64,000 bases of DNA from the IMG/VR virus record IMGVR_UViG_3300036800_000031, positions 25,254 through 89,253 of that record; one strand, given 5' to 3'. Position 1 is the first letter of the stretch. Each line of letters begins with the position of its first letter. Below, one piece after another: positions 1 to 64,000 of this stretch. This stretch comes from a virus. Position numbers and translations under genes: made by a program. The notes beneath the pieces were generated by a model. That model saw only the letters and a program-made list of their open reading frames with translations, ran no database searches and had not been told where the DNA came from.

Positions 1-287
1 CCGTCAGGCCCCAAAAGCACCATGTCCAGCGTTTCTTTGATGTGCCCGACGTCTGTCTGTACCAAACCCAGCTTCTCTTTCAACTGACGGTGGTCCTTTA
101 GCAGTCCAGGCTCCTCATCAAACCCAGGTTCGGCCGGGCGACCGAGAATCGCCTCGTCCAACCTCAGCCGACGCCGCCGCTTCTTGAAGAAGTTACGCGC
201 CCACTTCGCCGCCAGCACCCCGACCGTGATGACCACGGCGAGACTGGCGGCTCCTGCGGAGATAGCTTCACTACTCACAGCCCACAC
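1..287 (-). CDS. Partial small membrane protein, holin-like candidate
   Basis: The gene runs off the left edge, so only about 95 N-terminal codons are visible. A single hydrophobic segment near the start (SLAVVITVGVLAAKW) is followed by a basic cluster (KKRRRRLRL) and a charged, coil-prone tail. GTG at 287 has a GAGAG 7 bases upstream and is preferred; GTG at 278 is in the same frame. Position directly after the endolysin gene and the one-membrane-segment layout fit a holin or lysis accessory protein of actinophages, but this is inference from context only. Confidence 0.6.
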   Translation of the reverse strand, partial: MWAVSSEAISAGAASLAVVITVGVLAAKWARNFFKKRRRRLRLDEAILGRPAEPGFDEEPGLLKDHRQLKEKLGLVQTDVGHIKETLDMVLLGPD

Positions 288-318
288 TGAGTGGCTCTCA
301 TGTCCCTGAAGGACCGAG

Positions 319-1176
319 TCAGACTGCCCCGGCGTAGTTCGGCCGGAGATGTCCCGTGGAAGAAGCATCGTCAATCACCCAGGCCAGGGCGGTGTCGGGG
401 TCGCCGCCCCATCCAGGCTTGCCCCAGGCGGTCTGGTCCTTCGGGAGCTTCCAGAAGTAGTCGAAGAACGGGGGAGCGCCGGGAGGCATCGGATCACTGC
501 GGATCGTTGCCCACCAGAAGCGCATCTGAGCCTGGACGGCTCCGGAGTCGGTACAACCGGTCGGGATCATGAACACACTTCCTTGGATGGTTGGAGCGGG
601 AACAGCGAAGACGGCTTCGAACTGAGCCTCCGAGCCGCAAAAGATGTTCATGTCGAACACCCCTGCTGCGCCAGGGATAACCCCGTCACTCGCGTATTGG
701 TGGATGATGCTGGGGAAAGCAACATTGCCGGGCTGGCCGTTATATTCGGCGAGCCAGAGGCCGATGGACTGGTCGTAGCCTTCGGCCGCTTCCGACTGGT
801 TGAGGTACTGGATTGCCGGGTGTTGGGCGATCAGGCCCTTCAAGTGTTGGATGTAGGCCGCTTCGCTCAGCCCGTCCGGAAGCTCATCGTCATCGAACTG
901 AGGCACCCCGGAGACGACGTTGTTGTAGGTGCCCTCCTCGCCTCCAGGGTCCGCTGTCCCCTCATCCATCAGGTATCCGCCGACAGCGAACCCGGCAGCC
1001 TTAAAGGCCATGATGTCGCTGACTGCGTAGGGGTTCACATAGCCGGTGCCCTGGTTCACCTTGACGATGGCGAAGGGCTGACCTCCGCCCCCCAGCCTCT
1101 CTAGCTCCGCCTTGATCGCGTCGATGTTGAGGGGGTGGGCGTTGTTGCTGGAAACGTCCACGCCGTAGTGACTCAT
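319..1176 (-). CDS. Endolysin, GH25-like lysozyme
   Basis: 285 aa. The N-terminus MSHYGVDVSSNN carries the Asp-rich first strand typical of glycoside hydrolase family 25 (muramidase) and the later segment FDMNIFCGS resembles the closing strand of that barrel. No separate wall-binding domain is obvious; the last 60 residues are Trp/Pro-rich and could serve that role. It would cleave peptidoglycan at the end of infection. It follows the tail genes and precedes a small membrane gene, the usual place for lysis genes. GH25 is a motif-level call; an acidic catalytic pair was not verified. Confidence 0.75.
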   Translation of the reverse strand: MSHYGVDVSSNNAHPLNIDAIKAELERLGGGGQPFAIVKVNQGTGYVNPYAVSDIMAFKAAGFAVGGYLMDEGTADPGGEEGTYNNVVSGVPQFDDDELPDGLSEAAYIQHLKGLIAQHPAIQYLNQSEAAEGYDQSIGLWLAEYNGQPGNVAFPSIIHQYASDGVIPGAAGVFDMNIFCGSEAQFEAVFAVPAPTIQGSVFMIPTGCTDSGAVQAQMRFWWATIRSDPMPPGAPPFFDYFWKLPKDQTAWGKPGWGGDPDTALAWVIDDASSTGHLRPNYAGAV

Positions 1177-1224
1177 GAGCCTGAGACTATTCGGCGGAGG
1201 GGTAGAGGCCTTGGGATAGGGGAC

Positions 1225-2082
1225 TTACAGCGCCCGGATAATCCACTGAGCGGCCAGGTAGGGGGTCATGTTGTTCATGGCCGTTCCCCTTCCGACCGCC
1301 GAGACTGTCACGCTGTGGACGTGGAGAGCTGTCTCATTGTCGGTAACGGCTTCGGCGACCCGGAAAGTGCTGCTCAGGGCACCAAGAGCGAAGTTGCCCC
1401 CTCCGGTACCGGGAGCGGCCTGGTACACGTCGTCACGGGTGTCGGCGGTGTGAGCGTGGGCCTGGCTCTCCGTCCCCGTCGAAGCGGGGTGGGAGTGGGT
1501 AGGCATTTCCCCGGTGACCATCGTGTGGTTCTGCTCACCGCCTACCGACCCGAGCGGCAAGTTCGGCTGGGTGTTGCTGCCGCCTATGCCGCCGGTTCCA
1601 GCGATCATCCGGCCCCGAGCGTCGGGGAGAGTGGTCCCACCGAGTGAGGCCATCAAGTCGGGATAGGTGGTGCCGCTGAAGGTGCTGCCGTCCATGAGGA
1701 GCCAGTTGGTCGGGACCGTTGACCCGTGGAAGGGGACACTGGCCCCGATAGGCACCAGTCCGAACGTCCCTCCCGCAATCGAAGTCGCCAAGGCTCCGTC
1801 CACCACCATGCGAGTCCCGAACAGGTGGAGCTCAACAACCGAGTCCACCGAAACGACGACGTGAGCCAGGCGGTCACAAGTGACGGCCGTCGTAGCACCG
1901 TTTATTTCCACCTGGAGGGTTCCATCGGCGTTGAGGGCGGTAACTACCCCTCGGGCGAACTGAACGTCTGTAGGGGTCGGTGGGACCGGCGTAGGGGCCG
2001 CTGGGGCACCAGCGATGATCTTCGCCAAGGCACTCGTAGCCGCGCTGGGAGCGTTCGAGGGAGTAACGGGGGGCATGGTCAT
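1225..2082 (-). CDS. Tail fibre protein with phage tail collar domain
   Basis: 285 aa. Residues about 110-160 read as a collar domain (PF07484 type): PTNWLLMDGS, then TTYPDL and LPDARGRMIAG. The C-terminal part has the matching MPTHSHP histidine motif and ends in NMTPYLAAQWIIRAL, the usual closing strand of this family. The first 40 residues are Ala/Pro-rich. Start ATG at 2082 overlaps the stop of the upstream hub gene (ATGA), so the two are translationally coupled. Likely a distal tail or baseplate component contacting the host surface. Confidence 0.85.
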   Translation of the reverse strand: MTMPPVTPSNAPSAATSALAKIIAGAPAAPTPVPPTPTDVQFARGVVTALNADGTLQVEINGATTAVTCDRLAHVVVSVDSVVELHLFGTRMVVDGALATSIAGGTFGLVPIGASVPFHGSTVPTNWLLMDGSTFSGTTYPDLMASLGGTTLPDARGRMIAGTGGIGGSNTQPNLPLGSVGGEQNHTMVTGEMPTHSHPASTGTESQAHAHTADTRDDVYQAAPGTGGGNFALGALSSTFRVAEAVTDNETALHVHSVTVSAVGRGTAMNNMTPYLAAQWIIRAL

Positions 2083-3380
2083 ACGAAGACCGATCCAGTG
2101 ATCTGCCGACGGGGCTTGCAGGTCACCTGCATAGCGGAACTGACATCCAAGGGGATTGTGTATTTCTGAATGATGTAGGTGCCGCCAATACCCATTCTCT
2201 CTCGGAGGAGTTCGACAATGTCACCTTCCCAAAGGGCCGGGTTCGGGACACACTGAAATGTCGGTGTGTCGAAGGCGGTGAGGATGAGTTGGAGTTGGGC
2301 GTAGGCAGCAGAGTCGATCTTCGCCTGGGCTTGGAGGGCCGTATCCGGCAGGGCCGTCACCCCGGTGCTACTGAAGCCGGGAATGGCCTGAGTCTCGAAG
2401 ATGTAGGGGACCGGGCCGATGGTGCTCAGCGTCGGGTGAGCCGGGTCGTAGTAGCTGGGACTGGTCGGATCGGTATTCCAAACTTCCCCTTGGACGGGTG
2501 GAGCGTTCCCCCCGGCTCCGGTGCCGATGGCGATAACCCCGCTGTAGGTTTGGGTCTCGTCCAGGGTGTTGTCCATTTCTACAACCGTGCAGTTCTGCCC
2601 TTCTTCGTAGGACAGCGGGAAGACGGTCTTTGTGAAGGTCGGATTGCCCAGTTGGTCGGTGGTGGCGAGCGGTTGCATCACCACTTGGCCTTGCGTCCCG
2701 AAGAACAGTTCCATCCCTCCGGCAGCGGCGAGAGTTTGAGCATCGGCCCACGGGTCGTTACTGCTCGAAAGTGCAGCCCCGAAGGTAGTCGTGGGAACCA
2801 CAACTGATTGGCCTGAGTTGATGTATCCGGGGGGAATCGGATTGGTCGGGGTAACGGAGAAGTTGAGAACCTCAGCAGGAAGCCAACGATTCGACAGCAA
2901 GGATTCTACCGCTTGGGCGAGGTCAGTCCCCGAAACAATCTGGTAGGGGGCCGTCCATTTGAGCCGACTAATCTCGGCTGCCCGGTCACTCCCTTTGATG
3001 TCAATGGTGATTTGGTCACCCGTGTCAGTGACCTTCGGCTGAGACATCCTGAACACACCAAGGCTGCACATATCCGAAGACCCGTCGGAGTATTGGAAAC
3101 CCCGGAAGACGTGAAGCTCATTCCCCGACAACGGGTGGAGAAGGTCGGTCGGGTCTTTTGGAATGTAGCTGTCCAACGACCTTCCCCGGCTGACCAGTTG
3201 AAGCGTCAGGGTGGCGCGGGTGGACGCGGTGGAATCCCTCGTGACCGATCCGCTCAGGACGTTGGGAAGCGACTGGAGGAAGGTGGTGCCGTGATATACG
3301 TCCACCCGCACCACTCGGGTCTGGTTGGTGTCAGAGAGGGCAGCAAGGTATCGAGGGGTAAGCCCTAGCGGATCGGGCAT
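2079..3380 (-). CDS. Minor tail protein, tail-hub like
   Basis: 433 aa. The opening TRVVRVDVYHG followed by repeated beta-rich stretches and a mid-region (GVFRMSQPKVTDTGDQITI) resembles actinophage minor tail proteins that form the tail tip hub (DUF5047-like). The C-terminus (WEGDIVELLRERMGIGG) fits the same family, which often ends in a domain setting the exit of the tail tube. No catalytic residues recognised. It lies between the LamG-type fibre gene and the collar-domain gene. Confidence 0.6.
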   Translation of the reverse strand: MPDPLGLTPRYLAALSDTNQTRVVRVDVYHGTTFLQSLPNVLSGSVTRDSTASTRATLTLQLVSRGRSLDSYIPKDPTDLLHPLSGNELHVFRGFQYSDGSSDMCSLGVFRMSQPKVTDTGDQITIDIKGSDRAAEISRLKWTAPYQIVSGTDLAQAVESLLSNRWLPAEVLNFSVTPTNPIPPGYINSGQSVVVPTTTFGAALSSSNDPWADAQTLAAAGGMELFFGTQGQVVMQPLATTDQLGNPTFTKTVFPLSYEEGQNCTVVEMDNTLDETQTYSGVIAIGTGAGGNAPPVQGEVWNTDPTSPSYYDPAHPTLSTIGPVPYIFETQAIPGFSSTGVTALPDTALQAQAKIDSAAYAQLQLILTAFDTPTFQCVPNPALWEGDIVELLRERMGIGGTYIIQKYTIPLDVSSAMQVTCKPRRQITGSVFV

Positions 3381-3381
3381 C

Positions 3382-6300
3382 TCAGGGCTTGTCCTGCGGG
3401 ATGCACACCACGATCACTTCAGTCATCGACTGAGGGGTGGTCCGGTCAGCCCCGGTGTACATGTCTCGCGGACGGTTCGGCCCGAGGGCGATGTAGTAAA
3501 GCTCTCCCGGCATGTCCGAGCGGAAACACAAAGTGACCCGCCGCTTGCGGAGAGCGTCGAAGGCTTCCCAATCTGCAAGGCTCCCGAACCACAATGCGAG
3601 ATCGAAACTCGGGGAGTAAAGGTCTCCTCTGACCAACACGGTGCTCACCCGGCCGAACGGCTGGAACGAACCTTGTTGTTCGATCTGGTCAATCTCATGG
3701 CTCAACCGGATACCACTTGCCGTAGATCCCACTCGGCTTGACGTCCGATAGAGGGGGATAGCCCCAGGGTTTCCGTCAGCGTCGAGTCCGGGGCTTAGCG
3801 GGTCTACCAACCAAGGCCGGTCGGTCTCCAGAGAGTTTGCCTTCACGATTGACCAGTTGGAAGCGACCGACTGACCGAACTCCTGGCCTATCGTCCGGCA
3901 TCGGTAGTAACGCTGGATGGCGAACGGCCCTTCGTAATCGGTCCCGTAGGTGGTCTGATCCGGCTCATTGATCAATCCAACATCTCGGATGTCGGCCCAC
4001 GTGATGAGGTCGGCGCTGCCCTGCATTTCGACGGTCGTGGCCTGATTGGCGAAGCCGCCTATGGACCACCGTTGAACCTGTGAAGTCTTAGAGTCCTTCG
4101 CTGCCTTGTAGTGGTCGAACACCTGGGTGTCGGTGAGGACCGTCGGGTAGATTGCGATGTTCCCCAGCGTCCCCTTTTGGAAGCCGATATGGCTAACCCC
4201 GATTCGGGCGTTGAACGTAGCCCCGCCCACGGTTCCAGAGAACGTAGCCGCCGCCGCTTGAACCCCGTCGATGTAGAGAATCTGGTGGCCGCTGGTATGG
4301 GTAGCAACGATGTGGTGACGTCCGAGGGTGATGGGCGCAGAGACCTGAGAAGAAGTAGAAATCCCCACCAAGAACAGTATTTCGTCAGCGTTTTGGAGGA
4401 GCCACCAACCGGCTTCGCCAGCACCCCCGGCCGGGTTACCGGTGCTGATGATCGTTTGGAAGTTAGATCCGCTGATGTCTTCGATGTCCACCCAAGCCTC
4501 AAAGGAGATCACCTGTTGGCCCAGCGGCAGTGCGGTCTGGATGAAGCCGCTAGTTCCATCGAACTTCGCTCCGGTTTCGCCGGGGAAGGCTTCGATAAAC
4601 CCCTGCTTCCCGAAAGTGATCCCGCCCATGACCGCACCGGCCCCGGCCGAGCCACAAAGATCGGTCACCGTTGTTGAGAAGGGAACGTCGTCCAGGGGCC
4701 AGTAGTTGGAAGGCCCATCGTTGAGGATCGTCAGGTCGTAGCCCAACGTGCCGGGGAAGATTCCACAGGTGTCAGTGTTGTGGATTTCACCTCCCGAGAC
4801 AGAAACGTCGTCAATCTGGATCAACAAGCGGGCAAAAGCCGCCCCGCCCGGAGCTTCGGCTTCCAAGAAGGGAAATACCCAATCAACCAGCCCGTCGGTG
4901 TACCCGTCCCCGTTGTTGATAGAGAGCAGCGTGAAGGAACTGTCGTACCAGTAGATATTGACGTGGACCACGCGGGCAATGGTCGCCGCCAGCATCGCCG
5001 CCATAGCCGTGTACATCTGCCCGGGGACGACGGCGTACTCACCAGCGATGGCGTAGGCAGCACCGTCAACCCCTCCAATGATCTCCATTGAAGCGGTCCC
5101 ATCGAGAGACACCGTGGTCGAAGGGGCGAGCGTGCAACCGATGTACGGTGCCCAACTCCCCAGCCCCAACTCGAAGGTGGAATCTTCGGCACTCATGATG
5201 TTGTCGATACCGATGGAAGTCAGGGCGGTGATAGGGCACCCGGTCGATGAATCCGTCTCGGCTGCGGTGAGGAGTGAGGGAGTGGCCGGAGAATCGAACT
5301 TCACTGTGAAGATTCGGCTTCCGAACAGCGAAGAAATCCCACCCGTCTCGGTGACCCTCACATAGACGACGTAGGTAATGTCGGTTTGGAGGTTCACTGA
5401 TGAAAGAACCGCAGAGTTGGCCGCAGTGGTCCCGGCGAAGTCGGTGATCAACCCCGCAGATTGTTGAGGGTTGAACCCTGTTTTCAGAGTGGTTGACAGT
5501 TCGTAGACGTACCCGTCGTATCCGATCTGGCTCAGCCCGGCCCCCAAACTCGCCGCCCAAGTCACCGTCGGGTTGCTGGTGCGGACGGGGGAGGGGGGAC
5601 CCGTCACGTTCACGACGGGTCGGGGAACGGCGAAGAAGATGGAGTCGGAGGCGAAGGGGCCTTGAAGGTCGTGGTAGCTCTCCTGGGTGGCTACCGACCA
5701 GTTGTAGGTCACTCCGTCGGCCAGGAGGCCAGCCGGGATCGTGAAGTGGTAGATGCTGCCGAGGTCATCCACCGGCATCGGCCACGTCCCCGGCGGTGAA
5801 CTGACAAAGCTCGTTCCGTTCCAGTAGAGGTAACTGCCACCCGCTTGTTTGATTCGCAACAGGGCACCGTTGAGAAGGCCGGAGTCGGTGCCCTTCTGAG
5901 CAGTGAACTGAAAGCTCATCCCGAGGTTGGAGTCCTCGTAGGTACCGCTGGCCGGTGCGTTGAGAACGGGGGCAAAGGGAGCGTCGGCCGTGACGTAGGT
6001 GATGATGATGTAGGGGGAGATGGCGTTCGATCCGTCGAAGGAACCTTCCAGCGTTACGGAGCCGTGAACGAACGACCATCCACCACCACCGCCACCGGCC
6101 GCGCTTCCCGGGGTTCCACCACCACCACCGCCTCCGCCGCCATACCAACCGCCGCCACCGCCGCCGCCGCCACCGCCGCCGGTCGTGCCCGAAGCTCCGG
6201 CTCCCCCGCCGCCACCGCCACTGACTCCAGCCGCTCCGGCCGTAGCCCCACCGCTGGTTACCCCGCCCGCTCCGTTCGCCGGGTGACCGCCCGCCCCACC

Positions 6301-6792
6301 GCCTCCACCGAAGTTGCTGACGCCTTGGCCGTTGGTTCCCGGCTGACTCCCGATCTGCCCGCCCCCACCGCCGAAGCCCCCCTGATACCCCGGAGACCCG
6401 GCGAACGGCCGCGAGGCCCCACCGCCTCCTCCTCCTCCTCCTCCGGCCGCTTCGATCAGGATGACCGCCGTTGAGCTTATGCAAGCCGCAGAAGCCCCCC
6501 CAATGCCCCCGTATCCCCCGTTAGCCGTCCCGCCGCCGGTTCCGGTGCCAGGGGTGCCTCCCGCCCCCCCGGCCCAGTGGGCGACGTTACAGGTGATGAA
6601 GTCACCGATGGAGAGCGGGATGAACCCGACGAGGGTGCTTCCGTTGCCGGGGGGTGCGGCTGCATCGGCGGTGGTTGGTTGGCCCGGTTGACCCACCCCC
6701 CCGCGCACGCTCGCCAGAACCCCTCCGTCGATCATGTTGGCGGGGGCAGTGAAGGTGCCGTCGGCGATGAAGGTTCGGTTGTTGGTGGTCAT
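3382..6792 (-). CDS. Large tail fibre: Gly-rich N-terminus plus LamG-like domain
   Basis: 1136 aa. Residues about 70-250 are extremely glycine-rich (runs of 6 to 10 Gly), as in phage adhesins that form polyglycine sandwich structures. Residues about 280-400 and 400-500 look like beta-sandwich (fibronectin type III-like) modules. Around 540-680 is a galactose-binding-like region (FELGLGSWAPY). Around 695-900 is a concanavalin/LamG fold (YWPLDDVP, FEAWVDIED, LYIDGVQAAAATF, LGNIAIYPTVL). The last 200 residues probably anchor to the tail tip. The start shares one base with the tape-measure stop. Expected role: receptor binding, probably to a surface glycan. Confidence 0.8.
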   Translation of the reverse strand: MTTNNRTFIADGTFTAPANMIDGGVLASVRGGVGQPGQPTTADAAAPPGNGSTLVGFIPLSIGDFITCNVAHWAGGAGGTPGTGTGGGTANGGYGGIGGASAACISSTAVILIEAAGGGGGGGGGASRPFAGSPGYQGGFGGGGGQIGSQPGTNGQGVSNFGGGGGAGGHPANGAGGVTSGGATAGAAGVSGGGGGGAGASGTTGGGGGGGGGGGWYGGGGGGGGGTPGSAAGGGGGGWSFVHGSVTLEGSFDGSNAISPYIIITYVTADAPFAPVLNAPASGTYEDSNLGMSFQFTAQKGTDSGLLNGALLRIKQAGGSYLYWNGTSFVSSPPGTWPMPVDDLGSIYHFTIPAGLLADGVTYNWSVATQESYHDLQGPFASDSIFFAVPRPVVNVTGPPSPVRTSNPTVTWAASLGAGLSQIGYDGYVYELSTTLKTGFNPQQSAGLITDFAGTTAANSAVLSSVNLQTDITYVVYVRVTETGGISSLFGSRIFTVKFDSPATPSLLTAAETDSSTGCPITALTSIGIDNIMSAEDSTFELGLGSWAPYIGCTLAPSTTVSLDGTASMEIIGGVDGAAYAIAGEYAVVPGQMYTAMAAMLAATIARVVHVNIYWYDSSFTLLSINNGDGYTDGLVDWVFPFLEAEAPGGAAFARLLIQIDDVSVSGGEIHNTDTCGIFPGTLGYDLTILNDGPSNYWPLDDVPFSTTVTDLCGSAGAGAVMGGITFGKQGFIEAFPGETGAKFDGTSGFIQTALPLGQQVISFEAWVDIEDISGSNFQTIISTGNPAGGAGEAGWWLLQNADEILFLVGISTSSQVSAPITLGRHHIVATHTSGHQILYIDGVQAAAATFSGTVGGATFNARIGVSHIGFQKGTLGNIAIYPTVLTDTQVFDHYKAAKDSKTSQVQRWSIGGFANQATTVEMQGSADLITWADIRDVGLINEPDQTTYGTDYEGPFAIQRYYRCRTIGQEFGQSVASNWSIVKANSLETDRPWLVDPLSPGLDADGNPGAIPLYRTSSRVGSTASGIRLSHEIDQIEQQGSFQPFGRVSTVLVRGDLYSPSFDLALWFGSLADWEAFDALRKRRVTLCFRSDMPGELYYIALGPNRPRDMYTGADRTTPQSMTEVIVVCIPQDKP

Positions 6793-9755
6793 CAGCTGTT
6801 ACCTGTCGAGTGTTGCCCTACGAGTTGGAGAAGCGTTGCGTCGTGCTGGGAAACTGCCGTGTTCAGGGCAGCGGTCAACTCGGCCTGGTTCAGGCCCGAG
6901 CCGTTGATCGTGAATGAGTAGACCGGCTGGTAGTTGAACCCGCTGCTGCCGACTCCCGTAACCGGCGTCCCGAGCACTCCGTCTCCCAAGCGGGGAAGGG
7001 CCGAGTTGGGGATGATCGTCCCGGCGTTCGGGCTAAGGAACAGTTCCGGCCCGTTCTCCCCGACGATGTAGGGCGTGTTCGCATCGACCGGGCCACCGCC
7101 AGCGCGGTGCGGGGCCGGGGCGTCCGGAGCGTTGTTTTGTGCGGGTCCAGGGCCACCGATGGTGGGGATGTCGCTGATGTGCTCGGCGAAGGGAATCTTG
7201 TCGTAGGCGTTGATCAGGGTGTTGATCACTCCGATTACATCGTTGATCAGACTCTTAATGACGTCGATGGCCCCGGAGATCAGAGTCCCGGCGACCGATA
7301 CCGCCGTAGCCATAGCCGACCAAATCTGGTTCCACACGTCCCCGACGTCCTTGATTGCCGCCTTGATTATGTCGAGGCCAAGCGTCTTGATAAATCCAAA
7401 AATGGGACCCATGATCCCCCACGCGATATTGAGGGCTCCGGAGATCACCGGCCACACGGCATTCCAGACATCGCGCAGGAACCCGATCTCGTCCTTGATG
7501 ATGTCGATGCCCAAGGTCTTGATAAACCCGAACACCGGGGCCATGATCGCCCAGGTCGCCGACAGGATCGTGCTGATTACCGACCAGGCCACGTTCCACA
7601 AGTCACGGAAAATCCCGAGAGCCTCTTTCACTACGTCGAAGCCCAAGGTGACGAAGAAGTTGAAAATGGGCTTCATGAATGACCAGGCGGCATTCAACAC
7701 CGAACTGATCACCGGCCATATTGCCGACCACACTGCCTGGAAGGCGATAATCGCCAACTCCACCGGGAGCAACGCGATGATCCGGATGGCATCGAAGATC
7801 ACCTTGATGATGTCCCAGGCGATAGTCAGGGTTGTGGTTATCACCGGCCAGATAGCACTCCAGACCGACTTGAAGACATCGAGCACCGGAGGGATCACGG
7901 CCGAGAAAAACCGCTCCAACGGGTGAAATACGTCGTTGTCGATGGCGTGCCAGACGTCATTGGTAATCGAGCGGATTGCCGACCACGCTGCCTGCCAGTG
8001 GACCGCCAGGAGAGCTATCCAGCCGATAGGACCCAACAGCATGAGGACGATTGACCCGAAGCCCGAACGCAGGAACGTGACCGCCTCATCGAACACCTGC
8101 TTGATTTCCGACCACACCTGACGCCAGTGAGTAACCAACTCGGTGATGCCGACCACGAGCAAAGCGATGGCCGTGATAATCAACCCGACCGGGTTGGAAT
8201 CCATAAGACCAACCAGGACGATAGCCAATGCCCCCAACCCAGCCGTCAGGCCACCCAAGAGAGCCGGTGAACCCGCCAGAAAGGCCATGAGCCGACCGAG
8301 TACCCCTATGAAGTTGAGCAACACCATCCCGACCGGGGCGAGAGCGACGGCCAGCTTGCCCACCCCGTCGATCAGCGATACCACGTCCTTCACGATGGTC
8401 GGGCCGTTGGCGATGAACCAGTTGACAAACTTCTGGAATCCGCCGTCGTCAACCCAGTTAAGGAAGATGGCAGTGAGACCTTCAAACCCCTTCTCGAACA
8501 TGGCAATAAGCGGGCCTGACTTCTGCAACATATCCGCGAAGCCCTGACCAAACTGCTCCACCGCCGCCAGGATGGTGTTGATTGCAGGACCGGCTTGGGC
8601 AGCCAGGAAGGAGATGAAGCTCTTGAAGTCCGGCTGTTGAGCGATCAAACCGATCTGCTCGAAAATGTCATGGAACTCCGCCGCCCCGGCTTTGACCAGG
8701 GGGGTGATGTCGTTGAGCAGCGGCATCATGTCGGAGATGGCCGCAGAGAACACCGAGATGATTTCGGGCTGGAACTGCTGGTCCCACTGCATGAAGGCGC
8801 TCTTGGCCTGCATGATCAATCCCACTAGTGAGGCGATTCCGGGGCTGAGGTTCTGAACGTCGCTGGCGAGTTGGGTGATGGCGGTGTTCTTGGCGGTGGT
8901 AGTCGTGGCTCTGGTGATGGCTTGTTGGTCGGCGGTGATCTGCTGCATGGCGGTAGACACCTGAGTGAACACCGGCAACGCCGCCAACCCGAACGCGCCG
9001 ATACCGGCCCCGGCGGCAGTAGCCATTCCTGCGAATCCGATACCGATACCGGCCACGGCCCCGGCCAGCGGAACCAGGGCGGTAGCGAGCAACCCGACCA
9101 GCGGGATCATGGGACTTATCGACCCCGCGCTTTCCTCCAGTGAGGAGGACAATCCACCTGCTCCGCTAGAGGCTCCGTCGAGGGACGAGGTGAGCTTCCC
9201 CAACTCGGAAGATGCGGCTTCAGCGTCCATGACCACGGAGCCGATGTTGGAGTGCTTCTTCAGGTTGTCGAGTCGGGAGGCGAGGTCGTCAACCGTCCTA
9301 CGAGCGTCGGACTCGGTGATGTCTACGTTGATTACCTGGTGGCTCAGCGCCTCCATCTCAGCCTTGATCTCGGCGAGCTTTACCTCATCCTCGGTGGTGT
9401 CCATCCCCACCTTGATGTCAGGAAGGTCTTTGAGTGCAGCGTCCAGGTGGAGCTTGAAGGCGTCGGCGAACTTGCCCCCGGTGGAGCTTCCCTTTTCGGC
9501 GGTAGTGGTGTCGTCCGGGCCTACGGTGGTGTTCTTGGTGGACTCAGCCACCGCCGTCTTGAAGGGGTCAGCGAACTTCTTTCCAGCCTCATCCCCGGTC
9601 GCGGCGACTTGGGTGTCGTCAACGGTGGTGCCGACTTGGACGTTTTCCTCGCCGGTCTGCTCAATGGCCTGGCCCAGCTTTGCCTTCAAGTCCTCCTCGA
9701 AGTAGGACATATCCGGCGTGATGGTGATTGACGCTGATCCAACTTCATCAGCCAT
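6792..9755 (-). CDS. Tape measure protein
   Basis: 987 aa. A helical N-terminal 200 residues is followed by a hydrophobic block (residues about 215-290) and a long middle with at least five repeats of a Trp-rich unit (WNAVWPVISGAL, WAIMAPVFGFIKTLG). Near the C-terminus is YIVGENGPELF, a motif widely found in tape measure proteins. Position after the frameshifted chaperones is diagnostic. Length predicts a tail near 150 nm if 0.15 nm per residue applies. It sets tail length and is probably ejected with the DNA. Confidence 0.93.
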   Translation of the reverse strand: MADEVGSASITITPDMSYFEEDLKAKLGQAIEQTGEENVQVGTTVDDTQVAATGDEAGKKFADPFKTAVAESTKNTTVGPDDTTTAEKGSSTGGKFADAFKLHLDAALKDLPDIKVGMDTTEDEVKLAEIKAEMEALSHQVINVDITESDARRTVDDLASRLDNLKKHSNIGSVVMDAEAASSELGKLTSSLDGASSGAGGLSSSLEESAGSISPMIPLVGLLATALVPLAGAVAGIGIGFAGMATAAGAGIGAFGLAALPVFTQVSTAMQQITADQQAITRATTTTAKNTAITQLASDVQNLSPGIASLVGLIMQAKSAFMQWDQQFQPEIISVFSAAISDMMPLLNDITPLVKAGAAEFHDIFEQIGLIAQQPDFKSFISFLAAQAGPAINTILAAVEQFGQGFADMLQKSGPLIAMFEKGFEGLTAIFLNWVDDGGFQKFVNWFIANGPTIVKDVVSLIDGVGKLAVALAPVGMVLLNFIGVLGRLMAFLAGSPALLGGLTAGLGALAIVLVGLMDSNPVGLIITAIALLVVGITELVTHWRQVWSEIKQVFDEAVTFLRSGFGSIVLMLLGPIGWIALLAVHWQAAWSAIRSITNDVWHAIDNDVFHPLERFFSAVIPPVLDVFKSVWSAIWPVITTTLTIAWDIIKVIFDAIRIIALLPVELAIIAFQAVWSAIWPVISSVLNAAWSFMKPIFNFFVTLGFDVVKEALGIFRDLWNVAWSVISTILSATWAIMAPVFGFIKTLGIDIIKDEIGFLRDVWNAVWPVISGALNIAWGIMGPIFGFIKTLGLDIIKAAIKDVGDVWNQIWSAMATAVSVAGTLISGAIDVIKSLINDVIGVINTLINAYDKIPFAEHISDIPTIGGPGPAQNNAPDAPAPHRAGGGPVDANTPYIVGENGPELFLSPNAGTIIPNSALPRLGDGVLGTPVTGVGSSGFNYQPVYSFTINGSGLNQAELTAALNTAVSQHDATLLQLVGQHSTGNS

Positions 9756-10132
9756 TACTCACCACCTCCCATTTTGCTGTTGACGTTGGCGACGAAGGCC
9801 GCTATGTCCGTGACGGTGGCGAGGTCGCCTTCTTCCAGTTCGCCTTCGTCCTCGTCCGGCTGGCCCTGGTGCATGTCCAGGGCGTCGTAGAAGTCATCCA
9901 GGAAGTGAGGCTGGGGAACACCCTCCCCCCGGTTCTCCATGAGGAGAACGTCGGCCCGCTCAGCCCGGTCGGCCAAGAGCGCATAGGCGGCGGACAAGAC
10001 CGCCTCCGCGCTTAGCTTGCTCGGCGGGAGCGTTTGGCCTGAGAGGACGAGCCGCCCCCGGAAGTACGTGCGCTCGGTCGCCGCCCAGTGGGTGAGATAC
10101 CAGGCGGCTCGGTAGGGACCCCGAACACTTCC
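9755..10132 (-). CDS. Tail assembly chaperone, frameshifted C-terminal part
   Basis: This frame has no good start of its own (best is TTG at 9997). It is open from a TGA at 10133-10135 and overlaps the 3' end of the upstream chaperone gene in the -1 frame. Its reading contains AAWYLTHWAATERTYFRGRL and LVLSGQTLPPSKLSAEAV, a signature of the second chaperone product in actinophages, so it is almost certainly made by ribosomal frameshift between about 10112 and 10132. The tail then becomes acidic (DEDEGELEEGD). The longer product binds the tape measure and tube protein during assembly. No canonical XXXYYYZ heptamer was found; a C-CCT run at about 10113-10118 is the best candidate. Confidence 0.85.
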   Translation of the reverse strand, partial: GSVRGPYRAAWYLTHWAATERTYFRGRLVLSGQTLPPSKLSAEAVLSAAYALLADRAERADVLLMENRGEGVPQPHFLDDFYDALDMHQGQPDEDEGELEEGDLATVTDIAAFVANVNSKMGGGE

Positions 10133-10443
10133 TCAGCGACCGTTTTCGCCAACTCCGAGAACCGCTTGTAGGTCATGGGGCCTTGCTTGTCCTGCTTCAT
10201 CGCCATGAAGTCTTCGACTTCATCGGGGAACAGGACCGCCTCGAACAAGGTGTCCACGTTCATCACGACGGCGGAAACGTCACCGCTTCCTTGGGCCTTG
10301 AAGAACTCCTCGATGATCGGCCAGGGGATTTCGTCACTGCCCTTGCAGTGCCAAGTTCGGCCCCCGATGTTGAAGGTCATGGAAGGCTCGTCCGAAGCCT
10401 CAATGGCGTCAAGGTCGAGATGGGGAATCGAGTTCACGCTCAT
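10012..10443 (-). CDS. Tail assembly chaperone, short form
   Basis: 143 aa starting with ATG at 10443, which overlaps the stop of the major tail gene (ATGA). Acidic and helical; it lies between the major tail protein and the tape measure, as in lambda G. Its last 35 codons are a poor-quality basic tail (RRPSARTSGGGSSSQAKR) because the conserved protein sequence continues in the -1 frame. This short form is expected to be the abundant product; the frameshifted form is the minor one. Confidence 0.85.
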   Translation of the reverse strand: MSVNSIPHLDLDAIEASDEPSMTFNIGGRTWHCKGSDEIPWPIIEEFFKAQGSGDVSAVVMNVDTLFEAVLFPDEVEDFMAMKQDKQGPMTYKRFSELAKTVAEEVFGVPTEPPGISPTGRRPSARTSGGGSSSQAKRSRRAS

Positions 10444-11036
10444 GCTGCCAGGTTGGGTTCGAGGATGAACCGGAAGGGCTGTGCGCCGTAGGGCTTCTCC
10501 AGCTTGAAGCTGGCCGCGTACATGCTCTTGTTCGCGCCCTTCTTGGCGGTGCGCTTCACCGTGCCGGTCTGAAGCGTCTGGCGGACGATCAACCGGCTGT
10601 TCGGGTCGGCAGCGGTGGTGGCTGCGAGGGGGATCGAGTCCCACCCGAGCATGACCCGGACCTCAGACCCGGCGGAGGGCGTCTCCTGCCAGAGCGAGCC
10701 GTCCCCGTTGGTGCCCTGGGACGAGGCGATGGTCGAAGCGCCGATTCCGGCGTTCAGCACCAGGGCCAGGTTCTGACGGGTGACTTCGGCGAGGACGAAC
10801 GTCATGGTGCCCGTGTAGCCGGTGATGGCCTGACGGATTTCCCACAGTTCTTCCTCGACGCTGATCGGAGAAGTGGTAGGGCCGAAGTCGAACTCCGAAC
10901 CGGCGTCGGTGTACCCGAGGGCTGTCCAGCCAGCAGGCCACGCTCCGGTAACGGAAACGGGTTCAGCGGTGCCGAGCGGGGCCGCATAGAGCGTGCCGGG
11001 GCCGACCTTGATGTTGTTCGGGTTGTAAGTACCCAT
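10440..11036 (-). CDS. Major tail tube protein
   Basis: 198 aa. The start GTYNPNNIKVGPGTLYAAPLG and the motif LGYTDAGSEFDFGP are typical of major tail proteins of actinobacterial siphoviruses, as is the following EELWEIRQAITGYTGTMTF. A strong AAGGAGC ribosome site sits just upstream. Preceded by a 99-base hairpin-rich spacer, which suggests the highly expressed gene has its own leader or promoter. It polymerises into hexameric rings of the tail tube. Confidence 0.88.
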   Translation of the reverse strand: MGTYNPNNIKVGPGTLYAAPLGTAEPVSVTGAWPAGWTALGYTDAGSEFDFGPTTSPISVEEELWEIRQAITGYTGTMTFVLAEVTRQNLALVLNAGIGASTIASSQGTNGDGSLWQETPSAGSEVRVMLGWDSIPLAATTAADPNSRLIVRQTLQTGTVKRTAKKGANKSMYAASFKLEKPYGAQPFRFILEPNLAA

Positions 11037-11135
11037 TGGTGCTCCTTGTCTGCCGGAGTGGCGGGTGAACTCCGCCTTGGCTTACAAGGCGACAAGGTGA
11101 TCGAACCACACAGACCCCCGGAGGTTCGGGGATAC
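11037..11135 (-). promoter_or_regulatory. Hairpin-rich leader of the major tail gene
   Basis: This 99-base gap contains two inverted repeats: CGCCTTG/CAAGGCG (5-base loop, near 11080-11098) and CCCC/GGGG around 11115-11134. It ends in the AAGGAGC ribosome site of the tail-tube gene. It may be an mRNA-stabilising leader, an attenuator or a weak terminator; no uridine tract follows either stem. Confidence 0.4.
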
Positions 11136-11570
11136 TCAGAGCGCCACAGTGAAAATAATGTCCATCATCATCCGCGGCCAACCGGTGTCCGGGTCCGGAG
11201 AATCGAAGGAAGTGGTCACGTTGACGTTGAGGCCACGGGTGCCCCCGTCGCCCAGGATCGTGCCGGGCTGGAGGACGAGAGCGGCCTGCTCGATGGCCAG
11301 TACCGCCGCCCGAACTTTGTCGTAGTCCTTCCCCGCCATCCCCCAAACTTCCACGGCAACTCGGATGTCGGAGACCGGGGCTTCGCTGTTGCTCTGGACC
11401 CCTCCGCCTGACCGGGAGACCCGGATGAAGGGCACCTTGTTGGGATTGGGATTCACCGGGAGTCGGAAGAAGGCCCGCCCGGCGATGTGGGGAGTGATCC
11501 ACTCGTTGGTACGGAACCAGTTGCGGATGTCCGGCATGGCGTCCGGGATGACCAGCGGGGGCAGGCTCAC
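11136..11570 (-). CDS. Tail terminator or tail completion protein
   Basis: 144 aa. Size, position between the gp10-like gene and the tail tube gene, and the pattern of a mixed alpha/beta protein with VPFIRVSRSGGG and VWGMAGKDYDKVRAAVLAIE fit tail terminator proteins that form a hexameric ring on the finished tail. Start ATG at 11570 overlaps the previous stop. Sequence similarity in this family is weak, so the call rests mainly on order. Confidence 0.65.
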   Translation of the reverse strand: MSLPPLVIPDAMPDIRNWFRTNEWITPHIAGRAFFRLPVNPNPNKVPFIRVSRSGGGVQSNSEAPVSDIRVAVEVWGMAGKDYDKVRAAVLAIEQAALVLQPGTILGDGGTRGLNVNVTTSFDSPDPDTGWPRMMMDIIFTVAL

Positions 11571-11992
11571 GAGTTCACCACCGCATCCATAGCGGGCTTC
11601 AAAAACGGCCGGGGCTTCATCAGAGACGTTCCGACTTCCAGGTAGTGGGCGTACTTGGTGTTCGCCGTGACCCTGGCGATCACCACCTCACCGCCGAGTT
11701 CCACCCGGTGGCCGATCTGATTGAGCAAGAAGCCGGTGTTCGACGCCGGGGGCTGACCGGGGGCCGAAGCGCGGTGGGCCGGGCCGGTCTGGACCCAGTG
11801 GTAGAGCTTCCCGTTGTGCTTCATGAAGTACGAACCCGGTTCGTACAACCGGCCGGAGCCGGGGATGGTCAAGAATGTCTTGGCGAGGGTCTCGATCTGG
11901 AACGCCTTTTGCAAGAGAATCTTGGCGACCGGCCCTTCCAAGTCGGCGAACAGGGCGTGGATTCCCTCGGTGTCGGTGTCGTAGGTGGACAT
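11567..11992 (-). CDS. HK97 gp10-like head-tail/tail protein
   Basis: 141 aa. An N-terminal helix (ILLQKAFQIETLAKTFL) followed by VIARVTANTKYAHYLEVGTS and a C-terminal RPFLKPAMDAV matches the HK97 gp10-like family: the YAHYLEVGT then RPFL order is characteristic. Overlaps neighbours at both ends by about 4 bases, part of one translationally coupled run from the connector to the tail terminator. Confidence 0.8.
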   Translation of the reverse strand: MSTYDTDTEGIHALFADLEGPVAKILLQKAFQIETLAKTFLTIPGSGRLYEPGSYFMKHNGKLYHWVQTGPAHRASAPGQPPASNTGFLLNQIGHRVELGGEVVIARVTANTKYAHYLEVGTSLMKPRPFLKPAMDAVVNS

Positions 11993-12330
11993 CAGCTGGC
12001 CCCCGTCACTTCACGGAGCGAAGCCACCGTGTGATCGAGTCCTAGCCCGATTGACTGTCGTGCCCAAAGGCAAACCCAGGTGGTCCCTTCGATGTCGTCG
12101 GTCACGAGATCGTTGGCTTGAAGGTCCACCGGGTCACAGGTCAGCCGGGTGTTGTAGACGATGCGGTCACCGCCGACCAGTACCGGCGCTCCGCCGGGGA
12201 GGCTAACGACGGCCGGGACGCCTTCCTTGACCAAAGCCGGACCAGCCGGGTTGGGGTCGTAGCCGTCGGTGTCAGCCGGAACGGATGACCGGGTGATGGT
12301 GACTGTGGTGGTGGCGAGGGGGATCGACAC
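11992..12330 (-). CDS. Head closure (stopper) protein
   Basis: 112 aa, beta-rich, with DLVTDDIEGTTWVCLWARQSI resembling the SH3-like fold of head-tail stoppers. It lies directly after the adaptor gene and before the gp10-like gene, the standard slot for this ring protein that plugs the connector. No single motif is decisive. Confidence 0.6.
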   Translation of the reverse strand: MSIPLATTTVTITRSSVPADTDGYDPNPAGPALVKEGVPAVVSLPGGAPVLVGGDRIVYNTRLTCDPVDLQANDLVTDDIEGTTWVCLWARQSIGLGLDHTVASLREVTGAS

Positions 12331-12990
12331 TTAGGTCTCCCAAGCGTGAGCCTGCGCCCGGCGGAAGCGGAGGATGTCCCGCTTCAACTGCGGGTCGGCC
12401 AGCATGAAGGAGGACAAGTCTCCCGAGATCGATACTCCGCCGATGGAGATGGACTTCTGCCCCATCGCCTGGACGACGGCCGGGTGCTGGGAGTAGTAGG
12501 CGATCCGGGCGATCACCCGAGCCAGCTTCGGAGGGAGTCCGGGGGTGGTCCCGTCCTTGACGCCGTAGGGGTGATAGCCGCCCATGTAGGTCACGTTCGT
12601 CTGCGGGGGGATGACCCCCTGCCAAACCGGCATCCACGGCAAGGGAGTGAACCAGCCCACCCATACCCCGAACCCCTGAATGATCGAGCCGGGGGCGTTG
12701 TCGGTGGCCGGGTTGTAAAGCGCCTCCCCGGAACTGATCGGCTTGGTCGGGTCGATGGGGACGGCCGAGGGATAGACCTTCCCGTCAGCGTAGAGATACA
12801 GGTTCTCGGTGTATTGGCCGTACCCGAGAGTTCGGACGCACTCCACCTCGACCATCGTCACCGCTTCGTCCAGGGCGCGGGCGACGTCATCGGGATCGTT
12901 CGCCCGGTCGTTGGTGATCCAGCCGTAGTCATCCACCGACACCAACGGCTGCGTAAGGCCCGTACCACTGGCGGGGGTACTAGGTATCAC
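12331..12990 (-). CDS. Head-tail adaptor (connector) protein
   Basis: 219 aa. The N-terminal helices after SVDDYGWITNDRANDPDDVARALDEA and the C-terminal LARVIARIAYYS ... LKRDILRFRRA are like gp6/gp15-type adaptor proteins that dock onto the portal. In the middle is a Trp/Pro-rich insert (VWVGWFTPLPWMPVW). The gene follows a small unknown gene after the major capsid gene. Ends in TAA one base before the next start. Confidence 0.65.
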   Translation of the reverse strand: MIPSTPASGTGLTQPLVSVDDYGWITNDRANDPDDVARALDEAVTMVEVECVRTLGYGQYTENLYLYADGKVYPSAVPIDPTKPISSGEALYNPATDNAPGSIIQGFGVWVGWFTPLPWMPVWQGVIPPQTNVTYMGGYHPYGVKDGTTPGLPPKLARVIARIAYYSQHPAVVQAMGQKSISIGGVSISGDLSSFMLADPQLKRDILRFRRAQAHAWET

Positions 12991-13262
12991 TTCTGACCTT
13001 TCCGGGGCTTAGACGGCCGTAGAGAGGCTGGGGTGTGGTCCCTGGAGAGCCATTCAGCCTCGGTAGTCAGCAACGGGCCAGCTTCCGCCGGGTACTCCTT
13101 GCCGACCGCCGCCGCCAAGCTCCCGTCCCGCTTCCAGAGCATCCGTTCGGTGGCGACCACCATCGGCCGCTCGTCCTTCGGCTTCGGGTACGGGTACGAC
13201 TTCAAATCCCAGTCAGCCGAATCCAGCGCCGATACTTCTCTCTCGCAGAACATCTTTGCCAC
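12987..13262 (-). CDS. Small unknown protein of the head module
   Basis: 91 aa, basic C-terminus (RPSKPRKGQK). No family recognised. It is between the capsid gene and the adaptor, where many actinophages carry a short protein of this size; the 4-base overlap with the adaptor start and conserved gene order support that it is expressed. It could be a decoration or connector accessory protein. Confidence 0.6.
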   Translation of the reverse strand: MAKMFCEREVSALDSADWDLKSYPYPKPKDERPMVVATERMLWKRDGSLAAAVGKEYPAEAGPLLTTEAEWLSRDHTPASLRPSKPRKGQK

Positions 13263-13308
13263 GGGCTGATCCTAACTGTGGGTGTACACGAAACCTCGGG
13301 ATAGACGC

Positions 13309-13340
13309 GGAGCGACCCCGGCCGAAGCCGGGGCCACTCC
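13309..13340 (-). terminator. Very stable UUCG stem-loop after the capsid gene
   Basis: A 14-bp stem (three G-U pairs) closes a TTCG tetraloop, between the capsid stop at 13370 and the next start at 13262. There is no uridine tract on the minus-strand transcript, so it may protect the capsid mRNA 3' end or partially terminate, giving more capsid than downstream protein. Confidence 0.6.
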
Positions 13341-13369
13341 ACCCGTAGCTCAATACGAACTGCTGCTGG

Positions 13370-14608
13370 TCAGACCGTGGTGACGTTGCAGAACAGGTCG
13401 GGACGGAAGATCATCAGTCCGACCCGCTCTTCGCAGACCATGAGGATCTGGTTCAGCTCGGCGTACCGCTCCTTGTAGGTCTCCACGTTGACCTGCTCGC
13501 GGTCGGCGATCATGCCGCCCAGCTGGAAGTCGCCGACCAGCGAGGTGTTCAGCGCCATCGCACGGGTCCGGTAGGTCGGAACACCCCAAACCGTCAGCGG
13601 AAGGTCGCTGAAGGGGGTTCCGGCGTCGAACGTGCCCGAGCCGCCCGCTGCCCGCTTGGTGAACATGTTCCAAGCGTTGGTCGGGTTGAGGACAACCGCC
13701 GTCGGGGTGCCGTCGTGGTTCTCCACCTGAGCGAACGCAGCCCCGAAGGTCTGAGCGTTGTCGGTGTTGACCGCACCCTGCGTCAGCACGCCGTTGGCTC
13801 CCAGGACGCCCTGGAGGTCAGGCCAGGTGCCCGAACCGTTCAGGAACTCCCAGTCCTCCTTGAAACGGACCAGGTACGGCAGCCGCTGGTTGATGTATTG
13901 GATCACGGCCTGGGCGTCCTCGAACAGCTGCTTCGAGATCACCAACGTGGCGGCGATGACGGTCGGGTCGGCCTTGGCAGCCTGGAAGCTCAGCGTGGCG
14001 TTGGGCTTCACTCCACCCTCGGGGACGGCGGATGCCGACTCGTAGTTGGTGGGGTTGAGTTCCTGGACGTAGGGAATCTGCGCCAGGGTGGTCGTCATCT
14101 TCGGGAACAGGTCCCGGAGGAACAACCGTGCCTGCCTCGGCACCGGGGCGATGGGCTGACCGACCGGGAGCAGGTAGCCCGCTCCAGAGGGGTCAACGCC
14201 GGGGGGGCCGGACGAACCAAAGTCCTGCACCGCACGGGTGAGCATCTGGTCCAGCGTGCCCTTGCCTTCGTAGGCTTCCTCGAAGGGGGCGTTGCGGGTG
14301 CCCGAGAGCGCCCACTTCACCATGTCCTCGGAGATGAACATTTCCCCGAGCGACCGGCGCTCGATGTCATCTTCGGTGCTGCGTGCCCCGCCACCAGCCG
14401 TTGCGGCCAGCTTTGCGTTGGCCCGGCGCTCCTCCAACTCGCCCAGCGTGATCTGAGCGTCAAGCTCATTCACCTTGGCGAACATGGACTGGAGGCGAGC
14501 GGAATCCTCATCGGAGCGCACGCCTTCGGGCAGGTCGGCGAACTCACGACGGAGGTTTGCGCACTCCTCGTAAAGCTCGTCCAGGTTCAGGGTTGCTGCT
14601 TCAGCCAT
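13370..14608 (-). CDS. Major capsid protein, HK97 fold
   Basis: 412 aa. Residues 1-100 form a charged coiled-coil delta domain (LYEECANLRREFADL, ELDAQITLGELEERRANAK) that the prohead protease would remove. After that come typical capsid elements: a GAGYLLPVGQP N-arm, PEGGVKPNATLSFQ E-loop, ATLVISKQLFEDA spine helix region, FLNGSG and the P-domain/A-domain VVLNPTNAWNMFTKR and GVPTYRTRAM. Ribosome site GAGG 7 bases before ATG. The matching protease is 13 kb away (27617-29335), because the tRNA array and sugar genes lie in between. Confidence 0.93.
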   Translation of the reverse strand: MAEAATLNLDELYEECANLRREFADLPEGVRSDEDSARLQSMFAKVNELDAQITLGELEERRANAKLAATAGGGARSTEDDIERRSLGEMFISEDMVKWALSGTRNAPFEEAYEGKGTLDQMLTRAVQDFGSSGPPGVDPSGAGYLLPVGQPIAPVPRQARLFLRDLFPKMTTTLAQIPYVQELNPTNYESASAVPEGGVKPNATLSFQAAKADPTVIAATLVISKQLFEDAQAVIQYINQRLPYLVRFKEDWEFLNGSGTWPDLQGVLGANGVLTQGAVNTDNAQTFGAAFAQVENHDGTPTAVVLNPTNAWNMFTKRAAGGSGTFDAGTPFSDLPLTVWGVPTYRTRAMALNTSLVGDFQLGGMIADREQVNVETYKERYAELNQILMVCEERVGLMIFRPDLFCNVTTV

Positions 14609-14806
14609 GACAGACCTCTTTCGATTGAATCAGGGAACGGACGCCCGGATAGGCGATCCAACGCTCTCCCGACGGTCAATCGGACCTGTCGTGGGGTGCT
14701 GAGGAGAAAGGTAGCGCAAGGAAGGGAGGAGGGTATGGGATACCCCCGAACGCGAAACGACCGGAGCCTTTTGGACCCCGGCCGAATCGCCTTCACAGTA
14801 CCTACG
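14609..14806 (-). promoter_or_regulatory. Leader between tRNA array and capsid gene
   Basis: 198 bases with no credible gene. It contains an imperfect stem CCGGGG/CTCCGG around 14762-14783 that could end the tRNA transcript, a TTGACC at about 14680 that could be a -35 element of a capsid promoter, and the capsid ribosome site AAGAGG. No clear -10 hexamer at the right distance was found. Confidence 0.35.
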
Positions 14807-14878
14807 TGGCGGAGGGGAGACTCGAACTCCCGACTTCCTGGTTATGAGCCAGACGGGCTGCCGCTGCCCTACTCCGCT
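14807..14878 (-). tRNA. tRNA-Met (CAU), first of array
   Basis: Full cloverleaf with loop CTCATAA. The 1:72 pair is A-C, not a Watson-Crick pair, which is a feature of initiator-type tRNAs, but the anticodon stem lacks the three G-C pairs of initiators. Could be Met or, with lysidine, Ile. Its 5' end overlaps the stop codon of the HNH gene at 14869. CCA not encoded. Confidence 0.88.
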
Positions 14879-15408
14879 GTGCTCATAGAAGCTACCAGGG
14901 TGGGCCTACCGATAGCAAGGTATGGCTCCCAAGCGGGGTCTGGCCGGATTTTCAGGAGGTGGGCAGCGACGCCCTTGGGCCGGAAAGGGGTGTTGTGAAG
15001 TTCCCATCCCAGCGAGTCCAGGGTCTGGTGGCCCTTCTTCTGATTGCATCTCCGGCAACAAGCGGTGACGTTCTCCCAGGTGTGCTTTCCACCGAGCGCC
15101 CTGGGGACGATGTGGTCGATGGTGCCGTCCTGGCGGACGTCCTTCTGGCAGTAGCCACACCGGTACCCATCTCGGGCACAGACGTTGGAAGTGATGAGCA
15201 TGATGCTCCGGTGCTTCTCGGGCATCACGACGTACTTCCGAAGGACGAGGACCGAGGGGACCATGACCTGAGTAGACGGAGAGCGGAAGACTTCACCGCT
15301 GTATTCGATGGGGTCGGCAAGCTCCTCCAGGTAAAGCTCGACAGCATCCCGGTCGCGAATGATCGCGAGGGGTTCTCTGCTGGCGTTCAGGAGGAGCGCC
15401 CTGTTCAT
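14869..15408 (-). CDS. HNH endonuclease (array HNH 1)
   Basis: 179 aa. The C-terminal half has the zinc/HNH signature: CGYC, then DHIVPRALGGKHTWENV, then CCRRCNQKKG, as in the large family of free-standing phage HNH nucleases. The stop codon TAG is the T8-A9-G10 of the following tRNA-Met, so gene and tRNA overlap. It probably acts as a homing nuclease spreading with the tRNA array. No tRNA remnant was seen upstream of its start. Confidence 0.9.
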   Translation of the reverse strand: MNRALLLNASREPLAIIRDRDAVELYLEELADPIEYSGEVFRSPSTQVMVPSVLVLRKYVVMPEKHRSIMLITSNVCARDGYRCGYCQKDVRQDGTIDHIVPRALGGKHTWENVTACCRRCNQKKGHQTLDSLGWELHNTPFRPKGVAAHLLKIRPDPAWEPYLAIGRPTLVASMSTAE

Positions 15409-15454
15409 CTGATTCTCGGTCTCTTTGTCATCGTCACTGCTTTCTGGTTGATTC

Positions 15455-15541
15455 TGGTCTCAGCGGCGGGAGTCGAACCCGCATGGCCGTTCAGGCCAGC
15501 CCGTTTTGAGCGGGGTGCGTATTCCGTTCCGCCACGCTGAG
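15455..15541 (-). tRNA. tRNA-Leu (CAA)
   Basis: Type II tRNA with long variable arm; loop CTCAAAA gives anticodon CAA. Acceptor CTCAGCG pairs with CGCTGAG; discriminator A and CCA encoded. Confidence 0.93.
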
Positions 15542-15559
15542 GTGATCTGAATAGTCCAA

Positions 15560-15646
15560 TGGTGCGAACGGGGAGAGTCGAACTCCCACTGGGCCGAGCC
15601 CACCACAGTCTCAGTGTGGCCTGTCTACCGATTCCAGCACGCTCGC
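15560..15646 (-). tRNA. tRNA-Leu (GAG)
   Basis: Type II tRNA; loop CTGAGAC, anticodon GAG. Acceptor GCGAGCG with CGTTCGC; ACCA encoded. Confidence 0.93.
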
Positions 15647-15647
15647 A

Positions 15648-15719
15648 TGGTGCCCCCGCCCGGAATCGAACCGGGATCGGCCTGATTAGAAGTCAGAGGA
15701 CGGATTCCATCCCGAGGGC
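15648..15719 (-). tRNA. tRNA-Arg (UCU)
   Basis: Loop CTTCTAA, anticodon TCT; acceptor GCCCTCG with CGGGGGC; CCA encoded. One base separates its CCA end from the next tRNA. Confidence 0.92.
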
Positions 15720-15720
15720 T

Positions 15721-15790
15721 TGGTACCGGAGCCGAGAATCGAACTCGGTCGCCACGATTATGAGCCGTGGGCCTGCCCAGCAAATCCGGC
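15721..15790 (-). tRNA. tRNA-Met (CAU), second copy
   Basis: Loop CTCATAA; T-arm CCGAG-TTCGATT-CTCGG. Acceptor GCCGGAT with CTCCGGT is imperfect at 7:66. CCA encoded. May be elongator Met or Ile with modified C34. Confidence 0.85.
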
Positions 15791-15954
15791 AAGATCAGAT
15801 CGAATCTCCCGTGTGGCCTCTCGCTTCTCCTGGGCACGGGTAATGCGCTCGGGGCGTAGCCAGGAGTTGACCTCGCACATCCGATGCCCGTGGACAGGGC
15901 AGTGTGCGTTGATACCGATGTGCCCACGCATTTTCGCCATGAGCACATCGTAGG

Positions 15955-16030
15955 TGGGGTGGATGAGGGGAATCGAACCCCCTAACAGACACGGTCACAG
16001 CGTGCTCCCTCGCCATTTGGGTTCATCCAC
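15955..16030 (-). tRNA. tRNA-His (GUG)
   Basis: Loop CTGTGAC, anticodon GTG; acceptor GTGGATG pairs fully with CATCCAC; CCA encoded. The 160 bases between this and tRNA-Met 2 hold no tRNA; a 62-codon minus frame there is weak. Confidence 0.92.
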
Positions 16031-16032
16031 AG

Positions 16033-16105
16033 TCCACCAGGTAGGGATCGAACCTACGACCTTCACTTTGTAAGAGTGCTGCGCTCCCGCTGCGCCACTG
16101 GTGGT
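16033..16105 (-). tRNA. tRNA-Val (UAC)
   Basis: Loop CTTACAA, anticodon TAC; acceptor CCACCAG with CTGGTGG; CCA not encoded. Confidence 0.92.
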
Positions 16106-16161
16106 TGATGCTGGGGCCGGAGGATCGTAGGCAGGCCCTTACCTCCCCTCCGGCCTTAGCG

Positions 16162-16234
16162 TGCCCCCGGCAGGAATCGAACCCGCTCATCCTCCGATTA
16201 AAAGTCGGCTGACCTCCCACTGGCCTACAAGGGC
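16162..16234 (-). tRNA. tRNA-Lys (UUU)
   Basis: Loop CTTTTAA, anticodon TTT; acceptor GCCCTTG with CGGGGGC (two G-U); CCA not encoded. Confidence 0.92.
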
Positions 16235-16235
16235 A

Positions 16236-16311
16236 TGGTCCCCACCCTGGGTGTCGAACCCAGTGTCTTCCGAGTATCAGTCGGACGCCTTCACCGTCTG
16301 GCCCGATGGGG
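16236..16311 (-). tRNA. tRNA-Ile (GAU)
   Basis: Loop CTGATAC, anticodon GAT, stem TCCGA/TCGGA; acceptor CCCCATC with GGTGGGG; CCA encoded. Confidence 0.92.
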
Positions 16312-16355
16312 ATAAGTCAGGGCGGGATGGCAGCGAACCACCATCACCGCCCCGG

Positions 16356-16428
16356 TGCCCGCAGAGGGTCTCGATCCCCCGGCCTTCGGCGTGTCGTGCC
16401 GACGCTCTCCCAACTGAGCTATGCGAGC
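16356..16428 (-). tRNA. tRNA-Val (GAC), atypical
   Basis: Acceptor GCTCGCA/TGCGGGC and D-arm TAGCTCAGTTGGGAGAGC are normal. The anticodon loop ACGACAC, closed by TCGGC/GCCGA, has C instead of U at position 33, and the T-loop begins A instead of T. Anticodon read by position is GAC. The departures suggest a decaying or unusual tRNA; isotype is provisional. Confidence 0.65.
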
Positions 16429-16584
16429 TTGGTGGAAACTCTCTCCCGGTCACGTCTGGCGACCGAACGGCACCGAGAGGGATGAACTCCGATGCTTCAC
16501 GGTCGGCGGCTTCAGCCACGTTCATCAGCGCGTGACGCCACCCAGCGACGTTCCTGAGAAGGAGGAGACAGGCTCCCCCTTCGG

Positions 16585-16657
16585 TGGTTCCCGCCGGGAT
16601 CGAACCGACGCCTTCCGGGCTTCAACCGGACGCTGCTGCCAACTAAGCTAGAGAACC
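16585..16657 (-). tRNA. tRNA-Phe (GAA)
   Basis: Loop TTGAAGC, anticodon GAA, stem TCCGG/CCGGA. Acceptor GGTTCTC pairs with GGGAACC through one G-U. A second 5' half with a perfectly matching GGTTCCC lies beyond the HNH gene at 17120-17163. Its TAG (positions 8-10) is the stop of that HNH gene. Confidence 0.93.
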
Positions 16658-17115
16658 TTGTTTTTTCTCCCCCGCCAGGTCGGCGTAAGGGCATGGCAGT
16701 TGGGGCATAGGATCGCCAGGTTCTCGATCCGGTGATCGTCCTTCACCCCGTTCATATGGTCAACCTCCAGTGGTATTGGCTGACCCATCCACTGGACCCG
16801 CTTGCACTCTTTACATTGACGCTTCCGCCCCTGCGCCAAGAGAATGGGCAGGAGGTGATAGGTCGGGTAGGTCGAGTTCTCGCAAAAGATTTCCTCCAGC
16901 GTGCGCCGACGAAGGGGCGCTCCACGGGTACCAACCCAGGACTGCCCGGTGAAGTGGCTGACATCGGCCCCAAGCCGCTTTGCATGTCTCTGGACCGAGC
17001 CGTAGTTGCCTCCGGCGAGATTAAGGCCGACTCCCCTGACTACCTGCGCCCAACTGGTCGAGGCGACGATGGCCTCCAGTAGCTCGGAATCGGTCCATGA
17101 CCTCGGCTTGCCCAT
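16648..17115 (-). CDS. HNH endonuclease (array HNH 2), inserted at tRNA-Phe
   Basis: 155 aa from ATG at 17115. N-terminal helix-turn-helix-like part (SWTDSELLEAIVASTSWAQVV, then GSVQRHAKRLG) resembles the DNA-binding half of such nucleases; C-terminal CKECKR, LEVDHMNG, HRIENLAILCPNCHALT is a complete HNH site. Stop TAG lies in the tRNA-Phe 5' end. A truncated tRNA-Phe 5' half precedes the start. The layout suggests that the gene arrived in a tRNA-Phe gene together with a replacement 5' half. Confidence 0.92.
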   Translation of the reverse strand: MGKPRSWTDSELLEAIVASTSWAQVVRGVGLNLAGGNYGSVQRHAKRLGADVSHFTGQSWVGTRGAPLRRRTLEEIFCENSTYPTYHLLPILLAQGRKRQCKECKRVQWMGQPIPLEVDHMNGVKDDHRIENLAILCPNCHALTPTWRGRKNKVL

Positions 17116-17119
17116 GCCG

Positions 17120-17163
17120 TAGTCTACCGTTACGGACGCTCTCCCTGACTGAGCTAGGGAACC
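17120..17163 (-). pseudogene. Truncated tRNA 5' half (Phe-like)
   Basis: Begins GGTTCCCTAGCTCAGTCAGG and follows a tRNA through D-arm and the first anticodon-stem bases (GTCCG), then stops resembling any tRNA just before the HNH start. It matches the 5' half of tRNA-Phe at 16585-16657, and its acceptor strand is a perfect complement of that gene's 3' strand GGGAACC. Confidence 0.8.
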
Positions 17164-17164
17164 T

Positions 17165-17239
17165 TGGTGCGGCCCGGAGGAATCGAACCCCATCCGAGAG
17201 GGCATAAGCCTCTCTGCGGCCACCAGCCGCACGAGCCGC
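17165..17239 (-). tRNA. tRNA-Ile (UAU)
   Basis: Loop CTTATGC, anticodon TAT for the rare AUA codon; acceptor GCGGCTC with GGGCCGC; CCA encoded; one weak T-stem pair. Confidence 0.88.
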
Positions 17240-17240
17240 A

Positions 17241-17313
17241 TGGAGCCGTCGCTGGGGGTCAAACCCAGCCGGGCGTCGTTACAAAGGACACCTCCGCATC
17301 GGGCGGCGACGGC
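17241..17313 (-). tRNA. tRNA-Thr (UGU), compact D-arm
   Basis: Acceptor GCCGTCG/CGACGGC and T-stem CTGGG/CCCAG are perfect and CCA is encoded. The D-arm is short and the anticodon stem has a C-C mismatch at 31:39 around loop TTTGTAA. Anticodon TGT. T-loop is TTTGACC, not the usual TTCGA form. Confidence 0.75.
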
Positions 17314-17314
17314 A

Positions 17315-17393
17315 TGGCTGGGGAGGAGGGCCTCGAACCCCCAAGGAATCCTGTTTCAAAGACAGGCGACTTTGCCACTTTGTCTACTCCCCA
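17315..17393 (-). tRNA. tRNA-Gln (UUG)
   Basis: Loop CTTTGAA, anticodon TTG, stem CCTGT/ACAGG; acceptor TGGGGAG with CTCCCCA; discriminator G; CCA encoded. Confidence 0.9.
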
Positions 17394-17394
17394 A

Positions 17395-17468
17395 TGGAAC
17401 GGACGAAGGGAATCGAACCCTCATAGTCAGATTGGAAGTCTGACGTTCTACCGTTGAACTACGTCCGC
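17395..17468 (-). tRNA. tRNA-Gly (UCC)
   Basis: Loop CTTCCAA, anticodon TCC, stem TCAGA/TCTGA; acceptor GCGGACG with CGTCCGT; CCA encoded. Confidence 0.92.
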
Positions 17469-17582
17469 ATGGTGGACAGAGAGAAGATGCTCTCGACGTA
17501 TTACCGCCGTAAGTGTGACCCTCCCCTTTCCCAAGACCGTGGCATTGCCAGCTTGGGTTAGGCGTCTGCCCAGCGCCATCGG

Positions 17583-17654
17583 AGCGAATGACGGGGGTCG
17601 AACCCGCGACCTTCTCGTTGGCAACGAGACGCTCTACCACTGAGCCACATTCGC
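17583..17654 (-). tRNA. tRNA-Gly (GCC)
   Basis: Loop TTGCCAA, anticodon GCC, stem TCTCG/CGAGA; acceptor GCGAATG with CATTCGC. The 110 bases between this gene and tRNA-Gly (UCC) show no tRNA or gene. Confidence 0.93.
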
Positions 17655-17656
17655 AT

Positions 17657-17730
17657 TGGAGGCTGGACCCGGAATCGAACCGGGCTGACGCGGGTTGCAA
17701 CCGCGCACCTCACCACTCGGCCATCCAGCC
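17657..17730 (-). tRNA. tRNA-Cys (GCA)
   Basis: Loop TTGCAAC, anticodon GCA, stem CGCGG/CCGCG; acceptor GGCTGGA with TCCAGCC; CCA encoded. Confidence 0.93.
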
Positions 17731-17734
17731 AAAG

Positions 17735-17806
17735 CCCCCTCGCTAGGTAACGATCCCAGTTCTTCCGATTAACAGTCGGACGTGTGGCCTTCACACCGCA
17801 AGGGGA
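17735..17806 (-). tRNA. tRNA-Asn (GUU)
   Basis: Loop CTGTTAA, anticodon GTT, stem TCCGA/TCGGA; acceptor CCCCTTG with CGAGGGG; T-loop ATCGTTA is unusual. It follows HNH 3 by three bases. Confidence 0.87.
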
Positions 17807-17809
17807 AAA

Positions 17810-18226
17810 TCAAGCCACCACCTGCCGGTTGGCGCACCCACCCATTCGGTAGATCCGTTTGGCCTCCCTGCATCGGGAACACCGGCAGCCGTTTGGCATG
17901 TTGTACCGAGCACCTGTTCCGTGAGGTGGTACCGGCAACTTGTTGTGTCCACCACCAGAAGCCATATCTCCGGCTTCTTTCCCTTTCTCTATGTGGAGGG
18001 CATGGCAAAGAAGTTGACATTTCTCCAACTCGACCAAGAGGTTCTCCATCGAGTGAGAGAGCATGTTCGCTATCCCCTCGACCTTTGTAGTCCGGTCGAT
18101 GTGGTCTATTTCTAGGCGGTCTGTCGTACCGCAACGGACGCATTCACCTCCGAGGAAGTCGATAACGAACTCTCGTCGCTTCTTCCGACGTTCGACCATG
18201 TAGGTGTTCATATCTGCCATCGGCAT
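17810..18226 (-). CDS. HNH endonuclease (array HNH 3)
   Basis: 138 aa (start could also be ATG at 18220). HNH core near residues 25-85: CVRCGTTDRLEIDHIDRTTK then LLVELEKCQLLCHALHIEKG, followed by a second CxxC-type zinc site (CRCSRCREAKR). Sits directly before tRNA-Asn, and a possible tRNA-Asn 5' remnant lies just upstream (18230-18274), the same layout as HNH 2. Confidence 0.88.
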   Translation of the reverse strand: MPMADMNTYMVERRKKRREFVIDFLGGECVRCGTTDRLEIDHIDRTTKVEGIANMLSHSMENLLVELEKCQLLCHALHIEKGKEAGDMASGGGHNKLPVPPHGTGARYNMPNGCRCSRCREAKRIYRMGGCANRQVVA

Positions 18227-18229
18227 AGG

Positions 18230-18274
18230 GGTTAACCGTACTACCGACGCCGACTGAGCACCCCCGCCAAGAGG
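18230..18274 (-). pseudogene. Possible tRNA-Asn 5' remnant
   Basis: On the minus strand this reads CCTCTTG, then a TGCTCAGTCGG D-arm-like stretch and ends in GGTTAACC, which contains a GTT anticodon context. The first seven bases can pair with the 3' acceptor strand of the intact tRNA-Asn (two G-U). Similarity is weaker than for the Phe and Trp cases. Confidence 0.4.
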
Positions 18275-18349
18275 GTCCGGTCAGGATGGTGCCAGGCTTT
18301 CCGCCCCACTCGATCCCCGAAGGGTTACGAACCTGGCTGGTGGTCTTCG

Positions 18350-18421
18350 TAGCGCGTGCGGGTGTTGATCCCGCGGCCTCCTGACTGAGAATCAGGCGTT
18401 CTCCCGTTGAACTAACGCGCC
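18350..18421 (-). tRNA. tRNA-Glu (CUC)
   Basis: Loop TTCTCAG, anticodon CTC, stem CCTGA/TCAGG; acceptor GGCGCGT with ACGCGCT; CCA not encoded. Confidence 0.9.
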
Positions 18422-18422
18422 T

Positions 18423-18497
18423 TGGTACAGCGACGGAGAATCGAACTCCGATTACCAGGGTGAAAACCTGGCCTCTTCGCCGTTAGAGGATCGCTGC
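18423..18497 (-). tRNA. tRNA-Glu (UUC)
   Basis: Loop TTTTCAC, anticodon TTC, stem CCAGG/CCTGG; acceptor GCAGCGA with TCGCTGT; CCA encoded. Confidence 0.92.
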
Positions 18498-18563
18498 ATG
18501 AAGCTGAGTAGCCGCCACCCCAGGTACCCAGGTGACCAGTGAAGCCCCGGCGGACTGCCCCGG

Positions 18564-18647
18564 CGGAGAGTACAGGTGTCGATCCCGCGGACTTTCATCC
18601 GTATCCCTGCTTTCAAGGCAGGTTCCCAGGCCGCTGGGATACTCTCC
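18564..18647 (-). tRNA. tRNA-Ser (UGA)
   Basis: Type II tRNA; loop CTTGAAA, anticodon TGA; acceptor GGAGAGT with ACTCTCC; discriminator G. Confidence 0.92.
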
Positions 18648-19048
18648 CTGCTCGGGCTCGAACGGTGTTCTTGCCCTTGTAGGTTTCCGTCTGAGCGTGA
18701 CAGTTCGCGCAGAGCAGACGGAGATTCTCGATGCGGTGGTCATCGTTGATCCATCTCCAACGGAGCTGGCTCGCCGTTCCATTCGGTCAGGCCACACCGA
18801 TCACACTTCGGCTGCTTGATCCCCTCTCGGAGAAGCCGCCGTTTCACGTTGCCGGTGCTGTAGGTGGAGTGCTCCACTAGCACCGACTCCAGGGACCTCT
18901 GGTTGCCCCGTGGGGTCGCCCACGGCCTCGTGTGGGAGGTCGAGCAACTGATGGAGCAGTAGGCCCGCTGGGTCTGAGACAGGAAGTTGTGACAGGAGCC
19001 ATTCCCGCAAACATGCTGGCTGCGACCAGCGATCGGGAGCCAACTCAT
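18613..19048 (-). pseudogene. HNH endonuclease (array HNH 4), frameshifted
   Basis: The first 102 codons read as an HNH protein with two CxxC-like sites (VCGNGSCHNFL, CDRCGLTEWNGEPAPLEMD) and end at a premature TGA exactly in the catalytic DHIN motif. Shifting frame there gives NDDHRIENLRLLCANCHAQ and then TYKGKN, the rest of the same family. Comparison with intact relatives implies a 5-base deletion between short ATCA repeats near 18750-18757. The shifted frame runs into tRNA-Ser (UGA). Probably inactive. Confidence 0.85.
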
Positions 19049-19093
19049 GACGACAGCTTACTATCCTGTTCGGGCGACCGAATGGCCGTCCAG

Positions 19094-19176
19094 CGGAAGT
19101 GGTCGGGGTCGAACCGACAGGGGCTTTCACCCGTAGACGCTTAGCGGGCGTCCTGCTCACCATTCGCATCACTTCC
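19094..19176 (-). tRNA. tRNA-Ser (GCU)
   Basis: Type II tRNA; loop CCGCTAA, anticodon GCT, stem GACGC/GCGTC; C at position 33; acceptor GGAAGTG with CACTTCC; discriminator G. Confidence 0.88.
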
Positions 19177-19180
19177 AAAG

Positions 19181-19248
19181 AACCCCCGCTGGGAATCGAA
19201 CCCAGCCAGCCGGTTTAGGAAACCAGCGCCCCTTCCACGGGCGAGGGC
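19181..19248 (-). tRNA. tRNA-Arg (CCU)
   Basis: Loop TTCCTAA, anticodon CCT, stem CTGGT/ACCGG; acceptor GCCCTCG with CGGGGGT. Short D-arm (68 bases in all). Confidence 0.82.
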
Positions 19249-19249
19249 A

Positions 19250-19325
19250 TGGAGCCGACAGCCGGGATCGAACCGGCCACCTACGCGTTACGAGTGCGTC
19301 GCTCTCCCTACTGAGCTATGTCGGC
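19250..19325 (-). tRNA. tRNA-Thr (CGU)
   Basis: Loop CTCGTAA, anticodon CGT; one A-C mismatch in the anticodon stem; acceptor GCCGACA with TGTCGGC; CCA encoded. Confidence 0.9.
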
Positions 19326-19326
19326 A

Positions 19327-19403
19327 TGGAGCCACGACGGGGGATCGAACCCCGGACCTCCTACTTACCAAGCAGGCGCTCTCCCTGACTGAGCTATCGC
19401 GGC
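19327..19403 (-). tRNA. tRNA-Thr (GGU)
   Basis: Loop TTGGTAA, anticodon GGT, stem CCTGC/GTAGG; acceptor GCCGCGA with TCGTGGC; CCA encoded. Confidence 0.92.
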
Positions 19404-19477
19404 CGGACCGGCTAGACCATCAGCGCCCTTCCGGGTTGATTACGTCAGGGACGTTGTACACCGTCCTTTTCGCCGAG

Positions 19478-19546
19478 TGGCCAAGGTGGGACTCGAACCC
19501 ACAGGGCGTTCCTTCGGAGGGATCGCTGCATTCCATCGCCTTGGCC
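19478..19546 (-). tRNA. tRNA-Arg (CCG)
   Basis: Loop CTCCGAA, anticodon CCG; acceptor GGCCAAG with CTTGGCC; T-arm TGGG-TTCGAGT-CCCA. D-arm is short (69 bases in all). CCA not encoded. Confidence 0.82.
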
Positions 19547-19547
19547 C

Positions 19548-19623
19548 TGGTACCCCCATCCAGGGTCGAACTGAAATCTTCGGTTCCGTAGACCGACGCT
19601 CTGATCCATTGAGCTATGAGGGC
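19548..19623 (-). tRNA. tRNA-Arg (ACG)
   Basis: Loop CTACGGA, anticodon ACG (inosine expected); acceptor GCCCTCA with TGGGGGT; CCA encoded. It starts directly after the U-tract of the candidate structured RNA upstream. Confidence 0.92.
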
Positions 19624-19790
19624 AAGAAAAAAGCGGACCTCCCACTCGCAGGCCGGTATGCCTTCCGACCCCGTACACTCGGCTCGGGCACCACCCCTTC
19701 GCCACGTCGCAATCATGCTGGTGGTAAGACGGTCCGCTTTCGGGACAGCCGCCCTGTGGCGGCTTTTCATCGCAGGATTGCCTGCGCATC
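19624..19790 (-). ncRNA. Candidate structured RNA in tRNA array
   Basis: No tRNA or gene is found here, but pairing is dense. On the minus strand: hairpin CGCAGG/CCTGCG (19771-19786), hairpin GCCGCC/GGCGGC (19748-19763), then a 10-bp closing stem AAAGCGGACC (19740-19731) with GGTCCGCTTT (19639-19630). Inside it are stems ACCACC/GGTGGT and GGTCGG/CCGGCC. The closing stem runs into a T-tract just before tRNA-Arg (ACG). It could be a small RNA with its own terminator, or an elaborate terminator/processing signal. It has no T-loop, so it is not a tRNA, and it is too short for tmRNA. Confidence 0.5.
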
Positions 19791-19795
19791 CCGAG

Positions 19796-19868
19796 CGGTC
19801 GTGACCGGTTTTGATCCGGCTACCTCCACCTTGACAGGGTGGCGCTCTCCCGAGTGAGCTACACGACC
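19796..19868 (-). tRNA. tRNA-Asp (GUC)
   Basis: Loop CTGTCAA, anticodon GTC, stem CCACC/GGTGG; acceptor GGTCGTG with CACGACC; discriminator G. Confidence 0.92.
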
Positions 19869-19869
19869 T

Positions 19870-19946
19870 TGGTCCGCTAGACAGGATTTGAACCTGCGAC
19901 CTCATCGTCCCGAACGATGCGCGCTCCCTAGCTGCGCTACTAGCGG
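19870..19946 (-). tRNA. tRNA-Pro (CGG)
   Basis: Loop TTCGGGA, anticodon CGG, stem CATCG/CGATG; acceptor CCGCTAG with CTAGCGG; CCA encoded. Confidence 0.93.
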
Positions 19947-19947
19947 T

Positions 19948-20021
19948 TGGCTCCCCAGCCAAGGGTCGAACTTGGATACCGAGATTCAGAATCTCGTGTG
20001 CTGCCATTACACCACCGGGGA
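19948..20021 (-). tRNA. tRNA-Gln (CUG)
   Basis: Loop TTCTGAA, anticodon CTG, stem CGAGA/TCTCG; acceptor TCCCCGG with CTGGGGA; discriminator G; CCA encoded. Confidence 0.93.
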
Positions 20022-20094
20022 AGGCTGCGGACTCTGCCGCGGGTCACGCCTAGTTAGGGTCGGCGTTCACCCATGCCCGGTGATCAGTCGGGAG

Positions 20095-20166
20095 TCGGAT
20101 ACCGGAGAGTCGAACTCCGCTGGGCCTGGCCCCAAACCAGGTGCCTAACCGATCGGCATGTATCCG
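20095..20166 (-). tRNA. tRNA-Pro (UGG)
   Basis: Loop TTTGGGG, anticodon TGG, stem CCTGG/CCAGG; acceptor CGGATAC with GTATCCG; CCA not encoded. Confidence 0.9.
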
Positions 20167-20240
20167 GTGTCGCTGTCTCTCCAGCAGCAACGTCTGGTAT
20201 CCCCAGGTCTAAGTAGGGGTTCGGGACGACGTTCTCCCGG

Positions 20241-20314
20241 TCGGACTGGAGGGGATCGAACCCTCGACTTCTCGGCCCCCAGCCGAGCGCTCTACCTCTG
20301 AGCCACAGTCCGGT
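20241..20314 (-). tRNA. tRNA-Pro (GGG)
   Basis: Loop CTGGGGG, anticodon GGG, stem CTCGG/CCGAG; acceptor CGGACTG with CAGTCCG. The 100 bases on its 3' side hold a hairpin CATGCG/CGCATG and a GACGG/CCGTC stem but no gene. Confidence 0.92.
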
Positions 20315-20416
20315 GAAACCTGACCCGCTGCCAGTAGACAGTTGCCCCGGAGGGCTTCACATGCGTGTGCACCTCGCATGAACGACGGAATGGATTATCA
20401 CCGTCCCGAGTCATTG

Positions 20417-20489
20417 TGCGCCCGGTGGGGTTTGAACCCACGACCTTGGGATTAAGAATCCCCTGCTCTCCCGGCTGAGCTACAAGCGC
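20417..20489 (-). tRNA. tRNA-Lys (CUU)
   Basis: Loop TTCTTAA, anticodon CTT; acceptor GCGCTTG with CGGGCGC; CCA not encoded. Confidence 0.92.
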
Positions 20490-20490
20490 C

Positions 20491-20575
20491 TGGTGCGTGT
20501 GGAGGGAGTCGAACCCTCAGCCCCGAAGGGCACCGCTTCTGGGGCGGCTGCGTATACCAGTTCCGCCACGAACGC
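20491..20575 (-). tRNA. tRNA-Leu (CAG)
   Basis: Type II tRNA; loop CCCAGAA, anticodon CAG, stem GCCGC/GCGGT. Acceptor GCGTTCG/CACACGC has two mismatches. CCA encoded. Confidence 0.82.
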
Positions 20576-20610
20576 AGGATGGGCAGTTTTCAGACTTGGC
20601 CCAGGTCGCG

Positions 20611-20683
20611 TGGAGCCTACGAGGATCGAACTCGTTACCTCCTGTTTGCAAAACAGGCGCTCTCCCGGATGAGCTAAGGCCCC
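20611..20683 (-). tRNA. tRNA-Ala (UGC)
   Basis: Loop TTTGCAA, anticodon TGC, stem CCTGT/ACAGG; acceptor GGGGCCT with AGGCTCC. Only Ala tRNA in the window. Confidence 0.92.
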
Positions 20684-20689
20684 AAAGCT

Positions 20690-20790
20690 AGGATGCGGGC
20701 TGCCATTACACCACCGCAGCCCCCGAGGGGGTGAAAGTTCCCTTGCGGTTGCTCTCTTACGCGACGTGGAATCGAACCACGACCTCATCC
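20690..20790 (-). pseudogene. tRNA halves in 3'-then-5' order
   Basis: In minus-strand order, a 3' half comes first (GGATG stem, AGGT, T-arm CGTGG-TTCGATT-CCACG; 20789-20756), then a spacer of about 45 bases with a CCCCC/GGGGG hairpin, then a 5' half (GCGGTGGTGTAATGGCAGC D-arm ending in CATCC; about 20728-20690). CATCC pairs exactly with GGATG as an anticodon stem, but the acceptor halves pair poorly. Either a decayed pair of tRNA pieces or a permuted tRNA gene; no anticodon can be assigned. Confidence 0.55.
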
Positions 20791-20793
20791 TCG

Positions 20794-20872
20794 TCCGCCG
20801 CCTCAGAATCGAACTGAGCGTGCTTGCGCGGCTGGTTTACAGCCAGCCTGGCCCCCTTGGCGCGTGCGACGG
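20794..20872 (-). tRNA. tRNA-Tyr (GUA), unusual D-arm
   Basis: Loop CTGTAAA, anticodon GTA, stem GCTGG/CCAGC; T-arm CTCAG-TTCGATT-CTGAG; acceptor CCGTCGC with GCGGCGG. The region between acceptor and anticodon stem is compact and departs from the usual Tyr D-arm. Confidence 0.78.
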
Positions 20873-21012
20873 ATGCGGGACGGTCGGTACCCGGGCAACT
20901 GCCCGGCCCGTCCCATTTGGACTATTCAGCGTGACGGGTTTTGTTCGGTACCGTCACTATCGCCTGCTACCTCCCTCACTCGCCATGACGGACGAGGTAC
21001 TGAGGTTTGAAG
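20873..21012 (-). repeat. Hairpin-rich spacer in tRNA array
   Basis: 140 bases without gene or tRNA. Contains a two-step stem GGGACGG/CCGTCCC enclosing CCGGGCA/TGCCCGG (20877-20916) and a stem GTGACGG/CCGTCAC (20931-20968). Both stems share a GACGG/CCGTC core, also seen near 20384-20405. Possible processing signals or small RNAs. Confidence 0.45.
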
Positions 21013-21046
21013 CATGGGTGGAGGGAGTCGAACCCCCCTTCACCTC
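21013..21046 (-). pseudogene. 3' half of interrupted tRNA-Trp
   Basis: Reads as a T-arm (GGGGG-TTCGACT-CCCTC) plus acceptor strand CACCCAT. That strand is the exact complement of ATGGGTG at 21503-21509, the start of the 5' half on the far side of an HNH gene and an intact tRNA-Trp. Confidence 0.8.
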
Positions 21047-21047
21047 G

Positions 21048-21118
21048 CATGGGCGTCAGGAATCGAACCTGATCGGCGAGAGTTTTGGAGACTCTCCGGC
21101 TACCTCAGCCTCGCCCAT
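21048..21118 (-). tRNA. tRNA-Trp (CCA), intact nested copy
   Basis: Loop CTCCAAA, anticodon CCA; acceptor ATGGGCG with CGCCCAT; T-arm TCAGG-TTCGATT-CCTGA; discriminator G. It lies between HNH 5 and the old tRNA 3' half and overlaps the last codons of HNH 5. Confidence 0.9.
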
Positions 21119-21454
21119 ATGCGCTCGGAAGTAGGTGCGATCCCCGTGGCACAGGGCACACACCACTTCACACTTGGCTATCTCGGCCAGCAGCCGGGCA
21201 ACCGAAGCCGGAGAATGAGCCATCCGGTTGATACATCGGTCTTTCTCCTCGTCCCCGAGGTGGTCGAAGTGCATGTTCCAGAACCCGTACTGGATTCCAC
21301 AATCTGCACAGGGCCGGTTTTTGTGCTCTCGGACTATCGACCGATTGCGCTCCCGGTACTCGACTACTCGCTGCCGATACTGAGCCTTGTTGTTTCGATA
21401 ATGCTTCCTCTTGCTCTCCTTCAGTCGTGGATCTTCTAGGTCGAGATAGGCCAT
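21056..21454 (-). CDS. HNH endonuclease (array HNH 5), inside a tRNA-Trp gene
   Basis: 132 aa. Basic N-terminus (ESKRKHYRNNKAQYRQRVVEY) then an HNH core: CADCGIQYGFWNMHFDH and CEVVCALCHGDRTYFRAH. The last 20 codons are read through tRNA-Trp before a TGA at 21056. The gene begins about 20 bases after the anticodon of an interrupted tRNA-Trp 5' half. Likely a homing nuclease whose insertion unit also carries a replacement tRNA-Trp. Confidence 0.9.
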   Translation of the reverse strand: MAYLDLEDPRLKESKRKHYRNNKAQYRQRVVEYRERNRSIVREHKNRPCADCGIQYGFWNMHFDHLGDEEKDRCINRMAHSPASVARLLAEIAKCEVVCALCHGDRTYFRAHMGEAEVAGESPKLSPIRFDS

Positions 21455-21469
21455 GCCCTCAGCGTAGGT

Positions 21470-21509
21470 CCAGTGGAAGCCGCTGCTCTGCCCACTGAGC
21501 TACACCCAT
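21470..21509 (-). pseudogene. 5' half of interrupted tRNA-Trp
   Basis: Begins ATGGGTGTAGCTCAGTGGGC with a complete D-arm and runs through GCGGC-TTCCA, i.e. to a CCA anticodon, then loses tRNA character before the HNH 5 start. Matches the 3' half at 21013-21046 by a perfect seven-base acceptor stem. Confidence 0.82.
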
Positions 21510-21539
21510 AAGAAAAGGCCACCCCTATTGGGATGGCCT
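21510..21539 (-). terminator. Intrinsic terminator before tRNA array
   Basis: On the minus-strand transcript: AGGCCATCCC, loop AATA, GGGGTGGCCT, then TTTTCTT. It would stop transcription of the sugar cassette just before the tRNA array, so the array probably has its own promoter or depends on readthrough. Confidence 0.8.
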
Positions 21540-21726
21540 CTGGATTCTCCGCTTCTACTTCAGATGCGGTTACGAGAGGCTCACCCCTGGCTTGGCTTCG
21601 GTGGATGTATTCCACTGATAGCCGGGCACGAGGATCGACAGGCACGGCAACGCCGTCCCTCGATCTTCATAGCTCGGAAACAGTTGGAACCTCATGACGT
21701 TCATAGTACCCCGATTTCGAGGGGGG

Positions 21727-22368
21727 TCAAGTACCCTGTGCTGCCCGGCGGCTTGGAAGGCCCATCGTGTTGCCGATCTGCCCGCCGTTCATCCAGTGGT
21801 GCCAGGTCCAGGTGCGCTCCGGAAGGTGAGCGATTTTGTACCCGGAGCGGGCGAGCTTGATGGCGAAGTGGAACTCCTCCCCAGCCCGATTTCCGTCCTC
21901 ATCCTGACCCGGATCGAGAGGGTCGGTCCCGTCTTCCCAAAGGAACCCGTTGACCGCCAATGCCGCTTCGGTACGCACGAGGACGGTCACGGTGGTCTGG
22001 TGGGGATCGGCCAGATCGAACTCCCGTCCGAAGTTGTCAGGGAAGGGGTCCGAGCCGCCCATGACGTAGAACCAAGGGAACACCATGTCCGCCCCGGTCT
22101 CAATCTGCTTCTCCATCAGCCGTTGGAGGTGGTGCTCCCCGAACTCGTCGTCGTCATCCAGAAAGGCAACCCACTCGGTGTCCACCATTTCCAAGCCACG
22201 GGTGCGGGTGATGGCCGCTCCTACTCCGAAAACGTCGCTGGCGACGATCAGCGTATGGGGGAGAACGGTGCCCTTCTGGACGGAAGTAACCGCCCGGCCT
22301 AGAAGCTGTGCCCGCTCGGGGATGGTGGTGACGACGACGGTGATCCCCGGCCTTAGCTGGCTCGACAC
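21727..22368 (-). CDS. Glycosyltransferase family 2
   Basis: 213 aa. The first strand VVVTTIPERAQLLGRAVTSV, the acidic metal/nucleotide-binding DDDDEF after WVAF and the later GEEFHFAIKLARSG follow the GT-A fold of family 2 enzymes. One of three glycosyltransferases in a six-gene coupled run with an epimerase and a methyltransferase, so it probably adds a sugar to a virion protein or the cell surface. Donor and acceptor cannot be read. Confidence 0.85.
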   Translation of the reverse strand: MSSQLRPGITVVVTTIPERAQLLGRAVTSVQKGTVLPHTLIVASDVFGVGAAITRTRGLEMVDTEWVAFLDDDDEFGEHHLQRLMEKQIETGADMVFPWFYVMGGSDPFPDNFGREFDLADPHQTTVTVLVRTEAALAVNGFLWEDGTDPLDPGQDEDGNRAGEEFHFAIKLARSGYKIAHLPERTWTWHHWMNGGQIGNTMGLPSRRAAQGT

Positions 22369-22994
22369 AGTGATCCCTCCTTGGTCCGTTGGAAATGACG
22401 ACGGTGCCGCTCGTCAGTTGGGAAAGACCTTCCGCAGGCATCACAATAAAACTCCCCCCTGGCTCTATCAGAGCGTTTTCGGGCTGCGTACTTTCGGCTG
22501 CTGACATTCCTGCACGTTCTACATGTTCGGTTTCCGTTCGCCCGGATAATCGTGTTGCTAAGGGTGAACCTATGACCCCGATTACAACAATCGAGAGCCT
22601 TGCGCCTTACTGCTATAGGCGAATGGGGAGCAGGGATAGGGCCTAGCTCCATGTGTCCAGGGTTCACACAGTGACGCAACCCGCACAAGTGAAGGGGCAT
22701 TTGTTCGTCGGGTATTGGGCCAACTAAAAGTTGGTAGGCATACTTGTCAGCCCTGACTGTCTTTGTCGGCCTCCCCTGTCCGGCTCCGAAGATCCCATAT
22801 CCTGTCCCTGGGTGTACAGCTGCCATCCAGACCCAACAACCGCCTTCCAGCTGTATATCGACTTTCTCCCAAAACCGTTCCACCGCATCCCTTCGTCGGA
22901 TCAGATTCCAACACTGGGGGTTACAAAATCTTTGACCACGACGACCCTGGAACTCATCCCCGCACTGTTCACAGATCAGACTTCGGTCAGTCAT
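22353..22994 (-). CDS. HNH endonuclease with zinc ribbons
   Basis: 213 aa. N-terminal zinc ribbon (CEQCGDEF ... FCNPQC), central HNH of the LHLCGLRHCVNPGHMELG type near residues 100-120, then CNRGH/CRTCR and a C-terminal C2H2-like finger (CDACGRSFPTDERHRRH). The DNA-binding fingers and the position inside the sugar operon point to a homing endonuclease. Confidence 0.9.
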   Translation of the reverse strand: MTDRSLICEQCGDEFQGRRGQRFCNPQCWNLIRRRDAVERFWEKVDIQLEGGCWVWMAAVHPGTGYGIFGAGQGRPTKTVRADKYAYQLLVGPIPDEQMPLHLCGLRHCVNPGHMELGPIPAPHSPIAVRRKALDCCNRGHRFTLSNTIIRANGNRTCRTCRNVSSRKYAARKRSDRARGEFYCDACGRSFPTDERHRRHFQRTKEGSLCRAS

Positions 22995-23173
22995 CGTCCG
23001 GCGATCTTCTCGGTGAGCTTGTTGCCCGGCTCACAGTCGCGCCCGTCGTAGTAGTGGGTCATCCCATCGCCAGGCTGGCAGGCGGAGTCGCCCTTCTGCG
23101 GACCGTCCAGTTGGTCTGGAACGAACTGCTCGGTTATGCCGCATTGGCACTTTCTCGGTTTGGCATACCTCAC
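22991..23173 (-). CDS. Small Cys-containing protein, unknown
   Basis: 60 aa with CQCG and a later Cys pair; overlaps neighbours on both sides by 4 bases (ATGA-type coupling). No family recognised; possibly a small zinc protein. Confidence 0.6.
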   Translation of the reverse strand: MRYAKPRKCQCGITEQFVPDQLDGPQKGDSACQPGDGMTHYYDGRDCEPGNKLTEKIAGR

Positions 23174-23547
23174 TTACCCAGTTCCTTCCACGCCTCCAGC
23201 GCACCGTCAGCGGCTCGGTCAATCCACTCGTCGTAGTTGACGATTTCACATTCCGGGTTGGTGCAATGAGCCAGGTGCTCCGAGGTGATGAAGCACAACG
23301 GGCATCGGTCACTCCCGTCTTCGTTCTGGAACATCACCGACATCCCGACCGGGCTTTTCATCACGTTTCCGATGATCGCCCAGTGAGCCGACATCAGCGG
23401 ATCGAAGTTGTCGACGTTAGAGCCGTCTTGGGCCTCCGAGACTAGGTTCTTCACCGCTTGTTCCCCTCCCTCTGCTACCAGAGAGGAAAGTCCACGAGCG
23501 TCAATCGCCGCCCGCAATGCTGACCAGTGGTCGGTGCAGAACTTCAT
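23170..23547 (-). CDS. Unknown protein with zinc-ribbon-like site
   Basis: 125 aa. A helical N-terminal half (HWSALRAAIDARGLSSLVAE) is followed by CPLCFITSEHLAHCTNPEC, a plausible four-ligand metal site. Overlaps the epimerase gene upstream. Similar layouts occur in actinophage conserved hypotheticals; function unknown. Confidence 0.7.
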   Translation of the reverse strand: MKFCTDHWSALRAAIDARGLSSLVAEGGEQAVKNLVSEAQDGSNVDNFDPLMSAHWAIIGNVMKSPVGMSVMFQNEDGSDRCPLCFITSEHLAHCTNPECEIVNYDEWIDRAADGALEAWKELGK

Positions 23548-24431
23548 GCTTTCATCGCCCTTCGGATGCCTTCCTCCAGGGTGACCTTCGGCTGGTAGTA
23601 GCGGAACATGAGGTCCGGGTTGGCGCAGCGGTAGAAGGCCCCGGTGGGCTTCTCAGATCGGGTCTGCATCTTCGGCTTGTATCCGAAGGCGGTGGTGACC
23701 ATCTCGGCCAAGGTGAGGAGGGAAGTCGGGACGCCCGTCCCCAAGTTGACCGGGCCTTGGAAGTTGGCCTCCAACATGGCCATCACCGCAGCCACGATGT
23801 CGTCAATGTGGATGAAGTCCCGCACTTGGTCCCCGGTTCCCCATACCGGAAAGGGGTCGGTCTTCTTCATCGCCCGGTCCAGGAAGGCGGTGAAGGGGTA
23901 GTCCACGCTTTGGTCGGTGCCGTAGCCGCTGAACGGCCGGAGGACCAAGATGTCGAGACCTTGGCGCTTCGCCTCACGGGCTTGGACTTCCCCGGTGAGC
24001 TTGGTCAAGCCATACATAGCGTCGGGGCAGGCGAGATTGTCCAGGTCGATTGAGTCCTCCCCGAGCCGCCGGGCCGCTGGGTACCGCTGAATGCTGATCG
24101 GGTAGGCGGCGGAGGAGGAGAAGTAGACGATCTTGGTCGGGGGGTTGCGCAGCGCCCACTGGAAGAACATCGAGTCGATGGCAAAGTCCTGAGCGACCGG
24201 CATGTCGTTGTGCTTCCGCTGGTCGATAGGGGGGATGGTGGCGGCGCAGTGAATGGCGAGGTCGAACTTCACCTCCACCGTCTGGAAGAACTTGATCGCG
24301 TCGATGGGTAGCGGCCCCCGGATGTCGAAACCGTAAGCGTCCCACCCGGTTTTTTCTAGGTAGGACTGGAAATGCCGCCCGACGAATCCGAGGTTCCCGG
24401 TGATCAGCGCCGTCTTCCGCTTCCGCCTCAC
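23544..24431 (-). CDS. NAD-dependent sugar epimerase/dehydratase
   Basis: 295 aa extended short-chain dehydrogenase. The N-terminal ITGNLGFVGRHF is the GxxGxxG dinucleotide site and YGLTK at about residue 140 gives the catalytic Tyr-Lys pair; FSSSAAYP supplies the Ser. Later FIHIDDIVAAV and NLGTG are typical of nucleotide-sugar epimerases/reductases. It probably makes a modified sugar for the adjacent glycosyltransferases. Confidence 0.9.
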   Translation of the reverse strand: MRRKRKTALITGNLGFVGRHFQSYLEKTGWDAYGFDIRGPLPIDAIKFFQTVEVKFDLAIHCAATIPPIDQRKHNDMPVAQDFAIDSMFFQWALRNPPTKIVYFSSSAAYPISIQRYPAARRLGEDSIDLDNLACPDAMYGLTKLTGEVQAREAKRQGLDILVLRPFSGYGTDQSVDYPFTAFLDRAMKKTDPFPVWGTGDQVRDFIHIDDIVAAVMAMLEANFQGPVNLGTGVPTSLLTLAEMVTTAFGYKPKMQTRSEKPTGAFYRCANPDLMFRYYQPKVTLEEGIRRAMKA

Positions 24432-25033
24432 GGTTGGACTCCGACGATGACCTGGAAGCCGTAACCGTCCGGGTCACTGAGGGCGTGGTGGATCACCTGG
24501 AATCCGCCTTGTTCGATCAGCGCCCGGTAGCCGTCCAAATCCCAGGCCCAAGCGTGGCAGGCGTCGTGGCTCTCGTAAGTCTCAAAGGCCGGGCTGCTGG
24601 CGACGATGAACCGGGAGTGGCGACTGATCCGGCGCACGGCGGCGTGCGGGTCGGGCAGGTGCTCCAGGCACTCGGTGATAATGGTGAGCACGCCCCACTG
24701 AATCTCCTCGTGCTCGAAGTCCCGGTGGTGGACGGTGACCCCCCTCGTATTTTGAGCGTAAGCCACGTTGGCCGGGCTGAGGTCGTAACCCCACCTTTCG
24801 ACATCCAAGCCGCTTAGAAGGGACAGCAGGCCCCCGTCACCGGCCCCTAGATCACTAATGGTGGTGATGTCGGGGTAGTGGGCTACCAGGGAGTGAACTT
24901 CGACCGCGACGTCCTTCAAGCGGGTGACGTGCGCCCCTTGCTCCAGATGAGGAGCGTGCTCACGGGTGTCATACCAAGAGGGGATGAAGAAGTCCGGCGG
25001 GTCGGCCGGGTCGTACAGCTGGTGCTCGGTCAT
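24428..25033 (-). CDS. SAM-dependent methyltransferase
   Basis: 201 aa class I methyltransferase: motif I is SDLGAGDGGLLSLL, followed by RWGYDLSPANVAYA and ITECLEHLPDPHAAV. Located between the epimerase and a small gene in the sugar cassette, so a sugar or glycan is the likely substrate. Confidence 0.85.
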   Translation of the reverse strand: MTEHQLYDPADPPDFFIPSWYDTREHAPHLEQGAHVTRLKDVAVEVHSLVAHYPDITTISDLGAGDGGLLSLLSGLDVERWGYDLSPANVAYAQNTRGVTVHHRDFEHEEIQWGVLTIITECLEHLPDPHAAVRRISRHSRFIVASSPAFETYESHDACHAWAWDLDGYRALIEQGGFQVIHHALSDPDGYGFQVIVGVQP

Positions 25034-25263
25034 GGTCCTGCGATCAGATCGGCGGAGACCATGAGTTCGTTCCCGCTCATGGGGTCGATCCGGTACTTCC
25101 AGGTGCCGTTGTCGGCGACGATGGTAATGACCCCGTTGACGACGCTGACCCCGCTCAGGGCGTCGTGGCTCATCAGCCCGATCAACTCCCGGCTGAAAAG
25201 CTCCCGCGGCCCGGCGTCGTGGACGAGGGTGGCCCCGGTGGGGTCCCGCTCAATGGTGATCAC
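25030..25263 (-). CDS. Small unknown protein in sugar cassette
   Basis: 77 aa from GTG at 25263, which overlaps the stop of the preceding glycosyltransferase (GTGA). Predicted beta-rich (VSVVNGVITIVADNGTWKYR). No family recognised; coupling to both neighbours supports expression. Confidence 0.7.
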   Translation of the reverse strand: MITIERDPTGATLVHDAGPRELFSRELIGLMSHDALSGVSVVNGVITIVADNGTWKYRIDPMSGNELMVSADLIAGP

Positions 25264-25952
25264 GACAGTTCTCGCAGCTTCTGGACGTCGAGCACCATCT
25301 GGCCGAGTTGGTACCGGTTCCAGGCTTCCAGGTCGTGGCTGTACATCTCGGGGCTGTTGACTTCTTCGTAGCGAGAATCCCAATCGCTCTTGCCGTTGGC
25401 GTGGGGGTGGAGGTGTTCGATCACCACTTCGGGGAGGTAGCGGAGCCGTTGGGTTTGCTCTCCCCAGGACTTCCAGGCGTTGTCGAGGTAGAGGTGAGTC
25501 TGCTCCGGCGGGCACATATAGCCGAGGGTCTGGATGATCCGGCTGTCCATGAACACTGCCGTCGGCAGGTTGATCCCTTGGAAAAGGTCGTTCCCGTAGA
25601 CGATGCCCGGTCCCTGAATCGACTCCAGCGCATCGCAGATCAGCCGGTCCCAACCTTCGGTACGGGGAAGGTGGTCATCCCCCATGAAACCGACGTAGGG
25701 GAAGCCGCTGGCCCAAACCAGGGCCTCTCGGTTGAGAGTAGGGCCGAGCCGGATGCGGGGGCCACAGCTGAGACCGACGAACCCGCCGCTCCCCATAATG
25801 GCGTCGATGTCATCCTCCAGGAAGGAGTCGTCGTCGTTGTCGAGAACGATCTCCAAACTGGCGGTGGCTCCGGTGGTTCCCCAAGAATCGCAAAGTCTCT
25901 TGACGTTCTCCGGGCGTCCACGGGAGGGGACGATGACGCAGAGGTCGTTCAC
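25260..25952 (-). CDS. Glycosyltransferase-like protein, GT-A type
   Basis: 230 aa. CVIVPSRGRPENVKRL opens a family 2-like fold; LDNDDDSF is the nucleotide-binding acidic site and FMGDDHLPRTEGWD resembles the DXD loop. C-terminus carries a catalytic-like VVIEHLHPHANGK. Part of the coupled sugar-modification run. Confidence 0.8.
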   Translation of the reverse strand: MNDLCVIVPSRGRPENVKRLCDSWGTTGATASLEIVLDNDDDSFLEDDIDAIMGSGGFVGLSCGPRIRLGPTLNREALVWASGFPYVGFMGDDHLPRTEGWDRLICDALESIQGPGIVYGNDLFQGINLPTAVFMDSRIIQTLGYMCPPEQTHLYLDNAWKSWGEQTQRLRYLPEVVIEHLHPHANGKSDWDSRYEEVNSPEMYSHDLEAWNRYQLGQMVLDVQKLRELS

Positions 25953-26200
25953 TGGTCCCTCACGATGCGGGGGTCGCCGTCGGGTTTGAAGATTTCCGGC
26001 CCTTGTTCCCCCACGATGTAGAGCTTGTCCTTCACTACTCCGCCAGTAGCAAGCTCACTGAACCCTTGGAACTCCAAAGCGGTCTTGTGCGCCGGGCAGA
26101 GCCAGACCGGCACCGTGAAGGTCCGACTCACCACCACGGTTCCACCTTCCCCACATCCGTCCACGGCGCAGGGGTTGAGGGGGTTATCTTCGTCCATCAC
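25949..26200 (-). CDS. Small Cys protein sharing a tape-measure motif
   Basis: 83 aa. First half has two CxxxxC/CxxH-like sites (CAVDGCGEGG, WLCPAHK). The second half, ATGGVVKDKLYIVGEQGPEIF, matches the tape measure C-terminal signature in this same genome (YIVGENGPELF). Function unknown; the shared signature suggests it binds the same partner as the tape measure end. Confidence 0.75.
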   Translation of the reverse strand: MMDEDNPLNPCAVDGCGEGGTVVVSRTFTVPVWLCPAHKTALEFQGFSELATGGVVKDKLYIVGEQGPEIFKPDGDPRIVRDQ

Positions 26201-26225
26201 GGCTCTCTGTCTAGTTGATATGCGG

Positions 26226-26303
26226 TAGCGGGGGTGGGATTCGAACCCACGACCTCCGACCCGAAAGTGAGTCGGCGAGCTAACCGGGCTGCTCTACCCC
26301 GCG
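26226..26303 (-). tRNA. Initiator-like tRNA with enlarged anticodon arm
   Basis: Body closely follows initiator tRNA (GCGGGGTAGAGCAGCCCGG) with a C1-U72 mismatch, T-arm GTGGG-TTCGAAT-CCCAC and no encoded CCA. The anticodon arm is three bases longer than normal: CCGAC, ten bases TCACTTTCGG, GTCGG, with no CAU. Anticodon and function are unclear. Its TAG at positions 8-10 is the stop of the overlapping glycosyltransferase gene. Confidence 0.7.
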
Positions 26304-27382
26304 CTGGAAGCCATTACGTGGAGCGAAGTTTGACGCCGGGTACCGGTCCACGCCTCCCACCATTCGTCGGCGTGGCGCTCGTAGGTCAACCCGGCCATGA
26401 CTTCTCGACCGCGCCCGGCCACGTCCGCCCGGAAGTCAGGATTCAGGGCCAGCGCCCGGAGCCACTTCTTCCACCGTTGAGGGTTGGACGCTTCCAGACC
26501 GACCCCGAGGGCATGGAGCCGGTGGTTGTCCCAAGTGGGCGAGGCAACGACCGGAACCCCGACAGCGGCCATCTCCCCCATTTTCAGGGCGCTCTTGGCA
26601 GCGTTGAAGGCGGTAGCCGCAAGGGGAACGACCCCGACTTCCATCTTCGCCAGTTCGGCCGGGTACTGGTCAAAAGGCACCCACCCCCGGCTCGTAGAAG
26701 GCTCCTCAGCCAGCCCCAGGGCCTCCCTAACGCCTTCGCCGGTCCCCACGGTATGGAAGCCCCACCCGGTAGCTCGCATGACGTCAGCGACCGTCCCGCC
26801 GGTTACTTGCAAATCGACCGGGTGGGTAGCGACGCTTCCAGCCCAACCGAATGTCTCCGGCCGGTCCCCGGTCACCTGGAGGTAGCTCTCGGGGACGTAG
26901 TTAGGCAGGAGTACCCCGTGACCGAACCCGTAGCGTTTGAGGAGGGCGGGGGTTGTGCAGGTCACAACGTCTGAAATCATGCAGGCTTCGTTGATCCAAT
27001 GGTGGCTACTGAGCGAGTCCCGGCCCGTGGCGTAGGCAGCTTTGGCGATGTTCCCGTCGTCAATCTGATCGAAGCGGTCATCCACGTCACAGACCACCTT
27101 GATCCCCCGTGCTTGGAGATGAGGGATCAAGTCACTCCACCACCGCCGACTCGGCCGTTGGACAACCACGACGTCGGCGTTCGGCCTCCGGGCCAACCCC
27201 ATCACGTTCACCCAGGGAGGAGGTTCTCCCCCGGACCACTTCTGGTCCCACTGAACGGTCGGGCCTATCCGGTCGATCACGACCTCAGCGCCTTGGGCGG
27301 CGAGGATGCGGGCCGGGAGTAGGAGTCGGTATTGGCTGGTGGCGTCGTTGTCGTCGCCAGCAGGCCAGACAAGAACCCTCAC
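26294..27382 (-). CDS. Glycosyltransferase, GT-B type
   Basis: 362 aa from GTG at 27382. N-terminal ATSQYRLLLPARILAAQGAEV and the C-terminal MEVGVVPLAATAFNAAKSALK, EMAAVGVPVVAS follow the two-domain GT-B fold of family 4-like enzymes (the conserved E and acceptor-side loop are present). The stop TAG lies in the next tRNA. Third glycosyltransferase of the cassette. Confidence 0.88.
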   Translation of the reverse strand: MRVLVWPAGDDNDATSQYRLLLPARILAAQGAEVVIDRIGPTVQWDQKWSGGEPPPWVNVMGLARRPNADVVVVQRPSRRWWSDLIPHLQARGIKVVCDVDDRFDQIDDGNIAKAAYATGRDSLSSHHWINEACMISDVVTCTTPALLKRYGFGHGVLLPNYVPESYLQVTGDRPETFGWAGSVATHPVDLQVTGGTVADVMRATGWGFHTVGTGEGVREALGLAEEPSTSRGWVPFDQYPAELAKMEVGVVPLAATAFNAAKSALKMGEMAAVGVPVVASPTWDNHRLHALGVGLEASNPQRWKKWLRALALNPDFRADVAGRGREVMAGLTYERHADEWWEAWTGTRRQTSLHVMASSAG

Positions 27383-27389
27383 CGGGTCA

Positions 27390-27617
27390 TCAGGAAGTCA
27401 CGATCAGGCACCAGTGACCCGGCAGCCGAAGGCAGACGCCGGTTCGCCAGGTCAGGTCTTCCCGCTCGACGTTGCACCCGGCCTTCTGGATTCGGCAGGT
27501 GATGTCCGGCTTGCGGATCAGGTTCAGGTGTCGGTACATCCACTTGCGACCGTACTGATTCCACAACTGCCGACACCGCAGCGGCAGGGGAATCTGCGGG
27601 TGCTTGCGGAGAGACAT
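27390..27617 (-). CDS. Small basic protein, unknown
   Basis: 75 aa starting with an ATG that overlaps the protease stop. Contains LPLRCRQLWNQYGRKWMYR and two later Cys. Strong GC at third codon positions supports coding. No family recognised. Confidence 0.65.
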   Translation of the reverse strand: MSLRKHPQIPLPLRCRQLWNQYGRKWMYRHLNLIRKPDITCRIQKAGCNVEREDLTWRTGVCLRLPGHWCLIVTS

Positions 27618-29335
27618 CAGGCGGCGGGGGACTGGCGACGGTTCAGCCGGGTGTCCAACTTCGCCAGCGCAGCGTCACGTTCAGCGGCCAGTTCTTCTTC
27701 CCGGTTGCCCGCTCCGGCGACTTTGAGCACATTCGGCGGAACCGGCTTCTTCATCTTGCCGTGGAGGCTCATCAGCTTCTTGGCTGCGGCCGTCTTGGCC
27801 TCGTCCGGAGCGTCCACCTGGTTGATCCGGCTGGAAGCGGCGGCGATGGCGTGGGTGTTGTAGGTGCCGTCAGGCTCCTTCACCGGAAGGTGGTGGGCGT
27901 CCTTGTTGTCGCCTTCACCCTTGATCAGCGCAGCTTCCTTCCACTGCTCCGGGGTGTAGTCGGCCTGGCTGAAGTCGCTCCAGGGCTTGTCGCTGAAGGT
28001 GGTGTCGCCACGGTTGCCGTCTTCGCCTTCATCCGGGTCATCCGGGTCGTCCACGCCCATTGCGTCGAGCAGGGCATCCACGCTGACCGAAGCCGCCTGA
28101 ACCAGCGCCAACGACTGCTGGACATCATCCGGCAGGGCCGCAATGTCCACGTCCCGGAGGTACTCCACCGCCGAGTCGAGGGCGGCGTCGGTAGCGGCGG
28201 CGAGGCTGGCGGCGACTGAGTTGTCGTTCCCGCCGGTATCCGTGCCGGTAGCGACGTGGGGAGCGATGGCGATGGCCGCTTCCCGCAGGATCAGGCCGAG
28301 AGCCGGGTGAGCCTGCTCGATCACCGACCGAACGTAGTCGGCGTCGATGTCGTCGGGGTCGTCCGGAAGCTCGAACTCAAACGGCTCGCTGCGTTGGCCC
28401 TTGCTGTGGACGGCCTTCGCGGCGGCGCTCTTGGCGCTGGCCGGGCTGTCGCTCTCGGTGGTGCCGTTGCCTACCGGCTCACCTTCGTCGTCGGTGACTG
28501 ACCAGGAGTGGCCGGTCACGGTGTCGCCGTCCTTCACGGGCTTCACCCTCATGGCTTCGCCGTTCGGGCCGGTAGCCGTGTGGGTGCCGCTGTCGAGGGC
28601 TGTCCACTCCACCGGGGCAGTGTCATCTTCGTCTGCACCTTCGGGAGCGGCGGCTCCATCGCCTGCGGAAGCGGTACGGACGCCCGGATCGGTGAGCACG
28701 ATCTTCTCCAGCAACTCGGGGTGATGCTCCTCGACCAAAGCCCGGAAGCCGTCGAAGGTGACCAGGCCGCTATCGCGAAGCTGGAGAATCTCTGCCATTT
28801 CCATGATGATGAGTCCTTGCTCTCGTAGCCCGACCGCCTTAGCGCCAGGGATCGAACCGATTGTGACTGGGGAGAACTCTGCCATGAAGGCGGAGGTGAT
28901 GCGTGACACGCCGCGAGTGCCGGTGGGCTGGAACTTGGCATTCTTGAAGCCGAAGCTGAAGTCGGTGATCGTCCCGTCTTGGATTTGGCTGAAGGCCCGC
29001 TTGGCATTCGGGACCGCATCCGGGTCGCTGAACTTGCCCCGGATCTCGTTCACCTTCGGGGTCACCTGGGCGGTGAGTGCCCGGCCGATGGGGTCGCGGA
29101 GGTCGTGCTGCCAGCACATGGTGGGGAGCCGCTGCTCAAAGCTCTCGGCGAAGGCCCGGTCCCCGAACATCGTCTTGTAGGAGTCCACGGTGTCGTGGGG
29201 GAACTCGACCAAGACCTGGTGGGTCTTGTCGTCTACGTCCTTGAAGTGACCCTGGAGCGAGTCGATTGAACGCAGTTCCAGACCGCCGATAACGGGGCCA
29301 CCGAGGTCTCCAGGGTTTGCTTCGCGTGTGTCCAC
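27617..29335 (-). CDS. Prohead protease with long C-terminal scaffold-like region
   Basis: 572 aa. The first 180 residues are a caudovirus prohead protease: MCWQHDLRDPIGRAL supplies the His, ITDFSFGF and FSPVTIGSIPGAKAV the later core strands. Residues about 200-560 are acidic and Ala-rich (DDPDDPDEGEDG), as expected for a scaffold that is degraded on maturation; a charged insert near 460-510 (YTPEQWKEAALIKGEG) looks like a DUF-type module. It processes the capsid protein encoded 13 kb downstream. Confidence 0.9.
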   Translation of the reverse strand: MDTREANPGDLGGPVIGGLELRSIDSLQGHFKDVDDKTHQVLVEFPHDTVDSYKTMFGDRAFAESFEQRLPTMCWQHDLRDPIGRALTAQVTPKVNEIRGKFSDPDAVPNAKRAFSQIQDGTITDFSFGFKNAKFQPTGTRGVSRITSAFMAEFSPVTIGSIPGAKAVGLREQGLIIMEMAEILQLRDSGLVTFDGFRALVEEHHPELLEKIVLTDPGVRTASAGDGAAAPEGADEDDTAPVEWTALDSGTHTATGPNGEAMRVKPVKDGDTVTGHSWSVTDDEGEPVGNGTTESDSPASAKSAAAKAVHSKGQRSEPFEFELPDDPDDIDADYVRSVIEQAHPALGLILREAAIAIAPHVATGTDTGGNDNSVAASLAAATDAALDSAVEYLRDVDIAALPDDVQQSLALVQAASVSVDALLDAMGVDDPDDPDEGEDGNRGDTTFSDKPWSDFSQADYTPEQWKEAALIKGEGDNKDAHHLPVKEPDGTYNTHAIAAASSRINQVDAPDEAKTAAAKKLMSLHGKMKKPVPPNVLKVAGAGNREEELAAERDAALAKLDTRLNRRQSPAA

Positions 29336-29383
29336 GGGTGACAGTTTGGCCCGAAACTCGTCGGAGGCGTGGGGATACTGCGG

Positions 29384-29602
29384 TTAGAGGACGATGGCTT
29401 TGACCGACGGGTACGCAAACGGAGGTCGGTGGGAGTAGAGAACCAAGCGGAACTTCTCCGTCCAGGTCTCGTTGAGAACTTCGGTCTCGGGGTGCTTCCG
29501 GGTCTCGGTGATGGCCGAGAACTCCTCCGGGGTCATCCGCATGGGGATGTCTTCGGACTGGGCCTTCCAAGCCGCTTCTGCCAGTTCGTCCAGCGTCCTC
29601 AT
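29384..29602 (-). CDS. Small acidic protein, unknown
   Basis: 72 aa, MRTLDELAEAAWKAQSEDIP; start overlaps the previous stop (ATGA). Located between the 2209-aa gene and the protease. No recognised family. Confidence 0.65.
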   Translation of the reverse strand: MRTLDELAEAAWKAQSEDIPMRMTPEEFSAITETRKHPETEVLNETWTEKFRLVLYSHRPPFAYPSVKAIVL

Positions 29603-29805
29603 TGCTGGGGAGGGGAGGTGGAAGGCTTGACGTTCGGCCGGTCCGGAGCGTCTTCGTCCGGCTGGTGGAGGGCTTCTACGAGGTCAGGGTCTGGATGGAA
29701 GTCGTCGTCTGGCCCGAAGATCATCCACGGTGGCTTACCTTGCGCCGCCCGATCTGGCCTCTTGAACTTTGCCATTGCTTCCTCGTAGTCGGATTTATCG
29801 CTCAC
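29599..29805 (-). CDS. Small acidic protein, unknown
   Basis: 68 aa, rich in Asp/Pro (GPDDDFHPDPDLVEALHQP), overlaps neighbours on both sides by 4 bases. Possibly a partner of the large upstream protein; no family recognised. Confidence 0.6.
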   Translation of the reverse strand: MSDKSDYEEAMAKFKRPDRAAQGKPPWMIFGPDDDFHPDPDLVEALHQPDEDAPDRPNVKPSTSPPQQ

Positions 29806-32800
29806 TTGGCAAAAGCCTCCAACTGCTTCAAGTATACGTGGGTGATAGCGCCGACCTTCTTGACGCTCTCGACTTGGAACTTACCGGCAGAAATCGTTTC
29901 CACTTCGCTGTCGTAGTTGACGACTCTCCCGACGTCCAACGACACGGTTCCAGCCGGAGCGTGAATCCAAAAATCGCGGGGCGGGTTGCTACCGGACCAG
30001 GCATTCGGGTCAGTAGACCAAGACGTCAACGGGATGTCAACCTTGTTGCCGACCGTCGTGAGGGAAGCGATAACCGAAGCGGGCATTCCACTCTTGTACA
30101 GCTTCCGCTGGAAGGCTTGCTTGTTCGGTTCTCCCTTTTCAATGTACATCTGAGCGATCTGTTTCGCCGCCTTCGCTGCCTGCCCGTTGCCAGGGTCATG
30201 TCCTTGGGCCATCTTGTCGAGCGCAGTGTTCATGGCGGAATGGCTATAGCGGTAGTTGGCCTTCCACATCCCCACCGACCCAAGCTCCGAGGAGGTGAAG
30301 GACAGCTGAGTGTCGCTCTGGTTGTTCTTGTACGGGTTCCCGCTCTGTACCGACGTATAGGCACCGTGACCGCTCTTGTCGGCGAGCACCCCTTGGTGGA
30401 TGATCGACTTAGAGGAGGCATTCGGGTGTTGGTCGGGGTTCTTCTTCAAGTCAACCGCGGCCTTACCGGCTCCCTGAGCCAGACCGGCAAGGTGAGCCTG
30501 GTCGATGATCCCGGATTCGTCACTGGGCTGGCCGAGGGCCGTCGCTTGGTCGAGATACCCCTGGGCGGCTCCGTTGATCTGTTCCGGCGTCTTCCCTTGG
30601 AGATGTGCCGCTATTGCTTGGTCATAACCCTGAGCGATGGCTTGGTTGTAGCCGACTTCGGAGGCTGTGGTGGCGTGAGCGGGCTTCGTCCCGTGGGGGA
30701 TCGTGTCGGGGACGGTCTTCGGGGTCTGTGTGTCCTTTACTTCAAACGGAGTTTTAGACGTGTAGAAGGAGTTGACCTTCTCGATGAACTCCTTCTCCTG
30801 GGCCTTCTTCGCTTCACTCTTGTGGGTCTTCGCCCATTCCTGCTGACTTGCCATCGCCCCGGCGAACTTGCCCTTGGCGATTGCAGCTTCTTCGGTCCCA
30901 GGCTGGGAATCCTTCTGAGCCTTGTCCAACTTTGCCATTTCGGTGTTATCAGGCGGCGCTGTCGTAGATGCAGATGAGTAGGCAGCGTCGTAGGCGTCGT
31001 TGTGGTAGCCGGGGTGCTGGTGGAAGGGTTCCCCGTTGCTGGCCGTGTCCCCGGTGAAGTGGATCGGTTGAGCCTTTGCCTTCAATGAAGAAGGCATCCC
31101 GCTGGTGGAGGGGGAATATCCCGGCCCGGCCGCTGCCTTCGCCGCGCTGGCCTGAGCGGACCCGGTAGAGAACTGGGCGTGCCCCGGCTTGATCTTCGTC
31201 ACCTTGGTGGTCGAAAGGCCAGGCTTGAAATCACTCTCTCCGGCGTTCGGGTTCCCGTTCTCCTTGACGTAGAAGTGAGTGCCCATCGAGTTTGTGGCGG
31301 TGATGGTGTGGCCGACGTTGCCGATCAGGATTTGGTCCCCGGCCTTCAAGTTCTTCGCCATCACCTGGCTCTTGGTCGGCCCCTTCGGCTTCGGAGTAGA
31401 TCGTCCACCGACAACCTTGGAAACCAGTAGGTTCGGATTGGTGCTGATGTGTTGGAACGGGCTTCCAATGGTCTTCCCGGTACTGTTCATCTTTTGGAGA
31501 GTGAAAGCCCCCGACGGGCTGACCGCCATCACCTTGTACTTAGTACCGCCCTTGGTCTTCCAGACGTCGCCGGGCTTCAAGTCCTTCTTCGCTACCTCGA
31601 CGGTGCCCGGTGACAGTGAAACCTGTGGTGATGCCTGTGGCGATGGAGTGCTGACCGACGCCTTCACCCCGCCCTTCTGGTTGGGACCGCCCAGCGGGCC
31701 TCCTGCGGCCTTGTGCTCGGCTGCTGCGGCTTTGATGCCGTGGTTCATGCCGGAAGACTGGGCGAAGCCGCTCATCTCCCCGGCCTTCTTCGACTTCTTC
31801 CCCTTGTTGTAGTGGCTGAACGCTGCCAACTGCATCTCGTGGACGGTGGAACCGTTCGCCGCCATCTGCTTGCCGAGGAGGTACCCCTGGTTGAAGCCTT
31901 CTTGGTAGTGGGGCTTGTTCTCGGCGGGGATTTCGGGAGGCAGAGACTTCGGGAAGGGGACAGCCGGAGCTTCGACCGGCTTCCCACCCGGACCTTCGTT
32001 TTTGACGGTGAAGCCTGGCCCGTAGTTGGAAACGGGCGGAGGGTTGCTGAACGAGTCGCTGACGTGACCCGGCTGGACGGTGGACTTGTAAACCGTCGCG
32101 GCCAAGAGATGAGCTTGGATGTCTGCCTGGCGGGAAGCCAGAGTGTTGAGAACTTCTTCCCGGTGAGCCTTCGGGATTCCGGCGTCCTGCATCTTCTGAT
32201 CGACGTTTTCCAAGTTGAGGTTCGCCGCTACCTGGAGACTGCCCTTCACCTGGAGCGGGTCCGGGTTCGATCCGTAGAGGAACTTCCCCTGGTCACTGGC
32301 GAGCAATGACTTGTCCTCTACTACTTCCTTGCCCCAACTGACCTTCACTGCGCCCATCGCCCGGAACTTGCCCGCTCCGCCGATGTCGATACGGACGACG
32401 TTGCCGTTCGCGTCCTTGAACACGTTGTCATTGGTCAGCCCGGCGACGTCGTGATTGGCCGTGAGGACGTCGATCCCGAACCCCTGGACGCCCTTTACCT
32501 TCTCCGTCGGGAGTCCCTGGAGGGGAGTCAGTCCTTCGATTTTCTTGCTGACCACGGAGAGTGAACCGTCGCCATTCGTCAAAATCGTGGTGTGGGGAAC
32601 CGTGATCCCGGCGGCTTCGTACACCTTGCCCATCGCCACTTCGTTGTAGGCGTGCTCGTTCGAGTTCGCGGGCTTCACGAGGTAGCTCGATCCGTCAGCC
32701 GCCTTGTACCACTGACCCCCGTTGCTCCCCAGCGGACCGCTGATCTTCTGCATAGTGGAGAGGTCGGCGGCGTTCTTCGGGGTGTGATCCATGCCGAGGG

Positions 32801-35800
32801 AAGCGGCGGTGCTCAGGGGCTTCGGAGCCGGACTGGCTGATGCCTTCGGAGTGACGACCGTGGTGTCGGCGGTCTCTCCGGCGGCGGTGACGTGTCCCTG
32901 GTAGCTGTAGCCGTGGGCCTTCCGGGTGTCCATCACCTTGATGTGGGCGGCGACAGCGGCGGCGGTGGATGAATATTCCTTGGAAGCGGTAGAGACATGA
33001 GCGCCGGGCTTCGTACTCCCGTAGGCCGTGTGGTGGGTGGCGGTGCCGTCGGGGTGCTGGATGACGGTGGACTCGTAGAACTTGTCGCTCGTGCCGGAGT
33101 GGTTCTCGACTCGGGTGGAGGTATAGACCTTGCCGGGTTGGATGGTGGTCGGGGCGGAGACACTCGGCTCGATGGGCTTCGGACTGACCAGCGGCTGGCT
33201 CTTGGCGGTAGCGGCGTATTCCTTCAGCCCGGCGCTGAGTCCTTCCAAGCGGGCCTTGTCTATCCCGGCGTGAGAGTTGATTGCGGCCTCATCATGCTGG
33301 CCCGCTTGGGTGAGGGCTTCTTCCTTGGTCATACCGAGCTTCGTCGCTGATTCGATGCCGACCTTGTGCCCGGCCGTGAAGGCGTCGTGCTTCGGGGAAC
33401 CGGGGAGGTACTTGGTAGCGGGACTTTCGGTGTGGAGCTTCTGTTCGGCGACGTATTTGTCGAACTGATCCTTCAGTTGCTTGTCATAGTCCGCAGCCGA
33501 TTGGCCCGGTGCCCGAGGGTGGGCGAGGTACGGGTGCTCCTCGTGCCACTTCTTCCAATCCCGAGTCTCCAGTTCTTCGTCGTCCCGTCCGGCCAGAGCC
33601 GCCTTTGCCGCTTGGTGCTTCTTGTGAGCGATCATCAACTGGGTGGCTTCGTTGCCGATAGCCGGGACCATGACCGCGATCAGCCCGAGCAGGACCGGCA
33701 GAGCCAACCCTCCGGTAGCGGCGGTAAGGGCAATAGCGGCCGCGACTTCCCCGAGCTTGATGATGAAGCTGGTCTTCGCTTCCTTGTGCTTCTCGTCGGC
33801 GATCTTGGTTTCTAGCTCGGTCACCCGGCCGTGGAGATGGGCGGCTTCGGCATCACTGACGATTTGGGCGGCGTGAGCCTTGTCGATGCTGGTGCTGGCT
33901 TCACTGGCGATCTTGTGAACCTGCGCATCGGTGACCTTCGCGGCGTTCGCCGGGCTGATCTGCGGGGTGCGGGATTGCTTGGCGGCTTCGGTATAGGCGT
34001 GAGCCGCGGCCAGGTGGACGGTCTGCGCCTTGCTCTCTCCGATGGACTTGGCGACTCCGGCGGCTCGACGGTGCTTGGCGGCTTCGCTGCGGAGGGCGGC
34101 TTCGTCTCCGGCCTTCGGACCGTGAGTGGCCTCTTGAAAGTGCTTCACGGCGGCGTTGTTGTAGGTGGTGACGCGGGTACCGACGATGCCGTGCTTGGTG
34201 GAGAGCTTCTTGAACTCATCGCTGCTCAGCGGGCCGGTGACCTTGCCGTGCTCGTCCATCCATCCCTGGAAGCCGGACTTCAGCCGGGCGTCGTAGGCCG
34301 CTGCGCTTTCACCCTTCGCCCGAGGGTGGGGAACGTAGGGATGCTCCTCATGCCACTTTTTCCAGTCTCGGGTTTCCAAGTCGCCTATGGATCGGCTACC
34401 TCCGTGGAGGTGATCCTGCCAATCGGCGTGGCCCGCCTTGAATGCCTCGTTGATATCTTCATCCGGTTCGGAGCGGACACCGTAGCTCTGCTGACTGACG
34501 TAGGCGTGGGTGGTGCCAGCGCGGTTCTCCACCCGGTCGATGTGGAACTTGCCGCCGGAGATAACCTCTCGTTCCTCGGCGTACTGATTGCCCGGCAGGG
34601 CGCTGATGTCCAGACCCTTAGCCCCACTGGCGGCGTGGAAAATGACCGACTCCGTGCGAGCGCCCTTCTGCTTGGTGCCGGTGGCCCCGTGAGCGAACCC
34701 GTTAGCCACCGACGCCTTTTTCGACCACGATGCGCTGTCCAAAGCGAAGGTCTTACCGGGTGTCAGGTGCTGGACCTCGGTGGGCGTCATAAACACGCCT
34801 CGGTGCAGTGTCCCCTGCCGAGCGGTCTTGTCTTGGAGCAGCCGGAGGATGTGCTGGGCCTTGGCCCGCTGGACGTCAAAGTGCTCGACGGGCAAATCTC
34901 GAACCTGGCTGCGGTGTAGCTCGTCCTCGAACGGAGTTCGGGCGGCAGCCTGGTGGTGCCGGAAGGAAGTCGTCCAAGCCGCTATCGCCTGACTGTTTCG
35001 ATCTTCTTCGGTGGCACCCTCCCATTTGGCTCGGGCGTTCTTCGTCTGTCGATCATGGGACTCGTTGAACTGGATTCCTGCACTCCCCGATAGGGAGTCC
35101 TGGCTTTTCTGATCCAGACGCAGGATCTTGCGGCTTGTCGGCACGAGGTTTTGCTTGAACCCGGTCCCCGTTCCCGCCTCCGCCGTGGGGTCGGTGGTGT
35201 TGACGATCCAGCGCCCCGGCTGTTTGCCGCCGATGCTCTTGAAGGCGTTGGTCACCCGACGGTGCTGACCGCCGATGAGAATGTGATCGCCCGGCTTCAA
35301 CCGCCCGACGGTGACCTTCACCCCGGTTGGCCTCGCCGCCAGATGCTCGGCGAACGCACTCTTGATCCGCTCGTCATACTGCTCGGCGGTTTCGTTCTTC
35401 GTCCTCGGGTGAACTTCATACGGGTGTTCTTCGTGCCATTTCTTCCAGTCTCGGGTTTCGAGGTCTTCGTGGTCATCGGTCTTCCCGCTGTTCTTCCAGA
35501 AGGCTTCGTCGGCTGCGGCCGTCTTGCTGCCCTTCTTCGTTAGCCACTTCGGCAGTTGGGTTTGCTTCAGCCCCTTCAGCCCCTTCGGCTTGGAGGTGGA
35601 CGGAGAGAGCTCCAACTTCGGCACCTTGGACTTCGGTGAGCTAGGAGCCTTCGGCAGGGAATCCCCCGGTCCCTTGTCGCCGGGGCTGAAACTCGTCTTG
35701 AAGTAGGGCTTCGGCTTCGGCGGCGGGGGAGGGAGGACGATCTTCGGGAAGGAAAGCTCGGGGTGGAGCTTCCCGTAGGCCTCATAGGCAGCTTGAAGGG

Positions 35801-36431
35801 TCTGGAGGTCGCGATAGCGCCCCTGGAGATTGGTGGACTGGCTGATCGAGTTGAGGGCCTCTTGCGGCGTGGCCCACTTCAGGGCGTTCGTCTCGCCGTT
35901 CGCCTCCATCGCCGTCCGGTCCACCTGACCGGCGGTGTCGGTCGCCAGATAGAAGTGGTTGGTCGAGGAGGTCGTCCCGCCCCTGAACGCTCCGGGAACG
36001 TGCCCGACGATTTGGGGAGCATGACCGGTCTCCTCCAGGGTCTCTCTAAGGGCAGTGTCAGCTGGGTGTTCACCGTTGTCCGGTCCCCCCTTGGGAAACG
36101 TCCAGGCGTACCCGTCGAAGTGGTTGGTTGGCTCCCGAAGTAGCACTCGTCCAGCAGAGTCAAATGTAATTGCGCCATAGCGGGGGTTGCCTCCCTTGGG
36201 CCATTCGCCTTCGGCGTGGAGGTCACGGCTCCCGTAACTCCCGGTGAGTGGGTTGTGGCTGACCGGCGGTTCCTTCGGATCCTTCGGGGCGGAGTGGCTC
36301 TCTTTCGGGGTGTGCCCTTCGAGCATGGCGGCGAACTCAGCGGCGTGGTGGCTGCCCTGACCTTCGTGTTCGGCGTCCCACTTCGCCCAGTCGCGCTGGC
36401 TGAGGTCAGACCGTGAAGGAGCAAGCGCCAT
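29802..36431 (-). CDS. 2209-aa polyvalent protein: Nudix, two ART-like, kinase-like regions
   Basis: Order by residue: 1-60 repeat-like start (SQRDWAKWDAEH); 80-215 Nudix hydrolase with full box from GPDNGEHPADTALRETLEET; about 322, 684 and 954 three copies of LETRDWKKWHEEHPY; 500-660 ADP-ribosyltransferase-like region (LHRGV, SASWSKKASVA, AEEREV); 900-930 hydrophobic span; 1210-1440 kinase-like region (YLVKPANSNEHAYNEVAMG, NHDVAGLTNDN, RIDIGG) like HipA-type folds; about 1610 and 1695 LKPGD-type barrels; 2090-2209 a second ART-like region (TSWSTDPNAW, SEVETIS). Such mixes occur in phage proteins carried in the capsid and ejected into the host. It follows MuF and is in the same frame with it across one UAG. 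Activities are inferred from motifs only. Confidence 0.82.
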   Translation of the reverse strand: MALAPSRSDLSQRDWAKWDAEHEGQGSHHAAEFAAMLEGHTPKESHSAPKDPKEPPVSHNPLTGSYGSRDLHAEGEWPKGGNPRYGAITFDSAGRVLLREPTNHFDGYAWTFPKGGPDNGEHPADTALRETLEETGHAPQIVGHVPGAFRGGTTSSTNHFYLATDTAGQVDRTAMEANGETNALKWATPQEALNSISQSTNLQGRYRDLQTLQAAYEAYGKLHPELSFPKIVLPPPPPKPKPYFKTSFSPGDKGPGDSLPKAPSSPKSKVPKLELSPSTSKPKGLKGLKQTQLPKWLTKKGSKTAAADEAFWKNSGKTDDHEDLETRDWKKWHEEHPYEVHPRTKNETAEQYDERIKSAFAEHLAARPTGVKVTVGRLKPGDHILIGGQHRRVTNAFKSIGGKQPGRWIVNTTDPTAEAGTGTGFKQNLVPTSRKILRLDQKSQDSLSGSAGIQFNESHDRQTKNARAKWEGATEEDRNSQAIAAWTTSFRHHQAAARTPFEDELHRSQVRDLPVEHFDVQRAKAQHILRLLQDKTARQGTLHRGVFMTPTEVQHLTPGKTFALDSASWSKKASVANGFAHGATGTKQKGARTESVIFHAASGAKGLDISALPGNQYAEEREVISGGKFHIDRVENRAGTTHAYVSQQSYGVRSEPDEDINEAFKAGHADWQDHLHGGSRSIGDLETRDWKKWHEEHPYVPHPRAKGESAAAYDARLKSGFQGWMDEHGKVTGPLSSDEFKKLSTKHGIVGTRVTTYNNAAVKHFQEATHGPKAGDEAALRSEAAKHRRAAGVAKSIGESKAQTVHLAAAHAYTEAAKQSRTPQISPANAAKVTDAQVHKIASEASTSIDKAHAAQIVSDAEAAHLHGRVTELETKIADEKHKEAKTSFIIKLGEVAAAIALTAATGGLALPVLLGLIAVMVPAIGNEATQLMIAHKKHQAAKAALAGRDDEELETRDWKKWHEEHPYLAHPRAPGQSAADYDKQLKDQFDKYVAEQKLHTESPATKYLPGSPKHDAFTAGHKVGIESATKLGMTKEEALTQAGQHDEAAINSHAGIDKARLEGLSAGLKEYAATAKSQPLVSPKPIEPSVSAPTTIQPGKVYTSTRVENHSGTSDKFYESTVIQHPDGTATHHTAYGSTKPGAHVSTASKEYSSTAAAVAAHIKVMDTRKAHGYSYQGHVTAAGETADTTVVTPKASASPAPKPLSTAASLGMDHTPKNAADLSTMQKISGPLGSNGGQWYKAADGSSYLVKPANSNEHAYNEVAMGKVYEAAGITVPHTTILTNGDGSLSVVSKKIEGLTPLQGLPTEKVKGVQGFGIDVLTANHDVAGLTNDNVFKDANGNVVRIDIGGAGKFRAMGAVKVSWGKEVVEDKSLLASDQGKFLYGSNPDPLQVKGSLQVAANLNLENVDQKMQDAGIPKAHREEVLNTLASRQADIQAHLLAATVYKSTVQPGHVSDSFSNPPPVSNYGPGFTVKNEGPGGKPVEAPAVPFPKSLPPEIPAENKPHYQEGFNQGYLLGKQMAANGSTVHEMQLAAFSHYNKGKKSKKAGEMSGFAQSSGMNHGIKAAAAEHKAAGGPLGGPNQKGGVKASVSTPSPQASPQVSLSPGTVEVAKKDLKPGDVWKTKGGTKYKVMAVSPSGAFTLQKMNSTGKTIGSPFQHISTNPNLLVSKVVGGRSTPKPKGPTKSQVMAKNLKAGDQILIGNVGHTITATNSMGTHFYVKENGNPNAGESDFKPGLSTTKVTKIKPGHAQFSTGSAQASAAKAAAGPGYSPSTSGMPSSLKAKAQPIHFTGDTASNGEPFHQHPGYHNDAYDAAYSSASTTAPPDNTEMAKLDKAQKDSQPGTEEAAIAKGKFAGAMASQQEWAKTHKSEAKKAQEKEFIEKVNSFYTSKTPFEVKDTQTPKTVPDTIPHGTKPAHATTASEVGYNQAIAQGYDQAIAAHLQGKTPEQINGAAQGYLDQATALGQPSDESGIIDQAHLAGLAQGAGKAAVDLKKNPDQHPNASSKSIIHQGVLADKSGHGAYTSVQSGNPYKNNQSDTQLSFTSSELGSVGMWKANYRYSHSAMNTALDKMAQGHDPGNGQAAKAAKQIAQMYIEKGEPNKQAFQRKLYKSGMPASVIASLTTVGNKVDIPLTSWSTDPNAWSGSNPPRDFWIHAPAGTVSLDVGRVVNYDSEVETISAGKFQVESVKKVGAITHVYLKQLEAFAK

Positions 36432-36473
36432 GAGGTGAGTATCGCCTATCCAACGGGGGAGGGCTGAGTATGG

Positions 36474-39206
36474 CTACTTGCCGTGGGCGGCGTCAGCCGT
36501 CGCCCCGACCAGCGCCTTGCGGTTCGCGGCTTGCTGAGTCTGGATAGCGACCAGGGCTTTAAGGGAAGAAGCCGGGATGAGTCCGGACAGGTTCGTGGCG
36601 CTGAGCACTCCCTGGCCCATACTCATGTCGGGAGGCAGGAACGCCTGAGAACAGCGGCAGTTGATTACCTCATCCGGAGGAGCGGCCGGGTCGCCCGGAA
36701 ATAGCATCGGCCACCCGCCGACGTAGAACGGTCGGCTGACGGGGACGGTCTGGCCGTCGGCAATTGCGTGGGTCGGGCGAACCCGGTCGTCATGGAGGCT
36801 GAGCCAAGCGTGGCTACCGACCGTTCCGTCGGGGAGCTTGGCGGCGTAGGCCTGGGCGGCTTGGTTCAAGCTGCCTACCGTCTCCGTCCGGGCGATCATT
36901 GCGGCCCGTACCGAGTCAGCCGTGTCGAAGATGTCGTTGATGTGCCCGGCGAGTTCGGTCGCTCCCTCACCCTCCACCACACCCTTCTGGATGGCGGCGT
37001 AGATGGCTTGGCGGGTGGTCTCGGTGATACCGGCGGCTTGGCGCTGGGCACGGACGGCCAGAATCTCGGTGACGTGGTGGAGGCTGTCCCCGTCGTCCAG
37101 GCTGACGGGGGCATTTACCTGACTCCTCACCCGGCCTCCGGCGACTTCCGCCGCCAGGGCGTAGTGCTGAGCGAGCGCCTTCTCCAGGGCGTTCTGCCAG
37201 AAGGTGGCGTCGAAAACGGCTCCAGGGTCAACCGCAGCGGCGGTAGCGCCCGCCAATACGTCAGCGTTGGCCGGATTGACCCCTGTAAGGCCACCTACGG
37301 CGCTAACGGAGCCGACCGGGGGAACGGGGCCACCGGCTTGTGCCGCCCGCTTCAGCATCGTTTTACCGCGCTTGCCGGTCAGGCGGCTGATCACGGCTTG
37401 GCGCTGCTTGGCGAAGTGGTCCTTCACCATCGCTTCCATGCCCGGCTCGATTTTCCGCTGATCGGTGGTGGATTGGCTCTTGGCGGCTTGGAGGTGACGG
37501 CGGTAGTTGCCTTTGACGTGCCCGGTGGGGACGTGCTCGTGGCCGAGCGGCCCGGCGTGGCGCTTTCCGGAGGTGGACCGGTGAACGGCGGCGGTGATCG
37601 GCTTTCCACACTGTTCACAGGAGGCCAGGTCGCTCCCGACGAACCGATGCGTCTTCAAGACTCCGGCGATGGCGGCGTCTTCCTTTTTGTCCGGGCCGAC
37701 CGGTAGGAGGGAACCGGCGTTGTCGGGGGTGGACTCGCCGATCATGTCTCGGAGGCGCAGAGCTTCCGCTTCGATTTGCTCCAAGGGGATGAACAGTTCC
37801 TGGTCTTCACGCTTGGTCAGCGTCAACGTGGGGGCACCGAACTGGTCCTTGCCCCAGGTGAACCCGGCCGGAGGCTTCTTGGCGGCGTATTGGGCACGGG
37901 CCGGAGCCGGGAGCTTGTTGATGGCGTTCGCCATTGCCTGGCTGCTCTTGGTCACCGGCATCTGAGCGGCGGCGCTGGCGGCTACCTGAGCGGCGGTAAC
38001 CGTCGGAGACGGAGCGGCCGCAGAAGACGTTGAAGCCGCCGGGGCGGCGGAGGTGGAAGGGGCGGGGGTGGAGGGAGACCCGGAAGAGGATGTTGAGGGT
38101 GAGCTAGACGAGGTTGAAGCTGAGGTTGAAGTGGAGGTTGAGGAAGCCGGAGTGACCAGCGCCAACGACCAGCCCTTCGAACCACCATCGACCCACTGAT
38201 GCCCGGCCGGGGGAGAAGTCGTTGACATAAGTTGCCGCTGGCTGGCCGGGAGGGCATTGATCGTGTTCGCCTTGGCTATCGACGCCTTAGACGCCGGAGT
38301 GGCCGAAGCTACCGCATGGCTGGCGGTGGCCTTTTGGGCGCTGGACATATTTTGAGCGGTCACCTGGGTCAGTGTCGGGGAACCGTCGGCTCCCTTCCCC
38401 CAGGTGTATCCGGCGGGGGCGGCTCCGGTCGAGAGGGCCTGGCGCTGGTCAGCGGGGAGGGCATTGATCTTGATGGCTTTGGCGCTCGATCCGGCCGTGG
38501 CGGCGGAACTGGCGGTGAGAGCGGTCTGTGCTGACTTCTTGCTGGCAGCGGTCGCCTTGTTGGAGGCGGTGGTCTGAGCAGTTTGAGCCTTCTTTGCGGC
38601 GGCAGCAGCGGCCTTTTGAGCGGCGGCGGCTTTCGCAGCATTCGCCTTCACGGCGGCGGCGGCTTTCGCGGCCCCTCCGGCAGCAGCTTTGGCGGCTCCG
38701 GCCCCTAGTGCCGCCTGAACCCCGGCCAGTTGGCTCACGGTGAACTTTCCGGTGACGGTTTGGTTCATTGCCTTCTGGTAGGCGCTCGCCAAGATGAAGG
38801 ACTGGGCATCGGTGGTCCCGAGGGAGTTGTTGACATCTTGCTGATTGGCGGGCTGGTTCCCCGGTCCCCACTGGTTTCCTTCAAAGGGGTGACCGGCCGC
38901 GAACGACCCGGAAGCCCGGAAGCCCAACTTCGTTGGCTCCGCCCGGCCGGTGGAGGCTTTCATCGCTTCCCACTGGGCCAAGGCGTCAGCGGCCTTCGCC
39001 CGAGTCTTCTCGGTGACGTGGCCCCCGCCGCGTGCCCAGTTCTGAACGGCCCCGATAGCGAGTTGGATAGCCCCCGACTCATCGTGGCCGCTGCGGATCA
39101 GCGCATGGGCAATGGCCCGGATGAAGTCCGGCAAGCCTCCCCGTTCGGTCACCCAGTTCTTCTTGGTGCCGAGGGGGCTGACGTCGTAGCGGGTTTCGGT
39201 GGTCAT
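36474..39206 (-). CDS. MuF-like minor head protein
   Basis: 910 aa. N-terminal KKNWVTERGGLPDFIRAIAH helical module is common in actinophage portal/MuF proteins. Residues 130-480 are Ala/Ser/Thr-rich low complexity. A CEQCG zinc-like site lies near 530. The C-terminal 200 residues are the phage Mu F / SPP1 gp7 domain: ARTETVGSLNQA, WLSLHDDRVRPTH, VINCRCSQ. It enters the prohead with the portal. It ends in TAG, and the next 14 codons are open to the following gene in the same frame, which suggests a MuF-effector readthrough product. Confidence 0.88.
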   Translation of the reverse strand: MTTETRYDVSPLGTKKNWVTERGGLPDFIRAIAHALIRSGHDESGAIQLAIGAVQNWARGGGHVTEKTRAKAADALAQWEAMKASTGRAEPTKLGFRASGSFAAGHPFEGNQWGPGNQPANQQDVNNSLGTTDAQSFILASAYQKAMNQTVTGKFTVSQLAGVQAALGAGAAKAAAGGAAKAAAAVKANAAKAAAAQKAAAAAAKKAQTAQTTASNKATAASKKSAQTALTASSAATAGSSAKAIKINALPADQRQALSTGAAPAGYTWGKGADGSPTLTQVTAQNMSSAQKATASHAVASATPASKASIAKANTINALPASQRQLMSTTSPPAGHQWVDGGSKGWSLALVTPASSTSTSTSASTSSSSPSTSSSGSPSTPAPSTSAAPAASTSSAAAPSPTVTAAQVAASAAAQMPVTKSSQAMANAINKLPAPARAQYAAKKPPAGFTWGKDQFGAPTLTLTKREDQELFIPLEQIEAEALRLRDMIGESTPDNAGSLLPVGPDKKEDAAIAGVLKTHRFVGSDLASCEQCGKPITAAVHRSTSGKRHAGPLGHEHVPTGHVKGNYRRHLQAAKSQSTTDQRKIEPGMEAMVKDHFAKQRQAVISRLTGKRGKTMLKRAAQAGGPVPPVGSVSAVGGLTGVNPANADVLAGATAAAVDPGAVFDATFWQNALEKALAQHYALAAEVAGGRVRSQVNAPVSLDDGDSLHHVTEILAVRAQRQAAGITETTRQAIYAAIQKGVVEGEGATELAGHINDIFDTADSVRAAMIARTETVGSLNQAAQAYAAKLPDGTVGSHAWLSLHDDRVRPTHAIADGQTVPVSRPFYVGGWPMLFPGDPAAPPDEVINCRCSQAFLPPDMSMGQGVLSATNLSGLIPASSLKALVAIQTQQAANRKALVGATADAAHGK

Positions 39207-39742
39207 GCTGCCTCATAACAAGATGTCGGTTGTACCCGAAGTCTCCGAGTGCGCCGGACATTGCAATGGCCGCAGGACGGAACCAGATTGGACAGAGCGT
39301 TGTTGTGACGGTCGTGGTCAAGATGATCCACACAGATCAGTTCACAATCCGGTTCGGACCACCAAGCGAGGGGTATCGAGCACCAAAAGCAGGGAACATG
39401 CACCGGACCGATGGCGTCAAACAGCACCTTCCGGTGAGCATAAACCCGACCAGTGCCATTGTGAGCCAGAGGATGACCAACTGATTTGACCAATCGGTAA
39501 CGCTTCGAGTCCAAAACGGTGACAGGGGAATCAGTAGATCCATTGCGCTTCATGCGCTGTCCATGCAGAGAGCAAAGCCCATTCTTTGAGTGAGACCGGA
39601 GGCACCCTCCAACTTCACATCCGAATCGCTTACCGGGAGTCAGCAACGGATCGCCGTGAGTCTTCCACCGCCAGTAGTGCATCTGGCACCACCCACGGGC
39701 ATCTACCGGCTTCTCACAACCGTCTATCGAACATGACCTCAC
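39203..39742 (-). CDS. HNH endonuclease between portal and MuF
   Basis: 179 aa from GTG at 39742 (coupled to the preceding stop; an ATG at 39769 is less likely). N-terminal zinc-binding CSIDGCEKPVDARGWCQMHY, then a second CGGC-type site, and a C-terminal HNH: CFWC, CVDHLDHDRHNNALSNLV, SCGHCNVRR. Probably a homing nuclease lodged between two essential head genes. Confidence 0.88.
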   Translation of the reverse strand: MRSCSIDGCEKPVDARGWCQMHYWRWKTHGDPLLTPGKRFGCEVGGCLRSHSKNGLCSLHGQRMKRNGSTDSPVTVLDSKRYRLVKSVGHPLAHNGTGRVYAHRKVLFDAIGPVHVPCFWCSIPLAWWSEPDCELICVDHLDHDRHNNALSNLVPSCGHCNVRRTRRLRVQPTSCYEAA

Positions 39743-40041
39743 GAACCGACCACTCCTCCATCTACCCAATCAAACTGATCAACCGGGAAATGATCACCAC
39801 AGGCAACGCAAAAAGTAGCCGAGTAAAACGAGGGCTGGCGGGCGTAGGTCTCGCAGAGCTTCTCGCCCATCCGGGTGACTACTCCACAGCTTTTCCCCCG
39901 GCTGTGTATATAGGACCGGCGTACCGGCCTTACGAACCCCTTGGCGAGTTCCTCATCGCTGAGTACGAGGTAGGCCTCCTGCATCCCGCTCGGTTCGATG
40001 TTGCGGAGGCGGGGGTCACTCCGGTCGTCGGTGACTCCCAT
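39739..40041 (-). CDS. Small Cys-containing head-module protein
   Basis: 100 aa. Contains an FCVACGDHFPVDQF zinc-like segment and a conserved-looking EAYLVLSDEELAKGFVRPVR. The start overlaps the portal stop (TAATG). Seen in this position in some actinophages as a conserved hypothetical; function unknown. Confidence 0.7.
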   Translation of the reverse strand: MGVTDDRSDPRLRNIEPSGMQEAYLVLSDEELAKGFVRPVRRSYIHSRGKSCGVVTRMGEKLCETYARQPSFYSATFCVACGDHFPVDQFDWVDGGVVGS

Positions 40042-42383
40042 TAGGTGACGTCCGCCATTGCGTCGCCGAGCTTGTCCAGGTAGCCCGCTTCTCTAACGTC
40101 CAGGGCCTCGAACGCTTCTTCGATGGCTTCGGCGTCGTCCAGGTAGCCGAGGGCGTCTCGTTCTCCCTCGCTGATCGGGATGATGTCGTTGACTTCGTTC
40201 GGCCCGCCGATCTTGTTGATGGCGGTCTGGAGGTGGGCGTCGCAAACGGGGACGTAAGCGGCTCCCTCCGCCCAAAGGATGGAGTTGGAAGCGGGGTGAT
40301 CCCCGAACTTGCACTTCTGCGGCTTGGTGGGGTCGCCACGGGTGTCCAAGAGGTCAGCAGCCCGGTTGAGCTTTGCATCGTGCATGTCGGTAGCCCAGGG
40401 GCCTTCGTTGGAATCGACGGTGCCGATGTAGGCCGGGGTGGTGGTGTCTTGGATGCGCTTCCGGGCCAGGGTGCGGTGGTAGCCGTCGGCCACCTTCAGC
40501 TTGTCGCTGTTAGGGGTCTTGACCAGGACGACCGGGGCGTTAGCGCCGGGAGCGTCGTTAAGCAGCCCCTTGGCGATCCCAGCGACCTTAGCTTGGTCCC
40601 TACCACCGGGTCGGCGTTCCATGTCGATCTGGTCGAGGGGGACTTGCTTCGGGCCTTCCCAGTCGGCGTCGCCTACCCAGTCGAGAACGTGGTCCGGGTA
40701 GCTCTTGCCGAGCGTCTTGTGGACGGTATCGGTGATCCGGTCGGCGATGGCCAGGGCGCGCAGGCCTTCCGCCTGCTGGATGATGCGGGCGGCTTTGTCG
40801 ATACCGGCCCCGGTGGTGCTCAGCTTGCGCTTCGGCGCTTCGGCCGACCGGACGTGGATGATCTCCCGCTTCGGGGTGGTGCGGGTTTGGAGACCGGCCA
40901 GCGTCCAGGTGTTCATCGGGGGCGGGTTAGCCCGGCGCTCGGCGGCACGCTCCTCCATGACACAAGCCCACCGGTAGAGCAGTTCGTCCGTGCTCATGCG
41001 GCCCGCTCCGGCGGCGCTGCTCTCCACGCCGATAGCCACCGTGTCGGTGTCATCGTCGCTGGTGGCGTTCTCCGGCGGGATGTTGAGGACGTTGGCGACC
41101 TGGGCCGCATTGGCGACTCCGGTGGTGATCACGTCGGTGATGCTCGGGGGGGCGAAAACGCTCGGAGGCTGGAGGGCGTTCACCCGTGCCAGGTCGAACC
41201 AGCCGGTCTCCATGCCCAGGCGGGGAGCGAGGGCGTTGTTGATGTGGTCTTGAAGCTCGCTGATAAGGGGGAGGACGGTGATCGTCCAGAAGTTGAGGTA
41301 CTCCGCTGACGAGTTCGCATAGGTGCGCTGGCTGGCGTTACCGATCAGCGACTCCGGGACGCCGAGGGCGATGCAAATGTCGATCTTGGCCTGGAGGGCT
41401 GCCGCGGCCAGGCCCGCTTCAATCGGGGTAGTGGCGAGGCGCTCTACCTGAACGAGCGGCTTACCGGCCGGGTCGCCTTCGTCAGCTTCCACTTCGCCGA
41501 AGATGGTCCCGCCCACCTTGTCTACGCCAGTGAACTCACTGAGGAACGAGTCTTGCCAGGCTCGGCGAGCGCCCGGCTCGTCAAAGGGCGGGGTAATCAC
41601 CATTGTCGTCGCCACCATGTCGTTCTTCAGCAGGTTGGCGATGTACTTGTCAACCGCTTTGGCGATGTAGACGGGGAACTGAGCGGCCTGGAGCGCACTC
41701 TCCGGCAGGCGGAAGTCGAGGATCGACGGCCTCCAGCAGTAGATGACCTTTTCTTCCGGGAGGTCGATGTAGCCGGTGCTCGGCTGGTACTGATAGCCGT
41801 TGAACCACTTGGACCCGCCGACGGTGGGCTTCGGGAACAGGACGCTACTGACCAGCGGGTAGAGACCGATGATGGCCTGGTCCTTCAAGGCACCGGGTCC
41901 GTCGAGTTGGCACTCCCACCCGAACCGGCCGGTGACGAGGTACTGGATGATCGACCACTCCCAAAGGATGCGGGCCGGGGTGGACGGGTTCGGGCCTCCG
42001 GGAGCCTGCGGGGTGCTCGGCCCGAGCAGAGTCGCCAAGGGGGCGTTCTTGTCGTAGTTAGCCGGATCGGTAGGGTCGGCCCCCGCCACCCAAGGCAGGC
42101 CAGCGATGGTACTGGCGATAGTCCGGACGCACCGCATGACGAAAACGTGGCCGAGATAGGCGAGCCGGGCCTGCTCCTCGGCGTTCCAGTCGATGTTGAG
42201 GGGCTGGCCTTCGCTGACGTAGGTGACCGGAGCCGTACCGGCGGCGACCGCGCCCCGCTTGGTGGGGGAGGGCCGGGTGATCAAGTTTCCGAGTCCCGCC
42301 TTCGGAACCTTCAACGGCGGGCGAGCGGGCTGATTGCCGGTGAGGGCGGCTCGGGTCATCATCCGAGCGATACGGTCACCCAC
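40041..42383 (-). CDS. Portal protein fused to ParB-like domain
   Basis: 780 aa. Residues about 40-440 are an HK97-type portal (NAEEQARLAYLGHVFVMRCV, IWxxS-like WEWSIIQYLVTGRFGW, ALGVPESLIGN). Residues about 560-665 look like a ParB/sulfiredoxin-fold nuclease domain (VPLDQIDMERRPGGRDQAKV, LKVADGYHRTLARKR). The rest has a Cys/His cluster (CKFGDHPASNS, VPVCDAH) and an acidic C-terminus. Portals are normally 400-550 aa, so the fusion adds about 250 residues that would sit on the virion vertex. Confidence 0.9.
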   Translation of the reverse strand: MGDRIARMMTRAALTGNQPARPPLKVPKAGLGNLITRPSPTKRGAVAAGTAPVTYVSEGQPLNIDWNAEEQARLAYLGHVFVMRCVRTIASTIAGLPWVAGADPTDPANYDKNAPLATLLGPSTPQAPGGPNPSTPARILWEWSIIQYLVTGRFGWECQLDGPGALKDQAIIGLYPLVSSVLFPKPTVGGSKWFNGYQYQPSTGYIDLPEEKVIYCWRPSILDFRLPESALQAAQFPVYIAKAVDKYIANLLKNDMVATTMVITPPFDEPGARRAWQDSFLSEFTGVDKVGGTIFGEVEADEGDPAGKPLVQVERLATTPIEAGLAAAALQAKIDICIALGVPESLIGNASQRTYANSSAEYLNFWTITVLPLISELQDHINNALAPRLGMETGWFDLARVNALQPPSVFAPPSITDVITTGVANAAQVANVLNIPPENATSDDDTDTVAIGVESSAAGAGRMSTDELLYRWACVMEERAAERRANPPPMNTWTLAGLQTRTTPKREIIHVRSAEAPKRKLSTTGAGIDKAARIIQQAEGLRALAIADRITDTVHKTLGKSYPDHVLDWVGDADWEGPKQVPLDQIDMERRPGGRDQAKVAGIAKGLLNDAPGANAPVVLVKTPNSDKLKVADGYHRTLARKRIQDTTTPAYIGTVDSNEGPWATDMHDAKLNRAADLLDTRGDPTKPQKCKFGDHPASNSILWAEGAAYVPVCDAHLQTAINKIGGPNEVNDIIPISEGERDALGYLDDAEAIEEAFEALDVREAGYLDKLGDAMADVT

Positions 42384-42391
42384 GGCTCACC

Positions 42392-42571
42392 TCACAGAGA
42401 ATTGACTTCTCGCAGCTTCGACGCCTTTTCCGCAACACTCGCTAGCTCCCTCGGGTCCATCGTTGCCAATATCCGTGGCAGCAGTTTCTTGGTGCAGTAC
42501 CGCACGCCTTGGGCGAATCCTAGAGTGCCCCCTAGCGCCAGCCCGAGGATGATGGCAATGGTGAGGATCAC
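42392..42571 (-). CDS. Small single-span membrane protein
   Basis: 59 aa from GTG at 42571 that overlaps the previous stop (GTGA). ILTIAIILGLALGGTLGFAQ is one membrane span, followed by a charged helix. Unknown function; placed between terminase/portal genes. Confidence 0.65.
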   Translation of the reverse strand: MILTIAIILGLALGGTLGFAQGVRYCTKKLLPRILATMDPRELASVAEKASKLREVNSL

Positions 42572-42858
42572 GGAGTGTCCTTTGGGAAGTGTTTGTAGCC
42601 CCACTTCACGGCGGCGACGTGGTCTCCTTCGTGGCCCTTCAGCTTCAGACAGGGGCGGCTGACTCGGGTCTGCACCATTCCATCCACCGCTACCCCGTAG
42701 AGCACGACGGGGCACGGTACCGCTTCGAGGGGGGCGTGCTTGCGCTGGTGGAACTCGGCGATGACTTCTTGGAACTCCGAGGTCATCGGGGAGAGGACTT
42801 TGTCGTCACGGATGGCCGCTCGGATCTGGTCACACCGCCAACAGGCCGGAGGTCTCAT
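42568..42858 (-). CDS. Small unknown protein with CxxC
   Basis: 96 aa; CWRCDQIRAAIRDD at the N-terminus and LKGHEGDHVAAVKWG near the C-terminus, a GH-EGDH motif common in small phage proteins. Start shares a base with the preceding stop. Confidence 0.65.
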   Translation of the reverse strand: MRPPACWRCDQIRAAIRDDKVLSPMTSEFQEVIAEFHQRKHAPLEAVPCPVVLYGVAVDGMVQTRVSRPCLKLKGHEGDHVAAVKWGYKHFPKDTP

Positions 42859-43013
42859 CAGCCCTTCCCCCCCGGAACGTGGCGACGACGATGGAGGTCG
42901 GCCACCAACATGCCGATGGCGTCGGGGTCGGCCCGGCGGACTCGGCTGAGGTCGGGGTCGGCGCTGATGGCCTGCATGAGTTCTTCACAGGCCGGGCAGT
43001 CCTTCGAGAGCAT
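42858..43013 (-). CDS. 51-aa CxxC protein
   Basis: Short frame MLSKDCPACEELMQAI, ending HRRRHVPGGKG. Its stop TGA shares its last base with the ATG of the next gene and it fills an otherwise empty 160-base gap; GTG at 43019 is an alternative start. Too short for standard prediction but well supported by coupling. Confidence 0.6.
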   Translation of the reverse strand: MLSKDCPACEELMQAISADPDLSRVRRADPDAIGMLVADLHRRRHVPGGKG

Positions 43014-43019
43014 TGGCAC

Positions 43020-43319
43020 TTAGCTGATCTTCTCCCCGACGATGCCCATGCTCCCCGAGGTGGTGTGGCGGATCACGATAACGACGTCATCCCCGGTCGG
43101 GGTGGGCTTCTTCTTCTTCACCTTCGGCTTGATGGCCTCCGCCAGGACGAAATCCCTCCTCCGGCCGAGCCACTCCACTTGGACCTTGTATTCGTGGTCG
43201 ATGCGCCAGCGGGCCTCATCCGTGGGAAGGGACCGAAGGTGGTCGATCTCGTCCTCCGTCACCGCCAACGACTGGAGCACCATCCGTCGCTCCGCTTCCG
43301 GCGTCAGGTTCTCGATCAT
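43020..43319 (-). CDS. Small unknown protein
   Basis: 99 aa, helical N-terminal half (RRMVLQSLAVTEDEIDHL), Lys-rich linker KPKVKKKKP, beta C-terminus. ATG overlaps the previous stop. No family recognised. Confidence 0.65.
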   Translation of the reverse strand: MIENLTPEAERRMVLQSLAVTEDEIDHLRSLPTDEARWRIDHEYKVQVEWLGRRRDFVLAEAIKPKVKKKKPTPTGDDVVIVIRHTTSGSMGIVGEKIS

Positions 43320-43615
43320 CAGTAGGGCCGAGGGTCGAGCCAGCTATGAACGAACGCATCCGCTTCGATAAAGGGCACCTCAGCCTTCCGACGGCGGACG
43401 ATGCGGTCGGCGAGGTCGTTAGCGGCGTCGGTGGCGGCTTCCAGGGTGGGGAAGGCCCGCTGGATGTGTGAGTCCTTATGGGAGTCCTGGTCTATCACCA
43501 GGTAGCGCTCGGGGTGATCGAACACGGGCACAGCGGCCTTGTATTCGATGGTGACGATAGGCCGATTCTCCAACTCGGGGTCGTAGATCGTCCAGGTGGT
43601 AGGGGTGAGTTCCAT
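43319..43615 (-). CDS. Small unknown protein
   Basis: 98 aa, beta-rich first half (TPTTWTIYDPELENRPIVTI) and a helix ATDAANDLADRIVRRRK. Part of the coupled run between terminase and portal. Function unknown. Confidence 0.65.
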   Translation of the reverse strand: MELTPTTWTIYDPELENRPIVTIEYKAAVPVFDHPERYLVIDQDSHKDSHIQRAFPTLEAATDAANDLADRIVRRRKAEVPFIEADAFVHSWLDPRPY

Positions 43616-43617
43616 GA

Positions 43618-43800
43618 TCAGGCAGCGATTGTGTCAGAAAACGGCACGTCAGCGGGGGACGGGCACTGGTGAACCCAGTTCGGGACGATCTTCACGGTGA
43701 CTTCGCCGTCTATCACCGGGCCGTCGAGTACGCACTCCAGAGTGATCCGCACACCCCTCCCGCAGAGTGGACATAGAACAGTGAAGGGGCTGGGATTCAT
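43618..43800 (-). CDS. Small zinc-ribbon-like protein
   Basis: 60 aa from ATG at 43800. VLCPLCGRGVRITLEC plus a later WVHQC can bind zinc. Overlaps the preceding gene by 4 bases. Confidence 0.6.
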   Translation of the reverse strand: MNPSPFTVLCPLCGRGVRITLECVLDGPVIDGEVTVKIVPNWVHQCPSPADVPFSDTIAA

Positions 43801-43949
43801 GCTGGCCCCCGACAGGCGTGATTGGCTACGTCGGCATTGACGACCGACCCGTCCGGGAAGTCCACGGCGACCCGGCGGTGTTCGACCTTCATCCCGCAAT
43901 CCGGGCAGATGTCCTCTTGGACCGGGCCGGTGTACCGGGGATAGGTCAC
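43797..43949 (-). CDS. 50-aa zinc-ribbon-like protein
   Basis: From GTG at 43949, which overlaps the terminase stop. ICPDCGMKVEHRRV and a C-terminal HAC make a compact metal site. Likely an accessory of the packaging module; function unknown. Confidence 0.6.
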   Translation of the reverse strand: MTYPRYTGPVQEDICPDCGMKVEHRRVAVDFPDGSVVNADVANHACRGPA

Positions 43950-45490
43950 TGTTGCGCCCCTGGGTCGGTCTCGCGCCCGGCGAAGGTCATGTGGCGGCGC
44001 TTCCGGGTGCGGGCTTCCCAAAAGGCTTGGACTACGGCGTCGGCGGCGTCGGTACTGCGGCGGAGCCGTTTCTTGATGTCGTCCTTGCTCTCGATCTGGA
44101 TGAGGCTCTTGCTGGTCACCTTCCAGTGTGGGGCGGTGAGGTCACCGGTCAGCGTGTCGTCGTCGGGGAGTTCGACGGTGGAGTCGTTCTTCGGGTCGAG
44201 AAGCTGACGGAGCCTCCACCAGGCTGCGGCTCGCACGTTGAGGAAGCCGAGTTCCCCGCTTTCATCCCTGGTGAGCTTGTCTACCCCGGCCCCGGCGTGG
44301 AAGGCCACCACGGTGTGGCCGTTCTCCCGTACCGAGTCGGTCACTCCGGCTCCGAGTCCGTCGGTGTCCACGATGCCCACCGCACTCGGGTGAGCGGTCA
44401 ATACTCCGCCGACTCGCCCGGCCGTCTCGTTGGTCATCTCGTGGAAGCTATACCTCAACTCGTCAATCCGGTCGCCATAGCGCAGCGCCAGTACCGTTTT
44501 GTCCTCTCCAGAGCGGGCTACGTCCACACCTACGGCGCTGAGAAGGGGAAGGTGGGCCGTTCCCGCCTTCAGGGCTTCGGTGGTGTCTTTCCAGCGTTCA
44601 ATAGCGGCCTCCACCCAGGAGAGCGGGATCACGCCGTCTTCTTCCGAGGAGTGGAACTCCCCGAGCACTCGGTTCGCATACAGGGCGGAGGACTTGCCCC
44701 ATTGGCGCTCTCGCTGAGCTACCCAGTCCGGGTCGGCCCGACCGGCGATGGTGGCTCGCTCCAGGCTGATGTGGATGCTGTGCCAGTCTTCGAAGCCGGG
44801 CCGGTGGCTGCACAGTTCCCAAAACCGGCCGATGGGTTCGCCGGGCGTGGAGGAGGCAAGAGCGAACGCTTCCCCCCCACCGCTGAATGCGCCTTCGGCG
44901 GCGTCGAAGGTGCCGGGGTTGATGGCTTTGCTTTCGTCAAACACATAAAGCACGGCGTCGGCGTGGACGCCTTCAATCAGGGCGGGGACGTCGCTGGCGA
45001 CGGCGAAGGCGGAACCGTATTGGAGGTTCAGGTTCAGGCGGAGCAGTTCCCCCCGGTTGAACGGTGGCCTACCCAGTCGCTCCCAGCGGAGCTTCCGTGC
45101 CCACTTGCGGACTTCGGGCCAGAGGTACTGCTCCAGCTGCCTCCAGGCTCCGGCGGTGGTGGCGCACTTCCAATCGACGGCGGCGGCGTCACGGGTGATG
45201 GCGAACCAGAGGATGGCGAGGGCGTCGGTGGTGGTCTTCCCGGCCCCGTGGAGGGACCGCACGACCACCTTCTTCTTGGCCGGGATGCTACTGAGGACTT
45301 CCTCCTGGTACTCGGTGAGGCGCTCCCCGTCTTCCCAGTGGAAACAATCGTGGGCGAAGGCCACCGGGTCGTGGTAGTAGCGGAAGATGTTGGCTTTGGC
45401 GGCGGCGTCACGGCGGGCTTTGGCCTCCAGGTAGAGCGCCACCTTGTCCGGGGAGGCGTCTAGGTGAGTCTCGGTGACAGTTTTGACCAC
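43946..45490 (-). CDS. Terminase large subunit
   Basis: 514 aa. ATPase half: Walker A-like VVVRSLHGAGKTTTDAL near residue 75, Walker B AVLYVFDES near 190. Nuclease half starts VGVDVARSGEDKTVLALRYG near 320, with later VDTDGLGAG and DAADAVVQA acidic positions of the RNase H-like nuclease. It translocates DNA through the portal. It follows the small subunit gene by one base. Confidence 0.95.
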   Translation of the reverse strand: MVKTVTETHLDASPDKVALYLEAKARRDAAAKANIFRYYHDPVAFAHDCFHWEDGERLTEYQEEVLSSIPAKKKVVVRSLHGAGKTTTDALAILWFAITRDAAAVDWKCATTAGAWRQLEQYLWPEVRKWARKLRWERLGRPPFNRGELLRLNLNLQYGSAFAVASDVPALIEGVHADAVLYVFDESKAINPGTFDAAEGAFSGGGEAFALASSTPGEPIGRFWELCSHRPGFEDWHSIHISLERATIAGRADPDWVAQRERQWGKSSALYANRVLGEFHSSEEDGVIPLSWVEAAIERWKDTTEALKAGTAHLPLLSAVGVDVARSGEDKTVLALRYGDRIDELRYSFHEMTNETAGRVGGVLTAHPSAVGIVDTDGLGAGVTDSVRENGHTVVAFHAGAGVDKLTRDESGELGFLNVRAAAWWRLRQLLDPKNDSTVELPDDDTLTGDLTAPHWKVTSKSLIQIESKDDIKKRLRRSTDAADAVVQAFWEARTRKRRHMTFAGRETDPGAQQ

Positions 45491-45491
45491 C

Positions 45492-46091
45492 TCAGTCGGA
45501 TTCGGGTTTGTCCAGCGGATCGACCAGTACGGCGTCTACGACGTCATCATCTTCCACTTCGAGAGCTTGACGGGCGGCTTCCAGGTGCTCCGCTTCCCGG
45601 ATCATGTTCTGGATGGCCCGGTCGAGGTCTTCTTCGCTGATGGTCTCTTGCTTGATGCGGATAGGCGCATCGAGACCGAGGAGGCGTGCTCGGCGCTCCA
45701 TGATGGCGAGGCAGCGGTCTACCGCGAGGTGGTTCCCGGCGAGAGCCTTGCTCCACATGGCCCGCTGGAGCCGGTCGAGCCGTTCCCCTTCCAGCTTGCG
45801 CAGGTTCTCGGCCGGTTCCTGAGTCAGGCGGTTCAGCCCCCGCATGATGATCTTGAAGGCTCCGGAGGCGTCATGGACGCCGATGATCTGAGCGATCCTC
45901 TCCAGGGAGACTCCGGCTTGGCGAAGCTCCAAGGCTTGGGCTTCCCGCTGGCGGGCGGCGATGGATTCCGGGCTGGTGACGCTGTTCGGGTGGATACCGG
46001 GCGTCAGCGACTTGCTGCGGCCCCGGCGAGACTTCGGCTTCTCCGGCTCCTCGTCATCAGCGGGATCGGCCAAGGTGGTAGTGACGGTCAC
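45492..46091 (-). CDS. Terminase small subunit
   Basis: 199 aa from GTG at 46091. N-terminus is charged and disordered; residues about 45-85 form a helix-turn-helix (EAQALELRQAGVSLERIAQI), followed by a long helical oligomerisation part. Position next to the large subunit supports the call. Upstream, in the same frame, a 76-codon ORF is separated by one TAG and four codons, so an N-terminally extended form is possible. Confidence 0.8.
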   Translation of the reverse strand: MTVTTTLADPADDEEPEKPKSRRGRSKSLTPGIHPNSVTSPESIAARQREAQALELRQAGVSLERIAQIIGVHDASGAFKIIMRGLNRLTQEPAENLRKLEGERLDRLQRAMWSKALAGNHLAVDRCLAIMERRARLLGLDAPIRIKQETISEEDLDRAIQNMIREAEHLEAARQALEVEDDDVVDAVLVDPLDKPESD

Positions 46092-46103
46092 CCGTCGCTC
46101 CAG

Positions 46104-46334
46104 CTACATGCGGGGGCGTGAGGGGGTACGGCGGCGCTGGGCGTTGCCAGAAGCGTTGCCGGAACTGCCAGACCGGCGGGCTGCTGGGCGCTGAAACTTG
46201 GTTCTTCCATTACCTGGTTTTGTGTCAAGGACCGTCACAGTAGTCCTCGCTGGGCTTTGCTGGTTGGATCGGGGGGTATCGACGTAGCGTTTGGCCTTGG
46301 AGTCCCAGGTCTGCTGAGTCAGTTCGGCGATCAT
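46104..46334 (-). CDS. Small basic protein, possible N-terminal extension of small terminase
   Basis: 76 aa, Arg/Ser-rich C-terminus (RRSGSSGNASGNAQRRR). A GGGAG lies 11 bases before ATG. It ends in TAG, and the frame continues without stop into the small terminase start 15 bases on. First gene of the leftward late operon. Either a separate small DNA-binding protein or an extension made by UAG readthrough. Confidence 0.55.
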   Translation of the reverse strand: MIAELTQQTWDSKAKRYVDTPRSNQQSPARTTVTVLDTKPGNGRTKFQRPAARRSGSSGNASGNAQRRRTPSRPRM

Positions 46335-46430
46335 GGTTGAGTTGTCTCCCGCCTACAGAGATTCCTAACTTGTCCCTGGTCAGAGACTTGTGGCTCCAAA
46401 GGGGATGGGCGGTGTGGTACAACATCGGCT
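46335..46430. promoter_or_regulatory. Divergent promoter region
   Basis: 96 bases between the leftward packaging operon and the rightward PTH2/CUA-tRNA cluster. Both need promoters here. Candidate elements such as TTGTCC and TTGTGG for the rightward side are visible, but no clean -35/-10 pair at proper spacing. Confidence 0.45.
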
Positions 46431-46769
46431 ATGGCCTAGATACCTGATCCCGTACCCGCCAAGCTGTACGTCGTCGTTGACGAGTCGCTTCCACCGGGTT
46501 TGCAACTTGCTCAGGCTGCTCATGCGGCGTTCCAGCTTTCGGTCAATCACCCCGAAGCCGTGGACCGGTGGCACGCTGAGTCGAACTTCCTCGTGGTGCT
46601 CTCTCACCCTGATCCGTTGTCGCTGAGTGGTGACTTCGTGGTGGAGGTGGTGACCGAGCCGGACCTTCCCGGTGACCCGGTGACGGCGGTGGCCTTCCTG
46701 CCTCATCCAGGGGTGGGCCGGGCTTTGTCTTCCCTGCCCTTGGCGCTCCGGGAGCCGTCTATGTCCTGA
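46431..46769 (+). CDS. PTH2-like peptidyl-tRNA hydrolase with UAG at codon 3
   Basis: About 110 codons reading as the PTH2 fold: KLYVVVDESLPPGLQLAQAA, then HPEAVDRWHAESNFLVVLS, EVVTEPDLPGDPVTAVAFLP and a C-terminal ALSSLPLAL. Upstream of KLY the only AUG in frame is at 46431, and its third codon (46437-46439) is UAG; no other AUG/GUG/UUG lies between. The gene would need UAG decoding or a non-standard start such as CUG. Three tRNAs with CUA in the anticodon loop follow on the same strand. PTH2 frees amino acids from stalled peptidyl-tRNAs, a sensible partner of a tRNA-rich phage. Confidence 0.7.
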
Positions 46770-46775
46770 CTCCAT

Positions 46776-46843
46776 GCCAGGATGCGGCGATGGGATAGCT
46801 CCTCGGGGCTAAGTCCGAAGGTTCGACTCCTTCCCTGGCACCA
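46776..46843 (+). tRNA. Degenerate CUA tRNA-like element A
   Basis: Acceptor GCCAGG/CCTGGC, T-arm GAAGG-TTCGACT-CCTTC and encoded CCA are intact. The D-arm is reduced and the anticodon loop is short, but GGGG-CTAA-GTCC places CTA where the neighbour has its anticodon. Likely a decayed relative of element B. Confidence 0.5.
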
Positions 46844-46844
46844 A

Positions 46845-46913
46845 GCCTCAGATGGGATTGACCAGGGCGTCTAAAGTCCACGGTCCACGGTTCGACTCCG
46901 TGCTGAGGCACCA
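46845..46913 (+). tRNA. CUA (amber) tRNA B, reduced D-arm
   Basis: Acceptor GCCTCAG/CTGAGGC with ACCA; T-arm CACGG-TTCGACT-CCGTG; anticodon stem GGGC/GTCC with loop GTCTAAA, so U33 and anticodon CTA. The D-arm is only TGG-GATTGA-CCA. Confidence 0.7.
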
Positions 46914-46914
46914 A

Positions 46915-46987
46915 GCCTTCCTAGCTCAACTGGTAGAGCAGGGCCTTCTAACGGCTCACGATCCGGGTTCGATTCCTGGGGGAGGCG
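46915..46987 (+). tRNA. Amber suppressor tRNA (CUA), canonical
   Basis: Complete cloverleaf: acceptor GCCTTCC/GGGAGGC, D-arm GCTC/GAGC, anticodon stem GGGCC/GGCTC with loop TTCTAAC (anticodon CTA), T-arm CCGGG-TTCGATT-CCTGG, discriminator G, no CCA. Reads UAG. The amino acid cannot be told from sequence alone. It lies on the plus strand, opposite the main array. Confidence 0.9.
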
Positions 46988-47291
46988 CAACGGTGGTGAG
47001 GTGGACCAGGCCGAACGGGGACTGAACGCTCGGGAACGGCGGCTTGGCGCTGGTGGGTGAGTAAGGGCCGCGGTGGATCAACTCCCGGCTTCCGTCGTAC
47101 CGGGCTGGACCCCACCACCGGAAGCATCCTTCAGACGGGCAGGTCCAGATGGAGATGTCCAGGGGTGGGCGGCAGGTGTGCGCCGGGTTCGGAGGGGGCA
47201 TACCGCTCGGCCGGGCTGGAGGGAGCTTGATGACTTCCCCCTCTTTTCTCGGGATGCGTTTGGTGCTCCGGTCCCGGTGAATCTTCATCAT
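46956..47291 (-). CDS. Small unknown protein running into suppressor tRNA
   Basis: 111 aa; ATG overlaps the previous stop. Middle part (IWTCPSEGCFRWWGPARYDG) looks like a genuine protein with a Cys pair. The last 12 codons are the antisense of the suppressor tRNA T-arm (a common artefact), so the true gene may once have ended earlier. Confidence 0.5.
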   Translation of the reverse strand: MMKIHRDRSTKRIPRKEGEVIKLPPARPSGMPPPNPAHTCRPPLDISIWTCPSEGCFRWWGPARYDGSRELIHRGPYSPTSAKPPFPSVQSPFGLVHLTTVAPPPGIEPGS

Positions 47292-47644
47292 GCCGGTGGC
47301 GGATCAGTTTCCCGGCGGAAGCGGGCGTCGTGGGCGGCTCGCTCCACCCAGCGGATGAACGGGGCATCGTCGGCGATGCGCTCGATTTGGTCGATGAGGT
47401 CGAAGGGGACTTCAACCGGAATCGTGATCCAAGCCCGACCGGCCCCCGAGTCGCCCCAGCAGTTCACCCGACCTTCTCGGTGGAGGCCTCCAAGCTGGTA
47501 GCGGACCTTCTGGTAGGTCCAGGTACCGGCGTAGTTCCCGACCTGGAGATCGTCCACTAGCTCGCTGACTAGAGAGGGGCCGCGCTGGTGAAGCGTCTCC
47601 CACACCCGTTCCTTGCGACGGGTCATCTCGGCTCGGGTGGTCAT
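47288..47644 (-). CDS. Winged-helix-like protein
   Basis: 118 aa from ATG at 47644, coupled to the gene before it. RVWETLHQRGPSLVSELVDDL then YQKVRYQLGGLHREGRVN reads as a winged helix, followed by an acidic helix. Probably a small phage DNA-binding protein or regulator. Confidence 0.65.
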   Translation of the reverse strand: MTTRAEMTRRKERVWETLHQRGPSLVSELVDDLQVGNYAGTWTYQKVRYQLGGLHREGRVNCWGDSGAGRAWITIPVEVPFDLIDQIERIADDAPFIRWVERAAHDARFRRETDPPPA

Positions 47645-47886
47645 ATGATCCCCCTGACCTCGGGGTGGGTCTTCAGCCACCACTTCCGGTGCTTGCTCAT
47701 CCAGTGGAGGGTGAGAATGGCCCGGTAGGAGCAGTTCGGATCGGACTTCATCCGGTCCCCGCACTTGGCACACCTGAGCATGGCTGGATGGCGTTCGATG
47801 GTTGGGGTGGGAGGTTGCAATGTCACCTGAGTAGAAGCCGTGTGTTGTGCGTTCTCTGGCCTCCCACCCCGCTGCACATTCGCCAT
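47641..47886 (-). CDS. Small zinc-finger-like protein
   Basis: 81 aa from ATG at 47886 (a shorter start at 47779 lacks a ribosome site). C-terminal LRCAKCGDRMKSDPNCSY ... HWMSKH resembles a C2H2-type finger. Function unknown. Confidence 0.6.
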   Translation of the reverse strand: MANVQRGGRPENAQHTASTQVTLQPPTPTIERHPAMLRCAKCGDRMKSDPNCSYRAILTLHWMSKHRKWWLKTHPEVRGII

Positions 47887-47924
47887 CGTAGGGTCCGACC
47901 CCCCTCTGCTAAGGGGATGGAGCC

Positions 47925-48215
47925 TCACCGGAACTTGTCGGCGAAGGTGCCCGCTGCCCGGCGAGACCTAACCAGCAGGAAGATTCCTACCGCTGCGGCG
48001 GCGACCAGGACGATGATGAGCAGCACCCACACCCAAGCGAGGCTGGACTGGTGGGCGGCGACGAACTGCCCGTTCTGGACCCCGTAGCCGACCGGGTACT
48101 GGTGCCCGTACCAGGGGTCACCGATCAGCCCATAGTTCGGGTAATAGTACGGATCGTTGAACAAGAGCCAATAGGCCTGGAACGCAACGGTAACTGCAGC
48201 TAGCCACAGCGCCAC
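47925..48215 (-). CDS. Small membrane protein
   Basis: 96 aa with an N-terminal hydrophobic segment (LWLAAVTVAFQAYWLLF), a Tyr/Pro/Gly-rich middle and a second span WVWVLLIIVLVAAAAVGIFL followed by RSRR. Overlaps the stop of the gene before it. Function unknown. Confidence 0.7.
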   Translation of the reverse strand: MALWLAAVTVAFQAYWLLFNDPYYYPNYGLIGDPWYGHQYPVGYGVQNGQFVAAHQSSLAWVWVLLIIVLVAAAAVGIFLLVRSRRAAGTFADKFR

Positions 48216-48505
48216 TCCCCTCGGTCTAGAGCTGACGATGGGACTAGGATCAGCGATCCCCGATTGCCTATGAAATCGACCTCGGTAATGGCCTTGGCGT
48301 AGGCAATGCCGCCCACGTCGGCCAGGTCATCGAAACACCTCAGGCAGATCGAGAGTTGGGAGAGGTGGGGTGGGACAACTGCGCCCCAAATGGCGTCTGC
48401 CACCCTGAAATCAATGTGATCCTGAATCCCGCAGCAATGACAGGATTGCCTTCGTGGATCGAACAGGTCATGGGCGCATGACGGGACGCGCATCGGCGGC
48501 CTCAT
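48200..48505 (-). CDS. Cys-rich unknown protein
   Basis: 101 aa from ATG at 48505 (ATGA coupling). DPRRQSCHCCGIQDHIDFR and LSICLRCFDDLADV give a four-Cys zinc site. Ends in TAG inside the start of the next gene. Confidence 0.65.
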   Translation of the reverse strand: MRPPMRVPSCAHDLFDPRRQSCHCCGIQDHIDFRVADAIWGAVVPPHLSQLSICLRCFDDLADVGGIAYAKAITEVDFIGNRGSLILVPSSALDRGEWRCG

Positions 48506-48795
48506 CGGGCACCACCGCCCACACAACCTTGCCAAGGAAGGCCAGCGTAACCCCTCTGCTTATACAGCGAAGGGATAGTTGCCATGAACTCCCGGTAGGC
48601 GTCCAGGGTGCCCTGACGGTTCTTCCTCGCCTGCTCCCAGCGAACCCCGGTGACAATGAACTGAGCGACGGCGAGGGCTGCGTCCACCGGACGGTGCCAG
48701 CCGTGTCCGATAGCCGACCCGTACAAGAAATACAACCCGATGATTCCTTGGGTGTAGGGAGAGCGCCAAAACCGAGAGGACCAGAAGGAACTCAT
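48502..48795 (-). CDS. Small membrane-associated protein
   Basis: 97 aa from ATG at 48795, coupled. PYTQGIIGLYFLYGSAIGHG and AALAVAQFIVTGVRW are hydrophobic. No family recognised. Confidence 0.65.
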   Translation of the reverse strand: MSSFWSSRFWRSPYTQGIIGLYFLYGSAIGHGWHRPVDAALAVAQFIVTGVRWEQARKNRQGTLDAYREFMATIPSLYKQRGYAGLPWQGCVGGGAR

Positions 48796-49043
48796 GATTC
48801 CTCGGTCTCCTGCTCGATCATGGCCCGTGCCCCGGCTCGCTTCAACCAGGCCGGATCTTCCCGGTGGCGAGGAACGATGGCTGAGTCCGCCGTCATGGTG
48901 ATGCCGGTGCGGGTGTAGTGAGCGCACCACTCACAGCGGACGGCGTTGGCATTGAGGCGAACGGTCGGCTCGTTGCCGGGATTGAACGTCTCCCAACAGT
49001 CGCCGCAAATGGGATGGTTGGTGCCGTGGTCTTCGGGCATCAT
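48792..49043 (-). CDS. Small Cys protein
   Basis: 83 aa; ICGDCWETFNPG and VRCEWCAHYTRTG form two CxxC pairs. Coupled to neighbours. Unknown function. Confidence 0.65.
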   Translation of the reverse strand: MMPEDHGTNHPICGDCWETFNPGNEPTVRLNANAVRCEWCAHYTRTGITMTADSAIVPRHREDPAWLKRAGARAMIEQETEES

Positions 49044-49288
49044 GCTGTCCTTTCGTAGAGTCCGAATGTTTCGTTGGTGGTGGCGTTCGGCCCGAACAGG
49101 AGAACTGCATACTGGTCATAAGCGCGGGCAGCCTCAACCTCAGTGACGAAGATTCCCAGGTGGATCTGGAATCCGTTTTTCTTGATCACCGACCGCCAAA
49201 CCTTCTTGCGACCTTGCTCCACGGCGTGACGGCTGAGGCTCACCCCCTTGTACCGGGAGCTACCGCCCCGGAGGTATCGCTCAGTCAT
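49040..49288 (-). CDS. AP2-type DNA-binding protein
   Basis: 82 aa from ATG at 49288. SRYKGVSLSRHAVEQGRKKV, then GFQIHLGIFVTEVEAARAYD and LLFGPNATTN follow the three-strand-plus-helix AP2/ERF fold usually found attached to HNH nucleases. No nuclease part is present, so it is a stand-alone domain: a homing-endonuclease remnant or a regulator. Confidence 0.85.
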   Translation of the reverse strand: MTERYLRGGSSRYKGVSLSRHAVEQGRKKVWRSVIKKNGFQIHLGIFVTEVEAARAYDQYAVLLFGPNATTNETFGLYERTA

Positions 49289-49550
49289 AGGAGACCGGCT
49301 CATACATGTACTTGAAGGCGACCGGGTTGCAGTTGGTGAAGTTGCCATCCACTTCTTTGATCACCCAGTCTCCCGGCATGACGTATCGAGGGTTGGCACT
49401 TGTGTCGATGATGAACAGCGCGTTTCCGAATCCAGCCCCTTCGAGAGGGAACCGGCCCGAGCACCATTTCATGATCGAACAGTCCTCGTCGTAGTCCTGC
49501 CCGGTCTGGCGGGCCTCGATCACGACGGGCCTCTTGCGGTAGAGGGGCAT
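49281..49550 (-). CDS. Conserved phage protein, unknown
   Basis: 89 aa. LYRKRPVVIEARQTG at the N-terminus and YVMPGDWVIKEVDGNF near the C-terminus are typical of a widespread small phage protein. AAAGGAAC ribosome site upstream. Confidence 0.75.
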   Translation of the reverse strand: MPLYRKRPVVIEARQTGQDYDEDCSIMKWCSGRFPLEGAGFGNALFIIDTSANPRYVMPGDWVIKEVDGNFTNCNPVAFKYMYEPVSYD

Positions 49551-49562
49551 TCAAGTTCCTTT

Positions 49563-49640
49563 CTAAGCGTGCTGTACGGCCGCAGGAGCGGTTCCAGCGG
49601 GGTTTGCGGGGTATCGGGCCAGAACGGCCTCAGCGGTCAT
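49563..49640 (-). CDS. Possible 25-aa peptide
   Basis: ATG at 49640 overlaps the stop of the preceding gene; the frame MTAEAVLARYPANPAG ends in TAG at 49563. It fills an otherwise empty 90-base gap. Short, so uncertain. Confidence 0.35.
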   Translation of the reverse strand: MTAEAVLARYPANPAGTAPAAVQHA

Positions 49641-49843
49641 GCTGCAAGGGCCAACTTCAACTCGGGTACCGGCTGAGGTTCGGGGTACGTCTCCCAGCCG
49701 ACGCAGTTACCCCGGTGGCCCCGGTGGAGGAGGCAGGGGGGTAGCCCTTCGACGGGGAGCCGTTGGAACTGGCGGCTCTCGATCCAGGGGAATCGCCCTT
49801 GGCAGAGCCAGAACCGTCGCCATGCGTAGACCAGCTTCATCAT
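49637..49843 (-). CDS. Small basic protein, unknown
   Basis: 68 aa from ATG at 49843 after AAGGAACG. Trp-rich start (YAWRRFWLCQGRFPW) and CLLHRGHRGNCVGW. No family recognised. Confidence 0.6.
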   Translation of the reverse strand: MMKLVYAWRRFWLCQGRFPWIESRQFQRLPVEGLPPCLLHRGHRGNCVGWETYPEPQPVPELKLALAA

Positions 49844-50403
49844 CGTTCCTTGCTTTCGTTGTAGAGGGCTATCGGGTGGCCATCCTCCCAGGTGTAGAGG
49901 CTCGGAGCGTGGACTTCCGGCCCCATGCCGCCGGGTCGAGTTGCCCGGTAACCCAAAGCCACGTTCCGGTTGCCGGTGGTGTTCCTGCTTATTTCCCTCT
50001 GCAACTGCGCCAACTGCATGTGCATTTCTACGAAACGCTCGGAGTCGGTCTTCATCTCCTCCAATGCTTCGTCCTGCCACTGGCTGATCGGCATACCGAG
50101 GACTTCAGCTTCCATGCGAGTCACCCTCACCGGGTCGTACCGGTACCAGTTCCAAGTGAGCAGGCGGACGATCCACTCCCAAATATCCACCGTCGCCTTG
50201 GCGATGACCGGGAGAGCGTGCCACAACGTGAAGACGGCGATGATCCCGAGAAGTATGGCGAACACGATCCAGGCAAAATCGGCGGTGAGGTGGGCTTGGT
50301 GAGCGGCGGCTTGGGCCTTCACCTGCTGGGCATGGACAAGGGATTGAGTTTGCTGTAGCAAGGCCGCATATTTCTGCTGGGCCAGCTGCTCAGTAGGTGT
50401 CAC
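49840..50403 (-). CDS. Membrane protein with coiled regions
   Basis: 187 aa from GTG at 50403 (coupled). N-terminal Gln/Ala-rich helix (QLAQQKYAALLQQTQ), one membrane span (FAWIVFAILLGIIAVFTLW), then a helical cytoplasmic part. Unknown function. Confidence 0.7.
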   Translation of the reverse strand: MTPTEQLAQQKYAALLQQTQSLVHAQQVKAQAAAHQAHLTADFAWIVFAILLGIIAVFTLWHALPVIAKATVDIWEWIVRLLTWNWYRYDPVRVTRMEAEVLGMPISQWQDEALEEMKTDSERFVEMHMQLAQLQREISRNTTGNRNVALGYRATRPGGMGPEVHAPSLYTWEDGHPIALYNESKER

Positions 50404-50714
50404 CGGGGCCTCCTTTCGAGTGAACGGATGATGCGGAGTTGGCGCTCGGCTTTCCGGCTCAGGCGCTTGACGTCTTTCAGTGTCGGGTCGAGCAAGGTGA
50501 CGATCTGTTTCGTCTTGCTGTCGTAGGCAACCTCGATGGATTGCTCCTTCATCCAAACCCGGTGGACGGAAATCCGGCGGCTTTGGCGCTTGATGAACTT
50601 GGACTTCCCCGCTTGGATGAGGAGAGGGATCGCGTCCACTTCGGCCATGTCGAGGTCGAAGCGTTCGTGCGCTCTCAGCTTGGCGTGGTGGCGCTCGTTC
50701 TCCAGGTGGTTCAT
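50400..50714 (-). CDS. Small basic protein, unknown
   Basis: 104 aa from ATG at 50714. Arg/Lys-rich (KFIKRQSRRISVHRVW, KDVKRLSRKAERQLR). Could bind nucleic acid. Coupled to neighbours. Confidence 0.65.
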   Translation of the reverse strand: MNHLENERHHAKLRAHERFDLDMAEVDAIPLLIQAGKSKFIKRQSRRISVHRVWMKEQSIEVAYDSKTKQIVTLLDPTLKDVKRLSRKAERQLRIIRSLERRPR

Positions 50715-51007
50715 GGAACGTAGTCCTGGATATATTCCTTTGCCCGTTCGATCCAGACTTCCGGGTCGGGAAGATCTACCAAGGTGGTCATGTTCCCCCA
50801 GTGAGGAGAGAACGTCCCGTCCTTCCGACACCGCCTGCCCATAGCGGTTAGGAGGGGTCGCTTCCCACCGATTTCCACCACCACCGTGTCCAGGAGGACG
50901 TAGCAGTTGTGGCCGCGAGCCGGGAGAGCCTTCTGCTCGTCGGTACCGAGTCGGAAGGTGATCCGGTATTCGACAGTGGTGATGGTGCCCATCAGTTCGG
51001 TTGTCAT
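50711..51007 (-). CDS. Unknown phage protein
   Basis: 98 aa from ATG at 51007 (ATGA). MTTELMGTITTVEYRITFRL opens a beta-rich protein; PDPEVWIERAKEYIQDY closes it. No family recognised. Confidence 0.65.
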   Translation of the reverse strand: MTTELMGTITTVEYRITFRLGTDEQKALPARGHNCYVLLDTVVVEIGGKRPLLTAMGRRCRKDGTFSPHWGNMTTLVDLPDPEVWIERAKEYIQDYVP

Positions 51008-51381
51008 CCCTTTCCTTTCTTGACCTTCTCCAGCCACTCCAAGGTGGCCGGGCTGAGCAGTTCCTCCAACAACATCCCTTCGCCTTCGTCAATCCCTGTA
51101 TCGTCCAGAGCCTCGCAATAGCCATCCGGAGGTTGGAAGCTGATACGGGGGAAGTCAGCGGCCGTAAGCCTGATCTCTCCCGTCTCTCCCGAAGCGAAGG
51201 TGATCGGGCCGGGTTCGATGGGAGCCATGAACACCCTTCGCCCTTCGTTATCCCGGCCTATCTCCGTCCAGGTGCGAGCGACTCGGGCGTAGCTGCCGCC
51301 ACTGACTTCATGCAGATCACCGCGGGTCGGTTCCTGGGCGTGCAGGGAGAGGTAGTAACGGGCGGCTTCCAGGTGAGTCAT
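51004..51381 (-). CDS. Unknown phage protein
   Basis: 125 aa from ATG at 51381. MTHLEAARYYLSLHAQEPT then beta segments and an acidic C-terminus. Coupled on both sides. Confidence 0.65.
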   Translation of the reverse strand: MTHLEAARYYLSLHAQEPTRGDLHEVSGGSYARVARTWTEIGRDNEGRRVFMAPIEPGPITFASGETGEIRLTAADFPRISFQPPDGYCEALDDTGIDEGEGMLLEELLSPATLEWLEKVKKGKG

Positions 51382-51731
51382 CCTTCCCTCCCGTCCGCCT
51401 CGTTCTGAGCCGCAACTGCGTTCCAGACCAGTTCGGCTTCGTCCTTGGTGATCGGAACGGCCCCGTAGTGCCAAGCGCCGGGGCCACCGCTCCAGGGGGG
51501 TAGGGACTCCGGCGGGGTGACCTTCACGATCTTCCCCAAGAGCGCCTTGTAGGCGTCCACCCGTTGGAGTAGGAGTTGGACGGCGCAAGGTGGAGTGTCT
51601 TCCGGGTTATGAACGCCGAAGCGCCCGGTCCCGCACTCGTCGCAAGCCGGACATCCGTGGCTGCCTGTCCCTGGGTGGTCGAGCCGTATCGCTTCGATGT
51701 CGGCGTCGTTCCTGTAGTCCCTTTCATTCAT
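51378..51731 (-). CDS. Unknown protein with Cys cluster
   Basis: 117 aa. GCPACDECGTGRFGV resembles a rubredoxin-like knuckle; later VTPPESLPPWSGG and a C-terminal helix. Next to the MazG-like gene. Confidence 0.65.
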   Translation of the reverse strand: MNERDYRNDADIEAIRLDHPGTGSHGCPACDECGTGRFGVHNPEDTPPCAVQLLLQRVDAYKALLGKIVKVTPPESLPPWSGGPGAWHYGAVPITKDEAELVWNAVAAQNEADGREG

Positions 51732-52057
51732 GACGTTTCTCCTCCAGGAGGGTTACCCCCTTCAGCGTGCCAAGTCTCAAACAGGTCTATTTTGCGATCT
51801 GCCTGAGCTATCACCCGTTCCTCGTCTAACCCGTTGTGTCTCATTACGAACGATGCCGCAGCGATGAGGTCACCCAGTTCACTTTCCAGTCGTTCAGCCA
51901 GGTCCGAACCGTCCCAGTGGGCGGTCCCTCCACGGAGAGCGATGAGCTTCCCGCACACCTGGATTACCTCCCCCGCCTCCTCGACCAGCTTCGATATGCC
52001 GGGCCACACCTTCCCTCCGATGGAGAAATCCCCGCTGCCGGTTACACCGTCACTCAC
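51728..52057 (-). CDS. MazG-like nucleotide pyrophosphohydrolase
   Basis: 109 aa. ISKLVEEAGEVIQVCGKLIA contains the EExxE metal-binding helix and ERLESELGDLIAAASFVM the second ExxD helix of the all-alpha NTP pyrophosphatase fold. Such phage enzymes remove non-canonical NTPs or lower alarmone levels. Confidence 0.85.
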   Translation of the reverse strand: MSDGVTGSGDFSIGGKVWPGISKLVEEAGEVIQVCGKLIALRGGTAHWDGSDLAERLESELGDLIAAASFVMRHNGLDEERVIAQADRKIDLFETWHAEGGNPPGGETS

Positions 52058-52350
52058 GAGTCATCTCCGGTGTGGGTCGAGGGCATCGAGGTCTCCGATA
52101 GCGATTTCGAGCTTTTCGGAACTGGTTGACCGGGCCAGAACCTACGACGCCACTCGTCGGCCTCCGGGACACCCTCGACAAACAGACCATGACCGTTGTC
52201 AGCCAGCCATTGAGCGCTGTTGCCGCTACTGTCGCCGTGTTTTAGGGCCATATAGCCCCTGAGTCGCTCGTAGTCACTGATGACTTCCACGAACACTTCG
52301 TTGCGTTGTCGGCGTTGCTCGGCTAGTTGGTCGGGGGTGGGGTCAGTCAT
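52054..52350 (-). CDS. Unknown phage protein
   Basis: 98 aa; helical start (QLAEQRRQRNEVFVEVISDY) and a Ser/Thr-rich tail. ATG overlap with neighbours. Function unknown. Confidence 0.6.
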   Translation of the reverse strand: MTDPTPDQLAEQRRQRNEVFVEVISDYERLRGYMALKHGDSSGNSAQWLADNGHGLFVEGVPEADEWRRRFWPGQPVPKSSKSLSETSMPSTHTGDDS

Positions 52351-52645
52351 AGATGACCTCCCCTAGCTCGGATTCGTGGACAAGGTGACCCAGGTGGTTC
52401 GGTGTGTGCCCGTAGACGACTTCATCGTCACAGGGGAGGTCGATGATCCCGCTCCTCATTCCGTACTTCAACGCTGCCGGGTTGCCCTTCGCCCACATCC
52501 AGGAACCACCGGTCAGCCGGTCCCACCAGTCTTCGATCAGATACTCCTGATCTTCCAACTCAGCCACCACCGGGAACTCACGTTTTTCCGGGTTGATGGT
52601 GAGCTTCACCGTCTTCCCGGCCAGCGGGTGCGGGTCATCATGCAT
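52343..52645 (-). CDS. Unknown phage protein
   Basis: 100 aa from ATG at 52645. HPLAGKTVKLTINPEKREF and EYLIEDWWDRLTGGSWMWAK resemble a common small actinophage protein; beta-rich. Unknown function. Confidence 0.7.
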   Translation of the reverse strand: MHDDPHPLAGKTVKLTINPEKREFPVVAELEDQEYLIEDWWDRLTGGSWMWAKGNPAALKYGMRSGIIDLPCDDEVVYGHTPNHLGHLVHESELGEVIYD

Positions 52646-52955
52646 CGAGAACCTCCAGGGGAACGGTGTTAGTGGCCTTCGTGACAGCTGGACAGGTGTG
52701 GCATTGAAGGTTGACCCTCGCCGCTGAGATGGACAGTCCGACGATGTACCACTCGTGGACGTGAGGCTTGATGGGGAAGTAGGCATCAACCGCACCGATT
52801 GAAACCGTGTGGAGAATGCCGTCCTCAAAGGCGGCTCGGAGGAAGGCCTCCGGGTCCAACATGAACCCCTTGACGTAATCAGCCGGTACGCAGACCGCGT
52901 CAGGGACTTCGATGTACGAGCGGAGCAGCTTGGTCAGATTCGGGCCTACCTTCAT
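52638..52955 (-). CDS. Unknown protein, PHVHxW family copy 1
   Basis: 105 aa. Contains KPHVHEWYIVGLSISAARVN then CHTC and ends NTVPLEVLDA. The same PHVH-W/Cys-pair/PLEV pattern is in the neighbouring gene, so the two are paralogues. His/Cys positions suggest metal binding. Confidence 0.7.
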   Translation of the reverse strand: MKVGPNLTKLLRSYIEVPDAVCVPADYVKGFMLDPEAFLRAAFEDGILHTVSIGAVDAYFPIKPHVHEWYIVGLSISAARVNLQCHTCPAVTKATNTVPLEVLDA

Positions 52956-53287
52956 TCAGGAACCTCCAGTGGGATTCGGTTGGGGACGTCGATGCCTTCG
53001 GCATATGGGCAGTGGTTGGCAGCACAGCGGACAGAGAGGACTTTCCAGTCACTTCGGATGTTCGTTACCCGCCACTTGTGGACGTGAGGCTGGACTACCG
53101 CATAAACGACCCCGGCAAAACCGAGAGTCCCTCCGGTGGGAGTCCGCTCCAGCATTCCGTCCCTCATCATCGCCTCCAAGAACCTTCCAGGGTCAGCTTG
53201 GATGGCGTTAGGAATGGCCGTACTCGGGGCCTGGCCGGACTCCCTCCATACTTCGCGAAACAGCTGCTGCATGTTCTCGGTGCTCAT
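52952..53287 (-). CDS. Unknown protein, PHVHxW family copy 2
   Basis: 111 aa. Shares AVVQPHVHKWRVTN, CAANHC and NRIPLEVPE with its downstream neighbour; both have an N-terminal helix followed by a DPxxFLxAxxxDGxL segment. Tandem duplication is likely. Confidence 0.7.
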   Translation of the reverse strand: MSTENMQQLFREVWRESGQAPSTAIPNAIQADPGRFLEAMMRDGMLERTPTGGTLGFAGVVYAVVQPHVHKWRVTNIRSDWKVLSVRCAANHCPYAEGIDVPNRIPLEVPE

Positions 53288-54915
53288 GACAGCGCCCCCG
53301 CAAACGCCTTCAGGCAGGCAGCGATTTGGGCCTGGCTGAGTTGGGCGACCGGCGTCCCGCAGGCCGCATTGGCGTTTTGAGCGGCCGGGCTGGTACCCCC
53401 GAAGTTCTCCAGGCTCACCAGGACCGGCTGTATGGCGTTTGAAGCCGATAGATCGAGCCGGTAGACCACTCGGCCGTTGATCTCGGCGAAGGCCCGCCAG
53501 ACGTCTCCAGAGGTCGGGGTGTAATTCACCAGTTGACCCCCGCTAGAGAAGAACCCCGGCACCTGCTGGCTGAGGTAGTCCTTGGCGGAGGCTTCCAGGC
53601 TGTCGATGTTGATGCGCTGGATGGAGTCCGCCGCCAGAACGTAGATGCTCATGGGGTTCAACTGCCCGGCCGTTACCTGGTCAGCCCGGACCATTGCGTA
53701 GGCAATGAACAGCTGGGACTGGCTGGAAGTCAACGTCAGCGGCGTTACCCAGTAGGTGTGCCCGTCGGTCTTGGATTGAAGCTGGAAGTCCCCGTCACCC
53801 TTATCATCGGTGGCGAACCCGAACAGGCCGTGATCCTTGAACGACCGGCCCGCTGCCCAAGTGTTGGCTTGAAGCTGGTCATCGGCGACGGTCATCGGGT
53901 AGCTGGGGCCGGGGAGGTTGTCCGGCTTGGTCAGGTGGGTGAAGACGGGTGCCCCCGAAGCCGACCCTCGTACTTCCACCACTCCTCCGGCCGTATCCAA
54001 TGTCCGGTTGAGGTACTTGGTTTGCTGGCGCATGAGGAACACGAGGACCGGGTGCCCGGCGTCGCAGTAGCCATAGACGTCGCTCATCGTCCAGTAGAGG
54101 TTCGGGTACTGCTTCGCCATCATGTTGCTCAGGCTGTTGGTGTGCGCCCCGGTGATCGCCTTGGCGAGTTCGTCCTTACCTGAGAAGTAGCACTCGGTGG
54201 GGATGCCGGAGCCGGTCCACTCCACGACGCCTTCGGTGTGGGCGCTGTTGCCCGATCCGTCCCGGATGGCGCTCCAGGCGTTCTTGCCGTGGAGGTAGGT
54301 CAGGGTGTCGGTGAGCAGGTCCACGTTCTGTGTAGAGCCGGAGGTTCGCTGCATCGCCAATACCGCCCCGGCCGCTGATGATGAGCGGGCATCGAACCCG
54401 GCGGTGGGCATGGTGCCGACCTTCACACAGTTGGGCACGTCGGAAGATGCGCTGACGGTGCAGCCACTCGGTTGCTTCACCCCGTCTTTCAGGAGGTATT
54501 GAAGCGCAGCCGGGGGGTTGTCGAGGCTGGGCGTGTAGAAGGTGGTGGCGGAGTTGTAGTAGCGGGCCAGGTTCTTGTCAGATGACCACTGGTAGTTGAT
54601 ACCGGCAACCGTCGAAACGATCAAGAGAGCCAGCGCCAGGACGACAGTGATCACCACCGAACCATTCCCCGAGTCGGAGTCCTCGTCCACCGCGACCATC
54701 CCGATGATGATGAGCGAGCCGATGGCTCCGATAATGAGATACACCCACAAGATGCCGCCGTGGTTGAGGATGTTGTTCTGCCAAAACAGGTTCCACGTTT
54801 CGGTAGCGACGCCGAACCCACCGAACAGGGCGTGAGTGATCAACCACAAGATTCCAAACACCGCCGGTATCCAAAGCCACCAGACGGCCAACCAGAGAGT
54901 GATTCTTTTGAGCAT
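53284..54915 (-). CDS. Large membrane-anchored protein, exported domain
   Basis: 543 aa. Three membrane spans in the first 115 residues (LWLAVWWLWIPAVFGILWL, ILWVYLIIGAIGSLIIIGMV, VVITVVLALALLIVSTVAGI), then about 420 residues that are Cys-poor and Ser/Thr/Asn-rich, likely outside the membrane. Proteins of this layout occur in early regions of several actinophages; role unknown, possibly envelope modification or superinfection exclusion. Confidence 0.7.
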   Translation of the reverse strand: MLKRITLWLAVWWLWIPAVFGILWLITHALFGGFGVATETWNLFWQNNILNHGGILWVYLIIGAIGSLIIIGMVAVDEDSDSGNGSVVITVVLALALLIVSTVAGINYQWSSDKNLARYYNSATTFYTPSLDNPPAALQYLLKDGVKQPSGCTVSASSDVPNCVKVGTMPTAGFDARSSSAAGAVLAMQRTSGSTQNVDLLTDTLTYLHGKNAWSAIRDGSGNSAHTEGVVEWTGSGIPTECYFSGKDELAKAITGAHTNSLSNMMAKQYPNLYWTMSDVYGYCDAGHPVLVFLMRQQTKYLNRTLDTAGGVVEVRGSASGAPVFTHLTKPDNLPGPSYPMTVADDQLQANTWAAGRSFKDHGLFGFATDDKGDGDFQLQSKTDGHTYWVTPLTLTSSQSQLFIAYAMVRADQVTAGQLNPMSIYVLAADSIQRINIDSLEASAKDYLSQQVPGFFSSGGQLVNYTPTSGDVWRAFAEINGRVVYRLDLSASNAIQPVLVSLENFGGTSPAAQNANAACGTPVAQLSQAQIAACLKAFAGALS

Positions 54916-54968
54916 GACATTCCTTTATTGAGCTAGGGGGTTGAAACGGAAGATCGAAGCGGATAGAG

Positions 54969-55361
54969 CTAGTCGTCACCCCTTCCGGTCAAGCGGGCCA
55001 CCCCGAGGTGGCATCCGGTGAGTAGGAGAACTTGCTCGACGGGGATACCGAAACCTTCGGCGATGGCTTGTCGAACCCGAGTCGCTTCTTCGAGGGTGAA
55101 ATCCGCCCCGGACTCGGCCTCAACGATCACGGTGTCGTTCACGGTGATATGGAGAACCCGAGTTCCCTTGGTCCACGGGGGGATAGGGATTCGGCGCTCC
55201 TCCAACATCACCCTCCGGACAAGGTAGAACGTGAGGCACCAAAAGCCGAATGCCCCCGCAATGTAGAACCACCGGGGCCAGCCGCTTTGGAGGGTGAAGT
55301 CGAACCCGGCTATTGCGAGCACCACCCCGCAGAAAAAGACACCTATGAGGCGACGGATCAT
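54969..55361 (-). CDS. Membrane protein
   Basis: 130 aa. Two spans (RRLIGVFFCGVVLAIAGF, WFYIAGAFGFWCLTFYLV) then a soluble part VLHITVNDTVIVEAESGADF. It ends in TAG. It lies two codons after the TAG of the Rpf-like gene in the same frame, so readthrough would fuse the two. Confidence 0.7.
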   Translation of the reverse strand: MIRRLIGVFFCGVVLAIAGFDFTLQSGWPRWFYIAGAFGFWCLTFYLVRRVMLEERRIPIPPWTKGTRVLHITVNDTVIVEAESGADFTLEEATRVRQAIAEGFGIPVEQVLLLTGCHLGVARLTGRGDD

Positions 55362-55367
55362 CTCGGC

Positions 55368-55982
55368 CTACCAGCTAGCACAGCCGTTTTGATCGGGGAC
55401 AAAGCTGGTGCCCTCGATCCGCTGGGCGACCGCAACCTGCGCCGCCGGAGAAAGGTCGCTGCCGCCCCCGTTGCCATACCAGTTGGTCGCGTTGATCCCG
55501 AGGCTGTCCGGGTACTCCGGCCCGGCGTAGCCGATCCACCCGCCTTCTTCACAACTAGCAACCGCGTCCCAACGGTGGTCGTAGTCACCCGAGCCGCTCG
55601 ATGCCACCGGGGTAGGCGGAGAAGGAGGGACAGTCGAGGGTGTGGATACGGGAGGAGTAACCGCGATTGTGGCTGTAGGTGTTGATGCAGTTGGGGGCGC
55701 AGCGGGAGTGGTCGGGACCGGGATCGTTGTCACTGTTGTCGTCGGTACCGGTGGACCGGGGGGCGTCACCCTTGGGAACATCTCCAGAAGGCCGAGGATA
55801 TTGACGGGCTTCAAGGATGAGGTCAGCGATGGTTTCACGGAGTCCGACGACGTGGGTGTCGGAGACGATGCGGTCTGCAAGGTCTCTAGAGAGAGTGATT
55901 GTGACTGTTGGCTTGTCCATATGGCTCCTATCGTGATAAGGGCAGCAGCGAAAATGACGGAGATGGCGAGAAGGCGCTTCAT
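55368..55982 (-). CDS. Secreted Rpf-like / transglycosylase-type protein
   Basis: 204 aa. N-terminal signal or anchor (RLLAISVIFAAALITIGAIW), Pro/Thr/Ser linker to about residue 130, then WDAVASCEEGGWIGYAG ... INATNWYGNGGGSDLSP ... AAQVAVAQRIEG, the pattern of resuscitation-promoting-factor domains with the catalytic Glu in CEEGGW. It would cut peptidoglycan outside the membrane. Ends in TAG, followed in frame by the next gene. A second gene is nested in its linker region. Confidence 0.85.
   Translation of the reverse strand: MKRLLAISVIFAAALITIGAIWTSQQSQSLSLETLQTASSPTPTSSDSVKPSLTSSLKPVNILGLLEMFPRVTPPGPPVPTTTVTTIPVPTTPAAPPTASTPTATIAVTPPVSTPSTVPPSPPTPVASSGSGDYDHRWDAVASCEEGGWIGYAGPEYPDSLGINATNWYGNGGGSDLSPAAQVAVAQRIEGTSFVPDQNGCASW
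55585..55920 (-). CDS. Gene nested in Rpf-like gene, RHH-like start
   Basis: 111 aa in another frame of the same strand. ATG at 55920 has a strong AGGAG four bases upstream, better than that of the host gene. KPTVTITLSRDLADRIVSD and LRETIADLILEARQ look like a ribbon-helix-helix or similar fold; the C-terminus has Cys/His (CAPNCINTYSHNRG). Both frames look protein-like; overlap is confined to the host gene's low-complexity linker. Confidence 0.6.
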   Translation of the reverse strand: MDKPTVTITLSRDLADRIVSDTHVVGLRETIADLILEARQYPRPSGDVPKGDAPRSTGTDDNSDNDPGPDHSRCAPNCINTYSHNRGYSSRIHTLDCPSFSAYPGGIERLG

Positions 55983-56136
55983 TGGGATTTCGTCTTTCGT
56001 TCAGTTGGAACTGTCTGTAGGACGGACTCCCGCTTAACGCATTCAGGTCGGCACCGGGTCGTCAGGAAGGACGGGACCGGCTCGCTCTCGCATCCGATGT
56101 GCGCGGGTTTGCATTGTCCGAGGGGGGGCGTGGGCG

Positions 56137-56484
56137 TTAGGCAATCTCCCTTGGAGAGATAAGACGGACAGGTATCCCGGCTCGGGCGGCGCGCTGGGTC
56201 ATATCCAGGGTTCCGTTTCCACCGGGGAAGGCGATCATCCTGTCGGCCCCGAGGTCGGCCATCTTCTGATTGCGGATTGGCCCGGCAGCCCTGCCGTGCT
56301 TCTTCCAGTTGGCGGGGTGGGGTTCAGTGTTGCCCCACATGTTTTCGGCCAATCGGTCAGCCCCCGTGGGGCAGTCGCCGTGGACGACGACCGTATTCGG
56401 CGGTAGCTCTTGGAGGACTTCCGCCATCAACTCCCCATCGTTGAAGTCTCGCCCACCGCAGACGATCACCCGGTTCACAGCCAT
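56137..56484 (-). CDS. SLOG/YspA-type nucleotide-binding protein
   Basis: 115 aa from ATG at 56484. RVIVCGGRDFNDG, VVHGDCPTGADRLA and IAFPGGNGTLDMTQRA are the three glycine-rich motifs of DUF2493/YspA-like Rossmann proteins (DprA superfamily), thought to bind nucleotide ligands. Role in phages unknown; relatives are linked to signalling or defence. Confidence 0.88.
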   Translation of the reverse strand: MAVNRVIVCGGRDFNDGELMAEVLQELPPNTVVVHGDCPTGADRLAENMWGNTEPHPANWKKHGRAAGPIRNQKMADLGADRMIAFPGGNGTLDMTQRAARAGIPVRLISPREIA

Positions 56485-56588
56485 CCACCCGTCATCACGG
56501 CTGACATCATTACAGGACCGAAGATGCAGGTGAGGGATAGCGTGATAGCCACCGCCGCTACTAGCCAGTACCAGGCGTCGGCGCTCAC
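56475..56588 (-). CDS. 37-aa single-span membrane peptide
   Basis: GTG at 56588 overlaps the previous stop (GTGA), and the stop overlaps the start of the SLOG gene. AWYWLVAAVAITLSLTCIF is one membrane span. Coupling on both sides makes it credible despite its length. Confidence 0.55.
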   Translation of the reverse strand: MSADAWYWLVAAVAITLSLTCIFGPVMMSAVMTGGWL

Positions 56589-56902
56589 GACTTCTCCTCC
56601 CAGTGACGTGCAAACCACCGATGGCGGCTTAGGCCGAAGGCCCCGTTTGTGCCGGGAGTATCACAATCGGTACAAGTCCATTCCCCGGTCTGCGGATCTA
56701 TAAGACCGCCGACCTCTCCACCGAGACCCACCTTGAACTCGTAAACCCGGACCTCCCGGATAGCGTCCGCCCATGTTTGGAGGTCTTCCTGGATTTCCCG
56801 TTCACCTTCCCGGCCGGTGATGGTGTCTATGAAATCCATGAACTCGATGAGCAGGACCAGCTTCTCCGGGTCGATCATGGCGACTACTTCTTCGGGGGTC
56901 AT
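56585..56902 (-). CDS. Unknown protein with C-terminal zinc site
   Basis: 105 aa from ATG at 56902. Helical N-terminus (LVLLIEFMDFIDTITGREG) and a C-terminal EWTCTDCDTPGTNG with a following His, like a zinc finger. Coupled to neighbours. Confidence 0.65.
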   Translation of the reverse strand: MTPEEVVAMIDPEKLVLLIEFMDFIDTITGREGEREIQEDLQTWADAIREVRVYEFKVGLGGEVGGLIDPQTGEWTCTDCDTPGTNGAFGLSRHRWFARHWEEKS

Positions 56903-57315
56903 GCCTCCTCCCCGCAAACTTCACACCGGGTGACGTAGGTGTGAACGTGCTGCTGCCGGAAAACCGGATCGTGCGGCCCGGTGCAGGGGTTTTGGACGTG
57001 GACGGTGGGCGTCTTGTGGATCAACTTCTGCCGGTAGCAGTAGACCGCTGACTTGTCCACGACATAGGTGTCAGGACGGCGGTGATCGGAGTGGACGAGT
57101 TCCAAGTGAGCCTTCGGGTTAGCACAAATGTACGTTTCCCCGTCGTGGTGCATAACTACTTGCACGGACCGGAGCTTCCCGCTGTGACTCCGAAACGTGT
57201 TAACGACATGTCCAACCTGGTCTGGGAACGGTTGGAGCGGGCAGAGGGAGTTCACATCGCTTATCACTCTCACTCCCTGGCCGGTTATCAACGTGTTTGC
57301 TTCTCGGTCATTCAT
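56899..57315 (-). CDS. Unknown protein, ICANP family copy 1
   Basis: 138 aa. A small beta-barrel N-terminal half (VVNTFRSHSGKLRSVQVVM, YICANPKAHLELV) and a C-terminal HVHTYVTRCEVCGEE metal site. A paralogue lies at 58518-58877 with LYCSNPRDHLEVV. Function unknown. Confidence 0.7.
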   Translation of the reverse strand: MNDREANTLITGQGVRVISDVNSLCPLQPFPDQVGHVVNTFRSHSGKLRSVQVVMHHDGETYICANPKAHLELVHSDHRRPDTYVVDKSAVYCYRQKLIHKTPTVHVQNPCTGPHDPVFRQQHVHTYVTRCEVCGEEA

Positions 57316-57334
57316 GGCGATCCTTTCTTAGGGT

Positions 57335-57380
57335 CTGGAGGGCCGCTCGGGCGGAATACCCGCCCGGCGACCTTCCAGGG
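57335..57380 (-). terminator. Strong stem-loop in gene gap
   Basis: The 88-base gap contains a stem CGGGCGG/CCGCCCG with outer pairing CTGGA/TCCAG. No uridine tract on the minus-strand transcript; may pause transcription or protect mRNA. Confidence 0.5.
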
Positions 57381-57403
57381 GCTTAAACCGAAGCTGAGCG
57401 GGC

Positions 57404-57847
57404 CTAGAAGGGCGGGCTGTCGTCGGTTGCGTAGGCGTCTGCCCAGGCGTCTTGCCAAAGAGCCTCCTGCTCCTCGCTGGCATCTTCATCGCCAAGGAGA
57501 TCGTCTTGGGCGTGGCCGAGGGCGTGGAGCGTTCCCCATACCCGGCCGTAGATACCGGCTCGCACCGGGCCTTGGAGCCGCTTCACTTCGTCCTTGAAGT
57601 TGTCGTAGTCCAGCGACAGGACGATTCGCCGCATCGCTTCCCCGACGTCTTCATGGGTGGCGAAGGCCCGGAACTGGTAGTCACGAGCCGGTGTCGCCAC
57701 TGTCTCGCTCAGCCCTGGTAGCCACAAGCCGCGAAGAAGGGACAGGTCAACTTCAACCCGGCTGCGGATCATCAGTTCACCTTCGTGCCCGTCTTCCGGC
57801 CCCGGCTCCACGATGGAATAAAACCCTTCCGGCGTAAAAATCCACAC
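57404..57847 (-). CDS. Unknown acidic phage protein
   Basis: 147 aa from GTG at 57847. WIFTPEGFYSIVEPGPEDG start and a long acidic end (DDLLGDEDASEEQEALW) match a small conserved type in actinophages. Ends in TAG; six codons later is TAA. Confidence 0.7.
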   Translation of the reverse strand: MWIFTPEGFYSIVEPGPEDGHEGELMIRSRVEVDLSLLRGLWLPGLSETVATPARDYQFRAFATHEDVGEAMRRIVLSLDYDNFKDEVKRLQGPVRAGIYGRVWGTLHALGHAQDDLLGDEDASEEQEALWQDAWADAYATDDSPPF

Positions 57848-57849
57848 GA

Positions 57850-58527
57850 TCAAACCTCCTCCTCTTTCATTGAGCGACGGCGAGCCCAAGATTGGGATAC
57901 CGCCGCAGCAAAGGAAGCCCGACGTTCGGGCGTCCATGATTTCCGGTAATGCTGTTTCTGCTCGGGGGTACGGGTTTTTCCCATCGCAGCCCGTCGTGAC
58001 TTAGCGGCGTGCTCTGGAGATTGACTCCTCCCGTGGAGAGGATTGTCTGGACCGGTAGGTTGTGGTTTCGGCAATGTCAACCTGCCTTCGGCTATCGCTA
58101 TCCTCAACCCCTTTGCAATATTGGCTCGATGTTCAGGAGTCAACGGGGATCGGGGATTAGCAGCAAGGTAGCGTCGGAACGAATCACGGCCCTTCTCTAC
58201 CGACTCAGGAGTTCTCGGACCGAACCGGATAGCTCCCCCCGTCCCCCCTTCCGTCCCATTCGTAAGCCGGTGGCCGACGAATCGGAATCGCCGGATGGCA
58301 TCTCGCTCAGCTTGATCCGCTTCCTCCTTTGTAGCCACCGCTTCCAGAAGAACAACGAGTGGAGGCTCTATCAAGGAGTTCAACCACTTGTCGCAGATCG
58401 TCCGTCGATCCTTGGCCGCCCGAAGCAAGTGTTCACGGCACCGAACCTCGGGATTCTTGCCAGTCTGCCCAACGTATCTAACGTGCTCGGGGTCACGCTG
58501 ATCTACTAACCCGTAGATCAGCCACAT
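57850..58527 (-). CDS. GIY-YIG homing endonuclease with NUMOD-like repeats
   Basis: 225 aa. ATG at 58527 has a perfect AGGAGGT six bases upstream. WLIYGLVDQRDPEHVRYVGQ contains the IYG..RYVG pair of the GIY-YIG domain, with Arg and Glu further on. The C-terminal half carries repeated SPEHAAKSRRAAMG / TPEQKQHYRKSW / TPERRASFAAAVS units like NUMOD3 DNA-binding modules. Confidence 0.92.
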   Translation of the reverse strand: MWLIYGLVDQRDPEHVRYVGQTGKNPEVRCREHLLRAAKDRRTICDKWLNSLIEPPLVVLLEAVATKEEADQAERDAIRRFRFVGHRLTNGTEGGTGGAIRFGPRTPESVEKGRDSFRRYLAANPRSPLTPEHRANIAKGLRIAIAEGRLTLPKPQPTGPDNPLHGRSQSPEHAAKSRRAAMGKTRTPEQKQHYRKSWTPERRASFAAAVSQSWARRRSMKEEEV

Positions 58528-58877
58528 ACCCGTACCTCCTGACATCCTTCGCACTTCTCGGTGGCTGGCACGAAATGGTGCTGGTGGATGTCGGCGTACA
58601 ACTTGACGTGAGAGCCGGAGCACCAAGAGGTGATGAGGTGAGGATTCTGTGCCTTCTCGCACCAAACCCAACCGTCGAGTTCACGAGTGGGCCGGTTGAC
58701 AACTTCCAGATGGTCCCGGGGATTAGAACAATAGAGGGCCTGGCCCTTGCCGGTGATGACCTTGACAAAGCTGGACCCGGTGCGGTGGACCGTTCCCTCG
58801 CCTCCCCCGTCCATGATGCATTGGTTGGAATGGCCTTCCCTGGCCCGGATTTTGTCTCCTTCCCGGAACTCAATCAT
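58518..58877 (-). CDS. Unknown protein, ICANP family copy 2
   Basis: 119 aa. Barrel-like N-terminus (REGDKIRAREGHSNQCIM, VKVITGKGQALYCSNPRDHL) and C-terminal HHFVPATEKCEGCQEV metal site. Paralogue of 56899-57315; the GIY-YIG gene lies between the two copies' neighbourhoods. Confidence 0.7.
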   Translation of the reverse strand: MIEFREGDKIRAREGHSNQCIMDGGGEGTVHRTGSSFVKVITGKGQALYCSNPRDHLEVVNRPTRELDGWVWCEKAQNPHLITSWCSGSHVKLYADIHQHHFVPATEKCEGCQEVRVCG

Positions 58878-59370
58878 TGGAGGTGTCCGGGTTCAGCAGG
58901 GAGCCACAGTCCCACTCGGTGACCGGCTCATCGAAGTCGTAGACGACCTGAGTGACGGTACGGACGTTGCGTGCTCCTTCGGGGATGGTTGCCGCCGGGT
59001 CACCCGTGACCGTCCTCGCCTTAACCTCACCCGTTGGAACCTTCTTGCAGGTGTTCTCCTTGGAAGTCTGGACGATGATCTTGTGCGGGCCGAACGTCAC
59101 GGTCCCCCCGGCGAAGTAGCCACTGACGATCTTCTCGCAGGGTCCGAGGCTGCGGAGCAATGCCGCCAAAGCCTCCGCTGAGTCAACCGAGCGGGAGAAA
59201 GTGACGCCTCCGAAGTCGTGGTCGGGGATCAGGTCCGGGTGGGCGTCGAAAAACTCCGCCATCTTGTGAAGCTCCTCGACGTAGGCGTCACGCCGTTCGG
59301 TACGGGTCATCACCTTCGGTTCCGGGGTTTCAATCTCCTCCGGGGTTTCAATGTCATAGGTCTTCGTCAT
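58870..59370 (-). CDS. Conserved phage protein, unknown
   Basis: 166 aa. Glu-rich start, helix (RRDAYVEELHKMAEFFDAHPD) then beta strands (SGYFAGGTVTFGPHKIIVQT, DFDEPVTEWDCGSL). Preceded by a TATACT promoter-like site 31 bases upstream and an AAGGA leader. Function unknown. Confidence 0.75.
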   Translation of the reverse strand: MTKTYDIETPEEIETPEPKVMTRTERRDAYVEELHKMAEFFDAHPDLIPDHDFGGVTFSRSVDSAEALAALLRSLGPCEKIVSGYFAGGTVTFGPHKIIVQTSKENTCKKVPTGEVKARTVTGDPAATIPEGARNVRTVTQVVYDFDEPVTEWDCGSLLNPDTSND

Positions 59371-59399
59371 GTGATCCTTCCTTGTTTGGTGAAGGGGTT

Positions 59400-59412
59400 A
59401 AGTATACCTACC
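59400..59412 (-). promoter_or_regulatory. TATACT promoter module, copy 1
   Basis: Minus strand reads TAGGTATACTT, with TATACT ending 31 bases before the ATG at 59370. Shares TATACTT and spacing with sites at 60515 and 63294 but lacks the C-run. Confidence 0.5.
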
Positions 59413-59449
59413 TAGCCCCGACGGGTCCGGTCTTTCCGGGGACGTCCTC

Positions 59450-59477
59450 GGGGCACCGAGCCGAAGCCCGGTACCCC
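59450..59477 (-). terminator. 12-bp stem with UUCG loop
   Basis: GGGGTACCGGGC / GCTCGGTGCCCC (two G-U) with TTCG loop, directly after the stop of the double-domain gene and before the next promoter module. Terminator-like though without a uridine tract. Confidence 0.6.
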
Positions 59478-59484
59478 TGAGCCG

Positions 59485-60486
59485 TTACCGGCGGTCGGTG
59501 ACCGCGTGAAGGGCGTTGCGGAGGGTGTCGTTCATCTCCCGCTCCCGCTTCAACTCCACCCGAAGCTGATCCACTTCGTCTTGGAGGACGTCGTTGGAAT
59601 GGCGCAACACGCTCTCCGGGGTGGCGTGATCCCGGGGGATGTGATTGGCCTCACTGACGGCCGGCAACGCCGGTTGGGTGGGGGGCCTCAACTGCTCTGA
59701 GGGGATAGCCTCGAATGACTCCACCGGCTTGGGGGGCCACACGATATTCCGGCGTTCACGCTCCTTAGCAACTGGCGTATGAAACTCCGGAGGCATCCGC
59801 ACCAGGGTGACACCGATGATGGTGTTTCCACCTCCGCCTCCGTAGCCACCCGACGACGCCTGCATCTCCTCCAATCTCACCCACCCTTCATTGGCCATAC
59901 CCCGCAGGACATGGTTGAGGGAACTGCGTCCGGCAGCGACTCTCCCGGTACGTAGACCCGAAGCCGCTTTGACGAACGCTCCGTGGATGCCTTTCCGGCT
60001 GGTAATGGTGCCGCCAGCCCTTTCCAGTACCTCGAAAATAAGCACGCGAGGCTGAGTGGCACGGGCCTTCGGTTGGGAAGCTGTCATGTGATTCTCCTTG
60101 CTTGGTTGTTGTGGTTGTTGTGGTTGAACCTTGGGCGGTGGGGGCCAGACGATTCCCCGTCGATCACGTTCGGCGGCGATGGCCCCTCGGGCTTCCGGAG
60201 GTATCTCCACGATCATGATGCTGGTGATCCCCATTCCCCCGGAGTTGATAGCGGCCCGGTCCACCACTACCCATCCGACGTCTTCCATCTGACGGATGGC
60301 CCGGTTGATGGTGGTGGCGGCGTAACCCGCTACCAGTGAAGGGACCAGGTTAAGAATCTGCTTGACGATGCTGCCGGGGTCGCCTCCTTCCTGAGTCAAC
60401 GTACCGCCGGAGCGGTCGATGGCTTCCAAAATCTTCACCCGGTTACTGGTGACGATTGGCTTCTTCTTCTTCTTGTGAGATGTCAT
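59485..60486 (-). CDS. Double winged-helix-like protein, fused duplicate
   Basis: 333 aa from ATG at 60486. Two halves share a plan: SNRVKILEAIDRSGGTLT / QPRVLIFEVLERAGGTIT, then MEDVGWVVVDR / MANEGWVRLEE, and ERDRRGIVWPPPP / ERERRNIVWPPKP. Between them SKENHM is encoded by a leader-like sequence with a strong AAGGAG before an in-frame ATG at 60087. Two tandem genes seem to have become one frame; the second half may also be made alone. The C-terminal 45 residues are coiled coil. Likely a DNA-binding regulator. Confidence 0.75.
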   Translation of the reverse strand: MTSHKKKKKPIVTSNRVKILEAIDRSGGTLTQEGGDPGSIVKQILNLVPSLVAGYAATTINRAIRQMEDVGWVVVDRAAINSGGMGITSIMIVEIPPEARGAIAAERDRRGIVWPPPPKVQPQQPQQPSKENHMTASQPKARATQPRVLIFEVLERAGGTITSRKGIHGAFVKAASGLRTGRVAAGRSSLNHVLRGMANEGWVRLEEMQASSGGYGGGGGNTIIGVTLVRMPPEFHTPVAKERERRNIVWPPKPVESFEAIPSEQLRPPTQPALPAVSEANHIPRDHATPESVLRHSNDVLQDEVDQLRVELKREREMNDTLRNALHAVTDRR

Positions 60487-60514
60487 GTTTTCTCCTTGCT
60501 TGGTAAGGTCCCCT

Positions 60515-60530
60515 AAGTATAGGGGGGTAT
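60515..60530 (-). promoter_or_regulatory. TATACT promoter module, copy 2
   Basis: Minus strand ATACCCCCCTATACTT; TATACT ends 30 bases before the ATG at 60486, leader has AAGCAAGGAG. Identical 16 bases occur at 63294-63309. Confidence 0.7.
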
Positions 60531-60552
60531 GCCTTCCGAAGTGGGGCACACC

Positions 60553-60586
60553 ATCGGGGCACCCGAGTTTCCGTTCCGGGTGCCCC
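60553..60586 (-). terminator. Perfect 10-bp stem-loop
   Basis: GGGGCACCCG / CGGGTGCCCC with an 11-base loop, between the gene ending at 60598 and the promoter module of the next gene. Terminator-like. Confidence 0.6.
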
Positions 60587-60597
60587 TGTGCTGTGAC

Positions 60598-60858
60598 TCA
60601 CCTACGGGCGTCGGCGATCAACACCCGCATGGTTTCATCTACCTCCCTTCCGTCGAATGGTTGAACGTCGAATCCCCCAGGGTTGGCTTGATAGCGCCCC
60701 AGGTGCTGATCTGCGGCCTCCTCTGTGGGGAACGGCCCGTAGGCGTCGGCGTACTCTCGCCAGTCCCAAGCGCCGACCGGGCACCCCCCGTTCTGGAGGA
60801 GGTAGTACCACTCACCCGGCGCAACCTCCACGATGAGGCACTCGAACCCGGTGCTCAC
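60598..60858 (-). CDS. Unknown phage protein
   Basis: 86 aa from GTG at 60858 (coupled to the DUF932 gene). GEWYYLLQNGGCPVGAWDW and GPFPTEEAADQHLGRYQANP resemble a short family seen beside DUF932 genes. Function unknown. Confidence 0.7.
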   Translation of the reverse strand: MSTGFECLIVEVAPGEWYYLLQNGGCPVGAWDWREYADAYGPFPTEEAADQHLGRYQANPGGFDVQPFDGREVDETMRVLIADARR

Positions 60859-62009
60859 GACCGAACCAGCACCTTCGCATTGAGGGACCGGGCCTTCTCC
60901 TCCTGACCCATCTCCACCAGCCGGGCCGTCCACGGGGAGTCGATCTTCGCCAACCCGTCTCCAAACAGACCGGCGGCGATCCCGAGAGCCTTCGCCTTCG
61001 CCGGGTCGGCCTTCAAAATCGACCGGCCCAGGTAGGTGTCACGGCTCCGGTGCGCCCGAACGTGGTCGAGGTACTCCGTGCTGGCTTGCACCAGGCCCCA
61101 CGCCGTACCGGTGACCGCTTCACAGGTCACGCTGTTCAGGTAGACGTGTTTGAAGGCGGCGCGTGCCCCTTCGATGTTCGCCTGAACCCGGTCGCTGATG
61201 GCCTCACCGTTCTCCGCCGGGTTGGGCAGGAACTCACTGAGGTAGCGGTCCAGCGCCTTGTCGTCGGCCTTCAGCTTCAGCATCACTTCGGCGAGTTCGG
61301 CGTAGCCCTTCATGTCGTCGCGGAGTTCGGTCATGGAAGCCTGCGCCTCCTCGATCCGGTTCTCCACGTCCCCGGTGTGGCGGAACACGACCTGCTGGCC
61401 GTTCCGGTCACCTTGGGCCGAAGCCATCTGCCAGGTGTTCCAGCAGACGACCCGGACGCTGGTCTTCACCAACTTGCAAGCGCCTCCGCCGTCATGGTTG
61501 TTGAGAAGCGCCATGAACGGGAGATGCTCGGTGTTGTCGCCGGGGAGGGTGAACGGCTCGTCCAGGTACATCAGCGCCCAAACGTAGGCACCGCTCATGG
61601 AGCTACCGGCCGTCTCAAACTTGGCCCCCTCACCAACGAACGTGTCGATGATCTGCTCCATGCTGGCGAAGCCGTCCGTCCGGCCATGCTTGATGAGGCT
61701 GAACGTATTGCTCACCGAAGGGGTGAGGACGCTGAACCGGTCGTCCCGCAGGATCATCTTGTGGTCGGGGTCGGGGACAAAGGCGTGAAGCCCATCGACG
61801 CCGAGGACGGTGCCCTCCGGGTAGTCCCCGTCGGGGAACTCATCCTGGAAGCGGGTGATGAACGATGGCCGCTCAGTCGGCTCCCACATCAGCCCGGCCT
61901 TCTCTCGGGCGTCGGCCCAGTCGGTCGGGTACTCGCCGATGACGATTCCCTTTCCGTGCCACATTGGCTCTCTCACTGAGAATCCGGTTTCAAAATAACT
62001 AGGACACAT
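60855..62009 (-). CDS. DUF932 / phage-plasmid-like protein
   Basis: 384 aa from ATG at 62009. PMWHGKGIVIGEYPTDWADA and WEPTERPSFITRF at the start, NHDGGGACKLVKTSVRVVCW in the centre (the hallmark of this family) and a helical C-terminus. Common in actinophages and plasmids; exact role unknown. Confidence 0.88.
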   Translation of the reverse strand: MCPSYFETGFSVREPMWHGKGIVIGEYPTDWADAREKAGLMWEPTERPSFITRFQDEFPDGDYPEGTVLGVDGLHAFVPDPDHKMILRDDRFSVLTPSVSNTFSLIKHGRTDGFASMEQIIDTFVGEGAKFETAGSSMSGAYVWALMYLDEPFTLPGDNTEHLPFMALLNNHDGGGACKLVKTSVRVVCWNTWQMASAQGDRNGQQVVFRHTGDVENRIEEAQASMTELRDDMKGYAELAEVMLKLKADDKALDRYLSEFLPNPAENGEAISDRVQANIEGARAAFKHVYLNSVTCEAVTGTAWGLVQASTEYLDHVRAHRSRDTYLGRSILKADPAKAKALGIAAGLFGDGLAKIDSPWTARLVEMGQEEKARSLNAKVLVRS

Positions 62010-62091
62010 GTCATGTTCTCCTTGCTTGTGTTCACCTTGCGGCGAGTGCCGAGTGGCACTAACGGACGTCCTCCGAAGGCGTCCGGTGCTG

Positions 62092-62307
62092 CTACTCGCG
62101 GTCGATACGGCTGTCGTGAAGCAGGTCGGGGTCCGGCTCGTCGGGTTCGATGTCGAAGGCGTAGTCACACCCGGCGTTTTGGCATTCGCCCCAGCGTTCC
62201 TTCTCGAACGTGAAGATGACGAACGGCGTCGGCTCCTCACAGTTCGGGCAGTACCTTGTCGTCTCCTCCTCGGAGTCGGGGCCGTCAACCCGGAAGTCCC
62301 GGCTCAT
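62092..62307 (-). CDS. Small zinc-ribbon protein
   Basis: 71 aa. YCPNCEEPTPFVIFTF ... WGECQNAGCDY gives a four-Cys site; acidic C-terminus. Ends in TAG; a second TAG follows ten codons later in the same frame. Confidence 0.7.
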   Translation of the reverse strand: MSRDFRVDGPDSEEETTRYCPNCEEPTPFVIFTFEKERWGECQNAGCDYAFDIEPDEPDPDLLHDSRIDRE

Positions 62308-62474
62308 GCGACCTCCCCGTCAGCGCCGACGATGTGGACGGAATACTCGTCCCAGTTCAGGTTGATCCCGGCCCCGTTAGCGATCTTCTCGGCATCACGT
62401 TCGTAGGTGGGCTTGGACTCCCAAACGACTTCTCCATCTGAACGCTTTACGATCTGGACTCGCTTGTCGTTCAT
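62304..62474 (-). CDS. 56-aa protein, unknown
   Basis: MNDKRVQIVKRSDGEVVWES then EKIANGAGINLNWDEY. Start overlaps the SSB stop and its own stop overlaps the next ATG, so it is coupled on both sides. No family recognised. Confidence 0.65.
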   Translation of the reverse strand: MNDKRVQIVKRSDGEVVWESKPTYERDAEKIANGAGINLNWDEYSVHIVGADGEVA

Positions 62475-62836
62475 GCGTCGGACAATCTCGTGACCCGGTG
62501 GACGTCGGCGGTAGCGAACCGGAGGGCCGGGCCGATGTCGTCGGCGACGATCTCCACCTTGTAGCGGGTCTCGCCTTCATCGTTCTCCCAGCTTCGCTGC
62601 TCCAACCGGCCGGTGACGATGACCCGTGCGCCCTTGGTCAAGCTGAGGGCGACGTTCTCGGCCAACTCCCGCCAGCAAACGACATCGAAGAAGGAGGTCT
62701 GCTCCTGCCATTCGTCGTCCTTCTTCCAGCGCCGGTTGACGGCAACCCCAAGGGTGGTGGTGGCTTGACCGTCGCGGGTGTACCGAATCTCGGGGTCGCG
62801 GGTCAGGTTGCCAATAATGGTGATGTTGTTGTCCAT
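62471..62836 (-). CDS. ssb: Single-stranded DNA-binding protein
   Basis: 121 aa from ATG at 62836, AAGGAGAAG ribosome site. ITIIGNLTRDPEIRYTRDGQ, VNRRWKKDDEWQEQTSFFDV and GARVIVTGRLEQRSW are the standard SSB OB-fold. It lacks the long Gly-rich linker and the acidic DDIPF tip of bacterial SSBs. Confidence 0.95.
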   Translation of the reverse strand: MDNNITIIGNLTRDPEIRYTRDGQATTTLGVAVNRRWKKDDEWQEQTSFFDVVCWRELAENVALSLTKGARVIVTGRLEQRSWENDEGETRYKVEIVADDIGPALRFATADVHRVTRLSDA

Positions 62837-62913
62837 GTTCTTCTCCTTGTTTGTCCGGGCTATCCGGGACCAGCCTCCCATCAGGGTGTGACAGGAGGCT
62901 CGGCTCGGGCAGT

Positions 62914-63267
62914 TCAGGCGGCGTTGGCTCTCCGGACCGCAGCGTCGCACTCAGCCGGGTCTTGGTAGACCGTGAAGGTCCGGACGTACTTCAGAAAGGC
63001 GTCGTAGACCATCTGCGCCATGTGGTGGAACCCCGGCCCGTCCACGTCGTTCGTCTGGTAGAACCCTTCTTCGATCATCGCTTTGATCGCGGAGGTCTTC
63101 TCGGCGGGGATTTCGGTGTAGGCGACGACCCCTTCGGCCATTCCTTGGAAGTCCACCCCGTAGTCCCAGACATCGGCCGGACCGTAATACTCACGGAGGA
63201 CGTTTTCGATGTCGTCCACGTCCCCTTCCTCTTTGGTAAACGGCTGAGGGTCAGGAATCTGAGTCAT
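62914..63267 (-). CDS. Unknown acidic protein
   Basis: 117 aa. EEGDVDDIENVLREYYGPAD, GMAEGVVAYTEIPAEK and a helical C-terminus. Preceded by the TATACT promoter module and a CAAGGAGA leader; followed by an 8-bp stem AGCCTCC/GGGAGGCT. No family recognised. Confidence 0.7.
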   Translation of the reverse strand: MTQIPDPQPFTKEEGDVDDIENVLREYYGPADVWDYGVDFQGMAEGVVAYTEIPAEKTSAIKAMIEEGFYQTNDVDGPGFHHMAQMVYDAFLKYVRTFTVYQDPAECDAAVRRANAA

Positions 63268-63293
63268 GTCATGTCTCCTTGTTTGTAGCCCCC

Positions 63294-63309
63294 AAGTATA
63301 GGGGGGTAT
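63294..63309 (-). promoter_or_regulatory. TATACT promoter module, copy 3
   Basis: Minus strand ATACCCCCCTATACTT, identical over 16 bases to copy 2; TATACT ends 28 bases before the ATG at 63267. C-run and G-run around TATACTT form a dyad that could bind a regulator. Confidence 0.7.
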
Positions 63310-63334
63310 CTATGTCCGGCTGATAACCCGGCTC

Positions 63335-63360
63335 GGACCACCCGCCGTGAAGCGGGTGAT
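63335..63360 (-). terminator. Stem-loop before promoter module
   Basis: CACCCGC / GCGGGTG with a 6-base loop and outer GACCA/TGGTC pairing, after the stop of the basic protein gene. Terminator-like. Confidence 0.5.
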
Positions 63361-63373
63361 CCTGGTCGGACGG

Positions 63374-63988
63374 TCAGGCGACCTTGGTGCCCTGAACCGA
63401 CGCCTTGGGCCGGGGCGTCACCTGAGTGGTGCCGGTCCTGACCATCGTCGTCGGGGCCTTCTTGCCGCCGGTCGGCGCAGCCGCCTTCTTGACGACCGCC
63501 TTGGTGGCGGGGGGCTTCGGCGGGGTAGCCCGCTTCGCCGCCTTCTTGGCCGGGGGGGTGGCCGTCTTGTCCTTGGCCGCTCCGGTGACCTTCTTGAACA
63601 TCGGGGTCAGCCAGAAGCCGCAAGGGATACCGTCAGCCCGCATCGCCTTGGCGACCTGAGCCGAGGACGTGCAACCGTTGGCGACGTACCCCTCGACCGC
63701 CTTCTGCCGTTCGGCGTCGGTGACCAGGCGGGTGCCTCCGGTGGAAGCCGCCTTGGTGGCCTTCCGCTCCTCGGCGGGGGTCTTGGCGTACCAATCGCTC
63801 ACCGGGGTCGGGGGGACCGGCTTCCCGGCTTTGATCGCCGCCTTCTTGGCGACGTTCTCGGCTTTGACCGCTTGGATGCGCTCCACCTTGCTCATCGCCT
63901 CGATGTCCTTGACGGTGGTGGTGTTGGCGGCTGCCTTCACGGCCGGGGCCTTTTTGGCGGTGGTCTTCTTCGTTGGTGCAACTGTCAT
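63374..63988 (-). CDS. Lys/Ala-rich nucleoid-like protein
   Basis: 204 aa. Highly basic tails: N-terminal KKTTAKKAPAVKAAAN and C-terminal KKAAKRATPPKPPATKAVVKK, as in histone H1-like or Lsr2-type chromosome proteins. The centre (AERQKAVEGYVANGCTSSAQ, VAKAMRADGIPCGFW) looks like a small helix-turn-helix. Probably coats DNA or silences genes. An AAGGAG leader lies at the right window edge. Confidence 0.7.
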   Translation of the reverse strand: MTVAPTKKTTAKKAPAVKAAANTTTVKDIEAMSKVERIQAVKAENVAKKAAIKAGKPVPPTPVSDWYAKTPAEERKATKAASTGGTRLVTDAERQKAVEGYVANGCTSSAQVAKAMRADGIPCGFWLTPMFKKVTGAAKDKTATPPAKKAAKRATPPKPPATKAVVKKAAAPTGGKKAPTTMVRTGTTQVTPRPKASVQGTKVA

Positions 63989-64000
63989 GTTGTGCTCCTT

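Follow-up and report, generated by a model that had tools for sequence, protein, structure and literature searches.

A conserved start-proximal amber codon and a linked suppressor tRNA suggest a natural amber gate on phage PTH2 genes

In the pyrrolysine system, a dedicated tRNA encoded by pylT reads UAG, and methyltransferase genes contain this codon. For phages, a regulatory use of stop-codon recoding was reportedly proposed by Borges in 2022. In the autoregulatory frameshift of RF2 (prfB), expression needs failed termination at an early in-frame stop. Phages with genetic code 15, among them Lak, crAss-like and jumbo phages, encode a CUA tRNA by which in-frame UAG codons are read (PMC6784885, PMC8346664). 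Suppressor tRNAs of standard-code phages are a puzzle, having been reported without a target (PMC5852040); specifically, the non-recoded jumbo phages XacN1 and Atu_ph07 carry both suppressor tRNA and peptidyl-tRNA hydrolase genes (PMC5852040, PMC6102473), and the targets of the suppressors were not identified in those papers. For a jumbo-phage PTH2, ribosome rescue after tRNA cleavage has been proposed, and the passages of that paper on the enzyme mention neither a stop-codon gate nor a linked suppressor tRNA (PMC7824862). Finally, Ho et al. built a suppressor-tRNA feed-forward loop that functions in E. coli, in which a stop-interrupted gene and the suppressor tRNA are driven by the same regulator, yielding a leak-proof switch (PMC7969014).

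Here we describe a phage locus that is probably a natural amber gate, formed by a PTH2 gene, of the same family as the jumbo-phage enzyme, and a suppressor tRNA acting as a feed-forward pair. As in code-15 phages, a phage-encoded CUA tRNA would read an in-frame UAG, but here the code is standard and the conserved target is one start-proximal UAG of one gene. Like the pyrrolysine system, the locus pairs a gene that contains UAG with a dedicated tRNA for this codon; in our case, by contrast, the tRNA has a canonical shape, the tRNAs are unrelated between lineages and the inserted residue seems not to matter. The locus is natural and conserved, unlike the engineered loop, and its gate would use a suppressor tRNA at UAG (an RF1 codon) rather than the frameshift of prfB. 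As in XacN1 and Atu_ph07, a suppressor tRNA and a PTH gene occur in a non-recoded phage. We found no report of an amber-gated PTH2/suppressor pairing in the open-access literature, although priority is not certain.

The window, the whole stretch of 64,000 nucleotides analysed, belongs to an IMG/VR virus record of 89,253 bases (62% GC) in which capsid, portal and terminase genes are present. Nearly every gene lies on the minus strand, together with 35 tRNAs called by ARAGORN, whereas PTH2, two mini-tRNAs and tRNA(CUA) occupy the plus strand. A sequence-only reading of the window had correctly placed the tRNA array on the opposite strand, with a count of 37 where ARAGORN gives 35. An HNH endonuclease gene (14872-15408) borders this array. 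With the window as query, DNA searches for near and distant matches in the phage collection gave nothing, and neither did a search of viral contigs with an exact pattern built from the tRNA. The window record was also searched for a release factor and a tmRNA, and neither turned up.

The gene directly upstream of the tRNA-like elements (46431-46769, plus strand) had been overlooked in that reading. It begins ATG GCC TAG ATA CCT GAT CCC GTA CCC GCC AAG CTG TAC: a start codon and an in-frame amber at codon 3 (ATG GCC TAG, 46431..46439) precede the PTH2 body (46440..46769; 109 aa plus TGA, ORF 46440-46766), whose first codon is ATA and whose end lies 6 nt from mini-tRNA 1. The body holds no ATG, GTG or TTG before codon 21, and the upstream in-frame ATG is the sole usual start. 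The protein, single-copy in the record, matched phrog_1866 (E 6e-12) and is about 40-43% identical to mycobacteriophage genes annotated as peptidyl-tRNA hydrolase. Pfam PTH2 was matched weakly by the window protein alone (E 0.03) and by 11 of 14 aligned relatives, and a profile of PTH2 relatives matched the PDB PTH2 structure 2zv3 (E 3e-9). The AlphaFold model reached a pLDDT of 90.1 and a pTM of 0.83, and its best Foldseek matches were all PTH2 (3erj, E 3e-6, and further PTH2 entries). By profile and fold, these data indicate that 46440-46766 encodes a PTH2-type peptidyl-tRNA hydrolase, with predicted enzymatic activity.

A likely -10 box on the same strand, TACAAC (46418-46423, within 46418..46430), is preceded by TGG, as in the extended -10 type, and is located 7 nt ahead of the ATG; the -35 region of the window is weak. 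A -10-like hexamer ending 6-7 nt before the start codon was present in all nine high-GC sequences examined, one example being L017 (TTGACA-18-TATAAA-7-ATG). At this spacing, the start codon may form the very 5' end of the transcript, and the PTH2 mRNA is probably leaderless.

About 145 nt 3' of the PTH2 stop, on the same strand, begins a canonical amber-reading tRNA(CUA) (46915-46987; anticodon 46948-46950; G73; CCA not encoded). The Rfam covariance model RF00005 scores it as a tRNA at 54.2 bits against a gathering threshold of 29 (E 7e-9 over the window), ARAGORN reads anticodon cta in the 7-nt loop TTCTAAC, all stems are fully paired and the folding z is -2.6. When the phage's own tRNAs were compared with it as a guide to its charging identity, the best match, Lys, reached a similarity of only 0.63, too little to suggest an identity. 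The ARAGORN label 'Pyl' reflects the anticodon only: the tRNA-Pyl shape (6-bp anticodon stem, very short variable loop, small D loop) was considered and rejected, as the tRNA is a standard cloverleaf with a 5-bp anticodon stem.

Two further elements lie between the genes. Mini-tRNA 1 (46776-46843, plus strand) has an acceptor stem, a T-arm and an encoded ACCA, with a degenerate D and anticodon region; its CTA triplet falls outside any recognisable 7-nt anticodon loop with U33, and neither ARAGORN nor Rfam called it. Mini-tRNA 2 (46845-46913, plus strand) combines a perfect 7-bp acceptor, 5-bp T-arm and encoded ACCA with a 2-bp D arm and the loop GTCTAAA, and is called tRNA(cta) by ARAGORN. An RF00005 covariance search gave no match to 46776-46843 or 46845-46913 even at E<=10. 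The window thus contains one certain amber-reading tRNA and two CCA-ended tRNA-like elements that are not ordinary tRNAs. Of the three tandem plus-strand CUA tRNAs in the sequence-only reading, the third is upheld in full, with its loop and anticodon, while the first two lose their status as tRNAs; the GTCTAAA loop and reduced D-arm described for the second were recovered, and for the first the retained T-arm and CCA stand but an anticodon loop around CTA does not.

Similar CCA-ended elements between PTH2 and tRNA(CUA) occur in most of the lineages examined, whereas shuffles expect about 1.4. It could be argued that the two mini-tRNAs are functionless decaying relics, an explanation compatible with an amber gate and favoured by the absence of a normal D or anticodon arm from both. 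We consider it rather unlikely, in view of this recurrence and of the perfect acceptor and T stems and encoded CCA that mini-tRNA-type elements retain, CCA being rarely encoded in the ordinary tRNAs of these phages. The acceptor-T half of a tRNA is the part bound by PTH and EF-Tu, and the mini-tRNAs keep exactly this half. Minihelices of about 34 nt were also seen in the PTH2-tRNA(CUA) gap (L007:3345-3379, L009:3433-3466, L011:3549-3582, L012:3498-3531), each with an 11-13 bp stem, a T-loop-like UCAAA or UAAA loop and an ACCA end. They are unannotated in cluster C mycobacteriophages, and some are shared by C1 and C2 phages in a different order.

Collapsing the phage PTH2 relatives at 90% identity gave 56 lineages: 43 with an early UAG, one with UAA, two in which an early stop precedes a PTH2 body in the +1 frame, and 10 with a plain start. 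In the 43 UAG lineages, ATG or GTG is followed by 0-7 codons and an in-frame TAG ahead of the conserved domain, the TAG being codon 3 in 27 of them. Examples from IMG/VR are GTG TAG GTA (L013), ATG TAG GTA (L015), ATG TCA TAG ATT (L024), ATG ACA TTT GCG TAG ATC (L017) and ATG ATG GAG CCG TAG GTT (L028); those from huge phages include ATG AAG TAG ATT, ATG TCG TAG ATT, ATG AAA AAT TAG ATT and ATG ACA TAG ATT. In the mycobacteriophages ScoobyDoobyDoo, Cane17, Phabba and Grungle, ATG TAG or GTG TAG immediately precedes the annotated GTG start of PTH2, which is followed by unannotated CCA-ended mini-tRNAs and tRNA(CUA). No early TAG is present in the one PTH2-like domain of XacN1 that was examined.

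The base following the TAG (+4) is a purine in 43/43 lineages (A 31, G 12), compared with 83/158 terminating TAGs (p 1e-10, a value that, like the others, overstates independence as lineages share ancestry), and the +5 base is T in 35. This purine rule is in line with the classical influence of 3' context on amber suppression. In 33 lineages the codon after the TAG is one for Ile or Val; the other 10 have a codon for Thr, Met, Ser, Asn or Lys there. For any new relatives we had predicted in advance a 5' end of the form start-(few codons)-TAG-purine-T, a CUA tRNA, or both. In the scan that followed, which used another alignment, 38 of 50 loci had an in-frame TAG and no alternative start; the same scan added L242 (ATG AAT AAC TAG) and two already known mycobacteriophages, and most UAG lineages came from the scan made after the prediction. 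Among control ORFs of the same loci the pattern appeared in 7/441, three of these seven being PTH2 5' ends. A scan of genome contigs for PTH2 relatives found none, and a promoter-TAG-GTG pattern retrieved 120 mostly unrelated contigs, which served as background. UAG lineages are scattered over the PTH2 tree, with about eight changes of state, consistent with an ancient feature that some lineages lost or with repeated gain.

As the main alternative, the same 5' ends could be start-stop leaders, in which AUG-(N)-UAG is a tiny uORF and ribosomes reinitiate at the next codon, no suppressor being needed and tRNA(CUA) being incidental. Minigenes are known regulatory elements (PMC8708949), GTG or ATG directly follows the TAG in four lineages (C1, C2, L011, L012), for which reinitiation would suffice, and in most others the next codon is AUN or GUN. 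In 39 of the 43, however, that codon differs from the usual starts (AUU 16, GUA 7, ACA, AGC, AAC, AAA and others), and no ATG, GTG or TTG lies between the TAG and the conserved domain. GUA, ACA, AGC and AAA hardly initiate translation. As reinitiation also leaves the purine rule, the choice of UAG in 43 lineages and the linked CUA tRNA unexplained, we judge it distinctly unlikely.

The control ORFs that start with UAG were examined as further gated genes and rejected, since for the most part they are 5' ends of PTH2 that run on into homing endonucleases. Specifically, ORFs in L239 (1718-2449), L246 (1775-2785) and L248 (2252-2989) begin as a PTH2 5' end (ATG-(N)-TAG-I...PGYQ) and continue in frame into homing-endonuclease-like sequence (NUMOD3/HNH, DUF723). 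Mobile introns thus seem to target PTH2, and an endonuclease fused in this way would be amber-gated as well. Just 3' of an amber-type PTH2, L258 carries an 84-codon ORF (from 3683) opening ATG ACT TAG ATA, possibly another gated gene. The huge phages LR756500, XacN1, LR745208 and CM1 have a second, standard PTH2 (L160, L161, L162 and L163; E 1e-29 to 1e-35) beside the divergent short one.

The suppressor tRNA proved to be linked to PTH2. It was found at 37 of 55 PTH2-family loci and on 0 of 118 other viral contigs, and all 44 suppressor tRNAs in family loci lie on the strand of PTH2, mostly 0.3-3 kb downstream. A CUA tRNA was found for 35 of the 43 UAG lineages, almost always near and on the same strand: 31 were called by ARAGORN within about 3 kb, three missed by ARAGORN were read by eye (L013, L015, L024; loops CCCTAAC or CCCTAAA) and one lies elsewhere in its record (8-nt loop). 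None was found for L158, L250, L261, L269 and four contigs ending soon after PTH2. In L278, which starts ATG ACG TAA GTA, a UUA tRNA lies 1.8 kb downstream, codon and anticodon both being switched. This is the sole such swap, as a search for further UAA/UUA PTH2 pairs found none, and its PTH2 is interrupted in mid-gene by a frameshift that may be an assembly error. An opal/selenocysteine reading was rejected, no UCA tRNA being present in the loci scanned.

The CUA tRNAs are unrelated between lineages and have no acceptor stem or discriminator in common (discriminator A 21, G 13, T 11), which argues that decoding, not one inserted residue, is what is conserved. These tRNAs appear to have undergone repeated replacement, and the amino acid inserted at the UAG probably differs between phages.

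Six of the 10 plain-start lineages also have a nearby suppressor tRNA (CUA in L026, L149, L281, L282 and L284; UUA in L156), so the linkage cannot rest on the PTH2 stop alone, and the two genes are linked for some further reason too. The UUA tRNA of L156 (2902-2978; LR745208) lies directly behind a plain-start PTH2, and that of L157 (1733-1805; Lak-A1) about 700 nt before a PTH2 that again has a plain start. The UUA tRNAs of Lak phages have been described as without known target (PMC8346664). In L218 (13002-13075), L221 (3723-3798) and L225 (3861-3936), ARAGORN called a two-base anticodon (tt) in a CTTTTCA-like loop; such tRNAs recur in the huge phages LR756502 and LR756504.

Two early-stop lineages depart from this arrangement. 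In L020 (2980-3000) and L270 (2970-2995), ATG and a few codons are followed by UGA or UAA and the PTH2 body is in the +1 frame; no suppressor tRNA was seen in either, and a prfB-like +1 frameshift in place of the suppressor gate is possible.

Outside PTH2 the code appears standard. About 14 of the 101 predicted genes in the window record terminate in TAG, so that the amber-reading tRNA claimed in the sequence-only reading is present in a phage that is not recoded, and reading TAG as sense gave no clear gain in coding density for this record and most relatives tested. UAG also terminates other genes in most PTH2-family records, and an extra TAG inside the PTH2 body of about 110 codons is rare, being limited to a handful of lineages; together these observations argue for a site-specific amber and not for recoding. 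A general reassignment of UAG (code 15), with PTH2 as merely one TAG-containing gene, would account for the gain in coding density of the L028 record, the exception, and for a second in-frame TAG in PTH2 of L155, L256, L260, L242 and L282. It appears extremely improbable, given the TAG-ended genes of the window record and the near absence of TAG from PTH2 bodies, set against its constancy at one site. The second TAG occupies a similar place after a conserved P, at codons 31-33 in L155, L256 and L260, and these three each have two CUA tRNAs nearby.

The sequence-only reading had proposed that the suppressor acts broadly, late in infection, on UAG stops of host or other phage genes, which would make the PTH2 amber a bystander. 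A suppressor tRNA unavoidably acts on other UAGs, and the suppressors near plain-start PTH2 genes are in keeping with such a role. In the window record, however, no other post-TAG ORF with coding signal and without its own start stood out, and the site-specific conservation of the PTH2 UAG would be unexplained. No specific support for broad action emerged; the comparison points to the PTH2 UAG alone, and we regard this explanation as very unlikely.

Our data therefore favour an amber gate, the window itself combining an early TAG, a purine at +4, an in-frame PTH2 and a nearby same-strand CUA tRNA, and we strongly infer that tRNA(CUA) decodes the PTH2 UAG. In the mechanism we propose, one promoter would give an mRNA starting at or very near AUG GCC UAG and covering PTH2, the mini-tRNAs and tRNA(CUA). 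As long as tRNA(CUA) is absent, RF1 would end translation when only two codons have been read. After processing, addition of CCA and charging by a host synthetase, the tRNA would read the UAG, in a context favoured for suppression by the purine 3' of it, and PTH2 would be made, the charged tRNA having to compete with RF1. Such a coherent feed-forward loop would withhold PTH2 until late, when functional phage tRNA accumulates or RF1 becomes limiting, and the purpose of the gate may thus be one of timing. The enzyme could then recycle the peptidyl-tRNAs left by drop-off, by stalled ribosomes or by tRNA cleavage. Peptidyl-tRNA arises by early drop-off (PMC10192219), and AUG-N-UAG resembles a drop-off-prone minigene, which speculatively hints at homeostasis. 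More tentatively still, the locus may belong to a general termination-sensing circuit in which PTH2 is produced only if an early stop fails (UAG/CUA, UAA/UUA and the +1 frameshift of L020 and L270), offer protection from tRNA or ribosome damage by host defences, with mini-tRNAs as ligands of PTH2, EF-Tu or a toxin, and represent a third class of UAG recoding, next to expansion of the amino-acid set and reassignment across the genome.

For the suppressor tRNAs of standard-code phages, the PTH2 UAG offers a specific conserved target. The pairing occurs in uncultured huge phages and in cultivable mycobacteriophages (clusters C1 and C2), and in the latter the gate is directly testable. Readthrough of the UAG would mean that PTH2 starts are wrongly annotated in many of the about 195 deposited mycobacteriophage records carrying the gene. 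If the gate is real, it would be a natural example of a gene held by a stop codon and freed by the suppressor tRNA that belongs to it, and the gate suggests a path by which phages may move towards genome-wide UAG reassignment.
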